Part shown: positions 1 through 64,000 of the stretch, in pieces | Numbering within the stretch: the stretch's first letter is position 1 | Layout: each line of letters starts with the position of its first letter | Assembly: GCF_000515255.1 (NCBI RefSeq) | Contig: NZ_KI911559.1 | Span: 4,033,347 to 4,097,346, forward strand | Direction of reading: 5' to 3' | Length of the DNA: 64,000 nucleotides | Source of the DNA: Rhodovibrio salinarum DSM 9154 | GTDB taxonomy: Bacteria > Pseudomonadota > Alphaproteobacteria > Kiloniellales > Rhodovibrionaceae | Notes under the pieces: model-generated | What the model was told of the DNA's origin: nothing | Seen by the model: the letters and a program-made list of their open reading frames with translations, nothing else | The model's database searches: none | Made by a program: the position numbers and the translations under genes

Positions 1-556
1 ACGCACCGGGAAAGACGGCACGGTGTTTACGATGCCCAAATTCCGGACCATGCGCATCAACGATCGAAAACGCTCAGTGATCACAGCGCCGCGAGATAGC
101 CGCGTCTTCCCCTTCGGAACGTTTCTGAGAAAAACCAAGATCGACGAACTGCCGCAGTTCTGGGCCGTTCTGGCAGGGCGCATGTCGATCGTCGGACCGC
201 GGCCGGAAGACCCCAAGATCGTCGACAACCATTACACCGACTGGATGCTGGAAACCCTGCGCGTCAAACCGGGCATCACCAGTCCTGGCGCCCTCTTCGC
301 CTATGCTTATCAGGACTACTTCCTGGAACAGACGACCCCCTATGAAAGCTACGTTGAGGCGTTGCTGCCGAGGAAGCTCTCGTTGGAGCGGGTTTACGTC
401 GATCGCGTCGGGTTTGCCTACGACATGATGGTGATCGCGCGGACCCTCGTCACCATCCTGCAGATGCTGACCGGGCGGCACATCTTGGGGACTCCGCCGG
501 AGAGCGAGGCAGCCCGTCACTGGCTGCCATCTGACATGCCGCTGCTCCCGAGGTAA
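1..556 (+). CDS. Initiating sugar-phosphate transferase (PglC/WcaJ type), 5' partial
   Basis: The reading frame is open from base 2, so the start lies left of the window. The visible part is the cytoplasmic catalytic domain of a bacterial sugar transferase, which moves a sugar-1-phosphate from a UDP-sugar to undecaprenyl phosphate on the inner membrane. Family marks are KFRTM, then the catalytic Asp-Glu pair in KIDELPQFW, then MSIVGPRPE. The N-terminal membrane anchor is not in view. The C-terminal extension after the core is longer than in minimal PglC proteins. The DegT aminotransferase that follows convergently and the CapD dehydratase fit synthesis of an amino-deoxy initiating sugar. The family is clear; the sugar is inferred. 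Confidence 0.9.
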   Translation, partial: RTGKDGTVFTMPKFRTMRINDRKRSVITAPRDSRVFPFGTFLRKTKIDELPQFWAVLAGRMSIVGPRPEDPKIVDNHYTDWMLETLRVKPGITSPGALFAYAYQDYFLEQTTPYESYVEALLPRKLSLERVYVDRVGFAYDMMVIARTLVTILQMLTGRHILGTPPESEAARHWLPSDMPLLPR

Positions 557-603
557 CGTTCTGCGTATGCGGGTGGGCTGATCGCTTGCAACTCACGACT
601 TCC

Positions 604-1776
604 TCAAGCCTTCAACAGCAGCTTGCGAACAGTCACTATCACGCGCTCGACCTGGCTGTCGGTCATGCTGCTATATAGCGGCAGGCTGACGCAGGATCGA
701 AAGACCGAGTCGCTGTGCGGGAACATCTCTGGGGTAAGACTGTACTTGTCGCTCCAGTAGGTGTGACGATGCAGTGGAATGTAGTGGACGCTGCAGCCGA
801 TCCCTGCCTCGCTCATAAGCTCGATAAAGCGATCGCGGTCAACCGCCGCCTCAGTGGCCAGGCGCACATTGTATAGGTGCCAGGAATGCAGACCGTTCGC
901 CTCGGGTTGCGGCGGCCGGACTAGCGGTAGATCCGCGAAGGCCCGATCATAGCGTTCGGCGACGGCGCGACGTTTCTCAAGGAGTTCCCAGGCACGGCGC
1001 AACTGAACCAGCGCGAGCGCGGCGGCGACGTCTGGCAGGTTATATTTGTAACCTACCGCCAGGATGTCGTAACGCCAAGACGGCTTGGTCGCCGAAAAGC
1101 GATTGAAGGCATCGCGGTCTATGCCGTGCAGCCGCATGAGGCGCGCGCGCCTGGCAATCTCGGGGTTACGAGTCACCAGCATGCCACCTTCGCCCGCTGC
1201 AAGTGTCTTGTTTGCATAGAAGCTGAAAACGCTCGCCTCGCTGTCCAGCGCCCCAACAAGCCGCCCATCGAGCTTGGTGGGGAAGGCGTGCGCCGCATCC
1301 TCGACCACAGCCAAGCCATTGCGCTTAGCGAAGCGTGAGAGTGCCTCCATGTCGCAGCCAAGACCGCCAAAGTGGACGGGCACGATCGCGCGAGTCCGCG
1401 GCGTGATTGCGGCCTCGACACAGGCAGGGTCGATGCAGACCGTTTCGGGGTCGATGTCCACAAACACCGGCGTGGCGCCGAGGTAGCAGATTGCTTCAGC
1501 GGTCGCGGTAAAAGTGTGGGTGGTGGTAATCACCTCGTCGCCGGCACCCACCCCGACCGCTTCGAGCGCGAGGTGCAGCCCCGCGGTCGCGCTATTGACT
1601 GCGACCGCCTCAACGTCGCCGCCAAGGAAGTCCGCAAACTCAGCTTCCAGGGTCCTCGCTTTGGGGCCCGTGGTCAACCAACCCGAGCGAAGCGAATGAA
1701 CGACCTCTTCGATCTCGGCCTCAGTGATGTCTGGGCGATAGAAATAAATGAAAGCATCGTCCGTCTGTACTGACAT
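604..1776 (-). CDS. DegT/DnrJ/EryC1/StrS PLP-dependent sugar aminotransferase
   Basis: This 390-residue protein has the usual length of DegT-family enzymes, which transfer an amino group from glutamate to a keto-deoxy nucleotide sugar. The internal aldimine lysine is seen in SFYANKTLAAGEGGM at about residue 190, preceded by the VEDAAHAF aspartate that contacts the PLP pyridine nitrogen. The start ATG at 1776 has an upstream GGATAGG ribosome site. The gene shares its strand with the CapD-type dehydratase, 279 bp upstream. That gap is AT-richer and probably carries its own promoter. Dehydratase plus aminotransferase suggests a UDP-4-amino-sugar pathway such as bacillosamine. The companion acetyltransferase is not in the window. 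Confidence 0.93.
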   Translation of the reverse strand: MSVQTDDAFIYFYRPDITEAEIEEVVHSLRSGWLTTGPKARTLEAEFADFLGGDVEAVAVNSATAGLHLALEAVGVGAGDEVITTTHTFTATAEAICYLGATPVFVDIDPETVCIDPACVEAAITPRTRAIVPVHFGGLGCDMEALSRFAKRNGLAVVEDAAHAFPTKLDGRLVGALDSEASVFSFYANKTLAAGEGGMLVTRNPEIARRARLMRLHGIDRDAFNRFSATKPSWRYDILAVGYKYNLPDVAAALALVQLRRAWELLEKRRAVAERYDRAFADLPLVRPPQPEANGLHSWHLYNVRLATEAAVDRDRFIELMSEAGIGCSVHYIPLHRHTYWSDKYSLTPEMFPHSDSVFRSCVSLPLYSSMTDSQVERVIVTVRKLLLKA

Positions 1777-2055
1777 GACAACCTATCCAGTTTAACTCGC
1801 GACGGCATTAACCCAAGCACCACGTGATGCGCTCGGCTTGCGCGGGCGGATCAGTTCCATCGGTCCGAAAACATTCTACGAGGCTGCGTCACTATCAACG
1901 CCCACTGACCACTTAGCTGCCCGTTTTCCATCGTTTTTTCGCGAACCCGGCTCTTTCTGTAAATTCGGCGCTGAGCTTGCCGATATTTTAGCAGTAACTT
2001 CCACTCACATCGAGGAACCAATACGCTATTCAATTTAGCCGCTCGCACCAAAGCT

Positions 2056-4029
2056 TCACCACCTCACGACGTCACGTTGCTGCGCAGTACTGGCCCTCTG
2101 CTGGCTTCGCCTAAACTCCGGGACTTGGCGATGCACCCCCTCAATCACCTCGGCAACCGCCCCGCAAAGTGCCAGATTCTCAAGTTCCTCGATGGCCTTA
2201 TGTAAAACTTCCACGTTCGCCGTCCGCGCCGCCGCAAGGCGAAGACCGCTGTAAGCTGTCTGAACCGTCGGCTCACCGTGATGGAACAACTCCTCGTGGA
2301 GCTTTTCTCCCGCCCGCACACCGGTGAACTCGATCCGGATGTCCTTGTCCGGTCGGAGTCCGGCCAGCCGGATCATCTGCCGGGCCAGATCGACAATCTT
2401 CACGGGCTCGCCCATGTCCAGGACGTAGACCTTGCCCACATCGTCGCCATCGTCACGCAGCTGGCTCAGGCTGGCGGCCTGCAGGACCAGTTGGACGGCC
2501 TCGCGGACGGTCATGAAGTAGCGGGTCATCTCGGGATGCGTGACCGTCACTGGCCCGCCGCGCTGGATCTGGCGGGTGAACAGCGGCACCACCGACCCGG
2601 CCGAGCCGAGCACGTTGCCGAAGCGCACCGTCGTGAACCGGGTCGTTGTCCCACCATTCTGCTTCGCCCGTTCCCGCTCGGCCACGTCGCAGGCCTGGGC
2701 GTAGCACTCCGCCAATCGCTTGGTCGCACCCATCACGCTCGTCGGATTGATCGCCTTATCGGTGGAGATCAGCACCATCGCCGCGACGCCGTGGCCGCAG
2801 CAGCTGTCGGCGACGTTGCGCGTGCCGATGACGTTGGTGAGCGCCGCCTCGGGAGGGTTATCCTCTGCCAGCGGGACGTGCTTGATGGCAGCCGCGTGCA
2901 ACACGACTTCAGGCTGCTCTGCCGCGAAGACGCCGTCGACCGCCGCCCGGCTCCGCACATCCGCGAGGACGCTGCGCCGGTCGGTCTCAGGGAACGACTC
3001 TGCGAGCTCATGACCTACGTTATAGAGCAGCGTCTCCGAGTGATCCAAAAGCACCAACCGCCCGGCACCGAACTCACAGGCCTGCCGGGCAAGTTCGCTG
3101 CCGATCGATCCGCCCGCCCCGGTGACCAGCACGCGTCGCCCGGCAATGAACGCGCGCATCGCGTTCCGGTCCAACGTCGCTTGCGGGCGCTGCAGCAGGT
3201 CTTCCAGCGCGACCGGCCGGAGCTCGACCTTGCCCCTACCGTCGGTGCGGCTGTCCCGGAAGTCGGTCAGGTTGGGCAGGCGCGACAGCTGGGCCCCGTG
3301 CGCCTCAGCCTTGTCCAGCAGCTGCCGCAGAACCTCGGGCGTCATACCGCGCGTCTGGATGAAGCGCTGCGGGGCCCGGCCGCGCCGGGCGAGGGCGGCG
3401 ACGACGCGGTCGACGTCGGCCAGATCGCCCATGACCGGGACGCCCCGGATGCGCCGGCCGACGCGCGTGCCTTTCTCGTCGACGATGCCAACAACTTCGT
3501 ATGGACTGTCGGGATCCCGGGTCGTGTCCCGGATAAACAGGTCAGCAGCGTCGCCGGCGCCTACGAGCAGGACCGGCACCCGGTTGGACGCGCCCCACTC
3601 GAGGACGTGCTGGAACCCGCGATCGCGAAACACGCGGTAGATCATGCGGGGCCCGGCGAGCATCACCACGAGCAGCAGCCAGGCGATCACGAGGACCGAC
3701 CGCGGCATCGCGTCGAGCCGGGTCATGAGGAAGGTGATCGGCAGGAAAATGAGAAGCGACAGCGTGACGGCCTTGACGATGGCGATCACGTCCTGGACCG
3801 AGGCGTAGCGCCAGATGCCGCGGTAAAGCCCCATGAACCAGAAGACGCCAGCACAGACGGCCGTGAAGATCCCCACGACCAGCCAGAACTCGGGATCGCG
3901 CAGATAAGCGGTAACGCCGTCGCCCAGCCGCAGCGCGAAGGCCAGCACGCACGCGAGCGCCGCCATCACCGCGTCGTGCACGAATGCGACCGCGGCCCGG
4001 CGGTAGCGCGCGGCGAACACCCCCCTCAT
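2056..4029 (-). CDS. Membrane-anchored nucleoside-diphosphate-sugar 4,6-dehydratase (CapD/WbpM/FlaA1-like)
   Basis: At 657 residues this is a full-length long-form polysaccharide biosynthesis protein. Four N-terminal membrane helices (about residues 15-120) are followed by a first Rossmann-like segment (VLLVGAGDAADLFIRD). The catalytic extended SDR domain then begins near residue 295 with the NAD motif VTGAGGSIGSELARQ. The active-site region reads STDKAINPTSVMGATKR, with Met in place of the usual SDR Tyr, as is typical of this family. Such enzymes convert UDP-GlcNAc to a UDP-4-keto-6-deoxy sugar in the first step of bacillosamine, QuiNAc or FucNAc synthesis. The start ATG at 4029 follows a GGAGGGT-like ribosome site. 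Confidence 0.95.
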   Translation of the reverse strand: MRGVFAARYRRAAVAFVHDAVMAALACVLAFALRLGDGVTAYLRDPEFWLVVGIFTAVCAGVFWFMGLYRGIWRYASVQDVIAIVKAVTLSLLIFLPITFLMTRLDAMPRSVLVIAWLLLVVMLAGPRMIYRVFRDRGFQHVLEWGASNRVPVLLVGAGDAADLFIRDTTRDPDSPYEVVGIVDEKGTRVGRRIRGVPVMGDLADVDRVVAALARRGRAPQRFIQTRGMTPEVLRQLLDKAEAHGAQLSRLPNLTDFRDSRTDGRGKVELRPVALEDLLQRPQATLDRNAMRAFIAGRRVLVTGAGGSIGSELARQACEFGAGRLVLLDHSETLLYNVGHELAESFPETDRRSVLADVRSRAAVDGVFAAEQPEVVLHAAAIKHVPLAEDNPPEAALTNVIGTRNVADSCCGHGVAAMVLISTDKAINPTSVMGATKRLAECYAQACDVAERERAKQNGGTTTRFTTVRFGNVLGSAGSVVPLFTRQIQRGGPVTVTHPEMTRYFMTVREAVQLVLQAASLSQLRDDGDDVGKVYVLDMGEPVKIVDLARQMIRLAGLRPDKDIRIEFTGVRAGEKLHEELFHHGEPTVQTAYSGLRLAAARTANVEVLHKAIEELENLALCGAVAEVIEGVHRQVPEFRRSQQRASTAQQRDVVRW

Positions 4030-4431
4030 GATACCTAACCCTCCTGCCAGCCCGGCGTCTTGTGGCCTCCGTCAGCCCACAGCCGGATTTTGTATCGCTG
4101 ATCGACGGTCCCCATTCATTCTGTTACCGCAGACGCCCACCTGCTGCAAAGTGGGAACGCTGTGACCGTCTTGCGCGCGGCCTTTAATACCTAACGATGA
4201 ACGACCGGGGCATCTGCCGAGCCCCCTTGGGCAGGCGGTTCGACGAGCCGCGGCCGGCACAGCGCGGTCACGCCTGCCTCACGAGAATCAAGCCGGATGC
4301 CGGGTAGTCGCCAACGCGATAACAGGTCTGGGGTAAAGGTCACCGGGGCCGCCCGCCAAGATCCTCAGCGCATCCGCATGCCGGCGGCTAACCCCCGACC
4401 TCGGGCCGACCCTGCACCGTCAGACGGCAGG
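4030..4431. other. Intergenic region upstream of the CapD-type gene
   Basis: This 402-bp stretch separates the start of the dehydratase gene from the end of the recombinase gene, both on the minus strand. I see no convincing ORF, tRNA, terminator or attachment-site repeat. It probably holds the promoter of the dehydratase gene and may mark one edge of the recombinase module. Confidence 0.4.
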
Positions 4432-5481
4432 TCATGTCGGCGGTCCGGCCGGCGCCGGCGCTTCGGGTTCCGATACGGGCATGGCGTCGGGGCTGTGTTC
4501 GGCACCCGGTTCCGGCGTATCTTCGGGCCATAGCACGGCCTCTGGTAAGGGCCCCTGATCTGGCGCGCCACCGTAAACAAGCGTGCTCTCGACCGTTCTG
4601 TGGCCAAGCGTCCGCCGGGCGACCTCGGTGCCGGCCTGGACCCGCAATCGGGCGGCTACAACATGGCGAAGGGTGTAGGGCGTCACCTCACCTCCCTTGA
4701 CAGGTCCAAACACGGCCTCCGCCGCCGCCTTCAGATCCCGCCGCAGCCGATCCTCGGGACAGGCGACCGTGATGGTCGATCGGGCCTGCCACAACCTTTT
4801 CGCCAGATGACACATGGCGGGCTGCTCGGCGTGCAAAGGCACCCGGATCTCCTGCCGAGCCGTCCCCTTGTTCCGCGCCGGGTCATGCTTCGTGCCGGGC
4901 ACCCCGAAGACCAACGCCGGCTGCGCTTTCGTGCCCGCCAGGCGGACGGCCACGCCCTGCGCCAGGGCCGCTGGCCGCGCGCCCGTAATCTCGAGGACAG
5001 CAAGCGCGTCCGGTGACCATTGATGTCGAATAGCGGTTCTCAGCAGGTCGCCCCGCCGATACCGCCGGGCCCGTGCGAGCCAACGGGCCGCAGCCCTGCC
5101 TGTTCCAGCGCTGTCTGCCCCTGCCCGCCCCGGCCGGCCCGCCGGCCGATTCCCGGCCCCGTACCGCAAGAGGATGGATACGGCTGCTTGGACGCGATCG
5201 GCTTCTCGGTTCAGAACCACGGGATCGGCTTCGTAGGCAGCGCCACCAAGATCCGTGAGGGCGCATGCGGCGGCGTAGACGGTCGCCGCGCACGCTTCGT
5301 TGAAGCGCGACCGGGATCTGGCCAGGTCCCGCGGACTGAGTCCGTTCTCCGCCATGACGTTCAACGTGGCCCTATAGGTCCGCTGCGTCTGCGGGTTATG
5401 GCCGACATCAAGGACGCGGTGGGCCAAGCTGAGGGCCCGGACAAAATCGTAGGGATCCACGGGCAGGGTATCGTTCGTCAT
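4432..5481 (-). CDS. Tyrosine recombinase/phage-integrase-like protein
   Basis: The C-terminal half carries tyrosine-recombinase signatures: the first catalytic arginine in EITGARPAAL, a YTLRHVVAARL segment matching box II (H-x-x-R here Y-x-x-R), then LGHRTVESTLVYG with the conserved His and the nucleophilic Tyr. The frame stays open to 5700, but the ATG at 5481 follows a GGAG ribosome site, giving 349 residues. The upstream extension looks unlike coding sequence. The protein ends in a Pro/Glu/Ala-rich tail. It is divergently arranged with a small basic protein and a ParB-like protein, suggesting a mobile or plasmid-derived module. The N-terminal core-binding domain is hard to recognise. Confidence 0.75.
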   Translation of the reverse strand: MTNDTLPVDPYDFVRALSLAHRVLDVGHNPQTQRTYRATLNVMAENGLSPRDLARSRSRFNEACAATVYAAACALTDLGGAAYEADPVVLNREADRVQAAVSILLRYGAGNRPAGRPGRAGADSAGTGRAAARWLARARRYRRGDLLRTAIRHQWSPDALAVLEITGARPAALAQGVAVRLAGTKAQPALVFGVPGTKHDPARNKGTARQEIRVPLHAEQPAMCHLAKRLWQARSTITVACPEDRLRRDLKAAAEAVFGPVKGGEVTPYTLRHVVAARLRVQAGTEVARRTLGHRTVESTLVYGGAPDQGPLPEAVLWPEDTPEPGAEHSPDAMPVSEPEAPAPAGPPT

Positions 5482-5784
5482 CTGAGCCTCCAGGCTGTTC
5501 TTGGTTCCGTCCTTCAAGGAGGCACAAGAAGCTGCAAACGCCAAATTCCAGGCGTGCGTTGCCGGACACCCTATTGTCGCTTTCTGTGCTAAGCGCGTAT
5601 CGGTCCAAATCGACGTCAACAATTTATCAGAACAAATTCCTGATAGCCTCTTGCGCAGCCGGATCAAAAGTGGTCGGCGGCCGGCTCCATCTCTTTCCAA
5701 TCTGTCCTATAGCGACTAACCACTTGCCCATACAGCTCATATTGCTATGTGGATCCTAGCACCAACGGCAGGCGGAGATCCGGC
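5482..5784. promoter_or_regulatory. Divergent intergenic region between recombinase and ParB-like operon
   Basis: About 300 bp separate the divergent starts at 5481 (minus) and 5785 (plus). The region is AT-richer than its neighbours and has short palindromic pieces around the repeated sequence ATTCCTGATAG / TATCAGAACAAATT. It should contain promoters in both directions and is a candidate operator for the ParB-like protein. No strong sigma-70 box could be chosen by eye. Confidence 0.4.
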
Positions 5785-6126
5785 ATGGACGACCGGCAGG
5801 CGATCGAGGTGCTGTCGCGGATCTACCCCCGGTCGAGACGGGTAGATGACCGACGGGGGGCGCTGCGAAGGGCCGTCGACGCGAAGCGCGGCTTGATCCT
5901 GCAGATGCACGTTCACGGCTGCTCGCGCTCGGAAATTATCCAGCAGCTTTACCGAGAGGGTGTTCAGCGGTCCGACGGCACGCCGCTGTCGCCCAGCCAG
6001 CTGAGCTCCCTCACCACACGCTGCCGGATCCTCCACGGCGAACCCGATCCAGCCGCGCCGGGCACGACGGATCCCGTGGACCCGGCTGCTCCAAGTCGAC
6101 GGCGGGGAGAGGAGGCCACCGCATGA
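5785..6126 (+). CDS. Small HTH-like basic protein of the recombinase/ParB module
   Basis: This 113-residue protein is not assigned to a named family. Residues 25-75 form a helix-rich basic segment with a helix-turn-helix look: GCSRSEIIQQLYREGV, then GTPLSPSQLSSL. This resembles the small DNA-binding segments that follow some resolvases. The C-terminus is Pro/Ala-rich and charged. The ATG at 5785 is preferred over 5749 because a GGCGGAG ribosome site lies just before it. The stop codon overlaps the ATG of the ParB-like gene in an ATGA, so the two proteins are translationally coupled and probably act together on DNA. The HTH call is inference. Confidence 0.6.
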   Translation: MDDRQAIEVLSRIYPRSRRVDDRRGALRRAVDAKRGLILQMHVHGCSRSEIIQQLYREGVQRSDGTPLSPSQLSSLTTRCRILHGEPDPAAPGTTDPVDPAAPSRRRGEEATA

Positions 6127-7199
6127 AGGCACCAGCACCCACATACGTCGCCCTCGACACCTCGACCGAAGAGCAGGATCAGCCGCTGCGGCGGCCGCCG
6201 ACCAAGCAGGAGGTCACAGTGATGGCCAGCGCCCTTGAGACCGAGGGGCTCGAAGAGCCGCTCACCGGTTTCCTCGAAGGCGAGAAGGTCAGAATCATCG
6301 ACGGACGCGTTCGTCTCCGGGCGCTGTCAAAGCTGGACACGGCGGGCCGCCTGCCGCTGCCCCACGGCACCGGCCGAACCTGTATCGCCGTCCGTGTGCT
6401 CAATCCGGACGCCGCCTATCATATCGCCGCTCGCGCGAACGTCCGGATCCGGCCGCCCACTTCGAGCGAGCGCATCCGCCTGGCCCAGGTGCTGGCGGCC
6501 GACCCTTCTTACAAACAGTTTGTAGAAACTCCCGAGACCGGGCGGCCGCCCGGTCCGACCCGGGCGATCGCCAACCTATTCTCGCTGACCACCGAAGGCG
6601 CTCGGCTGATCCGCCGGACGGCAGGGGCGGTTCCGCCGTTCGGGGTCTGCCAGCTCATGGCCACGAGCTGCGACCGGGACAGCTCGCTCAAGCGGATCGG
6701 TCAAGCAGTCAAAGCTGGTACCGACGTCGACACGGCGGTGGCGGCGGAGCTGCAAGGCAATACCATGGACAGCCATGGCAATCGCGATACGGGAGCGGAG
6801 CAGCTCACCCCTGTAACCGCGGCTTCGCACGCGCCGCTGCATGACGCTGACGCCGTGCGCGAGTTCGCCATCACGCTACGTCAGCGGCTTTCACCATCCG
6901 ACCGGAACCGGTTCGTCCGGGCCCTCAACGGCCGTGAGCGCCCGGGCGAGCCGCGCAGCGGAGCGCTGGTCTCACGTCAAGAGGTTGAGCGGGTGCGTCG
7001 CCGCATACGTCACGCGATGACGGATCCCAACCTCGATATGACCCACGGCGCCCTGGCGGATCTGGCGCATTGCGGCGAGGCCTCGATCAGCGAGATCGTA
7101 AATGCGAACGGGCGCAAGCGGCGGGAACTGATCACCGACGTGGACGCTGCGCTGGACAGGATCGGCCGGCCTTACGATCCGCCCGACCCGGATGCTTAG
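6123..7199 (+). CDS. ParB-like N-terminal-domain DNA-binding protein
   Basis: The 358-residue product begins with a ParB/sulfiredoxin-fold segment. Residues 25-75 contain LEEPLTGFLEGEKVRIIDG then RVRLRAL, matching the 'v-DG-hRl-A' core of ParB-like domains. A helical DNA-binding region follows, with TSSERIRLAQVLA and RAIANLFSLTTEGARLIRR around residues 110-165 resembling the ParB HTH. The C-terminal third has another possible HTH (TDPNLDMTHGALADLAHCGE). No ParA/SopA partner is adjacent, so classic plasmid partition is not supported. A nucleoid-associated or recombination-accessory role beside the tyrosine recombinase is possible. Translation is coupled to the small upstream protein. Confidence 0.65.
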   Translation: MKAPAPTYVALDTSTEEQDQPLRRPPTKQEVTVMASALETEGLEEPLTGFLEGEKVRIIDGRVRLRALSKLDTAGRLPLPHGTGRTCIAVRVLNPDAAYHIAARANVRIRPPTSSERIRLAQVLAADPSYKQFVETPETGRPPGPTRAIANLFSLTTEGARLIRRTAGAVPPFGVCQLMATSCDRDSSLKRIGQAVKAGTDVDTAVAAELQGNTMDSHGNRDTGAEQLTPVTAASHAPLHDADAVREFAITLRQRLSPSDRNRFVRALNGRERPGEPRSGALVSRQEVERVRRRIRHAMTDPNLDMTHGALADLAHCGEASISEIVNANGRKRRELITDVDAALDRIGRPYDPPDPDA

Positions 7200-7315
7200 C
7201 CAACGCGAACAGGGTCACCTCTCCACAAATGTCGTCCGGTGCGGCCTGCCGCAGCTATCTTGTATTACGAGAGTCTCTCGGAACCTCGGGAGGCTTCAAC
7301 GCCTGCGTCGAAAGT

Positions 7316-7336
7316 GGACACCTCCGGAAACCGGCT
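7316..7336 (+). repeat. Left terminal inverted repeat of the IS5-family element
   Basis: It begins GGACACCTCCGGAAACC and pairs with the inverted copy at 8597-8617 with one mismatch. A diverged version (two mismatches) is found at 9885-9905. Confidence 0.8.
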
Positions 7337-7450
7337 CCCCGGCGCGCCTGATGCGATGATCGCGGCTGCGTAGATTTGCTGGGTGCGCTGTCGGCGGGGG
7401 TTTTGGTTCGGCTTCGGTTCAACGGTCAGGCGTCTTGCCAGGATCGGCCG

Positions 7451-8533
7451 TCATGCGGTCGCACTTCGCCTGTCAAGCCAGCACCATCGCTTCATGTTGT
7501 AGACCATGTTGGCGAGTGTGATCGCGGCCTCGGCGCGGGCGAGGCCGATGGTGCGGATCACCAGCCTCATCGGCCCCTTCTGGTGGGCGAACGGATGCTC
7601 GATGGCCGCGCGCACCGCTGACTTCCTGGCGTTGGCCTTGGCCATCTGTCGTGGCATGGGCTTGCCCTTCGGCTTGCGCCGATGGATCCGGCTGACTTTG
7701 CCGATCCCGGCGAGGTAGCTCTCGTTCTCCACCGACCGGTAGGCGCTGTCTGCCCAGACGTCCGATGCCGTGTTGGTCGTATCGATCAGGCCCTCGCGCA
7801 AGCGGGCGCCGTCATGCGCGGCGGCATCCGTGACCTTCTGCCGGCGGATGATGCCGTGCCGGCGGTCCATGGAGATGTGCGACTTATAGCCAAAGGTCGG
7901 GATCGCGATGTCGATCCGCGGCGTGCCGTCCTCGGCTGGCTTGGCCTTGGAGACCTTCACCGTCCAGCGCGCATCGACGTCCTTCTGCCGCGCCTTTGCG
8001 GGCTTCTCCGGCCAGATCTCGCGAGCGCGCTTGCCCGCCTTGATCGCGGCCTTCTCCCCGTCGGTGTTGCGCTGGCGTGGGGCGGCGACGAGCGTCGCGT
8101 CGATGATCTGACCCGACATCGGCAGGTAACCCGCCTCCGTGATCGCTTTGTCCAGGCGCGCGAACAACGCGTCGAGGGCACCGGCGGCAATCAGTAGCTC
8201 GCGGAAATCCCAGAGCGTGTTGGCGTCCGGTACAACGTCGCCAGGTCCCAGCCGGCAGAAGCGCATCCAGCTCAGCCGGTCGCGCACCAGGTACTCGGTC
8301 TGGTCCAGCGACAGGCCATGAAGCGCCTGGAGCACAAGCATCCGGAACTTCAGCACGATATCGAATGGCGGGCGGCCGCCCTTGCTCACATCGCGCGGCC
8401 CAACGGCGGCCTTCAAATCAGGGCGAAAAAGCTCGAAGTCGACGGTCGCACTGAGCTTCTCCAGCGGATCACCACGCGCCGATAGCTGCCGCAAGCGATC
8501 CTCGACGTCCCAGAAACCCGGCTGTCCCGCCAT
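7451..8533 (-). CDS. IS5-family DDE transposase
   Basis: This 360-residue transposase cuts and joins the ends of its own element. An N-terminal DUF772-type segment (GGRPPFDIVLKFRMLVLQAL) is followed by the RNase H-fold catalytic domain. Likely acidic residues are Asp in QIIDATLVAAP, Asp in DVWADSAYRSVE and Glu in AAIEHPFAHQKG, the last in the Y/H-x-E signature of the family. It fills most of the element, as in single-ORF IS5 members, and appears intact. Confidence 0.92.
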   Translation of the reverse strand: MAGQPGFWDVEDRLRQLSARGDPLEKLSATVDFELFRPDLKAAVGPRDVSKGGRPPFDIVLKFRMLVLQALHGLSLDQTEYLVRDRLSWMRFCRLGPGDVVPDANTLWDFRELLIAAGALDALFARLDKAITEAGYLPMSGQIIDATLVAAPRQRNTDGEKAAIKAGKRAREIWPEKPAKARQKDVDARWTVKVSKAKPAEDGTPRIDIAIPTFGYKSHISMDRRHGIIRRQKVTDAAAHDGARLREGLIDTTNTASDVWADSAYRSVENESYLAGIGKVSRIHRRKPKGKPMPRQMAKANARKSAVRAAIEHPFAHQKGPMRLVIRTIGLARAEAAITLANMVYNMKRWCWLDRRSATA

Positions 8534-8596
8534 TCATTGCCCCTGAACCTTATCCAGCCTCAGGAGCCATGGAATCACGCCCAGCGCTTCCGCGCC

Positions 8597-8617
8597 AGCG
8601 GGTTTCCGGAGGTGTCC
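8597..8617 (-). repeat. Right terminal inverted repeat of the IS5-family element
   Basis: It reads GGTTTCCGGAGGTGTCC at its outer end, and the same end followed by GAATT recurs at 10591-10605. The shared GAATT after both right ends may be part of the element or of the preferred target. Confidence 0.75.
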
Positions 8618-8642
8618 GAATTGATTATGATGAGCGCGAACC

Positions 8643-9728
8643 TCATAACAAGGCTACAAAATCTAATAAGCACTCAAATACATAATTCTTATATGGAATG
8701 TACATATATGCAATATCTCTGTGAAGCCAAGCGATATAGTATATAATGCTCATAATGGAGACGACAACTACGGCCCCCTTGGAAAAATCAATTTTGTTCG
8801 AAGGATTTCTTAGCATGGCAATAACAAGGGCCGGGACTAAAAAGTATAAAGCACGGTTACGAATTACTCCGATATCGATGAAAGCGATAACGAAAATTGA
8901 AAAAAATAACGGAGCGCGTAATAAATTGAGCGAAACCGTATATTTTGATGATGTATTTAGAATTTGCACTGTTGTATATGTAATAGACAATATGCAGAAT
9001 GTAATTAGGAAAAATGTTTCTGCGTCAAATGGGGCTGACGGACGTGCCAGATATATAGAAACCCGCCCAAGATACTCGGTGTATGAGCTATAATTCAATG
9101 CAATGAGCAGCATTTTTAAAATTACTGATATTGCTAAATAAATTAAAGGAGTTTGATCCCGGCGGATGGGTACGAAACAAACAGCCAGTATCCCAATATA
9201 TAAAATCGCAGAAATTTGAAATAATGGGGCCATCAAAAATAATATTAGTGATGTTTTTATTTTATTTTGGTTCCAAAGTATAAATGCTATAATGCATAGC
9301 GACAGGGCCAATGCTTGTCTAGTCACACCAAAAAACACTGGAAACAAAAGAAAGTTTAATACTATAAGATAAAAAAGTCCAACATTTCTTCTTGGTATAA
9401 ATTTTTCTGCATAGTAAAGCGCAATTACCATCGATATATTTGCTGTCCATAATATTACATTAGGATTTTTAAATATATAAGAAGCCATTTCCGCAATTAT
9501 TATGTATCCTGGCTCTAAAAACCTGTCGACACCCACATCACCCGTCTCTCTTAACGATTCATGTATGCCAACATACAGTTGCCAATCAGTTCCGGTTTCG
9601 AGCTTAAATACAACGATTATTGCAAAGGTGAGGCGAAAAAAAATAATCCAGAAATTTCTCTGGCTTGAATAAAATGTAGCTCCAGCAAAAAAAATCAAAG
9701 TAGCTTCAAGAGCTATGTAAAAAGACAT
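8643..9728 (-). CDS. EpsG-family polysaccharide polymerase (Wzy-like)
   Basis: This 361-residue protein is almost entirely hydrophobic, with about ten membrane helices. It shows EpsG-family marks: GTDWQLYVGIHESL in an early loop, EPGYIII, and FGVTRQALALSLCI with the conserved arginine. EpsG/Wzy proteins polymerise undecaprenyl-linked repeat units at the periplasmic face of the inner membrane. The gene is far AT-richer than everything around it and uses A/T-ending codons, a sign of horizontal transfer. It lies between two IS5-family copies, ending 26 bp from the first. The ATG at 9728 has a GAGAG ribosome site. It may be the polymerase for the surrounding locus. Confidence 0.82.
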   Translation of the reverse strand: MSFYIALEATLIFFAGATFYSSQRNFWIIFFRLTFAIIVVFKLETGTDWQLYVGIHESLRETGDVGVDRFLEPGYIIIAEMASYIFKNPNVILWTANISMVIALYYAEKFIPRRNVGLFYLIVLNFLLFPVFFGVTRQALALSLCIIAFILWNQNKIKTSLILFLMAPLFQISAILYIGILAVCFVPIRRDQTPLIYLAISVILKMLLIALNYSSYTEYLGRVSIYLARPSAPFDAETFFLITFCILSITYTTVQILNTSSKYTVSLNLLRAPLFFSIFVIAFIDIGVIRNRALYFLVPALVIAMLRNPSNKIDFSKGAVVVVSIMSIIYYIAWLHRDIAYMYIPYKNYVFECLLDFVALL

Positions 9729-9925
9729 TTTGCTCTCATGTTAAATTGGGTGCCGTGGCGTGGTGTCACAGAGGTGGCGATTGGCATGGCGCCGCGATTA
9801 GCTGCGGCTACAACGCGGCGAGGGATAGCGGCTAGTCGGAGCCTTCAGGCTGGCATAGCGTCTCGATCATTTCCACTGTAAGGTGAACACCTCTGGAAAC
9901 CGGCTCTCCAGCCGGGCCTGACGTG

Positions 9926-9961
9926 ATGGTCGCAGCTGCGTAGATGGTCGCAGCTGCGTAG
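9926..9961 (+). repeat. 18-bp perfect tandem duplication in the IS5 left end
   Basis: ATGGTCGCAGCTGCGTAG occurs twice head to tail (9926-9943 and 9944-9961). The intact element has only one, diverged, unit at the corresponding place, so this marks a separate history for the second copy's left end. Confidence 0.85.
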
Positions 9962-10038
9962 GTGTGCTGGGTGCGCTGTCGGCGGGGGTTTTGGTTCGGC
10001 TTCGGTTCAACGGTCAGGCGTCTTGCCAGGATCGGCCG

Positions 10039-10591
10039 TCATGCGGTCGCACTTCGCCTGTCAAGCCAGCACCATCGCTTCATGTTGTAGACCATGTTGG
10101 CGAGTGTGATCGCGGCCTCGGCGCGGGCGAGGCCGATGGTGCGGATCACCAGCCTCATCGGCCCCTTCTGGTGGGCGAACGGATGCTCGATGGCCGCGCG
10201 CACCGCTGACTTCCTGGCGTTGGCCTTGGCCATCTGTCGTGGCATGGGCTTGCCCTTCGGCTTGCGCCGATGGATCCGGCTGACTTTGCCGATCCCGGCG
10301 AGGTAGCTCTCGTTCTCCACCGACCGGTAGGCGCTGTCTGCCCAGACGTCCGATGCCGTGTTGGTCGTATCGATCAGGCCCTCGCGCAAGCGGGCGCCGT
10401 CATGCGCGGCGGCATCCGTGACCTTCTGCCGGCGGATGATGCCGTGCCGGCGGTCCATGGAGATGTGCGACTTATAGCCAAAGGTCGGGATCGCGATGTC
10501 GATCCGCGGCGTGCCGTCCTCGGCTGGCTTGGCCTTGGAGACCTTCACCGTCCAGCGCGCATCGACGTCCTTCTGCCGCGCCTTTGCGGGC
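10039..10591 (-). pseudogene. Truncated IS5-family transposase
   Basis: Only the C-terminal half of the transposase survives, from about KPAKARQKDVDARW to the natural C-terminus. It includes the second Asp and the Glu of the DDE triad. The N-terminal half, including the first catalytic Asp, is deleted. The frame stays open upstream to 10662 through unrelated sequence, which adds about two dozen meaningless residues. Confidence 0.88.
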
Positions 10592-10780
10592 TTCCGGAGG
10601 TGTCCGAATTTCCGCCCGCACAGCGCCATCGGCCAGAAAACCCAGCCTGAGCTGGCGCGCACCCAAGGGCCGGCATGCCTGCCTTGAGGCCTACGGAGCC
10701 GAGATTTGGTTGATCGACAGGTCCGAAATCCGGGCGCAGATTCGCCATGAGACAGGGGGTCTGCAACTCCCCTTGTATCC

Positions 10781-11863
10781 CTAGCTACGCGCCGGGCGGT
10801 AGGCTCGCGCTGCGGATACGAACTCGGCGAAAAATGCAGCTAGTATCCCGGCGACCAAGCCAAGAATGCCCCCCAACACGCAAATTACGGGCCACGGTGT
10901 ACCCGTTGGTTTGTCACTACGCTTAAGCGGCACCACCACGCTTGTTCCGGTGAACTCGGCCATACGAGTTTCCAGGACCTCAGCCTTACCTTCGGCAACC
11001 TCCAGACGGCGCTCCAACGACGCGATCTCGTCCTGAATTTCATCACGTTGCGCTGGTAACGCGATCTTCCGCCGTTTGCGCAAGGCGCTCAAATCCTGCC
11101 TGGCTCGACGCAATTCATTGGCGATGAGCATAATAGACATAGCCTGTGAGACGTTCGGCTGCCCCCCGAACACTTCCAGTCGAGCCGCATCGGTGCGCTT
11201 AATAAGTTCCTGGATATCCTCTATTTCTTCTTCAATCAGCACCTCTTCGACCGAAACCCGATTAAATTCATTTTGTCGCGTCTCAAGAAGATCTCGGATG
11301 TTCGCGGCCTCATTTTGCGCCTCGACCACCAAATACTGCAAACGGTGACGGACGCTTTCTTGAGCCGCATCATGCGCAGCGATTAGTCGGTCAGTCGCAT
11401 TCGACATCAGCTGCTCATAGGCGCTGACATACGGCTCCGAAACTTCCACGTTCATACGAACCAGCCGGGTATTATCTACAGCCTGTGCCGAGATAGACGG
11501 GTCCAGATTTGTTTGTAACTCGTTGCTCTCAGTGAGTTCGCCCTGGACCGCAGGTATATAAAGATTTTCGAGTTCGTTCGCCACACGCTCTTCCTCTTGC
11601 AATCTACCTAATAAATTATTCAAATCCGAAACTGGGCCGACCTCTACGTCCCCAATCTCGATCGTTTGTGAAAGACGATAAGTCGTCGGGCGCATGACGA
11701 CGACGATCACACTGGTTACGAGCGCAAGAGCGAAAACCGTCAGAACAATCCAGCGACGGCGCACCAGGACGTTCCAAACATCAAACAGAGAAATCTCATC
11801 ATCAGCCATACGCGGCTCTGCTCCGGCTCTCCTGGGATCCTGGGCACCACTGTCATTGGCCAT
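10781..11863 (-). CDS. Wzz/GumC-type polysaccharide chain-length regulator
   Basis: The 360-residue protein has the classical polysaccharide co-polymerase layout. A cytoplasmic N-terminus (DEISLFDVWNVLVRRRW) leads to a first membrane helix at about residues 37-57. A long periplasmic region with predicted coiled coils (residues 80-300) is followed by a Pro-rich stretch and a second membrane helix at about 318-345. No Walker-type kinase domain is fused, so it is the Wzz rather than the BY-kinase form. It would set the length of chains made by the Wzy-type polymerase. The ATG at 11863 is preceded by AGGAGC. It is the first of a run of minus-strand assembly genes. Confidence 0.88.
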   Translation of the reverse strand: MANDSGAQDPRRAGAEPRMADDEISLFDVWNVLVRRRWIVLTVFALALVTSVIVVVMRPTTYRLSQTIEIGDVEVGPVSDLNNLLGRLQEEERVANELENLYIPAVQGELTESNELQTNLDPSISAQAVDNTRLVRMNVEVSEPYVSAYEQLMSNATDRLIAAHDAAQESVRHRLQYLVVEAQNEAANIRDLLETRQNEFNRVSVEEVLIEEEIEDIQELIKRTDAARLEVFGGQPNVSQAMSIMLIANELRRARQDLSALRKRRKIALPAQRDEIQDEIASLERRLEVAEGKAEVLETRMAEFTGTSVVVPLKRSDKPTGTPWPVICVLGGILGLVAGILAAFFAEFVSAARAYRPARS

Positions 11864-11952
11864 AGGCCGCTCCTAACTCGCAGATAGGCAGAATTTCGGC
11901 AAGCCGGCTAATTCGAAAGCAGCCGACCACGTGGTGGGATCTTGATGCGACA

Positions 11953-13230
11953 TCAGAGGGCCTCTCCGGAAAACGTCACGGCACTGGTACGGGCCGAGGC
12001 CTTTTCAGGAAGTGCCCATTGGCGCGCGCTAATGGCTGAAACGATGATCACCGGAAGCCAGAAGATCAACCAGTCACGGTTGAGCATCACCACTACCGTC
12101 TTCGTATGAAACAGAACGACCGTCAGGCCAAAAGTCAGGATTGCCAAAGCTAGACCCGATCCGCCCCGTGTCGCGTCGCGTGCTGCCTGCCAGGCGACAT
12201 ACGTGCAGAGTCCGACAAAAAGGCCACCGCCTACGAACCCAACGTAGTAGAATATTCCGATAAAGCCGTTGTGCGGCGAGTTCAAGGTTTTGCCGTCGCC
12301 GACAAAACCTCGCGTGTCCGCACCTCCAGCACCCAGGATAAGATGATCCGGAATCCGCCGGATCGCATCGGCCCAAAGTTCGAGCCGGTTAGCCGGCCCC
12401 CTGGCGATCCAGTCTGCGAAGTCGACAAGGCCGCCGATTTGAACGGCCGCACTGGCGATGGCGGCCACACCGAGAAGGCCGATCACAATGCGTAGGCTCT
12501 TGGTAGCACCGAGCGCAACTGCGGCCACGAGCAGCCCAAGGGCCGGCGCCCGACTCTCGGCGAGCAGAAGGTAGACCACGCAAACCGCGAATGCGCCCCA
12601 AGCTGCAGATGCCGTCAGGCGGGAACGGGTCTCGATGGCTAAAACCATCGCCACCACAGCGGCGAAACCGTAGATATCCGCCCCATTGCCGGCGTGATCG
12701 GCCCAGCCGAGTCCTTCCAGACGCCCGGCCGCCGAGTAGCCAGCCCCTGGAACGGCGACGAGCACGAAGGTCACAACCGCACAGATAGCGGCCGTGAAAA
12801 CCACGGCATACGTGATCCGCACCTCGGGAAACCGGTCCCGCACCGCGAGCATGGTACAGGCGGTGAGGAACAGGGCGAGCGCGCCAGCGGTGCGGATGGC
12901 GTCGAACGCGCTCTCGAGCGTCAGCGTTGCGGACCACGCCACACTGACGGCCCAAAGCACGCAAAGAGCCATGCCGAGCCGCCATGTCCAGGCCCCCGCC
13001 ACGGCCACCAAAACCCGCCGGCGCAGGTACAGCAGCATCGGCAGCAGGGCAAACAGGTAGAACAGATTGCGATGGGGACCCTTGTCCAGCACGTAGAACG
13101 CCGCGAAAACGACCGGAAGCACGACGGCGAAATAGCGGTCCAGCACCTCAAGGTCGCCGTGCACAGCCCGGCGGATGGCATCCCGGACTTGCCAGGCACG
13201 CGCGCGCAGCACGCTTGGTTTCGCGCTCAT
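11953..13230 (-). CDS. O-antigen ligase/polymerase family membrane protein
   Basis: The protein (425 residues from 13230) has about ten to twelve membrane helices and a large periplasmic loop. That loop carries the Wzy_C/WaaL-type motif LNSPHNGFIGIFYYVGFVGG, with the conserved His-Asn. LAESRAPALGLLVAA matches the conserved segment before the loop. These enzymes join or polymerise undecaprenyl-linked glycans at the periplasmic face. The ATG at 13230 overlaps the TGA of the upstream glycosyltransferase (ATGA) and is preferred over the frame's earlier ATG at 13260. Ligase and polymerase functions cannot be told apart here. With EpsG and Wzz nearby, either is possible. Confidence 0.82.
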   Translation of the reverse strand: MSAKPSVLRARAWQVRDAIRRAVHGDLEVLDRYFAVVLPVVFAAFYVLDKGPHRNLFYLFALLPMLLYLRRRVLVAVAGAWTWRLGMALCVLWAVSVAWSATLTLESAFDAIRTAGALALFLTACTMLAVRDRFPEVRITYAVVFTAAICAVVTFVLVAVPGAGYSAAGRLEGLGWADHAGNGADIYGFAAVVAMVLAIETRSRLTASAAWGAFAVCVVYLLLAESRAPALGLLVAAVALGATKSLRIVIGLLGVAAIASAAVQIGGLVDFADWIARGPANRLELWADAIRRIPDHLILGAGGADTRGFVGDGKTLNSPHNGFIGIFYYVGFVGGGLFVGLCTYVAWQAARDATRGGSGLALAILTFGLTVVLFHTKTVVVMLNRDWLIFWLPVIIVSAISARQWALPEKASARTSAVTFSGEAL

Positions 13231-14291
13231 GTCAGCGGTTTTGCCGGTTCGGTCGGCCATTCATAGTCTTCCGTGTAGGGCATGCCGAACGTCGCTTCGC
13301 TCACGTAGCGGGCCAGCCGGCTGACGTTGAACAGTTGGTGGATGCGCTGACGCCCGGCCGCTGCCACCCGTCGACGCGCATCGTCGTTTTCGCAGAACCA
13401 CTGGATCCGCTGCGCGAGCTCGTCCTCGTCATCGTAGAACGCGAGTTCGTCTTCCCCAAACAACTCGCCGAAGCTCGTGGCACGGTTGACGAACGTCAGG
13501 AGGCCGCAGCCGGCGTAGTGCGCCATCCGGTCACTGGAGTACAGATAGTGATGGCTGATCCGGCTCAGGTTGAGGCCCATGCGGGATCGGGCGATCGCGT
13601 CCATGTAGCGTTGCCCCCGTACCGGGGGATAATCCAAGCCGCGCACCTCGAACCGCACATCCAGCAGCCGTTCCTTCAAGCGCGTCGCGACGGCGACCCG
13701 GATGTCCTCGCCGGTTTCCGGGTCGCGCACGGATTGGCGCCCCATGAAGGCGAAGAACACATCGACGGGCAGAGCGTCGACCGGCTGTTCGTCCTGGCGC
13801 AGCACTTCGACGGACGGATCGACCGGGTTTGGTACGTGGTGAACCGCAGCCCGGCCGCCGGCGAACTTGCGCAGCTTCTCGCCCGCGGTCGTGCTGAAGA
13901 TCGCATCCACGCTGTTCGTGCGGTTCATGATCCGCGTGTGGTTGTCATGTTTGAAGTCGTGGATCGGATCTACGTTGTTATACGCGATACGCACGTCCGG
14001 GAGCAGTCGCCGAATCTCATCAAGCGTATCATTGCCGATAATCTCGCAATGCCCGAGGAAAATCAGGTCGGGCTGAAAGTTACGCGCCGTTTCGACCAGT
14101 GCCTGATTGGCTGGCTTCCGGCCGAATTTACGGCTGTGCATGATCGTGGCATAGCGTGCTTCCTGCCGATCATTGAAAACGTGCACCGCATGTCCGTTCC
14201 GGACGAACCCCGCCAAGAACTTTTGCTTGGTCATGAAAAAATGATCGCCGCGGTCGGCGCCAAAGACATCGCCGACGAGAAGCACCTTCAT
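13227..14291 (-). CDS. CgeB-like glycosyltransferase
   Basis: The 354-residue protein is a GT-B-fold glycosyltransferase of the CgeB-like type, probably cytoplasmic. It opens with a Rossmann-like strand (MKVLLVGDVFGADRG). The donor-binding C-terminal domain contains SRMGLNLSRISHHYLYSSDRM and a DDEDELAQRIQWF segment before the final helix, which are typical of the family. The ATG at 14291 follows AGGGA and begins exactly at the first beta strand, so it is preferred over 14381. The stop overlaps the start of the ligase/polymerase gene. Donor and acceptor are unknown. Confidence 0.78.
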   Translation of the reverse strand: MKVLLVGDVFGADRGDHFFMTKQKFLAGFVRNGHAVHVFNDRQEARYATIMHSRKFGRKPANQALVETARNFQPDLIFLGHCEIIGNDTLDEIRRLLPDVRIAYNNVDPIHDFKHDNHTRIMNRTNSVDAIFSTTAGEKLRKFAGGRAAVHHVPNPVDPSVEVLRQDEQPVDALPVDVFFAFMGRQSVRDPETGEDIRVAVATRLKERLLDVRFEVRGLDYPPVRGQRYMDAIARSRMGLNLSRISHHYLYSSDRMAHYAGCGLLTFVNRATSFGELFGEDELAFYDDEDELAQRIQWFCENDDARRRVAAAGRQRIHQLFNVSRLARYVSEATFGMPYTEDYEWPTEPAKPLT

Positions 14292-14498
14292 CGAAGCGGT
14301 AATCCCTACATGCATCAGACTCGGCGGGCGTATAGCACACGCCCTGTCGCTCCGCCACACGCTGTCGGGGCTCGCGGTCACGCCTCCGATGCGACACGAG
14401 CGCCAAGCTGAACACCATGCCTGCGAAGACCATCACGCCCCGTATTTGCAAGCAAACGCGCTGTCGGCCCATGCATGGCCGGCAGGGCCATCCCGGGA

Positions 14499-15533
14499 TC
14501 AGTCCATCGCCTGCCAGCTCTGGCGCGCAACAGGCCGAACATTCCGTTCGGTGCCAGCCAGGACTTGCGCAAGCCGCAGCGCCACCGTGTCAGCGAGGCT
14601 GAGGTCGCTGGTTTGAAAACGCGCTACCATCTTCCGGGCCCCTGTCTGCAGCGCCTTTATCCTCGGGTATTTCAGCCAAAGCCGAAGCAGGTCGTAGCCA
14701 ACCAGCATCTCTCCGGCCGTTTCCCAATCGAGCAGGACGAGCCCGGTGCGCGACACGGCGATGTTGGAGGGTAACAGGTCCCCGTGACCGAAGATCGTCA
14801 CGACACTTGGATTGGCCTGCACGAGGGCACGCGCGCGTTCCAGGATCGGGTCGGGTCGGGCGTCGCCAGCGATGGCGGCCGCCACCTTCACCCCCAGGGC
14901 CTCGGTCAAGGGCACCCGACGCGTCTCTTGTGCCTCGGCCAGTTGCATCAACGGCTCGACCAACCCGGATGCGATCAAACGCGCATCCCGACGGGGTGTA
15001 AAACGACGCCCATGGATCAGATCTTCCACCAAGAAGATGTAGGTATCGTCCGCCGAACTCCAGTGGACCGGGGGGAACCCCACCCCCGTGCCGGGCAGGA
15101 TGGATTGGCGCACATGCAGTTCTCGCTCGGTTCCGGCGCCGTACCGACTGTCGCGGACCACAAGCTTGCTCGAAGTCGCCGCGGACAGGTCGAACGTCCG
15201 AACCCGCCCGCCGCTGGCCGCAACCTGGAGCGCGTCAGCTTCGATCCGGAGATCGACGCCATGCCCGCTGAGCGCGCCGGCGACGAGCCGCGGAGCCCGT
15301 TCGGCGGCGAGACCGGGAATGCTGCGGGAGACGAACGGGCCCAGCGCAAGCCGGGCGATCAGGCCGCGCCGAACGAGCCATGGTCCTTGCCGGACAAAGC
15401 GGCGTTCAGGGCCGGGTGTCCAAGACGCCAACGCCGTCAGGATGCGATCGGACCCGGAAGGATCGCGGGCGCCTACGCTTCCGCCGTTGCGCTCCTTACC
15501 ATGACCGTCGACTCCGTTCATTTCGCTTTCCAT
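14499..15533 (-). CDS. APH/choline-kinase-fold phosphotransferase
   Basis: This 344-residue protein carries the aminoglycoside/choline kinase catalytic loop FGHGDLLPSNIAV (H-G-D-x-x-x-x-N) followed by the metal-binding VLLDWETAG. The N-terminal lobe includes an FLVEDLIHGRRF segment. Enzymes of this fold phosphorylate small hydroxyl compounds or sugars. Inside a polysaccharide cluster it could phosphorylate a glycan or a precursor, as proposed for Kdo- or heptose-kinase-like proteins. An antibiotic-resistance role has no support here. It is on the same strand as the glycosyltransferase but separated from it by about 200 bp. Confidence 0.75.
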   Translation of the reverse strand: MESEMNGVDGHGKERNGGSVGARDPSGSDRILTALASWTPGPERRFVRQGPWLVRRGLIARLALGPFVSRSIPGLAAERAPRLVAGALSGHGVDLRIEADALQVAASGGRVRTFDLSAATSSKLVVRDSRYGAGTERELHVRQSILPGTGVGFPPVHWSSADDTYIFLVEDLIHGRRFTPRRDARLIASGLVEPLMQLAEAQETRRVPLTEALGVKVAAAIAGDARPDPILERARALVQANPSVVTIFGHGDLLPSNIAVSRTGLVLLDWETAGEMLVGYDLLRLWLKYPRIKALQTGARKMVARFQTSDLSLADTVALRLAQVLAGTERNVRPVARQSWQAMD

Positions 15534-15749
15534 CCATAACGGTGACGCGCTGCCCGCTCACGCGCACGTTCGCGACGAAGTGATGTGTCCGCGAGTACCG
15601 GACCTGGCTCACGGGAGCAACCTACCCAGTGGCTGGGCCCGGAAGCGAACACGCCGGCGCCGCTTCGCTTGCGCATTCCGTCCATCCGGTATAAGTCGCC
15701 GGGCGCGCGCCCACCCTTCCTACCGCTTGAGAAAGCGCCGTAGACAGAG

Positions 15750-16736
15750 ATGCAACGCATTCTTTTCATTACATACAGTCGGGTCGGCGACTGTATTTTG
15801 TCTAGCGGGTTACTCGACGAACTTACCCGCCGCTACCCGTCGGCACGCGTGACGGTGTGTTGCGGACCCGCGAGTGCGGCTCTGTTCCAAGCGCATCCGC
15901 GGTTGGAAGAGCTGATCGTCATCCGCAAACAACGCTACAACCGCCACTGGGCGGCCCTGTGGCGTCGCCTGGTTCTGCGTCGTTGGACCGCGGTCGTCGA
16001 CCTGCGACGTTCGGCCCTGCCTTGGCTGCTATGGGCGAAGCACCGCGCGACGCCATCCAAAGCCGAGGCCAACGAGCACCGCGTTCTCACGCTGGCCCGT
16101 ACGTTGGATGCGCAACCGCCGCCGGCACCGACGGTCTGGACCTCGCCCCAGGATCAAACAGAGGCCGATAGGCTGATCGGAAGCGCACGGCCGGTTTTGG
16201 CGGTGGGGCCAACCGCGAACTGGCCCGGAAAGGTCTGGCCCCCGGAACGCTTTGCCGAGCTTGTGCAACGGCTGATCGCCCCCGGTGGCGCACTGGCCGG
16301 CGCCAGTGTCTTTGTGACTGGAGGCCCAAATGAGATCGATCAGGCCCAACCGGTGATCGACGCGGTCCCAAGCGAACAATTGCGTGCCGGCGTCGGTCTG
16401 AGCCTGCCTACGACGGCCGCCGCTTTGCAGCGGTGCCGACTGTTCATCGGCAACGATTCTGGGCTTATGCATTTAGCAGCAGCGGCGGGAACGCCGGTGC
16501 TTGGACTCTTCGGGCCTACGAAAGATGTCGTCTACGGGCCCTGGAGCCGCCATAGCCGCGTGGTGCGTACGCCCGAGAGTTACCAGGAACTCGTCGGACA
16601 ACCAGGGTTCCAATATAAAACGGCCGGGACCCAGATGACCAATCTCACCGTGGATACCGTCGAACACGCTGCTCATGCGTTACTCGACGAGACCGCCTCC
16701 ACTGTGGAAACGGGCGCAGCAACGCATCAAGAGTGA
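15750..16736 (+). CDS. Glycosyltransferase family 9 (heptosyltransferase-like)
   Basis: The 328-residue protein matches the GT9 family of ADP-heptose:LPS heptosyltransferases. It begins RILFITYSRVGDCILSSGLL, with the conserved Gly-Asp of the acceptor side. The donor-binding part reads FIGNDSGLMHLAAAAGTPVLGLFGPT, the family's diagnostic segment. The length is typical. It would add a heptose or related sugar to lipid A core or a surface glycan in the cytoplasm. It starts a short plus-strand pair with the next glycosyltransferase, 63 bp downstream. Confidence 0.92.
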   Translation: MQRILFITYSRVGDCILSSGLLDELTRRYPSARVTVCCGPASAALFQAHPRLEELIVIRKQRYNRHWAALWRRLVLRRWTAVVDLRRSALPWLLWAKHRATPSKAEANEHRVLTLARTLDAQPPPAPTVWTSPQDQTEADRLIGSARPVLAVGPTANWPGKVWPPERFAELVQRLIAPGGALAGASVFVTGGPNEIDQAQPVIDAVPSEQLRAGVGLSLPTTAAALQRCRLFIGNDSGLMHLAAAAGTPVLGLFGPTKDVVYGPWSRHSRVVRTPESYQELVGQPGFQYKTAGTQMTNLTVDTVEHAAHALLDETASTVETGAATHQE

Positions 16737-16799
16737 CGCGGCCAAGGGAAGCATGACACCCTCGGTCCGATATCCAGACCTCTAGAGAGGCTCGCCAAC

Positions 16800-17720
16800 G
16801 TGAATACTGTCGTTGTCACGGCCGCCGACCAGAATTTCTTCTCGATGCTGCAAACCATGGTCGAGTCCGTCGCCGCCCGCGTGGACCCTGACCATGTCAG
16901 TATCCGGGTGATCGACCTTGGCCTGCGCGCAGACCAGCGCGCCGCGTTGTCGGACAAGGTAGAGTCGTTCATCCAGGTCGATTGGGACATCGTTTGGCCG
17001 TTCACGCCCAACCTGCCGGAACACAAGAAAGCATTCACCGTATCGCCGTTCCTGCCGAAATACCTGCCTGACGCGGAAACGATCGTGTGGATCGACGCGG
17101 ACGCCTGGGTACAGACCGAGCGCGCGATCCCTACCCTGGTTGCAGGCGCACAAGCGGCCGACCTCGCAATCGCCCCGCAAATCCATCCCTGCTATCCAGA
17201 CGCGGTCTCACGCGGCAAGGTCCGCACGTTTAACGTTCCCCTGCTCCGCGGCCGTGCCCGTCGCATCACGAGTTGGGGGCGGACCCAGCTACGGCGGCGC
17301 TATTCACGGGCTGTGGCAAACGCTGCTTTGTTCAAACCGACTTACAACGCCGGCGTTTTCGCGGGACGCGGCGACTCACCGGTGTGGTCGGTCTGGGAAC
17401 AAGCCTACCGCACGGCCCGGATCCGCCGACCACGCGACTTGAGCGACCAAGCACCGATCAATTACGCCATCCACACAGGCCAGATCAGCGTGTCGCCCTT
17501 GCCGGCCACCTTCAACTGGATCTGCGATCTTCGCCTGCCCGCCTGGGACCCGGAACGCGCACAACTCGTAACCCCCGCCGTTCCTTACGAACCGATCCAC
17601 ATCGTTCACGTGCTGGGTCAGTCCAAATACGCCCAGCACACCATCAAGAGCCTTGATGGCAGCCCAGCGCCGGTCGACGTCTGGGGCACGCCCCTCGCGG
17701 CGACGGCGGAACCGACGTAA
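16800..17720 (+). CDS. Putative GT-A glycosyltransferase
   Basis: The 306-residue protein begins VNTVVVTAADQNFF and reaches a metal-binding DxD-type motif in ETIVWIDADAWVQ at about residue 100, as in GT8-like enzymes. A later HIVHVLG segment may supply a second metal ligand. The GTG start at 16800 has an AGAGAGG ribosome site. No closer family was recognised. Its position after a GT9 gene suggests a role in core or surface glycan assembly. Confidence 0.62.
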   Translation: MNTVVVTAADQNFFSMLQTMVESVAARVDPDHVSIRVIDLGLRADQRAALSDKVESFIQVDWDIVWPFTPNLPEHKKAFTVSPFLPKYLPDAETIVWIDADAWVQTERAIPTLVAGAQAADLAIAPQIHPCYPDAVSRGKVRTFNVPLLRGRARRITSWGRTQLRRRYSRAVANAALFKPTYNAGVFAGRGDSPVWSVWEQAYRTARIRRPRDLSDQAPINYAIHTGQISVSPLPATFNWICDLRLPAWDPERAQLVTPAVPYEPIHIVHVLGQSKYAQHTIKSLDGSPAPVDVWGTPLAATAEPT

Positions 17721-18010
17721 GACGTACCCTGCGCTGGAGTTGCTGCTAATCAGCACGTTGAAACAGCAACACGATACGGCTGTGCGACATGCGAATTAGG
17801 CGAAAACCGCGCGCAACAAGATAGTTGATCACAGCCGGAGCTGTCTCTTCTTTCGCCAAGCCACGTTCTGGCCCGGCATCGACGACGATATAGGCACAGG
17901 AATGCAGCAGACGACCTGCCCCCTCAAGGACCTCAGGTTCGGCACCTTCCGCTTCGACCTTCAACAATTTGATGGGACCGGGAGTGATCGCGTCATCCAG
18001 ACGACGGCAA

Positions 18011-18015
18011 CTAAC
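18011..18015. repeat. 5-bp target-site duplication of IS copy A (partner 19665-19669)
   Basis: CTAAC is present on both sides of the element and only once in the reconstructed FkbM reading frame. Confidence 0.88.
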
Positions 18016-19664
18016 CCGGATCTCTCACGAAGGAAGGTGCATCGGGGTCTGAAATCGGCGAAAGTGTAAGCGCCAACAGACACTTAACCCGATCTCAGCG
18101 GAGCCCCCGATGCCGACACAGTGTAACCCGGACTCTATGCTTTTCGCACGCCTCGATCGCCGCGAGTTGGTGGCGGATTTTGGCGGTGGGGCGATCACCT
18201 CGGACGCCGGCGCGCTGCTGCTGGGCGCGACCGACAAGGCGATCAACCTGGTTGACCGGTTCGCCGCCTGCTTCACGGATGGCCGGACAGCAGGTCGCGT
18301 CGTTCATGATGTCCGCACCCTGGTCGGCCAGCGCGTGTTCGGCATCGCGCTCGGCTACGAGGATCTGAACGATCACGACGACCTGCGCCGTGACCCGGTG
18401 CTCGGGCCCGTTCTCGGCAGGCTGGAGGCGCGCCGGGCCCGCTGCGCGCCGCTGGCCGGCAAAAGCACGCTGAACCGGCTGGAGCACGCCCCGGTCGACG
18501 GCGACCGGTACCGCAAGATCGCCCACGATCCGGACGCGATCGAACACCTGTTCGTCGATCTCTTCCTGGACGCGCACGCCAAGCCTCCGGCACGCATCAC
18601 GCTCGACCTGGACGCCACGGACGACCCGATCCACGGCCGCCAGGAAGGACGGTTCTTTCACGGCTACTACGACTGTTACTGCTACCTGCCGCTCTACGTG
18701 TTCTGCGGCGAGCACCTCATAGCGGCGAAGCTGCGCCGGTCCAACATCGACGCCAGCGCGGGTTCGGTCGAGGAGATGTCGCGTATCGTCAGCCGCATCC
18801 GCCAGCGCTGGCCTAAGGTCAAGATCCTGCTGCGCGGTGACAGCGGGTTTACGCGCGAGGCGCTGATGGCGTGGTGCGAAACAAACAAGGTCGACTTCCT
18901 GTTCGGTCTCGCACGCAACGCCAGGCTGGTCGACCAGATCCACATCGATCTGGCCTGGGCCGAGGATGAGGCGGAGCGGACCGGTAAGCCGGCCCGCCGG
19001 TTTGCCGACTTCCGCTGGACCACGCTGAACAGCTGGACCCGGCGCCGGCGAGTGGTAGCCAAGGCCGAGTGGATGCCGAACCGCGACGAGAACGGCGCCA
19101 ACCCGCGGTTCGTCGTGACGTCCCTGCCGGCGAAAGAGGTCGATGCCCGGACGCTCTACGAGCGGGTCTACTGTGCGCGCGGCGAGATGGAGAACCGGAT
19201 CAAGGAATGTCAGCTGGATATGTTCGCCGACCGCACCAGCGCGGCGACCATGAAGGCCAACCAGCTCCGCCTATGGTTCGCGTCGATCGCCTACGTCCTG
19301 CTCGCGGCCCTGCGCCGGATCGCACTCGCGCACACCCAGCTGGAGAAGGCGACCTGCGGGTCGCTGCGCCTGAAGCTCATGAAGATCGGCGCGCAGGTAA
19401 CGGTCACCGTTCGTCGCATCCGCGTCGCCATGGCCTCCGCCTGCCCCTATGCTGAGGAGTTCGCCCTGGCGCACGCCCGATTGTGCCGTTGATCCGCGCG
19501 ACCCGCGCTACCGTCACCCGCCAATCAACAACGCTGGACCCGAACTGACCTGGTAGCGCCCACGCGGCGCAAGGATCAGGCATGCCTGCGTCGCTCTGGA
19601 TCACACAGCAACCGTCGACTGCACCCCACGACGACGGCTCAGAAGCCCTGGTGAGAAAAGCGGG
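18016..19664 (+). mobile_element. IS1380-family insertion sequence, copy A (1649 bp)
   Basis: The element starts CCGGATCTCTCACG and ends TGAGAAAAGCGGG; the ends form an imperfect inverted repeat. It is flanked by the 5-bp direct repeat CTAAC at 18011-18015 and 19665-19669, a target duplication. It carries one plus-strand transposase. Copy B at 33751-35399 has exactly the same length and, as far as I can compare, the same sequence. Confidence 0.93.
18110..19492 (+). CDS. IS1380-family DDE transposase (copy A)
   Basis: The 460-residue protein has the length and layout of IS1380-family transposases. It opens with a segment containing FGGGAITSDAGALLL. The first catalytic Asp is likely in ITLDLDATDDPIHG, the second in ILLRGDSGFTRE, and the Glu in YCARGEMENRIKECQLDMF, which is highly typical of the family. 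It appears intact and fills most of the element. It is the same protein as in copy B. Confidence 0.95.
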   Translation: MPTQCNPDSMLFARLDRRELVADFGGGAITSDAGALLLGATDKAINLVDRFAACFTDGRTAGRVVHDVRTLVGQRVFGIALGYEDLNDHDDLRRDPVLGPVLGRLEARRARCAPLAGKSTLNRLEHAPVDGDRYRKIAHDPDAIEHLFVDLFLDAHAKPPARITLDLDATDDPIHGRQEGRFFHGYYDCYCYLPLYVFCGEHLIAAKLRRSNIDASAGSVEEMSRIVSRIRQRWPKVKILLRGDSGFTREALMAWCETNKVDFLFGLARNARLVDQIHIDLAWAEDEAERTGKPARRFADFRWTTLNSWTRRRRVVAKAEWMPNRDENGANPRFVVTSLPAKEVDARTLYERVYCARGEMENRIKECQLDMFADRTSAATMKANQLRLWFASIAYVLLAALRRIALAHTQLEKATCGSLRLKLMKIGAQVTVTVRRIRVAMASACPYAEEFALAHARLCR

Positions 19665-20263
19665 CTAACATCCACGATCTCGTCATAGTCATCGATCTCG
19701 ATTAAGGAAGAATCGGCGGTGACAGACTTGAGGTAAAACTTCAGGTTTCCATCAGCGTTCCACAGGCCTTCACGCCGCACATCTGCATGAGGAAGGTTGC
19801 GCACCAGGCAACTGTACTCGGCAGGTGCCGGCTCAAATGCACAGTATTCCAGACCTGGCTCCCGATCGAGCAGGTAACGTCCGATTTCACCGATGTTCGC
19901 GCCACAGTCGATCACACGATCGCCGGCAGACAAAGGAATGTCAGGCAGAAAGTACTGCTGGGCCAACTGGTTCAGGCGATGGGCTATCCCCCGCCCGTAC
20001 TTTCGTGACCGTGTCTTGACCGGAAAATAAAGAAGATTGTCACCGTCGCGAACATGATAAGCCCCATCCGCGTAGCCGAGATGGATACTGTGGCCTTTAA
20101 AGCGGTTCTGCAGGTTCTGGACAGCGGTATAACGGCTGCCTTCCAGTGAATCCTTCCAGCGGCGCGGGAAACGCCGCAAACGCTTAAATAGACCAGTCAT
20201 ACGCCATCCCCCCTGCGTATCTACGATGGGTTACAAAATTCGGTTCCAAGGAGGTGGCGTCGT

Positions 20264-20968
20264 TCACAGGCTTTGTGCCTTCAAGCGTCGATAGGTCGAG
20301 AGTGTTGTCTCCGAAAGCCATTCGGAGACATCTACGTCCTCGCTACCTGCCGCACCGGCACGGCTCGCGTCGAACCCGGATCCGGGATAGCGCCGGTTGA
20401 GGCTGGGGGCATTCAAAAGCGCGTCCGTGAACTCAAGGTCCATACCGCTGCATAAGCCGCGCAGGACCGTCTCCGGATTCTGCACGAGGCGATCGAAATC
20501 AACGATTAGAGGGGGACGCCCCGGTAAACTCGATAAACCGTCCGCGACGTCTACGGAGCGATGCCAACGATACGCCGCAACCCGACTGGAGCGGTTCTCG
20601 CGGCGCCCGATGGCGCCCACCACCGCACGCGGGTCGCGCAAAACGGCGACACACTGCGTATCTCCGAACCCCGCCAGATCGGCGATCGATAGCCGACTTT
20701 TGGGGACCTTGTTCATCGTCAAAGACTTCCTGGTTGCGCCAAACCACAACCCGGGCGCGCACCAGGGCGTCCATCTGCGATGCAACTCAACGTGGTTGGG
20801 GACACAGAGCTTCAAGCCGCGGATCTTGTCGCCGACGACGCGGTTAAACGCGCCTGTCAAATCTTCATCCAAACACGCAATACGCGGATGCGCCCCCAGC
20901 GCGGTCGCAAGTAGCGTGGTGCCGCCGCGGGATACGCCGAGGATCAACAGATGTGATGGTGCCGTCAT
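20264..20968 (-). CDS. Sulfotransferase-family protein
   Basis: The protein (234 residues from the ATG at 20968) has the PAPS-binding 5'-phosphosulfate loop LILGVSRGGTTLLATAL immediately at its N-terminus and a 3'-phosphate motif CVAVLRDPRAVVGAIGRREN. Sulfotransferases transfer sulfate from PAPS to sugars. The frame is open to 21058, but the extra N-terminus does not belong to the fold. It lies on the same strand as the broken FkbM gene and could sulfate the surface glycan. The acceptor is unknown. Confidence 0.82.
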   Translation of the reverse strand: MTAPSHLLILGVSRGGTTLLATALGAHPRIACLDEDLTGAFNRVVGDKIRGLKLCVPNHVELHRRWTPWCAPGLWFGATRKSLTMNKVPKSRLSIADLAGFGDTQCVAVLRDPRAVVGAIGRRENRSSRVAAYRWHRSVDVADGLSSLPGRPPLIVDFDRLVQNPETVLRGLCSGMDLEFTDALLNAPSLNRRYPGSGFDASRAGAAGSEDVDVSEWLSETTLSTYRRLKAQSL

Positions 20969-21172
20969 GACGTGCGAAAACCTGAGGAAGAGTAGCAGCC
21001 TATATCCGTGCGGAGCGATAGCACAGCGGTCCGCACCAGACCACTGGCTGCGGGCCAAAACACTCCGCCGACAGACGCGTTAACCGGCACCCAGCAGCTA
21101 AGCCTGATTGTGTCCCGAGCTTCTGACGCTTCAGGGCTTGAGATAGTGCGCCGCTCTGGTCGTAGAACGGAC

Positions 21173-22087
21173 CTAGCCGTCGTTCGCCGGCAGGCGGTCG
21201 GGCTTGTCGCCCAGGCGCGCCGGGGCGTTGCGCTGTTCCAGTTCCAGCAGCAGGGCGCTGTGGTCATAACCGTCACCGCCACGCTCAGCCAGATCGCGAA
21301 ACAGGTCATGCACCGTCTGCGACAACGGGAGAGTCAGGCGCGCATCCCGCGCAGCATCCAGGATGGTCGCCATGTCCTTCAGATGCACACTGACGGCCCC
21401 GCCCGGGATGAAGGTACGCTCGAGCATACGCTGGCCGTGAATCTGCAGGATTTTGCTGTCGGCGAACCCACCAGTCAGAGCCTGTTTCACCTTGGCCGGG
21501 TCGGCCCCGCCCTGCTCGGCCAGGAGCAGCCCTTCAGCAACCGCGCCGATCGTCAGCCCGACGATCACCTGATTGGCGAGCTTGGCCGTCTGGCCCGCAC
21601 CGACAGAGCCGACGCGCGTGGGGGTGCCCATCGTCGCCAGAATCGGTTCACCCCGGGCATAATCCACCTCGCTGCCACCGACCATGATCGCCAGGCTCGC
21701 GCTTTCCGCCCCGGACGGGCCGCCGGACACGGGCGCATCCAGATAGCCGACCTTATGCGCGGCAAGCCGTTCGGCATGCTGACGCGCGGTCGCCGGCGGG
21801 ATCGACGAGCAGTCAATGAACAACGCGCCCTCCGGCAACCCGTTGGCAACGCCCTGCCCTTCCAGGAGGTCGTCAACCGCGGGCCCGTCGGACAGCATCG
21901 CCACGGCTACATCGGCCTGTGCGACCGCTGCGGCTGGGGTGTCCGCCAACTGCGCGCCTTGCGCCACCAACGGCTGCGCTTTGGCTGGCGTACGGTTCCA
22001 GACAGTGACCTCAAACCCGGCGGCCAAAAGATTGCTCGCCATCGGCGCGCCCATCAGGCCGACGCCGAGAAAGGCAATGCGTGTCAT
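21173..22087 (-). CDS. Beta-hydroxyacid dehydrogenase (3-hydroxyisobutyrate/tartronate-semialdehyde reductase family)
   Basis: This 304-residue NAD(P)-dependent enzyme begins with the Rossmann motif RIAFLGVGLMGAPMASNLL. It carries the family signature DAPVSGGPSGAESASL at about residue 120 and the catalytic lysine in GQTAKLANQ at about residue 170. Such enzymes interconvert small 3-hydroxyacids and semialdehydes in the cytoplasm. No neighbour indicates the substrate, and it looks like a housekeeping gene among glycan genes. Confidence 0.92.
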   Translation of the reverse strand: MTRIAFLGVGLMGAPMASNLLAAGFEVTVWNRTPAKAQPLVAQGAQLADTPAAAVAQADVAVAMLSDGPAVDDLLEGQGVANGLPEGALFIDCSSIPPATARQHAERLAAHKVGYLDAPVSGGPSGAESASLAIMVGGSEVDYARGEPILATMGTPTRVGSVGAGQTAKLANQVIVGLTIGAVAEGLLLAEQGGADPAKVKQALTGGFADSKILQIHGQRMLERTFIPGGAVSVHLKDMATILDAARDARLTLPLSQTVHDLFRDLAERGGDGYDHSALLLELEQRNAPARLGDKPDRLPANDG

Positions 22088-22266
22088 ACAGGAAGCTCCC
22101 TTTTCACCAGTCGCTCAGAAGCGGCAGGATACAGCAGCTAGTCTAGCCACGGCAGACGTCGGTGCGATAGGCGGGCCTCATCCGGCTTGAAAGGCGGTGA
22201 TGCCAGCTGTCGCCGATCCATTTCCCCGATTGATTCGACGCCACGTTTCCGCTACCGCGCTACACC

Positions 22267-23031
22267 ATGATCGAGTCCCCACGCCTTTCCTGTCTTGTCG
22301 TCGCACACAACGAAGAAGCCGATCTGCCCGACTGCTTGGCCACCCTTGGCTTTGCCGACGAGGTTCTCGTTGTGCTCGACCGCTGCACCGACCGATCCAA
22401 AGAGATCGCGCAGACAGCGGGCGCCACCCTGCTGGAAGGCGCGTGGGAGGTTCAGGGTGATCGACGCAATGAAGGAATCCAGGCATGCGCGGGCGACTGG
22501 ATTCTGGAAGTCGATGCCGACGAGCGTGTCCCGGAGACGCTTGGCCGCGAGGTCCGGCAAACCATCCAGAGCTCGCAGTTCGACTACCATCGCGTGCGAA
22601 TCGACAACTACGTCGGCGAGCGGCTGGTGCGCAATGGCTGGGGAGCGTCCTTCGGCCGGCGGTCTCATCCGGGACTGTTCCGGAAAGGCATCAAGACCTG
22701 GGGCAACCAACGCGTCCATCCCAGCTTGATGTTCAAAGAAGGGGCGCATGAGGGCCCACCGCTGACGGCCCCAATCGCGCATTACGGGTTCGACGGCATC
22801 ACGGATCTGATCGGACGACTCAACCGCTATTCCGACCGGCACGCCGCCGATCTGCGAGACGCCGGCGACTTCGGCACGGCGTTAGACAACTACCGCCGCA
22901 TCGTCTCGCGCTTCTGGAAGTGCTTCGTTGCACGTAAGGGCTATCAGGAAGGCGGGATCGGTTTCGTGATCGCCATTTGTGCTGCCCTCTATCCGATTCT
23001 GTCGTATCTGAAGGCGAAATACGATCAGTAG
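22267..23031 (+). CDS. Glycosyltransferase family 2 (WaaE/KdtX-like)
   Basis: The 254-residue protein is a GT-A-fold family 2 glycosyltransferase. It begins RLSCLVVAHNEEADLPDCL, has the nucleotide-binding VVLDRCTDRS and the metal-binding ILEVDADERVP. The length and the absence of membrane spans match the WaaE/KdtX group, which adds a glucose to the LPS inner core. It lies beside the LPS export genes, though on the opposite strand to lptD, which fits an LPS-core role. The sugar is inferred. Confidence 0.88.
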   Translation: MIESPRLSCLVVAHNEEADLPDCLATLGFADEVLVVLDRCTDRSKEIAQTAGATLLEGAWEVQGDRRNEGIQACAGDWILEVDADERVPETLGREVRQTIQSSQFDYHRVRIDNYVGERLVRNGWGASFGRRSHPGLFRKGIKTWGNQRVHPSLMFKEGAHEGPPLTAPIAHYGFDGITDLIGRLNRYSDRHAADLRDAGDFGTALDNYRRIVSRFWKCFVARKGYQEGGIGFVIAICAALYPILSYLKAKYDQ

Positions 23032-23132
23032 CCTGCCAATCGCCCCATACGCGCAGGCATCGCCCCACTAAGTTCAGGCGCAATGAGCAACGCGATGATG
23101 TTGCTCAGCACAGCCCTCCATCGGTGGCCTCG

Positions 23133-25391
23133 CTACTGACCACCGCCGAAAGCGCCCAGGTTCTTGAGCCCGATGGTCACCATGAAGGTCGTATCGTCAT
23201 CGGCTTCGTCGCTGTTGGCGTAGTCGCGACTGGCCGAAAAGCGGAACAGGAAGCACTCGTCCTGATAGCCAATCCCGATCTCGGTATCGAGCGGTTCCTT
23301 GTCGCGGAGGTTCTGACGATGCCTGGCGCCCACGGACCAGTAGCGAGACACCCGGGAGTTGATTCGTAGTGTCAGCTGCTCCCGTTCACTGAAGCTCGAT
23401 AGCTCGGACTGCTGCTCTTCAACGTAGGTATAGTCGACGCCGACCCTCAGCGTGGGTGACCCCAACGTGATCGAGTATTCGGAAAGGCTCATATCCCCGG
23501 TACTATCGTCGATCCGGAAGTCGTAACTGGCTGACGCATAGCGCACCGGAGAGAGACTCACGCGCCCCACGATATCGGAGAACTCCTCGTCCCCACCGAC
23601 CGAGTCCGGGAGTGCGCTGTCGCTGTTGATGCGGTAGCTCTGCCCGATCAAGGCCGAGGCCGTGCCCCCGCCTTCCGGGGTCGTATAGACGTATTCAAGA
23701 CCGTAATCGACCCGCTGACCGGAACTGACCCGGTCGCGTCCAGGGATTCGGTCGAGCGCAAACAGGTTGCCCGCCGTGAACTCGAAATTCCGGCTGGTCT
23801 CGTTGGGAATCCGCGAACTGTTACCGCCATTCGGGCCGAGAACCAGCTGCGTACGTGGGCGCAGAACCTCGGTGCCGAGCCAGCTGCTGCGCGTCAGCGG
23901 ATAGGCGTATTCCACGGCCACCTGCGGGAACACACGCGCCGCTTGACCGCTCTCGTCCCCCTGATCGATGACGTCTTGTCCGTCGACGGTATCGTTATAG
24001 TTGTAGGCATCGACGTTGGCCAACCCCTTCAGGCTGACGCGGCCTCCGAGCCGCTCGACGAAGTTGCGCTCCCACCCAAGCGTCCCGGAGACACGTCGGG
24101 TGTCCCGGCCTTCCGTGCGCATCAGGTTGAGCGTGCCGAGTTCACCAAACAGCTGACCGCCCATGAAATTGGGGTCGCTGATGTAATGGTATTCCGCGTT
24201 CGGCAAGATGATCGGCTGCTGCGCATCGTCCCCCTGGCGCCGCAAGCCCTGGAACGTCATCGCCTCGGCGACGAAGTAGTTCCGCCCCTCGAACCGCTCG
24301 GCGTACAGTTCGCTTTGCAGCGGGTCGTCGAACTCGTAGCCATAGCGCTCGAGGTAGGCATCGTCGCTGACCCACCTGGCATCCCACCCCCAGCGCCAGT
24401 TTTGGTCGATGTCGAACTGGCCGGTGGTATCGATATGGCCACGAAGATCGCCCTCCTCGACGGTCGGATCGTCGAACCTCAGGTTGGCGGTCGTATCGTC
24501 GGCTGAATCCAGGTTGGTCGCCTGGGTGATCGACCCTGTCACCACGAAACGCCCGGCGCGGGTACGCCGACGGTAAGTGCCCTCCGCCACCTGTCCGGCA
24601 TCGCTCGTGAGTATGGGCGAAAAGGTAAAGTCGGCCTGGTCCGACAAGACCACGTAGTAGCGCGGCTGAACCATCGCGCCCAGCGACGACGAATAGCCCA
24701 TCGTCGGTGCCAGCAGCCCCGTCTGTCGCTCGGCCGTCGGATCCGGGTGCGAGAAGTATGGCGTGTAGAACAGCGGAACGTCGAACAGTTCCAGCCGGGC
24801 GTGGCGGTAGTAGAGGGTCTGCTCTTCCTGATCGTGAATCACCCGGGAAGCACGTACCTGCCAAAGCGGCGCGCTGTCCGGATCGTCCTGGCAGATCTCA
24901 CACGGTGAATAAACGGCCCGGTTCATGTCCGTCCGGTTGTCATCCACCCGTACGGCGTTCGCGGCCGCCAGGCGCGAGTTGTCGGTCAACAGCATCCGGA
25001 AGGCGTCGATCGCGCCTTCCCGCAGGTCGCCGGTCACCCGAACCTCGTCCCCGAACAGCACCTCGCCGCTTGGTTGCAGCAGACTGACGTTGCCGGTGGC
25101 GGTGATCACATCGGTGCGCAGGTCGTAACTGACCCTGTCAGCGAGCAGAATCCGCTCGCCCTGCGCGATCTCGACGTTGCCGCGGGCGATCACGACTTCT
25201 CGATCGTCCTGGTATTCGACCTCGTCAGATTGCAGGACGGCAGGGACTTCGCGGACTTCATCCGCGCTGCCCGGCGCCGAAGCCGTCCCCTGCGCGAACG
25301 CCGGCGGATTCAGCGTTATCAAGAGGGCTGCCGCAGCCACACCGCCCCTCAACCAGTGCCGCCAGCCCGGCATCAGATCGCACTGCCCCAT
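23133..25391 (-). CDS. lptD: LPS-assembly outer-membrane protein LptD
   Basis: LptD inserts LPS into the outer leaflet of the outer membrane. The protein starts with a signal peptide (hydrophobic run AAAALLITLNPPAFAQ). An OstA/LptA-like jellyroll follows (VEYQDDREVVIARGNVEIAQ), then the beta-barrel domain (from about residue 300) ending in GLKNLGAFGGGQ. The YSPCEICQDD pair of cysteines near residue 170 is common in alphaproteobacterial LptD. The ATG at 25391 has a GGGGGA ribosome site; 25373 is an alternative. It follows lptG by 25 bp, so lptF-lptG-lptD form one transcription unit. Confidence 0.95.
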   Translation of the reverse strand: MGQCDLMPGWRHWLRGGVAAAALLITLNPPAFAQGTASAPGSADEVREVPAVLQSDEVEYQDDREVVIARGNVEIAQGERILLADRVSYDLRTDVITATGNVSLLQPSGEVLFGDEVRVTGDLREGAIDAFRMLLTDNSRLAAANAVRVDDNRTDMNRAVYSPCEICQDDPDSAPLWQVRASRVIHDQEEQTLYYRHARLELFDVPLFYTPYFSHPDPTAERQTGLLAPTMGYSSSLGAMVQPRYYVVLSDQADFTFSPILTSDAGQVAEGTYRRRTRAGRFVVTGSITQATNLDSADDTTANLRFDDPTVEEGDLRGHIDTTGQFDIDQNWRWGWDARWVSDDAYLERYGYEFDDPLQSELYAERFEGRNYFVAEAMTFQGLRRQGDDAQQPIILPNAEYHYISDPNFMGGQLFGELGTLNLMRTEGRDTRRVSGTLGWERNFVERLGGRVSLKGLANVDAYNYNDTVDGQDVIDQGDESGQAARVFPQVAVEYAYPLTRSSWLGTEVLRPRTQLVLGPNGGNSSRIPNETSRNFEFTAGNLFALDRIPGRDRVSSGQRVDYGLEYVYTTPEGGGTASALIGQSYRINSDSALPDSVGGDEEFSDIVGRVSLSPVRYASASYDFRIDDSTGDMSLSEYSITLGSPTLRVGVDYTYVEEQQSELSSFSEREQLTLRINSRVSRYWSVGARHRQNLRDKEPLDTEIGIGYQDECFLFRFSASRDYANSDEADDDTTFMVTIGLKNLGAFGGGQ

Positions 25392-25416
25392 ATCGTCTGT
25401 CGGTCCCCCCGCGCGG

Positions 25417-26562
25417 TCAGCCGTCTTCGAGATGCAGCAAGCTTGCCGCCCCAAGCATCACGATGATCAGTGATGGTGTCCAGGCAGCGATCGGCACGGG
25501 CAGCGTGGCCGATAGACCGAACGCGAAGACAAGGTTCGACAGTACAAAAACCGCGAATCCTGTAAGAACCCCTAACGTGATCGTCACGGCAACGCCACCG
25601 CGGCGATGCTGGCGCAGCGAGAAGACCGCCGCCAACAGCACCATGCCCGCGAACAACAGCGGTTTGGCGAGCAGACGATGGAACTGCAACCGGTGTGCGT
25701 CCGCCGCGAATCCTGCGTTCTCCAGCAGCTGGACGAACTCCGGCAGGCGCCAGAAGGAGATTGTCTCCGGAGGCGCGAAGCTTTGGTAGATCTTATCCGC
25801 GGTGAGTTCAGTGGGAACGCTGACGCGCGCTTCTCGCCGGGCACCTTCGCCGCCGGGTTCAGTTACCAACGCCTCGCTGAGCACCCAGCGTCCATCGTCA
25901 AGCTGAGCTCGGGTGGCATCGATGCGACCGGTGAAAGTGCTGGCGTTGTCGAACCGAAAGACGATCACGTCAAACAACGTCATGTCCGATTGGCGCACCC
26001 GCCGAGCATGGATGACCGCCCGACCGTTCTCATTCGCCTGGCGTAGCCACAAGCCGGTCTCGGATACCGAGAGCGTCGAGCCCGTGTCGCCGGTATAGCG
26101 CGCCTGCAGCTGCTCGAAGCGCCGCAACATTACCGACGACACCGGATTCAAGACGGTCGTCGTGACCACTCCGATCAAGACCGAGATCAACACCACTGGC
26201 GCAAGCATCTGCCAGACAGAGACGCCAGCCGCCCGGGCAACCACCAGCTCGTTCGTCCGGGTCAAGCGCCAGAGGGTCGCCATGCCGGTGAACAGCACGG
26301 CAAAAGCCATGATCTCCTGGGCTAGCTGCGGCAGCTTGAGCAGGGCCATCAGGAAAGCGGTCAGAACCGATGTGCCCTTCGCGGAAGCGAGCTGATCAAG
26401 CTGATCGACCGTCGTGATCAACAGCACGATCGCGCAGATCCCGGCGAACAGGACCAGGAAGCGCGCCAGAAACGTCCGGCCCACATAGAAAAGCAGCGTC
26501 GGCGCCAGGTTGACCCGCCCAATCCGGGGCAACACCCGGCGCTGCGTCTCGGCCAACGTCAT
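25417..26562 (-). CDS. lptG: LPS export permease LptG
   Basis: The 381-residue YjgP/YjgQ-family permease has three N-terminal and three C-terminal membrane helices around a periplasmic jellyroll. ELVVARAAGVSVWQML is the cytoplasmic coupling helix that contacts the LptB ATPase. With LptF and LptB it extracts LPS from the inner membrane. The ATG at 26562 overlaps the stop of the upstream permease by four bases. Its position second in the pair and directly before lptD follows the usual alphaproteobacterial order. LptB is not in the window. Confidence 0.93.
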   Translation of the reverse strand: MTLAETQRRVLPRIGRVNLAPTLLFYVGRTFLARFLVLFAGICAIVLLITTVDQLDQLASAKGTSVLTAFLMALLKLPQLAQEIMAFAVLFTGMATLWRLTRTNELVVARAAGVSVWQMLAPVVLISVLIGVVTTTVLNPVSSVMLRRFEQLQARYTGDTGSTLSVSETGLWLRQANENGRAVIHARRVRQSDMTLFDVIVFRFDNASTFTGRIDATRAQLDDGRWVLSEALVTEPGGEGARREARVSVPTELTADKIYQSFAPPETISFWRLPEFVQLLENAGFAADAHRLQFHRLLAKPLLFAGMVLLAAVFSLRQHRRGGVAVTITLGVLTGFAVFVLSNLVFAFGLSATLPVPIAAWTPSLIIVMLGAASLLHLEDG

Positions 26563-27686
26563 GGCTGCGCCCTCGCCGTCTGATCCAGACGCGGACTGCC
26601 GGTACGCCGCCCAGGCCGACTCAGCAGCACATAGAAGGGGGCAGCGATCGCCGCGAGCATCACGAGGTAACCCACGGGCGCCAACGCCAAATTGCCGATC
26701 GTCAGGTCGACAAGCGCCAGCTGCCCGGCCTGCAGCACGGCGACTGCGAGCACACCGAGCCCGATTCGCTTGGCCTGGCCACGTCGGGAGAACTCACCCG
26801 CCAGGATCGTCGCCAGCGCGATGCCGGCGAATGCCAGTGTGTAGAGCGGGTATTGCAGGCGTCGATGCCCTTCGGCGATCAGTTCGTTGGCGTAACGTTG
26901 GTCGGCGCTGGTATCGCGCGGCCAGAGCAGGTTTTGCAGATACCGCTCTTCGGGCTGGCGCCAGCGGTCGGTCATGGCCCGCTGCAGTTGCTCGATGTCG
27001 ACGGTATAGCGGTCGAAGTACAGCATGGAGAGCTTGCCCCCGGCCTTGTCGACCGACTGGCGGCTGCCGTCGATCAGCAGCACCCGCGGCCCCTCCTCGG
27101 TCTCCACGATTGCCCCGCGCTCGGCCAGGAGCGTCACCGGCGGCGTCTCCCGCGCATCGTGCACCATCACGTCCTGCAGCGCACCGTCCGCGGTACGGTT
27201 GCGGACGTAGACGGTGATGTTCTTGCCGACCGTATTAAATACGCCTTCCTGCAGCAGCACCGAAGCGTAGCTGTTCCGCATCTGGTACTGCAGGTCCTTG
27301 AATTCGCGGTAGCTGGCCGGCAGGAAGTAAAGCGAGACAGAATAGACTACCACCGTAAGCCCGATCGCCAGGATCACCCCGGGCTTGGCGATCTGCCACT
27401 GGCTCAGTCCAGCCGCGCGCATTACCGCCAGCTCGCTCTCGTTCGCCAGCTTGTTGTAGACGAACAGCACCGCCACGAAAGTCGCGATCGGGAGCACTAC
27501 GCCGAAGAACCGCGGCAGCATCAGGCTCATCAGCATCAGGAAATCGCTGAGCGGCAGGCCCCGGTTGACGATGTAGTCCATGAACCGGAGCGACTGCGAT
27601 AACCAGACGGCCAGCGTCAGCGCCACGGTGATGAACACAGTGACCCAGATCAGCTGACGCAGGATATAGCGATTGAGAACCGGCAT
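26559..27686 (-). CDS. lptF: LPS export permease LptF
   Basis: The protein (375 residues from 27686) begins VLNRYILRQLIWVTVFITVAL, a membrane helix typical of LptF. ELAVMRAAGLSQWQIAKPG follows as the LptB-coupling segment, then a periplasmic jellyroll and three C-terminal helices. It pairs with LptG in the LptB2FG transporter. The frame is open to 27740, but the ATG at 27686 puts the first helix at the expected distance. It is the first gene of the lptF-lptG-lptD unit. Confidence 0.92.
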   Translation of the reverse strand: MPVLNRYILRQLIWVTVFITVALTLAVWLSQSLRFMDYIVNRGLPLSDFLMLMSLMLPRFFGVVLPIATFVAVLFVYNKLANESELAVMRAAGLSQWQIAKPGVILAIGLTVVVYSVSLYFLPASYREFKDLQYQMRNSYASVLLQEGVFNTVGKNITVYVRNRTADGALQDVMVHDARETPPVTLLAERGAIVETEEGPRVLLIDGSRQSVDKAGGKLSMLYFDRYTVDIEQLQRAMTDRWRQPEERYLQNLLWPRDTSADQRYANELIAEGHRRLQYPLYTLAFAGIALATILAGEFSRRGQAKRIGLGVLAVAVLQAGQLALVDLTIGNLALAPVGYLVMLAAIAAPFYVLLSRPGRRTGSPRLDQTARAQP

Positions 27687-27808
27687 GAATGGATGCTGGC
27701 CATGCGCAGTGTGATGAAGCCCCGGCGCCTGCGGCGTCACGGTTGCCCCCTCTTAGCCTTTCGCCTGCCGAAACGTCCAGCACTAGGACGTCGGCCGGCA
27801 CATCCATG

Positions 27809-28057
27809 CTAATGCTGGCGCGGCTGTACGTGGAACGCCTCAATCTCGCTTTCACCCAATGCGCGTTGTGCCTCCAGCCGGTGCAGACCTTCGACCAACA
27901 CCCAGCGGGCCTTGTCGGCGCGGACCATGATCGGAGTCTTCATACCGTCCTGCAGGATTTCCTCTGCCAGAGCCTCGATCCGGGCGTCGTCGAGCGTTTT
28001 GCGCCGCTTGGCCGGAACATAGACGTCGGCAATCGGAACGCGGATGGTCCGCTGCAT
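27809..28057 (-). CDS. Small stand-alone ParB N-terminal-domain protein
   Basis: The 82-residue protein is little more than a ParB/sulfiredoxin fold: RIEALAEEILQDGMKTPIMVR followed by VLVEGLHRLEAQRALG matches the ParB box and the 'v-eG-hRl-A' core. No HTH or dimer domain follows, so it is not a partition protein. The ATG at 28057 has a GTGAGG ribosome site and starts just before the fold; the frame stays open to 28261. Similar short proteins (IbrB-like) are known, with ill-defined roles. It lies about 120 bp upstream of lptF on the same strand. Confidence 0.75.
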   Translation of the reverse strand: MQRTIRVPIADVYVPAKRRKTLDDARIEALAEEILQDGMKTPIMVRADKARWVLVEGLHRLEAQRALGESEIEAFHVQPRQH

Positions 28058-28453
28058 GAGCCTCACTCTCTTCTCTGCCACACGCCGCCGGGCGCTTCCT
28101 CGTGGATCACTGTGCGGTGGAAAGACCATCCCGTCCAGCATCAGCCCGCCTAACGTGTACAAACGGGCGGGACGACACGCGGGCGCACCAGACCAATAAG
28201 GCGCGTCACACAATGGCCACAGCAGATCCCACGCCTTTGCGCCAGACACCAAATCCCGCAAAGCCAGGATAACCGCGCCTAAGAACGCCTGAGAGCCGCT
28301 GTGGAAAACCTGGTTTCCAGTTAAGTGTTAACAGATTTTGTTAACCAAGCCTCCCCTAGTCTGGCGTTGCTCATACCGGAGGCCTACCCCGGGCGAGGCA
28401 TCCACCGGGCGGTTCGGACCGCCTGTCACAGCAGAGACCTTTGGAGATCCCCT
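28058..28453. promoter_or_regulatory. Divergent upstream region of the type I secretion operon
   Basis: About 400 bp separate the small ParB-like gene (minus) from the secretion operon (plus). The part at 28300-28350 is AT-rich and contains two GTTAAC palindromes with 13-bp periodicity (28327-28332, 28340-28345), a further half site GTTAAG at 28320, and an inverted repeat GGAAAACC/GGTTTCC just upstream. These look like operator elements for the ABC transporter operon. No certain -35/-10 pair was chosen. Confidence 0.45.
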
Positions 28454-30304
28454 GTGTCCCAGTTAGCAGCCGGTCCCCGGAAACGGTCGGAGCAGCTGAC
28501 CGCCGCGTTTGCCAGCGTGCGCGGCACTTTTGTGGCTACCGGCGTATTCAGCTTTTTTATCAATTTGCTGATGTTCGTCGGGCCGCTCTACATGCTGCAG
28601 GTCTACGACCGCGTGCTGACCAGCCGCAACGAGATGACGCTGATCATGCTCACCATGATCGCGCTCGGGATGCTGGCGGTGTTCGGCGCCCTGGAACTGA
28701 TGCGCTCGCGCATCCTGGTGCGAATCGGCGGCAAGCTTGACCGAACGCTGAAGGACAAGGTGTTCGACAGCGTGTTCGCCAACACCCGCAGCGGCGAGGG
28801 TGGATCGGCGCAGGCGCTGCGCGATCTCGACAGCCTACGCGAATTCCTGACCGGTGCGGGGCTGATCGCCTTCTTCGACGCCCCTTGGGTGCCATTGTTC
28901 CTGGCCGTGGTCTTCCTGTTCCACCCGCTGTTGGGTCTGGTCGCCCTGACCGGTGCGCTGGTCATCCTGGGGCTCGCACTTGCGAACGAGCTGGTCACGC
29001 GCAAACCCCTGTCGGAATCCTACAAGGCGGGTCACGCCGCCAACGGGTTCGTTCAGACCAGTCTGCGCAACGCCGAAGCCGTGCACGCGATGGGCATGCA
29101 ACCCGGTATCTTGTCGCGCTGGTCGCACCAACACGCGCACGCGATCGGCGAGCAGGCGCGAGCAAGCGACCGCGGCGGCCTGATCATCTCAAGCTCCAAG
29201 ACCGTTCGTATGGTCCTGCAGGTGGCGATGCTCGCGGTTGGCGCCTCGCTCGCGATCGCGGGGACGATCACCCCCGGCACGATGATTGCCGCGTCGATCA
29301 TCATGGGTCGTGCGCTCGCGCCCGTGGAGCAAGCGGTCGGCCAATGGCGCGGCTTCGTCAACGCTCGCACTGCCTACCGCCGCCTCAACGACGCGCTGCT
29401 GGCGCGCGACGAGGTGCGTAAGCCGATGCCTCTACCCGCCCCGCAGGGAGAGGTCACGGTGGAAAAGCTCGCGGTGGTCCCGCCGGGTAGCCGGACTCCG
29501 GCGCTCAAGGGGGTCAATTTCCACCTGCGCCGGGGCGAGGCGATGGGCATGATCGGCGCCTCCGGCGCCGGCAAGTCCAGCCTGGCGCGCGCCCTGATGG
29601 GCGTCTGGCCGGCCGCGGATGGCGCGGTACGTCTGGATGCCGCCAACATCAACGACTGGGACCCGGAACGGCTCGGCGACTACATCGGCTACCTGCCACA
29701 GGACGTTGAGCTGTTCGACGCCAGCGTGGCCGAGAACATCGCCCGGCTGGGCGAAGTCGACCCCGAAGCAGTGGTACGCGCGGCCAAGCTGGCCGGGGTG
29801 CACGAGATGATCCTGCACCTGCCCGATGGCTACGACACCCAGATCGGTGCTGGCGGACATGCGCTCTCCGGCGGTCAGCGCCAGCGCGTGGCCCTGGCGC
29901 GCGCGGTTTACGGCGACGCGCGCGTAATCCTGCTGGACGAGCCGAACGCCTACCTCGATGCCGAGGGCGAGGCCGCCCTGGCAGAGGCAATCGCGCAGCT
30001 CAAGGCGCAGGGGCGCACGGTCGTGGTGATCACGCACCGGCTACAGATTCTGGCGTCGGTCGACAGCGTCCTCGCCTTGTCGCAGGGCCAGGTGAAGACC
30101 TTCGGCCCGCGCGACGAGGTCCTGGCTGCCTATAAACGACCAGCCGTGGTCGCCGGACAGCACAAGGCACCCGCGCAAGAGCCAGCCGCAAGCCCGGCCC
30201 AGCCCGAGGCCGCTGCGGCAAGCGGCAGCGGTGCCGATACCACCGTGGCCGCCTCCACGGCAGCCAAGAACCAGTCCGCGTCCGTTCAGCGAATCAAAAG
30301 GTAA
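28454..30304 (+). CDS. Type I secretion permease/ATPase (PrtD/HlyB-type ABC exporter)
   Basis: The protein (616 residues from the GTG at 28454, ribosome site GGAG) fuses a six-helix ABC exporter membrane domain to a nucleotide-binding domain. Visible motifs are Walker A GASGAGKSSLARAL, signature LSGGQRQRVALARA, Walker B VILLDEPNAYLD and the H-loop VITHRLQ. There is no N-terminal C39 peptidase domain, as expected for PrtD-type exporters of RTX proteins. A Pro/Ala/Gln-rich tail extends the C-terminus. The HlyD adaptor follows after 5 bp. The outer-membrane TolC partner is not in the window. The giant RTX protein at 60215-64000 is a candidate substrate. Confidence 0.94.
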   Translation: MSQLAAGPRKRSEQLTAAFASVRGTFVATGVFSFFINLLMFVGPLYMLQVYDRVLTSRNEMTLIMLTMIALGMLAVFGALELMRSRILVRIGGKLDRTLKDKVFDSVFANTRSGEGGSAQALRDLDSLREFLTGAGLIAFFDAPWVPLFLAVVFLFHPLLGLVALTGALVILGLALANELVTRKPLSESYKAGHAANGFVQTSLRNAEAVHAMGMQPGILSRWSHQHAHAIGEQARASDRGGLIISSSKTVRMVLQVAMLAVGASLAIAGTITPGTMIAASIIMGRALAPVEQAVGQWRGFVNARTAYRRLNDALLARDEVRKPMPLPAPQGEVTVEKLAVVPPGSRTPALKGVNFHLRRGEAMGMIGASGAGKSSLARALMGVWPAADGAVRLDAANINDWDPERLGDYIGYLPQDVELFDASVAENIARLGEVDPEAVVRAAKLAGVHEMILHLPDGYDTQIGAGGHALSGGQRQRVALARAVYGDARVILLDEPNAYLDAEGEAALAEAIAQLKAQGRTVVVITHRLQILASVDSVLALSQGQVKTFGPRDEVLAAYKRPAVVAGQHKAPAQEPAASPAQPEAAAASGSGADTTVAASTAAKNQSASVQRIKR

Positions 30305-30309
30305 GCATC

Positions 30310-31677
30310 GTGTCCCGCATTCAAGCCAATCCGACCCCGGAATCCGAGACCGATCGTCCGAAGCCTTACCAGCCATCGGACGCGGGCAAGTTTGTCGCGA
30401 TCGGCGCGATCGTCGTGGCGATCGCGTTCGGCGCGTTCGGCACCTGGGCAGCGACCGCCCCGCTCGACAGCGCGGCCGTCGCGCCCGGCACGGTGATGGT
30501 GGAAAGCAACCGCAAGCTGGTCCAGCACCCGGACGGTGGCGTGGTGAAACGCATCGCCGTTAAGGAAGGGGACATGGTGCGCCGCGACGATGTCCTTCTG
30601 GAACTCGACACCACCGAATCGCGCGCCCGCTTCGATGCGGTCCGTCAGAACTTGATGGCCGCGCTGCTGCGCAAGGCCAGGCTGCAGGCCGAGCGCACGG
30701 GCGCAGAGGAAATGCAACTACCCGATGAGCTCCAGAATCCCGCCAACGCCGAACACGCCCGTGAGATCGAAGCCGCGCTCGCCGCCGAACGCGCACAGTT
30801 CGCTGAACGCCGCCGGTCCCTTGACGGCAAGGTGGCGATCCACCGGGAGAAGATCACCCAGCTCAAGGACCGGATCGCCGGTGTGCAGGCCGAGAAGGAG
30901 AGCGCCGAGCAGCAGATGCAGATCATGCGCAACGAACTCGTCGGCCTGCGCGAACTGCATGAGAAGGGCTACTATCCACGCACGAACATCCTGAAGATGG
31001 AACGTCAACTGGCCCAGCTGGGCGGCAAGTCTGGTTCGGCTGAAGCCACGATCGCCGAGGCGCGCACCCAGATCGGCGAGGCGCGCCTGCAGATCGAACA
31101 AGTCCGCCAGCAGTTCTCCGAGCAGGTCTCCAATGACCTGACGGAGGTCCGCAACAAGATCGCCGAACTGCGCCAGCGCTTCGTCATGGCGGCGCACAAG
31201 CTGTCCGTTTCCAAGGTGCGCGCGCCGCAGGACGGGGTCGTGCAGAACCTGAACGTGCACACCGTCGGAGGCGTAATCCAGCCGGGTAAGGAGATCATGG
31301 AGATCATCCCGACCGACGACCGCCTGGTGCTGCAGGTCGAGGTCAAACCGACCGACATCGACGTGGTCGCCGAGGGCCAAGATGCCGAGGTGCGCCTGAC
31401 CGCCTTTTCCGGGCGGACGACCCCCAGCCTGATCGGGCGTGTCACCCGCCTCTCCGCCGACCGGATCACACGCGCGCAGGGGCAAGGCATGCCGCCGCGC
31501 TCGTTCTATCAGGCCCGGGTCGAGATCCCGCCGCAAGAACTGGACAAGCTCGACGACCAGAAGCTGCAGGCCGGCATGCCGGCGGACGTGCTGATCAAGA
31601 CCGGCGAGCAGACCCTGCTGGCCTATCTCGCCCGGCCGATCACCGATGCCATGTCGACGGGCCTGATCGAGCAGTAG
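30310..31677 (+). CDS. HlyD/PrtE-family type I secretion adaptor
   Basis: This 455-residue membrane-fusion protein has one N-terminal membrane helix (about residues 27-50: FVAIGAIVVAIAFGAFGTW). A lipoyl/barrel-sandwich half follows (PDGGVVKRIAVKEGDMVRRD), then a long periplasmic coiled coil at about residues 110-290. A second lipoyl half (VRAPQDGVVQNLNVHTVGGV) and a beta-barrel ending in KTGEQTLLAYLARPI complete it. It links the inner-membrane ABC exporter to a TolC-like channel. The GTG start at 30310 follows the exporter stop by 5 bp, so both are in one operon. Confidence 0.94.
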   Translation: MSRIQANPTPESETDRPKPYQPSDAGKFVAIGAIVVAIAFGAFGTWAATAPLDSAAVAPGTVMVESNRKLVQHPDGGVVKRIAVKEGDMVRRDDVLLELDTTESRARFDAVRQNLMAALLRKARLQAERTGAEEMQLPDELQNPANAEHAREIEAALAAERAQFAERRRSLDGKVAIHREKITQLKDRIAGVQAEKESAEQQMQIMRNELVGLRELHEKGYYPRTNILKMERQLAQLGGKSGSAEATIAEARTQIGEARLQIEQVRQQFSEQVSNDLTEVRNKIAELRQRFVMAAHKLSVSKVRAPQDGVVQNLNVHTVGGVIQPGKEIMEIIPTDDRLVLQVEVKPTDIDVVAEGQDAEVRLTAFSGRTTPSLIGRVTRLSADRITRAQGQGMPPRSFYQARVEIPPQELDKLDDQKLQAGMPADVLIKTGEQTLLAYLARPITDAMSTGLIEQ

Positions 31678-31881
31678 CGGGGCGGCGGGACCATCGTGCC
31701 ATTGGGGCTAGCTCGAATGGCCGGTTCGCGCTGGACGACGGCGGGGGGATAAACTACCCCGTCCTGCAGGAACCTGCATATCCGCCACAGCCTCCTGGAA
31801 GTCCAGCATGCCCGTCCCGCCTGTGAACCGGCATCCGGCCCCCCGCGCCATCTTGCAACCCGCGACCGGAGACCAGCAGCC

Positions 31882-32865
31882 ATGACGGTGCTCGTCACCG
31901 GCGCGGCCGGGTTCATCGGCTCGCACGTCGCCGCCGCGCTGCTGGACCGCGGCGAGCGGGTCGTCGGGCTGGACAACCTGAACGACTATTACGATCCAGC
32001 GCTCAAACGCGCCCGGCTGGAGCGCCTGCAGGCCCGCGACGGGTTCGCCTTTCACAAGGCGGACGCACACGTCCCCGAAGCGGTTAACGAGGTGGTTGAC
32101 CGCTATCCGGATATGGACCGGATGATCCACCTCGCCGCCCAAGCGGGGGTGCGCTACTCGCTGGAAAACCCGTGGGCGTACATCGACGCCAACGTTCACT
32201 CCCAGGTCACGGTGATGGAGGCCGCCCGGCGCCTGCCCAACCTGCGCCACCTGGTCTACGCCTCCTCGTCCAGTGTCTATGGCGGCAATACCAAGCTACC
32301 GTTCTCGGTCGACGATCCGGTCAACCAGCCGGTGTCGACCTACGCCGCCAGCAAGCGGTCGGCCGAGCTGCTGTCGGAGAGTTACGCCCACCTCTACCGC
32401 TTGCCGATGACCGGCCTGCGCTTCTTCACCGTTTACGGCCCATGGGGCCGACCGGACATGGCGGCCTATCTGTTCGTCAAAGCGATGTTCGAGGATCGGC
32501 CGATCCAGGTGTTCAACGCCGGCCAGATGAAGCGCGACTTCACCTATATCGACGACATCGTCGCCGGCGTTCTGGGCGCGCTGGACAGCCCACCCGAGGA
32601 CCCGGGCGCGCCGGCGCGCCCGCATCGGCTGTACAACCTGGGCAACCACCGCTCGGAAGACCTACGGCACTTCATCGAAGTCCTAGAGCAGGCTGTGGGC
32701 AAGACGGCGCAGAAAGAGATGCGCGAGATGCAGCCGGGCGACGTGCCAGCCACTTACGCCGACATCGACGCCTCGATCCGCGATCTCGGTTTCCAGCCCA
32801 AAACGACCATCGAAGAGGGCTTGCCCAAGTTCGTGGAGTGGTTCCGGGAGTATCATGGGGTCTAG
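31882..32865 (+). CDS. UDP-glucuronate 4-epimerase-like NAD-dependent epimerase
   Basis: The 327-residue extended SDR enzyme begins VLVTGAAGFIGSHVAAALL and continues VVGLDNLNDYYDPALKRARL, the hallmark of UDP-glucuronate epimerases (LspL/CapI type). The catalytic SSSSVYG serine and Y-x-x-x-K in STYAASKRSAELL are present. It would supply UDP-galacturonate to the surface polysaccharide. The next intact gene on this strand is a UDP-sugar dehydrogenase, but a lower-GC insert separates the two. Confidence 0.92.
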   Translation: MTVLVTGAAGFIGSHVAAALLDRGERVVGLDNLNDYYDPALKRARLERLQARDGFAFHKADAHVPEAVNEVVDRYPDMDRMIHLAAQAGVRYSLENPWAYIDANVHSQVTVMEAARRLPNLRHLVYASSSSVYGGNTKLPFSVDDPVNQPVSTYAASKRSAELLSESYAHLYRLPMTGLRFFTVYGPWGRPDMAAYLFVKAMFEDRPIQVFNAGQMKRDFTYIDDIVAGVLGALDSPPEDPGAPARPHRLYNLGNHRSEDLRHFIEVLEQAVGKTAQKEMREMQPGDVPATYADIDASIRDLGFQPKTTIEEGLPKFVEWFREYHGV

Positions 32866-33745
32866 CCAAGAACCCGCAAGGCTCCGCGACTTAGGTAGCC
32901 CAAAAGACAGCTGAATACCTGTGTTTCAGTTCAAAACAATTCGACAAATACCATTAATATATAAGTGATATTCGGACAATTTCATCCCGGATGAATGACC
33001 TATGATCGATAATGATCCGGCAACCGGGAAAAACTGAATACCTCTATAGACACCAGCCATTCTCATTTCATAGTAAATGCGACATTTCGTTGCTGAATAT
33101 GGTATATTAACTGGTATTGCCGCCTTAGAAGGGAGAAAGAAGGGGGATAGAGTGCGCAAGAAGACCTTTACGCTGTATTTAGCAAAAGAAGACACTGGCG
33201 ACTTCAATGCCCTCTTGTCTGAAGGGGCTTTAGAGCGATTGAACGAACCTTCAACCCGTGTCGTTGAGGTGGATGAATTCGGTGATGGCGCCAAGGTATT
33301 CGTGTTCACCGGAAGCGAGCACGAACCACGTTGGCTTACTGAACTCCGCAACGAATTCGGAATCGCTCAACCAATTCAAACTAAATCTACGTGTGCTCTA
33401 GTCATTTTCCGCACGGCGGAGAGAACATTTGCCGCAACGTTTGGTCATGGCTGGATGTACCTCAAAGAGGAGAATCTGGAGGGGGATTTTGGCCTTAGAG
33501 TTGCCTTAAACGCGTTGGACGAAAGCAAGTTAAAGCGGTTAGAAAGAGCCAATCTAGGTGACGCGTTGCGCGGCGTCGCACTCTCCCCATTTCAGAGAAA
33601 CTTTAGCTCTTTTGGTCTAGATGATGCTTTAGACCTCGTTCGGAAAGTAAGCGGCAACACCCGGGACGAGGCATCAGCTGAAGCGGTCACCGGCTCTCGA
33701 TCGTTGAAGGTTTCCGGCGAGTTTGAAATCTCGAATCTTCCAGAA

Positions 33746-33750
33746 TTAGC
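33746..33750. repeat. 5-bp target-site duplication of IS copy B (partner 35400-35404)
   Basis: TTAGC lies on both sides of the element and only once in the reconstructed gene. It resembles the reverse complement of the copy A target (GTTAG), hinting at a preference for a TTAG/CTAA core. Confidence 0.88.
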
Positions 33751-35399
33751 CCGGATCTCTCACGAAGGAAGGTGCATCGGGGTCTGAAATCGGCGAAAGT
33801 GTAAGCGCCAACAGACACTTAACCCGATCTCAGCGGAGCCCCCGATGCCGACACAGTGTAACCCGGACTCTATGCTTTTCGCACGCCTCGATCGCCGCGA
33901 GTTGGTGGCGGATTTTGGCGGTGGGGCGATCACCTCGGACGCCGGCGCGCTGCTGCTGGGCGCGACCGACAAGGCGATCAACCTGGTTGACCGGTTCGCC
34001 GCCTGCTTCACGGATGGCCGGACAGCAGGTCGCGTCGTTCATGATGTCCGCACCCTGGTCGGCCAGCGCGTGTTCGGCATCGCGCTCGGCTACGAGGATC
34101 TGAACGATCACGACGACCTGCGCCGTGACCCGGTGCTCGGGCCCGTTCTCGGCAGGCTGGAGGCGCGCCGGGCCCGCTGCGCGCCGCTGGCCGGCAAAAG
34201 CACGCTGAACCGGCTGGAGCACGCCCCGGTCGACGGCGACCGGTACCGCAAGATCGCCCACGATCCGGACGCGATCGAACACCTGTTCGTCGATCTCTTC
34301 CTGGACGCGCACGCCAAGCCTCCGGCACGCATCACGCTCGACCTGGACGCCACGGACGACCCGATCCACGGCCGCCAGGAAGGACGGTTCTTTCACGGCT
34401 ACTACGACTGTTACTGCTACCTGCCGCTCTACGTGTTCTGCGGCGAGCACCTCATAGCGGCGAAGCTGCGCCGGTCCAACATCGACGCCAGCGCGGGTTC
34501 GGTCGAGGAGATGTCGCGTATCGTCAGCCGCATCCGCCAGCGCTGGCCTAAGGTCAAGATCCTGCTGCGCGGTGACAGCGGGTTTACGCGCGAGGCGCTG
34601 ATGGCGTGGTGCGAAACAAACAAGGTCGACTTCCTGTTCGGTCTCGCACGCAACGCCAGGCTGGTCGACCAGATCCACATCGATCTGGCCTGGGCCGAGG
34701 ATGAGGCGGAGCGGACCGGTAAGCCGGCCCGCCGGTTTGCCGACTTCCGCTGGACCACGCTGAACAGCTGGACCCGGCGCCGGCGAGTGGTAGCCAAGGC
34801 CGAGTGGATGCCGAACCGCGACGAGAACGGCGCCAACCCGCGGTTCGTCGTGACGTCCCTGCCGGCGAAAGAGGTCGATGCCCGGACGCTCTACGAGCGG
34901 GTCTACTGTGCGCGCGGCGAGATGGAGAACCGGATCAAGGAATGTCAGCTGGATATGTTCGCCGACCGCACCAGCGCGGCGACCATGAAGGCCAACCAGC
35001 TCCGCCTATGGTTCGCGTCGATCGCCTACGTCCTGCTCGCGGCCCTGCGCCGGATCGCACTCGCGCACACCCAGCTGGAGAAGGCGACCTGCGGGTCGCT
35101 GCGCCTGAAGCTCATGAAGATCGGCGCGCAGGTAACGGTCACCGTTCGTCGCATCCGCGTCGCCATGGCCTCCGCCTGCCCCTATGCTGAGGAGTTCGCC
35201 CTGGCGCACGCCCGATTGTGCCGTTGATCCGCGCGACCCGCGCTACCGTCACCCGCCAATCAACAACGCTGGACCCGAACTGACCTGGTAGCGCCCACGC
35301 GGCGCAAGGATCAGGCATGCCTGCGTCGCTCTGGATCACACAGCAACCGTCGACTGCACCCCACGACGACGGCTCAGAAGCCCTGGTGAGAAAAGCGGG
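33751..35399 (+). mobile_element. IS1380-family insertion sequence, copy B (1649 bp)
   Basis: It has the same ends (CCGGATCTCTCACG ... TGAGAAAAGCGGG), length and orientation as copy A at 18016-19664, with its own 5-bp target duplication TTAGC. The apparent identity of the two copies indicates recent transposition. Confidence 0.93.
33845..35227 (+). CDS. IS1380-family DDE transposase (copy B)
   Basis: The 460-residue product is identical to that of copy A, with the same DDE residues (DLDATDD, RGDSGF, GEMENRIKE). It appears intact. A short antisense shadow frame covers the gene but has no support of its own. Confidence 0.95.
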   Translation: MPTQCNPDSMLFARLDRRELVADFGGGAITSDAGALLLGATDKAINLVDRFAACFTDGRTAGRVVHDVRTLVGQRVFGIALGYEDLNDHDDLRRDPVLGPVLGRLEARRARCAPLAGKSTLNRLEHAPVDGDRYRKIAHDPDAIEHLFVDLFLDAHAKPPARITLDLDATDDPIHGRQEGRFFHGYYDCYCYLPLYVFCGEHLIAAKLRRSNIDASAGSVEEMSRIVSRIRQRWPKVKILLRGDSGFTREALMAWCETNKVDFLFGLARNARLVDQIHIDLAWAEDEAERTGKPARRFADFRWTTLNSWTRRRRVVAKAEWMPNRDENGANPRFVVTSLPAKEVDARTLYERVYCARGEMENRIKECQLDMFADRTSAATMKANQLRLWFASIAYVLLAALRRIALAHTQLEKATCGSLRLKLMKIGAQVTVTVRRIRVAMASACPYAEEFALAHARLCR

Positions 35400-36714
35400 T
35401 TAGCCTCGGAGGCCTTGGAATTTTTTCACTCTAATTACTACCAAAGCACGAATTTTCGTATTATTGACGTCGTGACGCCGATCGCCGATCGCCGGAAAGT
35501 TGATTTTCTTGATGGACTTGCAGCAGAACGCATACGAAATGGTCATGCCGACTTCGAGTTAGGGCTTCCTGCGAGCTACGAGGACGAAGGGGTCGCCTAT
35601 GCATTCTGCGGGCCTGGCCTGCGCGGTCGACACCCAGACCTTCTCCTTAGTCATTACACGGCGGCAATGGGCGAGCAACTACCGACCCTGGACGCACAAA
35701 AGTTAAAGAGCCACAAAGTTGTGGCAATCTACGAAGACGGTGCACGGCCAAAGCAACGATGGGCAATTCGAACGGCTTTGGTTGGATCTATTATCTACGA
35801 CGGCGACCTGTACGCGATCAACGAGGGCGAATGGTATCAGGTCGATGAGGCTTATAAGCAATCTATTGAGGATTCTTTTTGGGCCCTTAAGAGCGAGTGG
35901 GAGGGCGAGCCGCCACCACCGTTACGGAAGATTTACGATGAAGGTGGAAGGAACGGGAAGTACCAGAACGAAGCACTGTATAATCAGGAACTCGCGGAAC
36001 AGTATGGCTACATCCTACTCGATCAGAAAGAAGTTAGAATAGAGGATGTTCAGCGGTCCGGTTTCGAGCCGTGTGATCTGCTCGACATCGAAGGAAAGAG
36101 ATTTATTCATGTAAAGAAAAGCTCTCGCCGCTCCTCAATTCTAAGCCACTTTTTCAAACAGGGCGCTAACTCTGCACAACAGTTTCGACGATTCCCGTCA
36201 GCAATGACATCCCTTGAGGCTCTCGTGCGGAGAACAGCGGGGAATAATGCGGCGGACAGGTTAATCGAAGCACACAATGATGATCATCGAAACTGGAGCG
36301 TCGAATTTTGGATCGCAGATAATCCACGCGCTACCGGAGAGTTCAACATCCCCTTCTTCAGCAAGATTTCGCTCCGGGATGAAGCCAGCAGCCTAGAGGC
36401 TATGGAATACCAAGTGACCGTCCGGTTCATATGCTTGGATACCCGCATCATATGAGAGCACGATACGTCCTTGAGGCACCGGCAGTGAAGGTTGCCCGTG
36501 GTACACTGACCGGCAGTGCTACCAGGAAAAGGTAGGTGTCTGCGCGAGTCCTCTCCGTCTACAGGGTGCAATTATGAATGAAAGGCACCCCAACCGATAT
36601 CCTCCGGACGCGCCCGCATCTGCTCCTTTCGCGCCATCCGCCCGCTGGCCAGTACAGCTAGAGTGACCCTCCCGACTATATTCAATGCCAACTCCGCGAG
36701 GCGAAGGAACCGCG

Positions 36715-38070
36715 ATGTCTGACAGCACCGCCAACACGACCGAACCGCTGAACGCGCTGCTCCGCCGGATCGAGACACGCGATTTCGCCGTGGGCATCGT
36801 CGGCATGGGTTACGTTGGCTTACCACTCGCGATGACATTCGCGGCAAACCAGTTTCCCGTCATGGGCTTCGATTCCGATCCCAAAAAGGTCAACGCCCTG
36901 GCTGCGGGACGGTCCTACATCAAACACATCAGCGATGCGCAGCTCGCCGAAGCACGCGCGGAGAACTGCCTGTCCGCCACCACGGACTTCACGCGCCTGG
37001 GCGAGCCGGATGCGGTGCTGCTGTGCGTGCCGACCCCGCTGAACCGCAACCGCGAACCCGACATGACCTACGTCGAGGCGAGCGCGCGGGCGGTCGCCAA
37101 GCAGTTGCGCCCCGGGCAGCTGGTGATCCTGGAGTCGACAACCTATCCGGGCACGAGCGACGAGCTGATCCGTCCAATCCTGGAGGAGACGGGCCTGACC
37201 TCGGGCACCGACTTCTATCTCGCCTACTCGCCGGAACGCGAGGACCCGGGCAACAAGGACTTCGCCACCGGCAAAATTCCCAAGGTTGTGGGCGGCGACG
37301 GGGCCGACGCGCTCAAGCTCGCACAAACGCTGTACGACGCGATCGTGCCGCAGACCGTGCCAGTGCGCGACCTGCGCACCGCCGAAGCGGTGAAGCTGAC
37401 CGAGAACATCTTCCGCTCGGTCAACATCGCGCTGGTGAACGAGCTGAAGCAGGTTTACGGCGCGATGGACATCGATGTCTGGGAGGTGATCGACGCCGCC
37501 AAGACCAAGCCGTTCGGCTTCATGCCCTTCTATCCGGGTCCGGGCCTGGGCGGACACTGCATCCCAATCGACCCCTTCTACCTGACCTGGAAGGCGCGCG
37601 AGTACGACATGTCGACCCGCTTCATCGAGCTGGCGGGCGACGTCAACGTCTCGATGCCGCGCCAGGTGATCAACCGGCTCGCCGAAGCGCTGAATGCCCG
37701 CCAGCGCCGCGCCCTCAACGGCGCGCGGGTGCTGCTGGTGGGACTGGCGTACAAGAAGAACGTCGACGACCCGCGCGAGAGCCCGTCGTTCAAGCTGCTG
37801 GAGCTATTGACCGAAAAGGGAGCCGGGGTCGACTACCACGATCCCTACATCCCGCAGATTCCGGCAATGCGCGAGTATCCGCAGTTCACCGGCCGACCGT
37901 CGGTCGACCTGACCGCCGAAACGGTGGCCGACTATGATGCCGTGCTGATCGCGACCGACCACGACGACATCGACTACGCAACGATCGCGGAATCCGCGGC
38001 GCTGGTGATCGACACGCGCAACGCGATGGCCAAGCACGGCTACCGGACGCCACGGATCGTCAAGGCGTAA
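36715..38070 (+). CDS. UDP-N-acetylhexosamine 6-dehydrogenase (WbpA/WecC/TviB-like)
   Basis: The enzyme (451 residues) oxidises C6 of a UDP-HexNAc to a uronate using NAD. The Rossmann start is VGIVGMGYVGLPLAMTF. The catalytic cysteine is in GPGLGGHCIPIDPFYLTWKA. The central helix TAEAVKLTENIFRSVNIALVNEL and the C-terminal VLLVGLAYKKNVDDPRESP are typical of the UDP-GlcNAc/ManNAc branch. The ATG at 36715 has an AAGGA ribosome site and is preferred over 36685. Together with the WecB-type epimerase at 55428-56564 it could give UDP-ManNAcA or a related acidic sugar. Confidence 0.93.
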   Translation: MSDSTANTTEPLNALLRRIETRDFAVGIVGMGYVGLPLAMTFAANQFPVMGFDSDPKKVNALAAGRSYIKHISDAQLAEARAENCLSATTDFTRLGEPDAVLLCVPTPLNRNREPDMTYVEASARAVAKQLRPGQLVILESTTYPGTSDELIRPILEETGLTSGTDFYLAYSPEREDPGNKDFATGKIPKVVGGDGADALKLAQTLYDAIVPQTVPVRDLRTAEAVKLTENIFRSVNIALVNELKQVYGAMDIDVWEVIDAAKTKPFGFMPFYPGPGLGGHCIPIDPFYLTWKAREYDMSTRFIELAGDVNVSMPRQVINRLAEALNARQRRALNGARVLLVGLAYKKNVDDPRESPSFKLLELLTEKGAGVDYHDPYIPQIPAMREYPQFTGRPSVDLTAETVADYDAVLIATDHDDIDYATIAESAALVIDTRNAMAKHGYRTPRIVKA

Positions 38071-38076
38071 GCGACG

Positions 38077-38116
38077 CTGCGGCGCCGGCCATGCTCATCT
38101 ATGCCGGCCGCCGCAG
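38077..38116. terminator. GC-rich hairpin between convergent genes
   Basis: CTGCGGCGCCGGC (38077-38089) pairs with GCCGGCCGCCGCAG (38103-38116), leaving one bulged base and a 13-nt loop. It lies between the convergent ends at 38070 and 38099, overlapping the 3' end of the minus-strand gene. No T-tract follows, so it may be a bidirectional or Rho-assisted terminator. Confidence 0.45.
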
Positions 38117-38521
38117 CCAGCCCTTGGCCACGAAGTAGCTCAGGATCAGCAAACCGGTCCCGAATCCCCAGATGCCGTTGAGAACCAGCCCGCCGACGAT
38201 CTTAACGGCATCCACCGGAATGCCCTTGAGCGGGAACACCACCAGCATCGCCACCGCCGTCGGCCCGACCGCACCGACGAGAATGCACGTGCCCCAGTAC
38301 TTCAGCCCGCGGGCGTTCCGGATCACGGGCCAGAGCACGAGCCCCCAGACGCCGCCCCAGAAGGCGAGCGAGACGACCTGCGGTACGCCGAACGGCCAGG
38401 TCGGCTGAAGCGGATAGGGAGCGATTGGGATCACTCCGGCACCATGCAGCAGCGCGATGGCCCCCTGGTGGAAGATCAGTGTTGCGAGAAAGCCGGCGAC
38501 GAAGGCGATCAAAAAGCGCAT
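38099..38521 (-). CDS. Small integral membrane protein, four helices
   Basis: The 140-residue protein has about four membrane helices: FLIAFVAGFLATLIFHQGAI, VVSLAFWGGVWGLVLWPVI, ILVGAVGPTAVAMLVVFPL and VLNGIWGFGTGLLILSYFV. It resembles widespread uncharacterised alphaproteobacterial membrane proteins of this size. No enzymatic motif is seen. It has no operon partner. Confidence 0.75.
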   Translation of the reverse strand: MRFLIAFVAGFLATLIFHQGAIALLHGAGVIPIAPYPLQPTWPFGVPQVVSLAFWGGVWGLVLWPVIRNARGLKYWGTCILVGAVGPTAVAMLVVFPLKGIPVDAVKIVGGLVLNGIWGFGTGLLILSYFVAKGWLRRPA

Positions 38522-38686
38522 CGCAAACCCTTGCTATGTCATGACGCAGCCAATAGCTGGCTATGCGTGAAGCTGGGGAGGAAATGGGCCCTCACTACCG
38601 GACGGCGATATCAAAAGGATGTGAACGGGGCTTAGTCCAAAGTCGCGCCTGCAATCGCCTCTAACGCAAGAGAGTGGTGCCGGGCG

Positions 38687-38956
38687 TCAGCGCTGTTGGC
38701 CGTCGCGGTCCTGCTGGACCCGCAGGAAAGCCACCACCGCCGCAAGGCCCGCGACGATAAACGCACCGGCCACGGCGATCACAATCGCCCAGGCCGCCGC
38801 CCAAATCAGCCCGACCGCCAGCACGACCCCGGCGACCGCCAAGCCAACCAGAACGAACGGCAACAGCGCGATTCCGGCGACGACGGACGCCCCCTTGCGC
38901 TGGGCCGATCCCCGGCCAGGTTGCGTGCGTTCCTGTGATGGGGTGATGTTTTTCAT
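38687..38956 (-). CDS. Small two-helix membrane protein
   Basis: The 89-residue protein has a charged N-terminus and two hydrophobic segments: residues 24-51 (VVAGIALLPFVLVGLAVAGV) and 52-78 (AAAWAIVIAVAGAFIVAGLA). A short basic/acidic tail follows. No family was recognised. A GAGAG element precedes the ATG. It may be a membrane accessory protein. Confidence 0.55.
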   Translation of the reverse strand: MKNITPSQERTQPGRGSAQRKGASVVAGIALLPFVLVGLAVAGVVLAVGLIWAAAWAIVIAVAGAFIVAGLAAVVAFLRVQQDRDGQQR

Positions 38957-39118
38957 GAGGGACTCTCAAGGCTGCGGGCACCCCGTTATCTGGGGACGCC
39001 TGCATCCCTAAACAACGCGCGCTACGACACAAGATACCACCCCATGAGGGGCCGACCCGGCAAGCCAGGTTGAGCCGCGACAGTTCGTACAATATAGGCG
39101 TGCGCGAGAACTGCGCGG

Positions 39119-40135
39119 CTACGCGCTTTCGGCGAGCCGCGGGCGCGCGCTCTGCTGCGCCCGCTCCCAGGCGAGCGCCGTCGCCACAATGTCGCGCAAA
39201 TCCGTGTAGCGCGGCGACCAAGGCAGCGTGTTCCGCAAGGCCCGCGTATCCGCGACCACACTGGGCGCATCGCCCGGTCTTCTGGATGCGTGGCGGGCCG
39301 CGATCGGCCCAGCCAGCGCGGTGACCGTGTCCAGCACCTGACGCACCGAATAGCCGCGTCCGTAGCCGCAGTTGAGCAGCAACTGACCGCCGTCCGCGTG
39401 CAGCCGCTCAAATGCCAGCACGTGCGCCTCGGCCAGGTCGGACACATGGATGAAGTCGCGCACGCAGGTGCCATCGGGCGTGTCGTAGTCGTCGCCGAAC
39501 ACCTCGATCGCCGGGCGCGCGCCGACCGCACACTCCACCGCCACCTTGATCAGATGGGTCGCCCCACGGGTCAACTGGCCTGTGCGCAGTTGCCCATCCG
39601 CTCCCGCGACGTTGAAGTAGCGCAGGATGCCCGCGCTCATGCCGCGCGCCTGGGCGATATCCTGCAGCATGCGCTCGGTGAACAATTTCGACCAGCCGTA
39701 CGGGCTGATCGGGGCCGTCGGTGCGGTTTCCGCCACGGGCGCGCTCCCCGTGATGCCATAGACGGCGGCGGTGGAGGAGAAGATCACCGTGCCCACGCCG
39801 GCTTCGGCACAGGCATCGAACAGGGCCAGGCTGTTCGCGGTGTTATTGGTGTAATAGCGCGCCGGCTCGGCCACGGACTCCGGCACGACGGTACTGCCGG
39901 CGAAATGGATCACGCCGGCCGGCCGCTCGGCGGCCAGCACTTCCCGCACACTGCCAATATCGTCCAGACGGGTGCGCACGAAGCGTGCGGAGGCCGGTAC
40001 GCTGCTTTCGAAACCGGTCGACAGATCGTCGAGAACGACAACCCGATAGCCGCGGTCCAGGAACGCCCAGGCGGTATGGCTACCGATATAGCCGGCCCCG
40101 CCGGTGATCAAAACTTTGTCGCTCACGCGTGGCAC
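39119..40135 (-). CDS. galE: UDP-glucose 4-epimerase
   Basis: The 338-residue enzyme interconverts UDP-glucose and UDP-galactose. It has the NAD motif VLITGGAGYIGSHTAWAFL, catalytic serine in FSSTAAVYG and Y-x-x-x-K in SPYGWSKLFTERML. The GalE-specific segments RYFNVAGAD and YDTPDGTCVRDFIHVSDLAEAH are also present. The first GTG (40135) is used here, but a second GTG three codons later (40126) has a better-spaced ribosome site. It supplies galactose for surface glycans. Confidence 0.94.
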   Translation of the reverse strand: MPRVSDKVLITGGAGYIGSHTAWAFLDRGYRVVVLDDLSTGFESSVPASARFVRTRLDDIGSVREVLAAERPAGVIHFAGSTVVPESVAEPARYYTNNTANSLALFDACAEAGVGTVIFSSTAAVYGITGSAPVAETAPTAPISPYGWSKLFTERMLQDIAQARGMSAGILRYFNVAGADGQLRTGQLTRGATHLIKVAVECAVGARPAIEVFGDDYDTPDGTCVRDFIHVSDLAEAHVLAFERLHADGGQLLLNCGYGRGYSVRQVLDTVTALAGPIAARHASRRPGDAPSVVADTRALRNTLPWSPRYTDLRDIVATALAWERAQQSARPRLAESA

Positions 40136-40450
40136 CCCGAAGTTGGCAAATCGACTGTCAGATCTCAGGGTATCGGGGCACAGCGGCCGGCTCGGGCACG
40201 CTTCCGGGGTAGCTAGCGACCCGTCCTCGCCAGCGATCTCAACCGGCCTATTTCTTCGGGGGGAGTAGCCGCTCAGCGACCCCGCACGGATAGCTCCGCT
40301 TCATACGCGTGAGCGATTGCTCGGCCGGTGCCAGCCGTGGCCCGCCGTTCCAAAAAGCGAAACTGCGTCACTCACATTCGCTTTGCCACAGAAAAAGCTT
40401 GTGCAAAGCTACAGACTGAGTCCCCACACTCCAGGCGGAAGGTTGGCGGC
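40136..40450. other. Intergenic region upstream of galE
   Basis: About 315 bp with no convincing gene, RNA or terminator. It presumably carries the galE promoter on the minus strand and that of the small plus-strand gene. Short AT-rich patches occur near 40380-40410. Confidence 0.35.
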
Positions 40451-40624
40451 GTGACACATCCAGGCGGCAACCAAATTCTCGATCGGCACCCGCAGATGTC
40501 CGGACCCAACAACTCTAAAAAAATCGGGAAACGCCTAGGCTATCCAGCAGCCGTCGCCGTTTGGGTCGGAGCCGGCCTGCTGGGCTGGGGTCTCGTTGCC
40601 TGGCTCGTCATGGCGCTGACGTAA
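40451..40624 (+). CDS. Possible small single-span membrane protein
   Basis: From a GTG at 40451 (ribosome site GGAAGG, spacing about nine) this would be 57 residues, ending in a basic stretch (NNSKKIGKRLGY) and one membrane helix rich in Ala, Val, Trp and Gly. A shorter start at the ATG 40496 also fits. The basic-then-hydrophobic pattern suggests a real small membrane protein, but length and isolation keep confidence low. Confidence 0.35.
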   Translation: MTHPGGNQILDRHPQMSGPNNSKKIGKRLGYPAAVAVWVGAGLLGWGLVAWLVMALT

Positions 40625-40717
40625 CCGCTCAAAAAACTTATGAACCATGTGACGTGCTATCGCGTCTCTTGAACAGCCGCCCAGCCCGGAGACGGCGTGT
40701 TCTCAGCTTGCGGGGAT

Positions 40718-40921
40718 TTAAGCTGTCCGCCGGTGTGGCCCCTGGACCTTCTCGACCGGCGTAACCCGCCAGCCAAAATAACTCGCCGCAGCGGCCGCGG
40801 GCAGCGACAGCACCACGGCCATGGATGGCTCCAGACCGCCGGCCAGCGCCAGACCGGCGCCCACCCCGCCCCCGGCGAACGCACACAGGAGTCCAAGGGT
40901 AGCGATCGCGAGCAGGGGCAT
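40718..40921 (-). CDS. Small two-helix membrane protein
   Basis: The ATG at 40921 is preceded by a strong GGAGGG ribosome site, giving 67 residues. There are two hydrophobic segments (PLLAIATLGLLCAFAGGGVG and MAVVLSLPAAAAASYFGW) and a polar tail. The frame is open to 41011 but that start lacks a ribosome site. No family was recognised. Confidence 0.5.
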   Translation of the reverse strand: MPLLAIATLGLLCAFAGGGVGAGLALAGGLEPSMAVVLSLPAAAAASYFGWRVTPVEKVQGPHRRTA

Positions 40922-41139
40922 GGCATCCCTCCATCCGTTGGGCCGAGCAGCCGATAGCAGGATCGACCGGCTTGGCTTCCGTTCAACAGGCTCGAGTCTA
41001 CGCATCAGCACGGTCGGCCTGAACAGTTCTGAAGGGGAAGGGCGCAGCGCAGCCGGTTAGACCCGAACAGTTAGCTGGAGACCTGTATGCGTAGCTCACT
41101 ACCCCGTTTGATTGCACGCACAGCGCAACCCTGCGGGCG

Positions 41140-42054
41140 TTAAGGCTGACACTCGACCCGCACGCTGGCGCCAAGCGCATCCTGCAGACCCCGGCCCGGT
41201 CCACCGATCGGCGTCACCGACACCTCGGCCGCATCCATCAAAGCCGCCACCGACCGACCGGTCTCGGCGATCGCCATGTCCGGCGGCAGTTCGCCGACCC
41301 GCGCGAACACCGCCGAACGGTCCAACTTGGCGATTAGGATGCCGATCAGCCGACCTTCGGAATCGACCACCGGACCGCCGCTATTCCCCGGGTGCACGCG
41401 CGCCTGCAACACCAGCCGCGGGACCGGGCTCGGCGGTAGCGGGCGGGTTCCCAACACCGGCGCACGCGTGCTGACCGGGCGGATGACCACCCGGCCCAGC
41501 GATGGAAAGCCGATCGCTGTGGCCTCACGGATTCCCTTGCTCAGATCGGCATTCGGGCTACCCCCCGGCAACGGGGCGAGTTCAACGATCGCCAAGGGGG
41601 CGTGGTCGACTTTGAGCAAGGCAAGGTCGGTGTCGGCGGCCATCCGGACCACCTCGGCTGCGGTTGCCCGCGCATCGGGAAGCTGGACCGTCACCGCCCG
41701 GCAGCCATCGACGACATGCTTGGCCGTGACCAGATAGCCATCGTCGCTGACGAATACCGCACTGCCGGAGCGGTGCGCACGCTTGAGTTCTTCGCGCTTC
41801 TGTTCGGTCGCGCGGAACCGGGCCGCGCGGGCTTGCCGGCGGTCGCGGTCGATTTCCTCGGCGCGGCTTTCATCGACGATCTCGCCGGTGCAGGCACTGG
41901 GCACCATGCGCTGCACCAACCCACGGGCGGGGTCATAGCAGTTCACCAACTCCGGCGCGGACGCTCCGTGCGCACCGGATGGCACGCCAGCCAACAGGGC
42001 CAGCCCGGTGGCGGCCGCCCACACCGGCACCATGGCGCGCCCGCGCGGCATCAT
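41140..42054 (-). CDS. Trypsin-like serine protease, periplasmic
   Basis: The 304-residue protein has a signal peptide ([20 protein letters not shown]). A helical DUF4124-like segment follows ([20 protein letters not shown], then a charged helix), and then a chymotrypsin-fold protease. The triad is visible as His in [10 protein letters not shown], Asp in [12 protein letters not shown] and Ser in [15 protein letters not shown]. No PDZ domain follows, unlike DegP. The ATG overlaps the glmM stop codon, so the two are co-transcribed. The substrate is unknown. Confidence 0.88.
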
Positions 42055-43457
42055 GCCGTGACCTGGCGGCGATCCGCCGGCTCGGTTTCCGTCTCGGTCT
42101 CGGCCGCGGCGGCGTGCAGTTCGGCGCTCAGCGGGTCGACCACGCGCGCAAGCAAGCCGGCGTCGTCGCCCTCCGCCATGATTCGCACCACGGGCTCGGT
42201 CCCGCTCGGCCGCACGACCAATCGGCCACCGCGACCGCCAGCCTTCAGCGCCTGCTCCGCAGCCACCAGCGCGCGACGTACCGGAGCAAAGCGCAGCAGA
42301 CGCGCCGGTTCATCCACGCGCACGTTCGTACTGCGCTGGGGAACCGGGTCGAACACCGCCAGCATCTCGCTCGCCGGCCGGTCTGCCTCGGCGATCGCGG
42401 CCAACACCTGCAGCGCCGCGATCACACCGTCGCCGGTAGTGGTGTAGTCGGCGAAGACCATGTGGCCGCAGCTTTCCCCGCCGACGTTATAGCCGCCCAG
42501 ACGCATGCGTTGAACGACGTGCCGGTCGCCGACCGGTGTCCGAATCAACTGCAGCCCGCGCGCCATCAGGTCACGCTCCAGGCCGAGGTTGGCCATCAGC
42601 GTCGCCACCACGCCGCCGCCTGCAAGCGCGCCACGGGCGTGCAGCTGCCGGGCGATCAGCGCCAGCATCTGGTCGCCGTCGGCCACCTGCCCGCGCTCAT
42701 CGACCAGGATCACCCGGTCGGCGTCGCCGTCGAGCGCGATGCCAATGTCCGCCTGCCGGTCGCGAACCGTGCAGCTCAGCTTTTCGGGCGCGGTCGCACC
42801 GCAGCCGTCGTTGATGTTGAGGCCGTCCGGCGCGTCCGCGACCGCGATCACCTCCGCACCCAATTCGTAGAAGACGCGCGGGGCGGCCTTGTAGGCGGCC
42901 CCGTTGGCGCAATCGACCACGATACGCAGCCCGTCCAGACGCAACCCGCGCGGGAAGGTCGCCTTGGCGAACTCAATATAGCGACCGGTGGCATCCTCCA
43001 TCCGCCGCGCACGGCCCAGCGCCTCCGGCGTCGCGCGGGAGAGGGCGTCCGGGCCAGACTCCATCAACCGCTCGATCTTGGATTCCAACTGATCGGAAAG
43101 TTTGAATCCATCGGGACCGAAAAGTTTGATCCCGTTGTCGCAGTAGGGATTGTGGGACGCGGAAATCATCACGCCCAAGTCCGCGCGCAGCGAACGGGTG
43201 AGCATACCCACCGCCGGGGTCGGGATCGGGCCCAGCAGCACCACGTCCATGCCCATCGCGGTGAACCCGGCGGTCAGGGCCGGCTCCAGCATGTAGCCGG
43301 ACAGCCGCGTATCCTTGCCGATAACGACGACATGACGGTGATCGCCGCGGCGGAACAGGGCGCCCGCCGCCATGGCGAGGCGCAGCACGGTCTCGGCGGT
43401 GATCGGCTCGCTGTTGGCCCGCCCGCGCACCCCGTCAGTCCCGAAAAGTCCGGTCAT
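42051..43457 (-). CDS. glmM: Phosphoglucosamine mutase
   Basis: GlmM converts glucosamine-6-phosphate to glucosamine-1-phosphate on the way to UDP-GlcNAc. The 468-residue protein begins [12 protein letters not shown], has the phosphoserine loop [20 protein letters not shown], the metal loop [15 protein letters not shown] and the C-terminal phosphate loop [17 protein letters not shown]. An AAGGGA ribosome site precedes the ATG at 43457. It has a C-terminal extension rich in Glu and Thr of about 15 residues. The enzyme feeds peptidoglycan, LPS and the HexNAc sugars of this locus. Confidence 0.96.
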
Positions 43458-43639
43458 AGCTGTCCCTTGTCATCTCTTGCCCGCGGACGACTGACCGCTG
43501 CGGGTGTGTCAGAGCGACAAGTGTACGCACCCCACACTGCGCGCCCATTCCCCGTTGGTGGGGTTGCGGGCGGCCAAATGCCCCTTTTGTCCCTCCTCCG
43601 GTCCACCCCCTGCGAGCTTTCAGCGGTTAGACTTCGGGC

Positions 43640-44695
43640 ATGACCACGGACCCTTTGCCAACTCCCTGGATTCCCGAACCTTCCACCTTGCAGCCGATTC
43701 CACGCGCCACACAGCGCGCGGCATTCGACCGGCCAAGGCTGGTCGTCGTGATCGATACGGAGGAGGAGTTCGACTGGGCCAAACCGCTCGCGCGCGAAAA
43801 CGTCTGCGTGCGCAACATCGCCGAACAGCCACGTGCGCAAGCGCTCTTCCGCGCCCGCGGCGTGGTCCCGACCTACGTCACCGATCATCCCGTCGTCGCC
43901 ACCCCCGACAGCGCGTCGGTGCTGCGCAGCTTTGCCACGACCGGTGAGGCGGTGATCGGGGCGCACTTGCACCCCTGGGTCACGCCGCCGGACGACGAAG
44001 CGGTGACGCCCGTCAACTCCTACGCCGGCAACCTGCCGGCCGCGCTGGAACGGGCGAAGTTGCAGACTCTGACAACCGCGATCGTGCAGGCCACCGGCGT
44101 GCAGCCACAGGTCTACAAGGCCGGGCGCTACGGCTTCGGCCCGCACACCGCTGGCCTGTTGCGCGAGCTGGGCTACACGGTCGACAGCAGCATGGTCGCG
44201 CACACGGCCTTCACGGCCGACGGCGGGCCGGACTACACCGATCTACCGGCGGACCCGGCGTGGCTCAATACTGGCGCCGGTATCCTGGAACTGCCGCTGA
44301 CCGCCGGCTTCGCCGGGGTCGCCCGCGCCACCGGCCCGCGCAGCTTCCCGCGCCTGAGCGCACCGTGGGCCAAACGCCTGCGGGTACCCGGCGTGCTGGC
44401 ACGCACCCGGATGCTGGAACGCGTCCGGCTCAGCCCCGAGGGCACGACACTTTCGGAGATGAAACGCCTGACCCGGGCGTTGCTGGCGGACGGGCAGCGG
44501 GTGTTCTGCCTCGCCTACCACAGCTCGACGCTGCTGCCGGGTGGCAGTCCCTATGCCGACACGTCCGAAGCGGTCGCCAGCTTCCTTGTCCGGCTTGAGG
44601 GGTACCTGGACTTCTTCCTCGAGGAGATCGGGGGGCAGCCCGCCACGCCCCTAGACATCCGCGCGCGGCTGCTGGCCGCAGACAAGACACGCTAA
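43640..44695 (+). CDS. WalW-like polysaccharide deacetylase-fold protein
   Basis: The 351-residue protein has the WalW/NodB-related fold. LVVVIDTEEEFDWAKP supplies the first acidic motif, VIGAHLHPWVTPP the metal-binding His-x-His, and KAGRYGFGPHTAGLLRELGY the substrate-side strand. A late FCLAYHSSTLLPGGSPY contributes another His. Related proteins are encoded in polysaccharide loci and are thought to deacetylate or otherwise trim glycans. It lies divergently from glmM. The activity is inferred from the fold. Confidence 0.8.
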   Translation: MTTDPLPTPWIPEPSTLQPIPRATQRAAFDRPRLVVVIDTEEEFDWAKPLARENVCVRNIAEQPRAQALFRARGVVPTYVTDHPVVATPDSASVLRSFATTGEAVIGAHLHPWVTPPDDEAVTPVNSYAGNLPAALERAKLQTLTTAIVQATGVQPQVYKAGRYGFGPHTAGLLRELGYTVDSSMVAHTAFTADGGPDYTDLPADPAWLNTGAGILELPLTAGFAGVARATGPRSFPRLSAPWAKRLRVPGVLARTRMLERVRLSPEGTTLSEMKRLTRALLADGQRVFCLAYHSSTLLPGGSPYADTSEAVASFLVRLEGYLDFFLEEIGGQPATPLDIRARLLAADKTR

Positions 44696-44732
44696 CCCTC
44701 CAAAGGCGCCGCGGACGCGGCACTCCCCAAGT

Positions 44733-45128
44733 TCAAGCGTGGCTGCGGCCGGCGCCGTTCACCGCCGGACGCTCCGCCTGATCGAGCACGCGCAGCACAT
44801 CGTCGACCGCGTCCTCCAGGCGCTGGAAGTCCCCCATCATCGCCTCGAACTCATGGCGCAATTCCTGCGTCGACCGGCCGCTGTCGCTCTGCGCGGCGAT
44901 GAACGCGGCGAGCGCGTAGCGCGCCGGTCCGGCCGCCTGCATCTGCGTCTGCAAATCGCGCAGGCGCAGATGGACGGAGTTGTCGAAGGTAAACACACTC
45001 CCCCGCAGACGCTTCAGCTCGACGATCACCAACACCAAAGCCGCGACCACGGCCAGCAGCAGCAGGGCGAGGATCGGCGGGCCCCACAGGATCAACAGGT
45101 TGAGTGCGCCCGGCATCTGTTCCGTCAT
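44733..45128 (-). CDS. Single-span membrane protein with cytoplasmic helix
   Basis: The 131-residue product has one N-terminal membrane helix (LILWGPPILALLLLAVVAAL). A mostly helical, charged remainder includes QRLEDAVDDVLRVLD near the end, which looks like a coiled coil. The ATG at 45128 places the helix at the N-terminus; longer upstream starts look non-coding. No family was recognised. It is divergent from a YdcF-like gene and convergent with the deacetylase gene. Confidence 0.6.
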   Translation of the reverse strand: MTEQMPGALNLLILWGPPILALLLLAVVAALVLVIVELKRLRGSVFTFDNSVHLRLRDLQTQMQAAGPARYALAAFIAAQSDSGRSTQELRHEFEAMMGDFQRLEDAVDDVLRVLDQAERPAVNGAGRSHA

Positions 45129-45286
45129 GACACGAGTATCCTTTGCTTCCGGGCTCAAAAAGTTGCCCACACGCGATAGGATAGGAGTCCCCGTGCGTGC
45201 CCTGCCTGGCAAACGCGCAGGCAGGGTACACCCTCCGTAGCGTCCCTCCCGGCACCAGATTCCTGGTAAGCTCCCCTCCTTCCTCG

Positions 45287-46054
45287 ATGGATGCGATGGA
45301 CTGGAAATCTCTGCTTCTGCCGCCCGGCGGCCTGTTCCTGTTCGCCGGCGCACTGTTTCTGGGCGCCCGGGTGCTCGGCGTGGGTGCCCGCTGGCCTGCA
45401 GCGATCAGCATCGCAATCGCCTACCTGACCTGCACGCCGATCGTGGGCGACACGGCCCTGTCCTGGCACCAGACCGCCCCACCCCTTTCGGCGGACTCGC
45501 TGCGCCCCGATCCAAACGGCCCCGGGGCCGTGGTCATCCTGAGCGCGGGCCTGCGCAGCTGGACCGACGGGCCGGCGCAACCACGCCTGGACAGCCTGTC
45601 GACCACCCGCCTGCTGTACGGCGCCGAGCTCGCCGAGCGCACCGGCTTGCCCGTGCTGGTCACCGGCGGCCCATGGGGGGACGACAATCGCCCGATCGCC
45701 CGGGAGATGGCGGCTTTCCTGCGCCACTGGTCCAACGCGGAGGTGCGCTGGGTCGAAGCGCAAGCCCGCAACACCTGGGAGAACGGACGCTACAGCGCCC
45801 GCCTGCTGGAACAGGCCGGAATCGAGCGGGTCTTCCTGGTCACCCACGCCTGGCACATGCCGCGTGCCGCCCACGCCTTCCGGGCACATGGGCTCGACAT
45901 CGTGCCCGCACCGACCGGCTTCATCGCCCCGCCCGGACCCAGCTTCCACAGCCTGCTGCCCCAGCCCAGCGGCCTGCAAACCAGCTACTGGGCCCTGCAT
46001 GAACTGCTCGGACGGATCTACTACCGCTGGGCGCGCGACGCGGACGGCGGCTAG
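45287..46054 (+). CDS. YdcF/DUF218-family protein
   Basis: The 255-residue protein has two N-terminal membrane helices followed by a DUF218 domain. AVVILSAGLRSW, LPVLVTGGPWGDD, VEAQARNTWENGRYSARLL and VFLVTHAWHMPRAAHAF are the family's conserved pieces. Members (SanA/YdcF/ElyC) act at the envelope and affect glycan or antigen synthesis, but their reaction is not settled. It is common near exosortase-associated genes, as here. Confidence 0.88.
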   Translation: MDAMDWKSLLLPPGGLFLFAGALFLGARVLGVGARWPAAISIAIAYLTCTPIVGDTALSWHQTAPPLSADSLRPDPNGPGAVVILSAGLRSWTDGPAQPRLDSLSTTRLLYGAELAERTGLPVLVTGGPWGDDNRPIAREMAAFLRHWSNAEVRWVEAQARNTWENGRYSARLLEQAGIERVFLVTHAWHMPRAAHAFRAHGLDIVPAPTGFIAPPGPSFHSLLPQPSGLQTSYWALHELLGRIYYRWARDADGG

Positions 46055-46173
46055 GAGTTCGCAACGGCTGGCCCGTGAGGCTTCCTGGCCGCGCCCCCCG
46101 GGCACCGCCCCCGCGCGTCGTTAGAAGGGAAACAGCCGAATTTTCCTATGCGTTAGGGACAAGCCGGCCCCCG

Positions 46174-47439
46174 CTACACCAGCAACTGCGCTGGCTGCGG
46201 GTGACTCAGGAAATCGCGGGGGCTGGCAGAGAAGCCGTAGGCGCCGGACTGGAAGATCGCGATCAGGTCGCCCGGTTCGGCATACGGCAGGGTCACCTTG
46301 TCGGCCAACAGGTCGATCGGCGTGCACAGGCAGCCGACCACGCTCACCGTTTCCGTCGCCGGCGCGTCGAACCGGGTGGCCACCGCCACCGGAAAGTTCC
46401 GCCGGATGCCCTGCCCGAAGTTGCCGGTCGCGGCCAAATGGTGGTGCAAGCCGCCGTCGGTGACGAGGTAGGTCTGCCCGCGGCTGACCTTCCGGTCGAT
46501 CACGCGCGTCAGGTACACGCCCGCCTCCGCGACCAGGTAACGGCCCAGTTCGATCACCAGGCGCGCCTCGGGCAACGCGTGGGCCACCCGCTCGGCCAGC
46601 GGGTGCAGCGCCTGGCCGACGGCCGCGAGGTCGAGCGACACATCCTTGGGGAAGTAGGGCACGCCGAAGCCGCCGCCGATGTTCAGATGGCGCACCGGGG
46701 CCGGTGCATGTTCGGCCAACCGGATCGCCAGATCGACGATCGCCGCTTCGGCCTGAACCAAACTTTCGGCGTTCAGGTTCTGCGAGCCGGCAAAGATGTG
46801 GAAGCCAACGAACGTGAGCGACAACCCCGCGAGTTCGGCCAGCAGGTCGGGCACCGCTTCCGCGTCGACGCCGAACGCGCTCGGTCCGCCCGCCATGTGC
46901 ATACCCGCGCCCTTGAGGCGAAAGTCGGGATTCACCCGCACTGCCACGCTGGGCCGCACGCCCTGGGCGCGCGCGATCGCAGCGGCACGGCGCATCTCGC
47001 CCACGGATTCCAGCTCGATCACGATCCCGGCAGCGATCGCCTGCGTCAGTTCCGCGTCCGTCTTGCCGGGCCCGGCGAAACCGACGTGCGCCGGGTTCAC
47101 ACCGGCGTCGAGTGCGGCCTGCAACTCCAGGCCGGAGGCGACGTCGACCCCATCGACCAGCCGGGCAAGCTCGGCGATCACCGCCGGCATCGGATTGGCC
47201 TTGATCGCGTAGTGCAGATGGACCGACGGCGGCAGCGCGTTGCGCAGGTGCGCGACCCGCTGGGCGATCTTGGCCCGGTCGTAGGCGTAGAACGGCGTCC
47301 GCCCCGCCCGACGTGCCAGCGCGCTCACCGGCTGGCCGCCGATCCGCAGCTCACCCCCAGCAGCCTCCCAGGGCTGCAGAGCAGGGTGCACCGCCGCCGA
47401 AGCCGTCAGCGGACCCCGACGCGCCTCGAGTTCGCTCAT
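46174..47439 (-). CDS. PLP-dependent decarboxylase, exosortase-A-associated type
   Basis: The 421-residue fold-type III enzyme resembles diaminopimelate and ornithine decarboxylases. The PLP lysine lies in HLHYAIKANPMPAV, the glycine-rich phosphate loop in HLNIGGGFGVPYF. The Cys-x-x-x-Asp of the neighbouring subunit is in VGCLCTPIDLLADKV. It matches the group annotated as 'pyridoxal-dependent decarboxylase, exosortase A system-associated' (TIGR03099). Its ATG overlaps the ligase stop codon, so it is coupled to the ligase and the asparagine-synthase-like gene. The amino-acid substrate is unknown. Confidence 0.88.
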   Translation of the reverse strand: MSELEARRGPLTASAAVHPALQPWEAAGGELRIGGQPVSALARRAGRTPFYAYDRAKIAQRVAHLRNALPPSVHLHYAIKANPMPAVIAELARLVDGVDVASGLELQAALDAGVNPAHVGFAGPGKTDAELTQAIAAGIVIELESVGEMRRAAAIARAQGVRPSVAVRVNPDFRLKGAGMHMAGGPSAFGVDAEAVPDLLAELAGLSLTFVGFHIFAGSQNLNAESLVQAEAAIVDLAIRLAEHAPAPVRHLNIGGGFGVPYFPKDVSLDLAAVGQALHPLAERVAHALPEARLVIELGRYLVAEAGVYLTRVIDRKVSRGQTYLVTDGGLHHHLAATGNFGQGIRRNFPVAVATRFDAPATETVSVVGCLCTPIDLLADKVTLPYAEPGDLIAIFQSGAYGFSASPRDFLSHPQPAQLLV

Positions 47440-49019
47440 GCCTCGATCTCCTGGGCGGGTTCGGTCATCTGCTGGGCCAGGCGCTTGCGATCGATCTTGC
47501 CGTTTGGAGAGCGCGGCAGTCCGGCGCGCAACGCGATCTGCTGCGGTACCATGAAGCGCGGCAGCGCCGCCCGGCAGTGCGCCAACACCCGATCCGGGGC
47601 GTCCGTCACATCCGGCTTGGCGACAACGGCGGCGACGATCGCCTGACCCAGCGCCCGGTCCGGCACGCCGAAGGCCGCCGCTTCCGCAACCACGCCACTG
47701 GCGAAGATCGCCTCCTCCACCTCCGTCGGGCTGACGCGGTAGCCGGAGGTCTTGATCATCTCGTCGCCGCGGCCGACGAAGTAGAGGAAGCCGTCAGCGT
47801 CCAGACGCACCAAATCGCCGGACCAGACCGCTGGTTCCGCCATCGGCAGTTCCGCCGGCTGGCCGGGCGCGGGCTTGAAACGCTCGGCGGTACGTTCGGG
47901 GTCGTTCCAGTAACCGAGCGCGACCAGCGGGCCCCGGTGCACCAGCTCGCCCTGTTCACCCGGCCCGGCCAAGCTCCCGTCGGGCCGGGCCACCAGGATC
48001 TCGGCGTTCGGGATCGCCTTGCCGATCGAGTCCGGACGACAATCGACCTCCTCCGGATCGAGGTAGGTCGACCGGAAGGCCTCCGTCAGGCCGTACATCA
48101 AATAGGGGGCGGCGTTCGGGAACAGCGCCCGCAAGGCGGCCAACACATCGCGCGGCATGTGCCCGCCGGTGTTGGCGAAATAGCGCAGCTGCTCGCGCGC
48201 GGCCTCCGACCAGGCGACCTGGGTTAGCTGGATCCACAGCGGCGGCACGCAGGTCAGGCCGGTGATCCCCTCGCGCGCACACACCTTGGGCACATCCGCC
48301 GGCAGCAGGAAGTTATGCAGCACCAGACAGGCGCCCGCCGTGAACCCGGTGGTCAGCTGGCTGAACCCGGCGTCGAAGCTGAGCGGCAGCAGCGCCAGAA
48401 TACGGTCCTGCGCGTTGTTCTTCAGGTAACCTGCTACGCTCGCCCCGCCGACCGCCAGATTGCGATGGGAGACCACCACGCCCTTCGGTTTGCCCGTGCT
48501 GCCGGAGGTGTAGAAGATCGCCGCCGGATCGCTGTCGACCGGTGGACCGGCCGGCGCCGGGCCCCCACCCGCTGCATCGAGGAAGTCCGCCCAGGTCAGG
48601 ACGGCGATGCCGGCTGGACCGTCCGGCGCCGCCGCATCCACGACCACCACGTGGGTGACCGCGCTGTCCGCGACGTCGGCCGAGAGAGTGGCCAGCCGGC
48701 TGGCGCTCGTGACCATTACGCGCGCGCCGCTGTCGCGCAGGATGTGACCGATCTGCGGGGCCTTCAGAACCGGGTTGCAGGGCACCGCGATCATGTTTGC
48801 GGCGAAGGCGCCGAAGACCGCCGCCACCGTCTCGATCCGCTTGTCCAGATAGACCGCGACCCGGTCCAAACGCGCCAGACCTAGCTGCGCGAAGGCGCGC
48901 GCGACCCCGTCCTGCAGGGCCGCGACCTCGCCATAGCTCAGCGCGCGCGCGCCGGCCTTGAGCGCCGGTGCGTCGGGCCGACAGGCGGCCTGCGCCCGCA
49001 GAGTCTGAAACAGCATCAT
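47436..49019 (-). CDS. AMP-forming acyl-CoA ligase, exosortase-A-associated type
   Basis: The 527-residue adenylating enzyme activates a carboxylic acid with ATP. Core motifs are IFYTSGSTGKPKGVVVSHRN (P-loop), YLMYGLTEAFRSTYL and, in the C-terminal swivel domain, FVGRGDEMIKTSGYRVSPTEVE, with the catalytic lysine in RSPNGKIDRKRL. It corresponds to TIGR03098. It may load its acyl group on the ACP encoded by the divergent arm at 52077-52337. It is linked by four-base overlaps to genes on both sides. Confidence 0.9.
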   Translation of the reverse strand: MMLFQTLRAQAACRPDAPALKAGARALSYGEVAALQDGVARAFAQLGLARLDRVAVYLDKRIETVAAVFGAFAANMIAVPCNPVLKAPQIGHILRDSGARVMVTSASRLATLSADVADSAVTHVVVVDAAAPDGPAGIAVLTWADFLDAAGGGPAPAGPPVDSDPAAIFYTSGSTGKPKGVVVSHRNLAVGGASVAGYLKNNAQDRILALLPLSFDAGFSQLTTGFTAGACLVLHNFLLPADVPKVCAREGITGLTCVPPLWIQLTQVAWSEAAREQLRYFANTGGHMPRDVLAALRALFPNAAPYLMYGLTEAFRSTYLDPEEVDCRPDSIGKAIPNAEILVARPDGSLAGPGEQGELVHRGPLVALGYWNDPERTAERFKPAPGQPAELPMAEPAVWSGDLVRLDADGFLYFVGRGDEMIKTSGYRVSPTEVEEAIFASGVVAEAAAFGVPDRALGQAIVAAVVAKPDVTDAPDRVLAHCRAALPRFMVPQQIALRAGLPRSPNGKIDRKRLAQQMTEPAQEIEA

Positions 49020-50974
49020 AGGGAGGCCTCCGGCAAGGCGTCCACGGCGGACGCGGGATCGGACCGATGGTCAGGATGGCCGGGCGCTTGCGCGACACGG
49101 CGGTCGACCGGCGCTTCGCGCGCCTGCCACCAGATCTCCAGCATCAACAGGTCCCAGACGATCGCGGACAGCTCGGGATCACTGTCGTCTGCGTGGGCGC
49201 GCAGCACCTGGTCCAGGAAATCGGCGCGGAAGATCTTCCGGGTCTTGAGCGCGGCAAACGCGTCGACCACCAGGGCCCAAAGACCGGCGTCGCTGCGCGT
49301 CCACTCGCTGAACGGCATGCCGAAGCCATGCTTGGGCTTGGTCAGGATCGACTGCGGCAGGAAGCCAACCATCGCGTCCTTGAAGAAGGCCCGCAGGCGG
49401 AAGCGCTGGATCAGCAGGTTCGACGGCAGCCCGGCGGCGAACTCGACCAGCCCCGGATCGAGCATCGGGTAGGCGATCTCCACGCCCGCCAGCGCGCCCG
49501 CGCGCTGCACCTTGCGCAGATCGTTGTCCGAGAGCGTCACCCGCCAGTCGAGGCGCTGCATGGCATGCACCAGATCATCGGTCCCCGCCTCCGCATAGTG
49601 CCGGCGCCAGGTCGCCGCGGGTGCATCCACTTCGATCTCCGCCAGGGCATCGGCGGTGAAGATGTGATCCAGCACGTCGCGCCGGTAGATCCCGCTCTCA
49701 ATCATGCGTTCCGGCATCGGCTGGGCGGCACGCGCGACGTAGCGCTGCGCCTTGCCCAGCCAGGAAACCGCCAGGCGCGACGGCAGCGCCGACAGCGTTG
49801 TGCTCAGTCCGGCGCGGACCGCTCCGGGCAGATGGCCGTACAGGCCCAGGATCTTCTGCTCGACATAACGCTTGTTGCCGGCGAACAGCTCGTCTCCGCC
49901 ATCGCCGGCCAGCAACAGATCGACGCCCGCCTCCCGGGCCATCCGCGCGCAAACGTAGGCCGGCAGGAGTGAGGAGTTGCCGAACGGCTCGTCGCACGCC
50001 GCCGCCAGCGTCGGCACCAGGTCGGCGGCGTCCGACGGGCTCAGATGACGGGTGTTGTGCGCGAGGCCGAAGTGTGCCGCCGCGCAGGCCGCGTAGCTGC
50101 TTTCGTCGTAGCGCGGATCCTCGAACGCGATCGTGAACGCGGGCGTGCCCGCCCCGGCCGCCTGGCCGAGCAAGCCCGCGACCACCGAGCTGTCCAGCCC
50201 GCCGCTCAGAAAGGCGCCCGGATGCTGCGCGGGGTGCGTCGCCAGCGTGCCCCGCACCGCCCCGTCCAGCCGATCATGCAACTCCTCGGCAAGCGCGTCC
50301 CGGCGACCGGAAACGCTGCCCGGGGCCGGCGGATGCCAATAGGGCACCTGCTGAACTTGGCGCCCGGCACACCACTCAAGCGCATGGGCCGGCAGCAGCT
50401 TGGCCGCGCCGGCGTAGATCGTCTCCGGCGCCGGGGAGACGTAGTTCAACGCGTAGCGGTAAACCGCCTGCGGCGTGATCTCGGTATCGACGCGCGGATG
50501 GGCCGCCAAGATGTCGAGGTCGGTGGCGAAGACGAGCCCGCCGTCCGCCTCGGCGTAGAACAGCTGCTCCACGCCCATCCGGTCGATCGCCAGCACGGCG
50601 CGTCCCGCTACCGGGTCGAGCACGACAAGCGCAAAGGCACCGACCAACTGCGCCGCCAGCCCATCGCCACGGGCCAAGTAGGCCTGCAGCAGCGCCGCCG
50701 GCAGCCCGATCTCGCCTACACGGGCCTGCCAGGCTTGCGCGCGAAAGCGCGGCCGGCCAATGAAAGCGACCTGCCGGCCCGCTTCATCGCGACCATAGCC
50801 GACGGGCGCCCGATCGGCGGTGTCCGGAACGCCGCAAATGCCCAGTGCACACGCGCCGTTCGCCGCCGTATCGCCCGCGTTCCAGGACTCGCCCGGCCGC
50901 GTTGCCGCAAGGCGTAGTAACTGGTTAGAGCCGCCCAGCCGGACGGACCCAATCCAACCGAACAACGCCGGCAT
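49016..50974 (-). CDS. Asparagine-synthase-like amidotransferase/ligase lacking Cys2
   Basis: The 652-residue protein has a class II glutaminase-like N-terminal domain and an ATP-pyrophosphatase C-terminal domain with the loops AFLSGGLDSSVVAGLLG and LLLAGDGGDELFAGNKRY. Asparagine synthetases need Cys as residue 2 for glutamine hydrolysis, but this protein starts Met-Pro-Ala-Leu-Phe-Gly-Trp. An in-frame stop lies two codons upstream, so the start is secure. It may use free ammonia or, like beta-lactam synthetase, form an amide from another amine. It replaces the usual XrtA-associated amidotransferase in this gene neighbourhood. Confidence 0.88.
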   Translation of the reverse strand: MPALFGWIGSVRLGGSNQLLRLAATRPGESWNAGDTAANGACALGICGVPDTADRAPVGYGRDEAGRQVAFIGRPRFRAQAWQARVGEIGLPAALLQAYLARGDGLAAQLVGAFALVVLDPVAGRAVLAIDRMGVEQLFYAEADGGLVFATDLDILAAHPRVDTEITPQAVYRYALNYVSPAPETIYAGAAKLLPAHALEWCAGRQVQQVPYWHPPAPGSVSGRRDALAEELHDRLDGAVRGTLATHPAQHPGAFLSGGLDSSVVAGLLGQAAGAGTPAFTIAFEDPRYDESSYAACAAAHFGLAHNTRHLSPSDAADLVPTLAAACDEPFGNSSLLPAYVCARMAREAGVDLLLAGDGGDELFAGNKRYVEQKILGLYGHLPGAVRAGLSTTLSALPSRLAVSWLGKAQRYVARAAQPMPERMIESGIYRRDVLDHIFTADALAEIEVDAPAATWRRHYAEAGTDDLVHAMQRLDWRVTLSDNDLRKVQRAGALAGVEIAYPMLDPGLVEFAAGLPSNLLIQRFRLRAFFKDAMVGFLPQSILTKPKHGFGMPFSEWTRSDAGLWALVVDAFAALKTRKIFRADFLDQVLRAHADDSDPELSAIVWDLLMLEIWWQAREAPVDRRVAQAPGHPDHRSDPASAVDALPEASL

Positions 50975-51138
50975 GACTTAGGCGCCGTGCGCATGCCGGC
51001 CCGGACGGCGGAGCCGACGGCCGACAAGAGCGGAATAATCGAGCATGCAGGACCGCACTCAAACTTGGCAGGGACGAAGGAAGCGCCGTGGGTCTCCCAA
51101 GGCTCCAGCAGCCTAGCAGCCGGGCGTGTGGGGCGAAT

Positions 51139-51939
51139 TCACCCTTCCGGATGACCCCCGACTGGGTGCCGGGCCGACACCGCGGGCGACGGCGCAGGCA
51201 CCTCCCGCGCGCCCACCGAAATCGGCCCCGCATCGACCCGCAGCGTCGGGACAGCCTGCGGTCCCCATCCGACCGACAGCCCCGGCGCACACGACGCGCG
51301 CATCACCTGCAGCGGCCCGAGGCATAGGAAGTCAGCCCGGCCCACGGGCACGGCCCCCAAGCTGGCGTGACCGCGCAGCGAAGCCGGATTGAACGCGGAA
51401 ATCCGACTCAGACTCGCAACCACGCCGCGCCGGGCGAGCTCCGCGTCAGCGGCGTCCCAGAGCGCGGCGAACGCGCCGGTCATGCGGAAGGCCGGGTCGA
51501 CATAAACGTCAAAGTCCCAGCTGCAACGCCCGCTTGGCAGCGGCACGAAGCGGCAACGCACCTCGTCTTCCAGATAGGCGCCGACGACGAACCATAGGGT
51601 GCCCACGAGCGTGTCGTCACGATAGAGCGCGAGGCACTCCGCCCCCTGCGCGAAGCGGCGCTTCACCACCGCCCGGTCGGACGGGAGCGCCTTCAGCGCG
51701 GGATCACCCGGCTGGAGCAACCGGCTGGTGAAACGCGCTGCCCGGCGGGCGGGCAGGCGCGGCGTCGCCGCCACCGGCTGCGCCACCAAACGATAGCTGT
51801 AGACGGAGATCGCCACCGGAAGGCGCGCGCAGACCCGGTGCAGAACGTAAAGCAGCGTACTCCAGGCGCCGAGCGCGCATACGGTTGCCACGACCCGACC
51901 AAGCCACGGCCAGCGGAAACGACGGAAGACGGTGGTCAT
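51139..51939 (-). CDS. GNAT-like acyltransferase
   Basis: From the ATG at 51939 the protein has 266 residues. An N-terminal hydrophobic segment (VVATVCALGAWSTLLYVLH) is followed by a GNAT-like core. ECLALYRDDTLVGTLWFVVG leads to CSWDFDVYVDPAFRMTGAFAALWDAA, where acetyl-CoA should bind, and then SRISAFNPASLRGHASLGAVP. The Gln/Arg-x-x-Gly-x-Gly/Ala loop is degenerate. It opens the minus-strand arm of the divergent locus. It could acylate the module's product; the acyl donor may be CoA or the neighbouring ACP. Confidence 0.62.
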   Translation of the reverse strand: MTTVFRRFRWPWLGRVVATVCALGAWSTLLYVLHRVCARLPVAISVYSYRLVAQPVAATPRLPARRAARFTSRLLQPGDPALKALPSDRAVVKRRFAQGAECLALYRDDTLVGTLWFVVGAYLEDEVRCRFVPLPSGRCSWDFDVYVDPAFRMTGAFAALWDAADAELARRGVVASLSRISAFNPASLRGHASLGAVPVGRADFLCLGPLQVMRASCAPGLSVGWGPQAVPTLRVDAGPISVGAREVPAPSPAVSARHPVGGHPEG

Positions 51940-52076
51940 CACGCAAGCCCCTGAAACCGGCTCTCTTTCGGGGGTGCCCGTTTGCCCCGCCGGGGTTGGC
52001 TGGACACCCATCGGTGCCTTGGATAGGTCAAACGGACCGGCATCCACCGTCTCCGTTACAAGTTGGGATGACAAGT
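51940..52076. promoter_or_regulatory. Divergent promoter region of the exosortase-type locus
   Basis: This 137-bp region separates the two arms (GNAT gene on minus, ACP gene on plus) and must carry both promoters. A GGGA ribosome site ahead of the ACP ATG is visible. No operator repeat was picked out by eye. Confidence 0.5.
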
Positions 52077-52337
52077 ATGACGACATTCGAGCAGGTGCGC
52101 GAGGTTCTGGCATCAACCCTTCAACTGGGCGATTCCGTCAAGACCTTCACGCCGGAAACCGGATTACTGGACGAGATTCCTGAATTCGATTCGATGGCCG
52201 TGGTCAACGTGGTCGCCGGTTTGGAAGAGCACTTCGACATCGTGATCGATGACGAGGAACTAACCGCAGAACACTTCGCCACCCTGGGCAGCCTGACCGT
52301 CTTCGTCGACGACAAGCTGACCGCCAACGCGGCCTGA
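52077..52337 (+). CDS. Acyl carrier protein
   Basis: The 86-residue acidic protein has the four-helix carrier fold. The 4'-phosphopantetheine attachment serine lies in IPEFDSMAVVNVVAGLEEHF. It is a stand-alone carrier, not linked to fatty-acid synthase genes. Its place at the head of the plus-strand arm, opposite an AMP-forming ligase, suggests the two work together in loading an acyl group, as in exosortase-A-associated loci. The ATG at 52077 has a GGGA ribosome site with eight-base spacing. Confidence 0.92.
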   Translation: MTTFEQVREVLASTLQLGDSVKTFTPETGLLDEIPEFDSMAVVNVVAGLEEHFDIVIDDEELTAEHFATLGSLTVFVDDKLTANAA

Positions 52338-52358
52338 CGAACGCGACCCGTTCCGACC

Positions 52359-53189
52359 ATGCCCCCGCCCCCCGGACTACAGCCCGCGTTCGTCGATGGC
52401 CCCGCCGGGGCGATCTTCACACTCCGCTTCCCGGCGGCCGGCGGCAGCCTGGGCACAGCAGCCCTGCTGGTGCCGCCGTTCGCGGAGGAGATGAACCGCG
52501 CCCGGCGTTTCCTGGCGGCAACCGGCCGTGGCCTCGCCGCACAGGGGCACACGGCCCTGCTGCCCGACCTGCACGGCACCGGCGACAGTGCCGGCGCCTT
52601 CGCAGCAGCGACCTGGGAAATCTGGCAGGCGGAACTCGACACCCTGACCGAACGCCTGGCGGCAGAGACCGGACATCCCGTGCACCTGATCGCGGTACGC
52701 ACCGGCGCGCTGCTCGCCGCTGCGACCGCCCGCCAGCATCCGGGCGCCGTGGCCGGTCTGACGCTGGTGCAGCCGGTGACCGACGGCGGCCGTTTCCTGG
52801 ACCAGCTGCTGCGCGTGCGCATTGCCGCGGCGATGGCGCAAGGCCAGCGGGAGAGCCGCGCGGACCTGCGCGCGGCCTGGCAGACGGGCGAGGCCGTGGA
52901 GGTCGGCGGTTACGCGATCGCACCGGCCCTGGCCGAGGGGCTGAGCGCATGCCGGCTGGGCGACCTGCCGCCGCCGGCCGGCCTGCCCATCGCCTGGCTG
53001 GATATCCGCGCACCCGGCAGCGACGCCCCGACCCAGTCCCCTGCCCTGCCGGCCGGTTGGCATTCGGCCGCAGACACGCGGCGTAGCATCGCCGCACCGG
53101 CCGTCTGGCAGCTTGCCGAACCGGAAACCGCCGACCCGTTGGTGGCGGAGCTGTGCAACACCCTGTCCCCGCAGCAGGTCGCGGCGTGA
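52359..53189 (+). CDS. Alpha/beta hydrolase, exosortase-A-associated hydrolase 2 type
   Basis: The 276-residue protein has alpha/beta-hydrolase features: LLVPPFAEEMNRARRFL, ALLPDLHGTGDSAG and the elbow VHLIAVRTGALLAAATA. At the nucleophile position the elbow shows Arg instead of Ser, as I recall for TIGR03101 proteins, so ordinary serine-hydrolase chemistry is doubtful. It follows the ACP gene by 21 bp and overlaps the next hydrolase by four bases. It could bind or release an ACP-linked acyl group. Confidence 0.82.
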   Translation: MPPPPGLQPAFVDGPAGAIFTLRFPAAGGSLGTAALLVPPFAEEMNRARRFLAATGRGLAAQGHTALLPDLHGTGDSAGAFAAATWEIWQAELDTLTERLAAETGHPVHLIAVRTGALLAAATARQHPGAVAGLTLVQPVTDGGRFLDQLLRVRIAAAMAQGQRESRADLRAAWQTGEAVEVGGYAIAPALAEGLSACRLGDLPPPAGLPIAWLDIRAPGSDAPTQSPALPAGWHSAADTRRSIAAPAVWQLAEPETADPLVAELCNTLSPQQVAA

Positions 53190-54157
53190 GCGCGCGGCAC
53201 CAGAGCGCGACGACGACGGCGCGGGAAGTCGCGCTTACCTTCGACTGCGTCGGGAGCGAGGCCGTGGCGATCCTGCACAGGCCGGCCGTGCCCGCGCCCG
53301 TGGGGGTCGCGATCGTGGTGGGCGGGCCACAGTACCGGGTGGGCGGGCATCGGCAGTTCGTGGATCTGGCCCGCGACCTCGCCGCCGCCGGGATCGCCGT
53401 GTTCCGCTTCGATTATCGCGGGATCGGCGACAACGCGGCGAACCATCCCGGCTTCCCGAACATCGCCCCGGATATCGAGGCTGGGCTCGCCGCCTTCCGC
53501 GCGGCCATGCCGGAGGTCACGTGCATCGCGCTGTGGGCGCTGTGCGACGCGGTGCCCGCCGCCGCCGGGATCGCCGCCCGGACGCCGGACGTCGTGGGGA
53601 TCGCCGCCGTGAACCCGTGGATCCGCGAGCCGGAGACGCACGACCGCGCGCTGCTGCGGCACTACTATCTGAAGCGCCCGCTGCAGCGGGATTTCTGGAC
53701 CAACCTGCTACGCGGCCGGACGCACACCCGCGATTTTTCCCGGCTCGCCCAGCGGGCGCTGGCGCGCGCGGCAAGCCGGGTGACCCGGCGGAACCGGAGC
53801 GACGAGACATCGACCCCCACGGACGAAAGCCTGGCCGCACGCGTGGTCACCGACCTCGCCCGGGTTCGCGGGAACGTGCTCGTGCTGTTGAGCGAACAAG
53901 ACCTGACCGCGCGCGAGTTCGATGACGCGGTGCAGCCGATGCCGGGCTGGCAGCGGCTCATGGAAACCTCCCGATTGCAACGCGTCCATTTGGCGGACGC
54001 GGACCACACCTGCGCGGGCTGGCGCGCGCACCGCGCCTCGGCGGACGCGACGGTGGCGTGGCTGCACGGCTTGCCGGAGATGGCATCGGCCCAGTCGGCG
54101 AGCCCAACGCATGCGCGCCCCACAAACACCCCCCACGCCAAGGTTCTGGGCCGATGA
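53186..54157 (+). CDS. Alpha/beta hydrolase, exosortase-A-associated hydrolase 1 type
   Basis: The 323-residue protein starts at a GTG that overlaps the previous stop (GTGA). Early motifs are VAIVVGGPQYRVGGHRQFVDL and VFRFDYRGIGDNAAN. The elbow IALWALCDAVPAAAG has Cys-Asp where Ser would stand, as in TIGR03100 proteins. A C-terminal acid and His (HLADADHTCAGW) fit the triad. It could act as a thioesterase or acyltransferase on the ACP-bound intermediate. It overlaps the downstream glycosyltransferase in ATGA. Confidence 0.85.
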   Translation: MSARHQSATTTAREVALTFDCVGSEAVAILHRPAVPAPVGVAIVVGGPQYRVGGHRQFVDLARDLAAAGIAVFRFDYRGIGDNAANHPGFPNIAPDIEAGLAAFRAAMPEVTCIALWALCDAVPAAAGIAARTPDVVGIAAVNPWIREPETHDRALLRHYYLKRPLQRDFWTNLLRGRTHTRDFSRLAQRALARAASRVTRRNRSDETSTPTDESLAARVVTDLARVRGNVLVLLSEQDLTAREFDDAVQPMPGWQRLMETSRLQRVHLADADHTCAGWRAHRASADATVAWLHGLPEMASAQSASPTHARPTNTPHAKVLGR

Positions 54158-55431
54158 CCGAAACGCTGCTGCCGCCCGTCGACGCCCGTCCGGGACCATG
54201 CACGGACACGCCGCCCACGCCCAGGCTCCAAGGCCAGCGCATCCTCTACGTCACCCACCGCTTTCCCTATCCCCCGAACGACGGGGCGCGGGTGCGGGCG
54301 TTTCACGCGATCCGCCATCTTGCCCGGGCGAACGCGGTTACGGTTGCAGCGCCGCTCCGCGGCGATGAGGCTGACCAGATTGCGGCACTGGAGGCGCTTG
54401 GCGTGCGCGTGATCGCCGCCCCGATCCCCCGCGCCGCCGGGCTGATGCGCACCTGCCTGAGTGCCGGCCTGGGCCGCTCCGCCTCGCGCGGGTACTTCGA
54501 CCAGCCGAGCCTGCGCCGCCAGCTCCGAACGCTTGCGGAGAACGGAAACTTCGACCTCGCGGTCGTGCACTGCTCGGCCGTGGCGCCGTATGTCTGCGAG
54601 TTGCCGATTCCGTTCAAAGTTCTCGACTACGTCGACGTGGATTCGGCGAAGTGGCTGGACTATCGACCGTTCGCCACCCCAGCAAAGCGGCTATTGTACA
54701 CACTGGAAGGCCGGTCGCTCGGCCGGCTGGAACGGGCGATGGCGCGGCGCTTCGACCTGTGCCTGTCCACCACCGCGTTCGAGGACGCCACGCTGCAGGC
54801 CCTTGCCGCGACCACGCGGGGCCGGCCGATCGCAAGCGCGGTGGTGCGCAACGGTGTCGACTTGGAGTTCTTCCACCCCTCCCCCGCGCCGTACGATCCC
54901 GACCGGATCTGCTTCCTGGGCCGGATGGACTATTTCCCGAACGAGCAGGCAATGGTGCGTTTCTGCGCCGACGTGCTGCCGCGCCTGCGCGCCGAGCGGC
55001 CGAACCTGCAGCTCACCATCGTCGGCGCCGATCCGGGGCCGGGCGTGCGGGCACTGGCGCAGCTTCCGGGCGTTGAGGTCACGGGGCGCGTACAGGACGT
55101 ACGGCCGTACGTCTGGCGGTCGGCGGCGACCGTGGCGCCGTTGCTGATCGCCCGGGGCACGCAGAACAAGATCCTGGAATCGATGGCGATGGGCGTGCCG
55201 GTGGTGGCGAGCGAGCTGGCCGGCCGTGGTGTTCAGGCGGTGCCGGGCGAACATCTGCTGACCGCCGCCACCCCGGCGGATACCGCCGAGGCCGTGCTAT
55301 CGCTGCTGCGCACACCGGGCGAACGCGCCCGCCTGGCCACCTCGGCGCGGGCGCTCGTCGAACGCGACTACAGCTGGACGACCACGCTGGCGGAGTTCGA
55401 CGCTCGCCTGGCAACCCTCGTCAGCCGCTAG
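54154..55431 (+). CDS. Glycosyltransferase family 4-like, TIGR03087 type
   Basis: The 425-residue protein is a GT-B glycosyltransferase of the exosortase/EpsH1-associated TIGR03087 group. It begins RILYVTHRFPYPPNDGARVRA, contains DYVDVDSAKWLDY, VVRNGVDLEFFHPSPAPY and ICFLGRMDYFPNEQAM, and ends with the donor-binding segment NKILESMAMGVPVVASELAG. Start ATG overlaps the hydrolase 1 stop. It is the last gene of the plus-strand arm. Its stop overlaps that of the convergent epimerase gene. Confidence 0.92.
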   Translation: MTETLLPPVDARPGPCTDTPPTPRLQGQRILYVTHRFPYPPNDGARVRAFHAIRHLARANAVTVAAPLRGDEADQIAALEALGVRVIAAPIPRAAGLMRTCLSAGLGRSASRGYFDQPSLRRQLRTLAENGNFDLAVVHCSAVAPYVCELPIPFKVLDYVDVDSAKWLDYRPFATPAKRLLYTLEGRSLGRLERAMARRFDLCLSTTAFEDATLQALAATTRGRPIASAVVRNGVDLEFFHPSPAPYDPDRICFLGRMDYFPNEQAMVRFCADVLPRLRAERPNLQLTIVGADPGPGVRALAQLPGVEVTGRVQDVRPYVWRSAATVAPLLIARGTQNKILESMAMGVPVVASELAGRGVQAVPGEHLLTAATPADTAEAVLSLLRTPGERARLATSARALVERDYSWTTTLAEFDARLATLVSR

Positions 55432-56564
55432 GACGCCGCAGACACCATCGGCGCCGTCACGCCCGCCGCGCGGGCCAGACTCGCAACCACCCGTTCTGCC
55501 GTATGGCCATCCCACAGCGGGATCGCCTGCGCGGGACCGCGCGCCCCGTCGAGCGCCGCGTCGCCCAACTGTGCGATCGACCCTGGTTCGATCAGGCGGT
55601 TGGTGCCGAGGTCGATCGTGACCGGCCGTTCCGTATTCGGTCGGACGGTCAGGCACGGGATACCGAGGTAGCTTGTCTCCTCCTGAATCCCGCCGGAATC
55701 GGTGACGATCAGGCCCGCCTGTGCAACCAGGCTCATAAACGCGATGTAGCCCTGCGGCTCCAGGAGATGCATCTGCGGGTGCGCCGCGAGCCGCGCCCAA
55801 AGCCCGGCGTCGTTCAGCCGCGCGCGGGTGCGCGGATGGACCGGGAAGACGACCGGCCGCCGCGCGGCGAGCGTCAGCAACTGTTCGCAGATCGTGGCGA
55901 GGCGCACGGGGTCGTCGACGTTCGCGGGTCGGTGGAAGGTCGCCAGCACATAGCCGCTGAGCCCAAGGCTTTCCGGCACGCCGGCGGCGGCGATCGCGGG
56001 CTGCAACATCACCAACGTGTCGATCATGATGTTGCCGACCAGCTCGATCCGCGCAGCCGGCACGTTCTCGGCCAGCAGGTTGTCGACGCCGTCCTGCGAG
56101 GGCGGCCAGAGCAGATCGCACGCCTGATCGGTCAGCAGGCGGTTAATCTCCTCCGGCATGCTGCGGTCGCGCGAACGCAGGCCCGCTTCCAGATGCGCGC
56201 AGGAGATGCCGCGCTTGGCCGCGACCAACGCACAGGCGATCGTCGAGTTGACGTCGCCGACCACGATCGTCCAATCCGGCACGGCGGTGTCGCACAGCGT
56301 ATCGTAGCCCGCCATGATCCGCGCGGTCTGCTGGGCATGGTTGGCACTGCCGACCCCCAGGTGATGGTCCGGGACGGGCAGTTGCAGGTCGGTGAAGAAG
56401 GCATCCGACATCGCCGCGTCGTAGTGCTGGCCGGTATGCACCAGCACCGGCCGCGCCCAGTCCGTGGCCGCGAGGGCATGGTAGAGCGGCGCCACCTTCA
56501 TGAAGTTGGGACGCGCGCCCGCGATCAGATGAACCTGCAACAGGGACGTCAAAGGGAACCTCAC
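55428..56564 (-). CDS. wecB: UDP-N-acetylglucosamine 2-epimerase (non-hydrolysing)
   Basis: The 378-residue enzyme interconverts UDP-GlcNAc and UDP-ManNAc. It begins HLIAGARPNFMKVAPLYHAL and has VLVHTGQHYDAAMSDAFF, CAHLEAGLRSRDRSMPEEIN with catalytic acids, and VTDSGGIQEETSYLGIPCL. The start is a GTG overlapping the stop of the upstream glycosyltransferase. With the UDP-HexNAc dehydrogenase at 36715-38070 it would make UDP-ManNAcA. It is the last gene of a four-gene minus-strand operon that includes two sulfotransferases. Confidence 0.93.
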   Translation of the reverse strand: MRFPLTSLLQVHLIAGARPNFMKVAPLYHALAATDWARPVLVHTGQHYDAAMSDAFFTDLQLPVPDHHLGVGSANHAQQTARIMAGYDTLCDTAVPDWTIVVGDVNSTIACALVAAKRGISCAHLEAGLRSRDRSMPEEINRLLTDQACDLLWPPSQDGVDNLLAENVPAARIELVGNIMIDTLVMLQPAIAAAGVPESLGLSGYVLATFHRPANVDDPVRLATICEQLLTLAARRPVVFPVHPRTRARLNDAGLWARLAAHPQMHLLEPQGYIAFMSLVAQAGLIVTDSGGIQEETSYLGIPCLTVRPNTERPVTIDLGTNRLIEPGSIAQLGDAALDGARGPAQAIPLWDGHTAERVVASLARAAGVTAPMVSAAS

Positions 56565-57916
56565 TCCGCCGGGCGCGGCGCTGTACGGCTGGCCGCAGGG
56601 GTCGGGGACACGGCCAGCACCTGCGTCAGGAAGTCAGGTAGCTGGGCGAACTGGTCGGCGTGGGAGAGGCCGCGGCTGGTGCTTTCGGGCAGCAGCGGCA
56701 AGCTGCCGTGCGCCTGCTTTTCGGCCATCCAGCCGGACAACAGCCGGGCAACCTGCTCGGCGCCCTGGGCCCGAGTGCCGGCCGCGCGCGCGGTCAGGAT
56801 GCGGTCAGGCACCCCGCCTTCCAGGCCGATCAGCAGCACCGGCCGGCGCGCGCCCAGGTACTCGAACAGCTTGCCGGGAACGTTGCCCTGTTCGCGCGGG
56901 TCGTCCCACTGCATCAACAGCAGCACGTCGGCTTCCAACTGCTTCTGCACCGCCTCCGGCTGGCGCACCGGCGGGTGAACGCGCACGCACGCGCTGACAC
57001 CGTACCGCTCGGCAATCGGCCACACGTGCCGCGGCGCGGTGCCGTAGAACTCCACCAGCACCTGCGCCGGATCGGCACCGAGGCGCTGGATCGCCTCGAA
57101 CAGCACGGCGGGATCGCGCCGCCCGGGATAAATGCTGCCGGTGTAGACGACGCGCAGCGGCCCGCCCGATGTCCGCTCGGCCCGCGCGGGATCGACCAAC
57201 TCGGGGTCGTAGCCGTTGTAGAGCGTCAGCACCGGCTTGGCGAAGCGTGCGCGATAGGTCTCCGCCCAAGGCTCGGAGACGGTCACGAGGGCGCGGGAGC
57301 CACGCACGATCCGCCCTTCCAGCCAGCGGTCGAGCGCCGCGCGCAGACGCCCCGGCGGATAGTAGGGATCGTCGCTCCAGCGGTCGCGGAACTCGGTCAC
57401 CAGCGGCACGCCCAGCCCGCGCGCCAGCCGCCAGCCCAGCACCAACGCGCTGAATGGCGGGCCGGAGGCGTAGATCACGTCCGGCGTCCAATCTCGGGTC
57501 AGCGCCCGGCCCGCCTTGAGGCCCGGCGGAATCCATCCGACATAGTAGTCGGGAAACAACAGCAGTTCGCGAAGCTGTCGGCGCCACGTAGTTGCCGCCG
57601 ATGCAGCATCGCCGGCCATTTCGGAGTAGCTAGGCACCAGATTTCCCGACTTGCCCCAGGGGCGCATTAAGACAAGCAGGCGCCGGAGCGCGCCTGACAC
57701 CGGTCGGGTAATACGCGTTAGGTCGCACCAGGATGCAGCCACGACCCGCTCGGCCGGCAGTTTTCCTGAAAGGCCCATGCTAACAGGGATATTCCGAGCG
57801 GTTAGTACACGAACGTCGTGGCCGACGACAGATAGGTGGTTTGCCAGTTCATTAAGCCGCACGGCCGCGATGGTGTTGGTCGGCGGGAAGTACCAAGTGA
57901 CTAGCAGCAAGCGCAT
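56561..57916 (-). CDS. Glycosyltransferase family 4-like (WbuB type)
   Basis: From the ATG at 57916 the protein has 451 residues. It begins MRLLLVTWYFPPTNTIAAVR, the opening of WbuB-like GT4 enzymes, and contains VIYASGPPFSALVLGWRLAR, LVTEFRDRWSDDPYYPPGRL and VLTLYNGYDPELVDPARAER. The C-terminal donor site reads PGKLFEYLGARRPVLLIG. Longer upstream starts look non-coding. It lies 7 bp after a sulfotransferase gene and overlaps wecB. It likely adds a HexNAc-type sugar to a surface glycan. Confidence 0.88.
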   Translation of the reverse strand: MRLLLVTWYFPPTNTIAAVRLNELANHLSVVGHDVRVLTARNIPVSMGLSGKLPAERVVAASWCDLTRITRPVSGALRRLLVLMRPWGKSGNLVPSYSEMAGDAASAATTWRRQLRELLLFPDYYVGWIPPGLKAGRALTRDWTPDVIYASGPPFSALVLGWRLARGLGVPLVTEFRDRWSDDPYYPPGRLRAALDRWLEGRIVRGSRALVTVSEPWAETYRARFAKPVLTLYNGYDPELVDPARAERTSGGPLRVVYTGSIYPGRRDPAVLFEAIQRLGADPAQVLVEFYGTAPRHVWPIAERYGVSACVRVHPPVRQPEAVQKQLEADVLLLMQWDDPREQGNVPGKLFEYLGARRPVLLIGLEGGVPDRILTARAAGTRAQGAEQVARLLSGWMAEKQAHGSLPLLPESTSRGLSHADQFAQLPDFLTQVLAVSPTPAASRTAPRPAE

Positions 57917-57923
57917 GTTCGAC

Positions 57924-58955
57924 CTATCCCGCCATATCAATAGTTGATCTCTGGTCGCCGTCATCCGGTTGTTCCGGCTCGAACGGCTTGGTGTCGAGGC
58001 CTGCCCGCGCATCAGCCAGCTCGGCAAGATCCGCTTCCAGGTCGAACAGACTGGCCGCGCGGGTACCCTGAACAGTTCGCATTACGGTCGCCGCGGCTGG
58101 GAAGATTGTGCGCCAACGTTCCGCGGCGACCTTCGGATTCCGCCGGGTCTCAAAGAATGCTCCGTCGCCGCTTGTGCTCCGCGCGATAAAGGTCTCGCTT
58201 TGCTGATTCCAAGCAAGGCCACAGTGCGCGAAAACGCGCCGGCTTACTCCAACCGGATCGGCACATAGGGATTCGTAAGTAATCACCAAGGGAGCGCGCA
58301 TTTGCTCCAGCGCGCGGTCGTTTAGTACGGCCCAGCGCCACGCCGTTTGGATTTCTGGCGGCTGGGTCTCCAAAAAGTGCGGCGAGATGCCGTACTTGCG
58401 GCCGTGCTCGCAATCCGCGAAGGTGAGCGGGTGCCGGGGCGGCAAGTGCCCGCTGCGCTGGCCCGCCAACACAGATGCCGCGTGACCGCAGGGATGACGC
58501 ACAATCAGCACAGCCGGCATCTCCGGCCAGGCGTGCGTCCACACCGGCGCACGGCCGAGATCGACCGACTTGATGACGACGCGCGGCCAGCCTCGATCGA
58601 CCAAATCCGGCACGCGCAGACGCCGGAACGCTGGGTGCACGTAGTTTTCTGCTCCCTTGAAGCCGTAGATCAACCCAGCCCTTAAGACGCGCGCCACCAA
58701 CGAACGATAGTACTTTCGAAAGATCGGGCGCGCTCCCGCAGCCTTCAGCATCCGGCAGTGACTTAGGCATTCCAGATGCCGGCGAGCCGCGGCGCAATTC
58801 ATCTCGTCAGTCACAAAACCGTAGGAGAGATCCCGATCGATCGTGTCTGGTTCGTGACGGAGCAGCGTTGCCGGATGGCTATCCAGGATCGCACCAAGCC
58901 AGCTGGTGCCAGAACGCGGGGCGCCGATCACGAGAATGGGCGGGACAACAGTCAT
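57924..58955 (-). CDS. Sulfotransferase-family protein
   Basis: The 343-residue protein begins TVVPPILVIGAPRSGTSWLG, the PAPS-binding loop, and has a 3'-phosphate motif VLIVRHPCGHAASVLAG about 140 residues on. The ATG at 58955 has GGGGTG upstream and lies 5 bp after the next sulfotransferase's stop; the frame's earlier starts up to 59090 are rejected. It belongs to the operon with a second sulfotransferase, a GT4 enzyme and wecB, suggesting sulfation of the same glycan. Confidence 0.88.
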   Translation of the reverse strand: MTVVPPILVIGAPRSGTSWLGAILDSHPATLLRHEPDTIDRDLSYGFVTDEMNCAAARRHLECLSHCRMLKAAGARPIFRKYYRSLVARVLRAGLIYGFKGAENYVHPAFRRLRVPDLVDRGWPRVVIKSVDLGRAPVWTHAWPEMPAVLIVRHPCGHAASVLAGQRSGHLPPRHPLTFADCEHGRKYGISPHFLETQPPEIQTAWRWAVLNDRALEQMRAPLVITYESLCADPVGVSRRVFAHCGLAWNQQSETFIARSTSGDGAFFETRRNPKVAAERWRTIFPAAATVMRTVQGTRAASLFDLEADLAELADARAGLDTKPFEPEQPDDGDQRSTIDMAG

Positions 58956-58959
58956 GGTG

Positions 58960-59901
58960 TCACACCCCGGCAGGCAGGCTCGCGGGCTCGCCATATGTCG
59001 GCGCCCCTGCGACCGCTGGCGGGAAAGCGATACCATATCGCTGGGTGAACCGTGCGACATCAGTCTGCAGCAGAGCAGCGATCGCGTCACGGTCCGCCGG
59101 CATCATCTCTGGGATGTCCCGGGTGACCATCGACTTAATCCGCGTATAGAGCGGTTCGGGGAGCAGCCGCCGGGCGCTATTGGCGATCGCTTGCGCGCCG
59201 CGGCGGGAGATTCCGCCACGGGGCAGGATGTGGGCGGCCCCACGAAGGCGGTAGCTCGCGTTCACGCGGTTGCTCGGCATCTCAAGCCCGGAGGCCTGTG
59301 GCAAGCCGATATGGCGGCACACCCGGTCGACGGTGCCCAGCGGGTCGGCGATCATCTCATCCATCCGCAGTACGAGGATAGCATCGTCGGGGAAAGCCCG
59401 CCGGTAGCATTCGAGTTGCCAAGCGTACCGGCTGGCATCGAGGTACCAGGGGTTGGTCAGGACAGCCTGCATGAACGGCCGAGATTCATCACCCGCCATC
59501 ACTGCGTGCCAATAAGCGGAGTGCACTCGTTTCACGGGATCGCGGACCAGGTAAACGATCCTGGCATCTGGCCGGAGCGCGTGGATTCGCTCCGGAACCC
59601 CGACAAGCGGCCCCGCGGATCGCTCATCGCTGGGTGCAACGCTGTAGCTCACAGACGCGTCCAGTAGCACCTTTCCGATCTCGTCAGCCGGAAAGCAGTT
59701 TCGATACCAGGAAAGGCCGCGATCTTGATGACGGGTGAAAAAATCTGGTTCCTTCGGTTCAGCAACCGCGATTTGCGGATGCCGAGCAAGGCAGGTGGCA
59801 AAATAGGTGGTTGCACACTTTTGAGCCCCGATCAGGAAAAGGGCTGGCGGGAACGACGCAAATGACACGTCGCCACGCGATGATTGGTTGATCTGGGTCA
59901 T
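58960..59901 (-). CDS. Sulfotransferase domain protein (heparan-sulfate-like)
   Basis: The 313-residue protein resembles the heparan sulfate N-deacetylase/sulfotransferase-type fold. PALFLIGAQKCATTYFATCL has the phosphosulfate loop. KEPDFFTRHQDRGLSWYRNCF and RIVYLVRDPVKRVHSAYWH are typical of the family. It is the first gene of the four-gene minus-strand operon. The acceptor is unknown but is likely a surface polysaccharide. Confidence 0.9.
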   Translation of the reverse strand: MTQINQSSRGDVSFASFPPALFLIGAQKCATTYFATCLARHPQIAVAEPKEPDFFTRHQDRGLSWYRNCFPADEIGKVLLDASVSYSVAPSDERSAGPLVGVPERIHALRPDARIVYLVRDPVKRVHSAYWHAVMAGDESRPFMQAVLTNPWYLDASRYAWQLECYRRAFPDDAILVLRMDEMIADPLGTVDRVCRHIGLPQASGLEMPSNRVNASYRLRGAAHILPRGGISRRGAQAIANSARRLLPEPLYTRIKSMVTRDIPEMMPADRDAIAALLQTDVARFTQRYGIAFPPAVAGAPTYGEPASLPAGV

Positions 59902-60214
59902 AAGCGAGGCGTCCTAATATACGGTTCGCGGATGGCGATGCGTCGAGCGGCGGTTGACCCGAAAAAGGCCAAGCCAAGTTCAGGAGACGACAATCTTGTC
60001 GTCGCAACTTGGGTTCGATACGCCCATCGCCAACAACAGTGCCTAAGCGACCTTAGAGCGGCCATATCACGGTTGGCTGATCAGGCGTGCGCAAAAGGAG
60101 TAGTGCCGACGATTGCCAACTCGCGCCCTGAACAAAGCAAACCTCCCTCCAGCCGCCACTGGTTGGAGGGAGGTTGCCATCGCTTGGCCCGTCACTGCGA
60201 CGGCGGGCTGCTAA
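59902..60214. other. Intergenic region between sulfotransferase operon and RTX gene
   Basis: This 313-bp stretch holds the promoter side of the sulfotransferase operon (near 59910-60000) and a strong terminator of the RTX gene at 60140-60175. A plus-strand frame through it lacks coding character. No RNA gene was seen. Confidence 0.5.
60140..60175 (-). terminator. Rho-independent terminator of the RTX gene
   Basis: AACCTCCCTCCA (60140-60151) pairs perfectly over 12 bp with TGGAGGGAGGTT (60164-60175) around a 12-nt loop. On the minus strand the hairpin is followed by TTTGCTTTGTT, a T-rich tract. It lies about 40 bp past the stop of the RTX gene. Confidence 0.88.
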
Positions 60215-63200
60215 TCAGACATTGTCATAGACCAACATGTCGCTCGGGCTGGAGACGCCCAGCAACTGGAACTGGCCGTCCTCGTAGACGCCATCGTCAA
60301 ACCGCAGCGCCTCGACATTGGCGAGCTTATCCTGGCCCTCGTCGCTCATAAGAGCCTTCACCCGAAATTCGCCGTTGCGCTCCTCGATCTGATAGTCCGC
60401 ATAGGATTCTTCAAAATACGCGATGTCGTAACCCGCGCCCCCATCGAACCGGTCGGACCCGCTACGGCCAATGAAGTGATCGTCGCCCTGGCTACCGGTC
60501 ACGATATCGTGGCCGCCGCCGCCGTCGATCAGCTCAATGTCGACCAACTCGGTATCCGAAAAGTCCAGTCGGTCTCGGCTGCCGGTGCTGCGGATCGCGT
60601 CGCTGCCGCCGCCGCCGTCGATCCGCTCCAGCGACGCGAAGCCCCGCAAGCCGAACAGATCATCTCCGTCCAGGCCTTGCAGTATATCGACGCCAGCGCC
60701 GCCATCGATGGTGTCCAGCCCCTCAGCGCCGAAGAAAATGTCGTCGCCGCTGCCCCCCGCGAGCTGGTCGTCGCCGCCGCCGCCGTAGATGTGGTCAGCG
60801 AAGACCGTTCCAGTAACGATGTCATGCCCCCCCAGCGTGTCGATGATGTAACCCTCGGCCGCGCCCGAAAGGTCGACCTTGTCGCGGTAGGCAATCCCGG
60901 TAAAGGTCTGAGTCGGGCTGATCACCGCGGCCGTGACATCGATCACCAGTTCGCCCGTGGCACCGCCGCCTTGGCCATCCTCGACTGTATAGCTCAGACG
61001 GTGGGTGCCGGCTGAGCCCGCTTCGGCGGTGTAGACGATCTGACCGTCTTCTTGGAAAGTCGTCTTGCCGCCCCCTTCGGCGGTGACCGACGCCAAGGTG
61101 AGCGTGTCCCCGTCGATGTCGGTGTCGTTGGCCAGTACGTCAACTACGGTCTTGTCGCCTTCCTCCATGCTAGCTTGGTCGTCCACCACAACCGGGGCAT
61201 CGTTGACCGGCATCACCTCAATCCCGACCGTCGCAGTGGAGACATTGCCGGCGGCATCGAGAAGACTGTAGGCGAAACCGTCTGCCCCGTTGAAGTCAAC
61301 ATCGGGCGTATAGGTGACGCCCCCGTCCGCCTCCAGCACAGCCGTGCCGTGCTCGGGCACGGTGATATCCTGGACGGTCGTTCCGGACGGCACCATGTCA
61401 TTCGCTAGAACATCCAGCGACAGCGATCCGTCCTCGGCCAGGCTGCCGGTATCATCGACCGCCTCCACGAACTCTGGCTCCGTGTCGGAGGGTGTGGTTT
61501 CACCTCCGCCGTCCGGCAGACCGTTGGCGCCAGCGGTGAAGGTACCGTTCTGCCACTGACCGTCCTTGAACTGCAGCACCTCGATCCCGTTCAGCTTGTC
61601 AGTGCTCTCGTCGCTGACGAGCGCGGCTACGTCCAGATTGCCGCCTTTCTGAGTGACGGTGTAGTCGGCGTAGTTCCCGTCGAACACGGCCATATCGACA
61701 CCAGCCCCGCCTGCGATCTGATCGGCGCCGGCGCCACCCCGAAAGAAATCGTTGCCTGCGCTGCCGGTCAGGATGTCGTGGCCGCCCGCCCCGTCGATCA
61801 CGGCGATGTTTCTGATCTCGGTAGTCGATAAGTCCAGGCGGTCGCGAGTGGAGGTTCCCATGATCCGGTTGGTCCCCGCGCCGCCATCGATGATTTCGAT
61901 GCCGGCGAGGTCCCGCAGACCGATCAAGTCGTCGCCGGCGCCGCCCAGCAAACGGTCGACCCCCGCGCCGCCATCGACCTGGTCGAGGCCCGCGTCGCCG
62001 TCGACCCGGAAAACGTCATTGCCGGCGCCGCCACTCAGCTGATCGTCGCCGGTGCCGCCGGTGATATCGTCCGCGAACGCAGAGCCAGTCACGACGTCAT
62101 GGCCACCGCGGGCATCGACGGCCTGCCCGTCGGTCTTGTTGCTGAGGTCGATGGTATCGCGGTAGTCCGTGCCTGCAACCGTGCCGGTTGACGCGAACTC
62201 GATCGAAACCCGCGCCGTCGCGCTGCCGCCATCGCCGTCGGATACATGGTAGACGAACGCGCCCTCCGTGGTCGAAGAACCATCGGGGGTGAAAGTGACG
62301 ATCCCGTCAGACAGCCTGACCGTGCCGTTCTGAGCGCTCGAGACGCCGCTTACCTTCAGCGGATCGCCATCAGCGTCGCTATCGTTCGCAAACAGAGTGT
62401 CTACGCTGATCGACTGCATCTCGCCCGCCACGCCGGAGACGCTGTCGTCCGCGGCTAACGGTGGCGTGTTACCGTGGGTCCCACCGTCACCTTGCACCGT
62501 CACGATCACCTTGCCGGTAGCCGTGTTCCCGTCGGCGTCGGCAACCTTGTAGGTGAAGCTGTCTTCGCCGACAAACCCGTCAGCGGGCTGATAGGTGATC
62601 TTGCTATCACTCGTGATGCTACTGGTCCCAGCGCTCGGCATGGCGACGCTGACCAGTTGCAGCTGGCCGCCCTGCAGGTCGATGTCGTTCGCAAGCGGAT
62701 CGATCACGACCGCAGTAGCCGCCTCAGCCGCGACCTCGTCGGCGCCGGCAATCGGGGCGTTCCGCGTTATTTGAGCGTTCCGCGTACCGTAATGCTCGCT
62801 CACGGCACCCTTCTCCAGCGCGCCGATGTCCGGGGCAGCACCGACGTAACCGTCCGTGACGCCGTGGATGACCGTTCCCGCATCGAGGGCGCTGGACACG
62901 TCCGCCAACACCAGGCTGGCGAGGTCGGCTTCGCGGAACTCGGAGAAGGCGGCCGTCGCCTCCGCCAGGCTCAACCCAGCGAAGATCGCTTCACCTTCCA
63001 ACAGCTGGTCGTTGTCGCCCTGCGATCCGGCCTGCCAGGCGGCGAAGTCACCGAAAGTGCCGACGCCACCGACCTGGAAGCGCCCATCGTAAGACCATGC
63101 GTTGAAGTCCATCGTCAGGTCGTCGAAAATCGTCGTATCCGCACGCACCGTGTCCGCGCTCTGACCATCGCCCACGAACAGGTTATTCACGATGTGCGTA

Positions 63201-64000
63201 TCGACGGGGTTACCGCTGAAGTCCTTCCACGCCTCGCCGCTCTTGATGCTGGTGTTGTTATAGAGACGGACGCCTTCGTTCGTGTCCGCTTCCGGCTTGA
63301 TTTTGAACGGGCCGCGCTCGACGTTGTAGATCAGGTTTTTGTAAGCGGTCGCCGGACCGTTATCGACGTACTGGAAACTGATCCCGTTCGCCGTGTTCAT
63401 CAGCAGGTTGTCGTGGGCGATGACGTTTCGGTCGGTGAAGTCGAGCTCGATGCCGTCGTCGCCGCCCCACAGCACCTTGTTGTGGTGGATCGCTATCGCC
63501 CGGTTCGCCAGATCGGTGTTGTGGTTCAGGCCCAGGGAATCCCCGAAGCCGGCGATCGTGTTGTAGGCGACCTCGATGCCCTCGCCGGTGACCACGATGC
63601 CTTCGTCGCCCCAGGTGTCGCTGCTGGTGTCGCCAATGGCGTTACGGCCAACCAGGTAATTGTCGGTGATCGTGATGTCCCGGTGGCCCTCGTTCGCGTC
63701 GATCCCGCGGTCAACGTCGAGGATGCTGTTGTTCCGGATGACTGCCCCTTCGACGTGATCGCCGCGGCCGTCACGCAGCTGAATGCCATGGGAGGCATTG
63801 CGGATGGTCAACCCCTCAAGGTGAACGAAGTCGCCTTCGATCCGCACGGCCGCACCGTTGCCGCCAGCGTCGATGATGCTGTCAGCACCTTCCGCCGCGC
63901 GGATCACGATCGGCTGATCGCTGGTGCCGCTGGACTTGACGTTCAGGTTGCCCACATAGGTGCCATCTTCCAACACGATGTTGTCACCGCCCTGAGCGCC
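60215..64000 (-). CDS. Giant beta-helix/cadherin-like/RTX secreted protein, 5' partial
   Basis: The frame is open to the window edge, so the N-terminus is missing; 1261 residues are visible. Order in the visible part: a right-handed beta-helix (about residues 1-390, many N-x-N/G-I repeats) ending VGAAPDIGALEKG, as in many secreted beta-helix proteins; two cadherin/Ig-like domains (405-495, 503-595) with LANDxDxxG motifs; an RTX block (604-815) with GGxGxDxL nonapeptides; two more Ig-like domains (837-925, 926-1016); and a second RTX block (1027-1240). The two [Ig-Ig-RTX] units are clearly related. RTX repeats bind calcium outside the cell, and such proteins use type I secretion. The PrtD/HlyD pair at 28454-31677 could export it. 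The beta-helix may bind or modify polysaccharide. Confidence 0.9.
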   Translation of the reverse strand, partial: GAQGGDNIVLEDGTYVGNLNVKSSGTSDQPIVIRAAEGADSIIDAGGNGAAVRIEGDFVHLEGLTIRNASHGIQLRDGRGDHVEGAVIRNNSILDVDRGIDANEGHRDITITDNYLVGRNAIGDTSSDTWGDEGIVVTGEGIEVAYNTIAGFGDSLGLNHNTDLANRAIAIHHNKVLWGGDDGIELDFTDRNVIAHDNLLMNTANGISFQYVDNGPATAYKNLIYNVERGPFKIKPEADTNEGVRLYNNTSIKSGEAWKDFSGNPVDTHIVNNLFVGDGQSADTVRADTTIFDDLTMDFNAWSYDGRFQVGGVGTFGDFAAWQAGSQGDNDQLLEGEAIFAGLSLAEATAAFSEFREADLASLVLADVSSALDAGTVIHGVTDGYVGAAPDIGALEKGAVSEHYGTRNAQITRNAPIAGADEVAAEAATAVVIDPLANDIDLQGGQLQLVSVAMPSAGTSSITSDSKITYQPADGFVGEDSFTYKVADADGNTATGKVIVTVQGDGGTHGNTPPLAADDSVSGVAGEMQSISVDTLFANDSDADGDPLKVSGVSSAQNGTVRLSDGIVTFTPDGSSTTEGAFVYHVSDGDGGSATARVSIEFASTGTVAGTDYRDTIDLSNKTDGQAVDARGGHDVVTGSAFADDITGGTGDDQLSGGAGNDVFRVDGDAGLDQVDGGAGVDRLLGGAGDDLIGLRDLAGIEIIDGGAGTNRIMGTSTRDRLDLSTTEIRNIAVIDGAGGHDILTGSAGNDFFRGGAGADQIAGGAGVDMAVFDGNYADYTVTQKGGNLDVAALVSDESTDKLNGIEVLQFKDGQWQNGTFTAGANGLPDGGGETTPSDTEPEFVEAVDDTGSLAEDGSLSLDVLANDMVPSGTTVQDITVPEHGTAVLEADGGVTYTPDVDFNGADGFAYSLLDAAGNVSTATVGIEVMPVNDAPVVVDDQASMEEGDKTVVDVLANDTDIDGDTLTLASVTAEGGGKTTFQEDGQIVYTAEAGSAGTHRLSYTVEDGQGGGATGELVIDVTAAVISPTQTFTGIAYRDKVDLSGAAEGYIIDTLGGHDIVTGTVFADHIYGGGGDDQLAGGSGDDIFFGAEGLDTIDGGAGVDILQGLDGDDLFGLRGFASLERIDGGGGSDAIRSTGSRDRLDFSDTELVDIELIDGGGGHDIVTGSQGDDHFIGRSGSDRFDGGAGYDIAYFEESYADYQIEERNGEFRVKALMSDEGQDKLANVEALRFDDGVYEDGQFQLLGVSSPSDMLVYDNV

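What the first reader, a model, noticed from the sequence alone, without database searches (positions are those of the whole stretch)
46174..55431. Exosortase-A-type accessory locus with no exosortase in sight
Nine genes in two divergent arms match families known from exosortase A/PEP-CTERM loci: PLP decarboxylase (TIGR03099), acyl-CoA ligase (TIGR03098), an asparagine-synthase-like enzyme, ACP, hydrolases 2 and 1, a TIGR03087 glycosyltransferase, plus a nearby YdcF-like gene. Yet I find no exosortase, PEP-CTERM protein, FemAB-like protein or PrsK/PrsR pair within the window. The tight ATGA/GTGA coupling says the set works as one pathway. A plausible hypothesis: the ligase loads an acid on the ACP, the decarboxylase makes an amine, and the asparagine-synthase-like enzyme joins them in an amide. 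The GNAT and hydrolases would then modify or release it for attachment to a glycan or lipid.
Basis: partly seen in the sequence, partly recalled or inferred. Interest (0 to 1): 0.75.

Follow-up and report, generated by a model that had tools for sequence, protein, structure and literature searches.

The report
Exosortase-A locus cut by window edge
The genes belong to an ordinary bacterial surface-polysaccharide and protein-sorting locus whose sorting enzyme lies just outside the window, but their sequences suggest that the unexplained accessory enzymes build an amine-bearing amino-acid unit on a carrier protein, which can be tested directly.

Summary
A full exosortase A (XrtA, fused to EpsI) lies 23.5 kb beyond the window end, in one polysaccharide locus with FemAB, the deacetylase, PrsT, PrsK and PrsR; three proteins over the PEP-CTERM cut-off lie elsewhere in the genome.

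Two things go beyond the current annotation.

(1) Ligase and decarboxylase look like an omega-aminoacyl-carrier pathway. The ligase's pocket region matches only VinN among solved structures, with D230/R331 kept. The decarboxylase matches BtrK far better than DAP decarboxylases. 'Hydrolase 1' keeps a Cys-Asp-His triad; 'hydrolase 2' has Arg in place of the nucleophile.

(2) The asparagine-synthase-like protein is not the known XrtA amidotransferase, which is separate and next to XrtA. It belongs to a clade (9 members found, support 100/100) that lost the glutaminase Cys. All 9 genomes carry an exosortase, the ligase and the decarboxylase.

Likely mechanism: amino diacid loaded on the ACP, decarboxylated there, transferred by hydrolase 1; the Cys-less synthetase forms a further amide. 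Substrate and acceptor are unknown. The ligase-decarboxylase-ACP trio also occurs without exosortase (G333, G610).

The parts
45287..46054 (+). YdcF/ElyC-like DUF218 protein next to the module
   Evidence: PF02698, 92 bits
46174..47439 (-). PLP decarboxylase TIGR03099, BtrK-like
   Evidence: 595 bits to TIGR03099; best solved relative BtrK, 258 bits; next 6knh 171, other DAP decarboxylases 145 or less
47436..49019 (-). AMP-forming ligase TIGR03098, VinN-like pocket (D216, R316)
   Evidence: 707 bits; pocket region matches only VinN; D in 17/18 and R in 18/18 family members, 2/21 and 0/21 in other ligases
49016..50974 (-). Cys-less asparagine-synthetase-like amide synthetase ('asnB2')
   Evidence: 271 bits to TIGR03108, cut-off 817; Cys2, RLxI and NGE lost in 9/9, SGGxDSS and GDGGDE kept; clade support 100/100
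51139..51942 (-). GNAT-like protein, no relative found in the other loci read
   Evidence: PF00583, 23 bits; no hit in the relatives' loci
52077..52337 (+). acyl carrier protein, DSM phosphopantetheine site
   Evidence: PF00550; Ser kept in 15/15
52359..53189 (+). 'hydrolase 2' TIGR03101, nucleophile replaced by Arg
   Evidence: 192 bits; Arg in 12/12
53186..54157 (+). 'hydrolase 1' TIGR03100, Cys-Asp-His triad (C120, D239, H274)
   Evidence: 268 bits; triad invariant; alpha/beta-hydrolase model
54154..55431 (+). glycosyltransferase TIGR03087
   Evidence: 387 bits
55428..56552 (-). UDP-GlcNAc 2-epimerase (WecB) starting the next part of the polysaccharide locus
   Evidence: TIGR00236, 277 bits

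Best explanation
This is the accessory half of an ordinary exosortase-A / polysaccharide locus, split by other glycan genes so that XrtA falls outside the window. Its enzymes most likely make an omega-aminoacyl thioester. The ligase adenylates a small amino dicarboxylic acid (Asp, 3-methyl-Asp or Glu) through its side-chain carboxyl and loads it on the ACP. The decarboxylase removes the alpha-carboxyl while the unit is on the ACP. The Cys-dependent hydrolase 1, with the nucleophile-less hydrolase 2, moves the aminoacyl group to an acceptor of the polysaccharide pathway. In the subset of genomes with asnB2, that Cys-less synthetase adenylates another carboxylate and condenses it with an amine. 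Shown here: membership of the locus, conservation of the active-site residues, co-occurrence. Inferred: substrates, order of steps, transfer by hydrolase 1, acceptor.
For: XrtA 292 bits (cut-off 208) at C1:4120864-4121637 and the rest of the XrtA set nearby. In five other genomes the same ACP-hydrolases / ligase-decarboxylase block lies 10-16 kb from XrtA. In a phylum sample 27 of 29 ligase-positive genomes have an exosortase, against 67 of 398 overall. Ligase pocket: only VinN matches, D and R conserved, control ligases mostly negative. Decarboxylase: BtrK 258 bits against 171 (6knh) and 145 or less for other DAP decarboxylases; the genome's own LysA shows the reverse, 412 for DAP decarboxylase and 154 for BtrK. 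BtrK decarboxylates glutamyl-S-ACP (PMC7857480). The VinN-type ligase, ACP and decarboxylase trio works the same way in macrolactam pathways (PMC10662134). Hydrolase 1 triad and hydrolase 2 Arg. asnB2 clade.
Against: No product or acceptor is known. VinN's F231 is Tyr or Ala here, so the exact substrate cannot be read off. Decarboxylation on the ACP is inferred from BtrK and VinO; the enzyme could act on a free or differently conjugated amino acid. Hydrolase 1 matches only generic esterases by fold, so transfer is not distinguished from hydrolysis. The trio also occurs without exosortase or hydrolases in G333 and G610, so its product is not made only for exosortase.
Confidence: 0.6

Rival explanations
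1. The ligase is a true acyl-CoA/ACP ligase for a fatty or hydroxy acid, and the decarboxylase separately makes a free polyamine-like amine; the asparagine-synthase-like enzyme joins them.
For: The family is named acyl-CoA ligase and scores well against fatty-acyl ligases; asnB2 can be an amide synthetase.
Against: The Asp/Arg pocket pair of VinN is conserved, and ordinary acyl-CoA ligases lack it; the decarboxylase is BtrK-like, and that clade has no polyamine role (PMC7857480); asnB2 is absent from most ligase-positive genomes.
Confidence: 0.15
2. The module is an exosortase-independent pathway that merely sits beside the XrtA locus.
For: G333 and G610 carry ligase-decarboxylase-ACP and no exosortase; G140, G232, G095 and G028 have ligases without exosortase.
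Against: 27 of 29 ligase-positive genomes have an exosortase, and in five other genomes read the block is 10-16 kb from XrtA; in the loci read, hydrolases 1 and 2 were found only in genomes with an exosortase.
Confidence: 0.18
3. The asnB2 gene is a decayed amidotransferase with no function.
For: Its glutaminase half is degenerate.
Against: The synthetase motifs are invariant across 9 divergent members of one clade (31-37% identity to the window protein), and it is adjacent to ligase/decarboxylase or hydrolase genes in several genomes.
Confidence: 0.05

Closest known systems
Exosortase A / PEP-CTERM exopolysaccharide locus (Haft et al. 2006, PMC1569441; Zoogloea and Aquincola clusters)
   Same: XrtA-EpsI, FemAB, deacetylase, ATPase, kinase, export, PrsT/PrsK/PrsR, TIGR03108 amidotransferase, TIGR03087 GT, ligase, decarboxylase, hydrolases
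   Different: Accessory block and XrtA are about 40 kb apart (ligase to XrtA), with glycan genes and a transposase between; a second, Cys-less asparagine-synthetase-like gene. A Zoogloea/Aquincola cluster with two asparagine synthetase genes is already reported (PMC9012009).
BtrI/BtrJ/BtrK of butirosin
   Same: ACP plus a BtrK-like decarboxylase and a separate ligase
   Different: Ligase of another family (from memory); the enzymes that add and remove the butirosin protecting group were not looked for
VinN/VinL/VinO (vicenistatin) and related macrolactam starter modules
   Same: Stand-alone adenylating ligase with D/R pocket pair, stand-alone ACP, PLP decarboxylase
   Different: No polyketide synthase gene among the annotated neighbours; Cys hydrolase and Arg pseudo-hydrolase instead of VinK/VinM; F231 replaced by Tyr or Ala
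Beta-lactam synthetase and TsnB9 hydroxyamidotransferase
   Same: Asparagine-synthetase fold; beta-lactam synthetase also works without a glutaminase Cys (from memory)
   Different: Only 14-20% identity in structural alignments; substrate unknown

Membership tests
Exosortase A (XrtA) locus | XrtA exosortase over the curated cut-off in the same locus | tested here: met
   TIGR03109, 292 bits against 208
Exosortase A (XrtA) locus | FemAB, deacetylase, export protein, PrsT, PrsK, PrsR | tested here: met
   TIGR03019, 03006, 03027, 02917, 02916, 02915 over cut-off; ATPase TIGR03015 and kinase TIGR03018 just under
Exosortase A (XrtA) locus | PEP-CTERM substrates in the genome | tested here: met
   Three proteins over the TIGR02595 cut-off, with hydrophobic stretch and basic tail; the motif reads VPVP, not the usual VPEP
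TIGR03108 XrtA amidotransferase (for the 49016-50974 protein) | Score over the curated cut-off | tested here: not met
   271 bits against 817
TIGR03108 XrtA amidotransferase (for the 49016-50974 protein) | N-terminal Cys2 and NGE glutaminase motifs | tested here: not met
   MPALFGWIG start; motifs lost in 9/9 of the clade
BtrK-type aminoacyl-ACP decarboxylase | Closest to BtrK among solved structures, CTP motif instead of CES | tested here: met
   258 bits against 171 or less; CTP in 14/14; LysA control reversed
BtrK-type aminoacyl-ACP decarboxylase | Acts on aminoacyl-S-ACP | not testable with these tools
   needs an enzyme assay
VinN-type amino-acid ligase | Asp230 and Arg331 equivalents, short beta13-beta14 loop | tested here: met
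   D 17/18, R 18/18; ungapped alignment to VinN over the loop
VinN-type amino-acid ligase | Phe231 equivalent | tested here: not met
   Ala here; Ala or Tyr in 16 of 17 relatives, Phe in G140
VinN-type amino-acid ligase | Activates an amino diacid | not testable with these tools
   needs an ATP-PPi exchange assay

The most novel reading that the evidence does not exclude
The omega-aminoacyl unit made by this block is placed on the polysaccharide or a lipid, and its free amine is the nucleophile to which exosortase A joins PEP-CTERM proteins, so the block makes the long-sought exosortase acceptor.
Probability: 0.1. Interest if true: 0.88.

Novelty: new member of a known kind. Interest (0 to 1): 0.48.

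Why it matters
The locus itself is known. But the accessory enzymes carry generic names (acyl-CoA ligase, hydrolase 1 and 2), and I found no paper in the held library that assigns them a chemistry. The active-site evidence turns them into a concrete assay: load an amino diacid on the ACP and look for decarboxylation. Knowing the product would bear on the open question of what exosortases attach proteins to.

Tried and rejected
Exosortase-free system: rejected for this genome. The 1132-aa plus-strand ORF opposite TIGR03108 (C1:4116710-4120108) was a gene-finder artefact: no family match, while the canonical amidotransferase lies on the other strand. The genome-contig scan with asnB2 returned only ordinary asparagine synthetases (MCG start wherever the N-terminus was present). 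Hydrolase 2 has no solved relative by sequence; hydrolase 1 matches generic esterases only, so the fold does not tell transfer from hydrolysis. The ACP's best solved match (2lki) carries no functional name. Literature: 'TIGR03098' and 'exosortase A system-associated' occur in no held paper, though most subscription papers are missing.

Full report
Setting. The window is G000:C1:4033347-4097346 of a one-contig genome of 4,176,524 bases. The genome's name was not given. Genes were called with a codon-usage script and checked against NCBIfam and Pfam.

Observation. Decarboxylase, ligase, hydrolase 1 and TIGR03087 pass their curated cut-offs; hydrolase 2 falls just short. The asparagine-synthase-like gene does not belong to TIGR03108.

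The exosortase is there. A genome search finds XrtA at C1:4120864-4121637 (292 bits, cut-off 208) in a 533-aa protein fused to EpsI. That is 23.5 kb right of the window end and about 32 kb from the finding. In the same stretch are FemAB, deacetylase, ATPase, tyrosine kinase, export protein, PrsT, PrsK, PrsR, TIGR03016, PEP_O_lig and the canonical TIGR03108 amidotransferase. Three proteins elsewhere pass the PEP-CTERM cut-off and show a hydrophobic stretch and basic tail; their motif reads VPVP rather than the usual VPEP.

Is the block normally with XrtA? Among 240 genomes of the class, 8 have the ligase over cut-off and 6 of these have XrtA over cut-off. In the five besides this one, the ligase is 10-16 kb from XrtA, with ACP and both hydrolases divergent from ligase-decarboxylase. 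Among 398 genomes of the phylum, 27 of 29 ligase-positive genomes have an exosortase, against 67 overall (hypergeometric 2e-21; related genomes are not independent, so this is only indicative). The two exceptions, G333 and G610, have ligase, decarboxylase and ACP but no hydrolases in the stretches read. So the trio can stand alone.

Ligase. A 160-residue stretch over the substrate pocket matches only VinN (3wv4, 3wvn) at E 1e-6 among all solved sequences. VinN activates 3-methylaspartate as a beta-amino acid; D230 holds the amino group and K330/R331 lie in a shortened loop (PMC11253843). The equivalent Asp is kept in 17 of 18 family members and the Arg in 18 of 18; among 21 other ligases they appear in 2 and 0. 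One of those 2 is a truncated, XrtA-like sequence.

Decarboxylase. Its best solved relative is BtrK (258 bits), then 6knh/6knk (171), then other DAP decarboxylases (145 or less). The genome's own LysA gives the opposite order. BtrK decarboxylates glutamyl-S-BtrI to a GABA thioester (PMC7857480). The BtrK-like CTP motif is in all 14 family members aligned, where LysA has CES.

Hydrolases. Hydrolase 1 keeps Cys120, Asp239 and His274 in all relatives aligned; Cys120 sits at the strand-helix turn of the model (pLDDT 83). Hydrolase 2 has Arg where the nucleophile should be in 12 of 12. A Cys-dependent acyl transferase with a non-catalytic partner is a reasonable inference; it is not shown.

Asparagine-synthetase-like protein. 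Nine proteins form one clade (100/100 support), separated by score from all other homologues (above 300 bits against 217 and below). All nine lack Cys2, the RLxI Arg and NGE, and keep SGGxDSS and GDGGDE; the other homologues keep the glutaminase motifs where that part is present. For four of the nine the exact start codon is uncertain, but no MCG-type start was found. All nine genomes have an exosortase, the ligase and the decarboxylase over cut-off. The model (mean pLDDT 78.8) aligns with TsnB9, AsnB, beta-lactam synthetase and carbapenam synthetase. Two asparagine synthetase genes in the floc-former cluster were already reported (PMC9012009); I found no report of the lost Cys in the papers read.

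Mechanism and limits. Best model: amino diacid loaded on ACP, decarboxylated there, transferred by hydrolase 1, with an optional extra amide by asnB2. No substrate, product or acceptor has been shown. The idea that the amine is the exosortase acceptor is a guess. It must contend with G333 and G610, where the trio exists without exosortase.

Verdict. The finding as stated is ordinary. The functional reading of the accessory block, and the Cys-less synthetase clade, are the parts worth following.

Noticed in passing
G000:C1:1067399-1068166 (L134), outside the window: A second exosortase-EpsI fusion (158 bits to XrtA, under cut-off; 104 bits to 8TM_EpsH, just under); its Cys, Arg and His motifs look intact by eye.
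   Followed up: partly
L130 and L086 (G140:C4:123551-147311): An XrtA-like polysaccharide locus (export, FemAB, deacetylase, amidotransferase, TIGR03087 GT, ligase) in a 100% complete genome with no exosortase hit; its ligase lacks the pocket Asp and no decarboxylase of the family is near.
   Followed up: partly
L126-L129 (G333, G610): Ligase-decarboxylase-ACP trio without exosortase and without hydrolases 1 and 2 in the stretches read.
   Followed up: partly
L013:13277-15307 (C1:4100622-4102652): One 676-aa ORF joins a polysaccharide export domain (TIGR03027) to the TIGR03016 outer-membrane protein.
   Followed up: no
L014:1294-2358 (C1:4108639-4109703): IS5/IS1182-type transposase inside the locus, between the accessory block and XrtA.
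   Followed up: no
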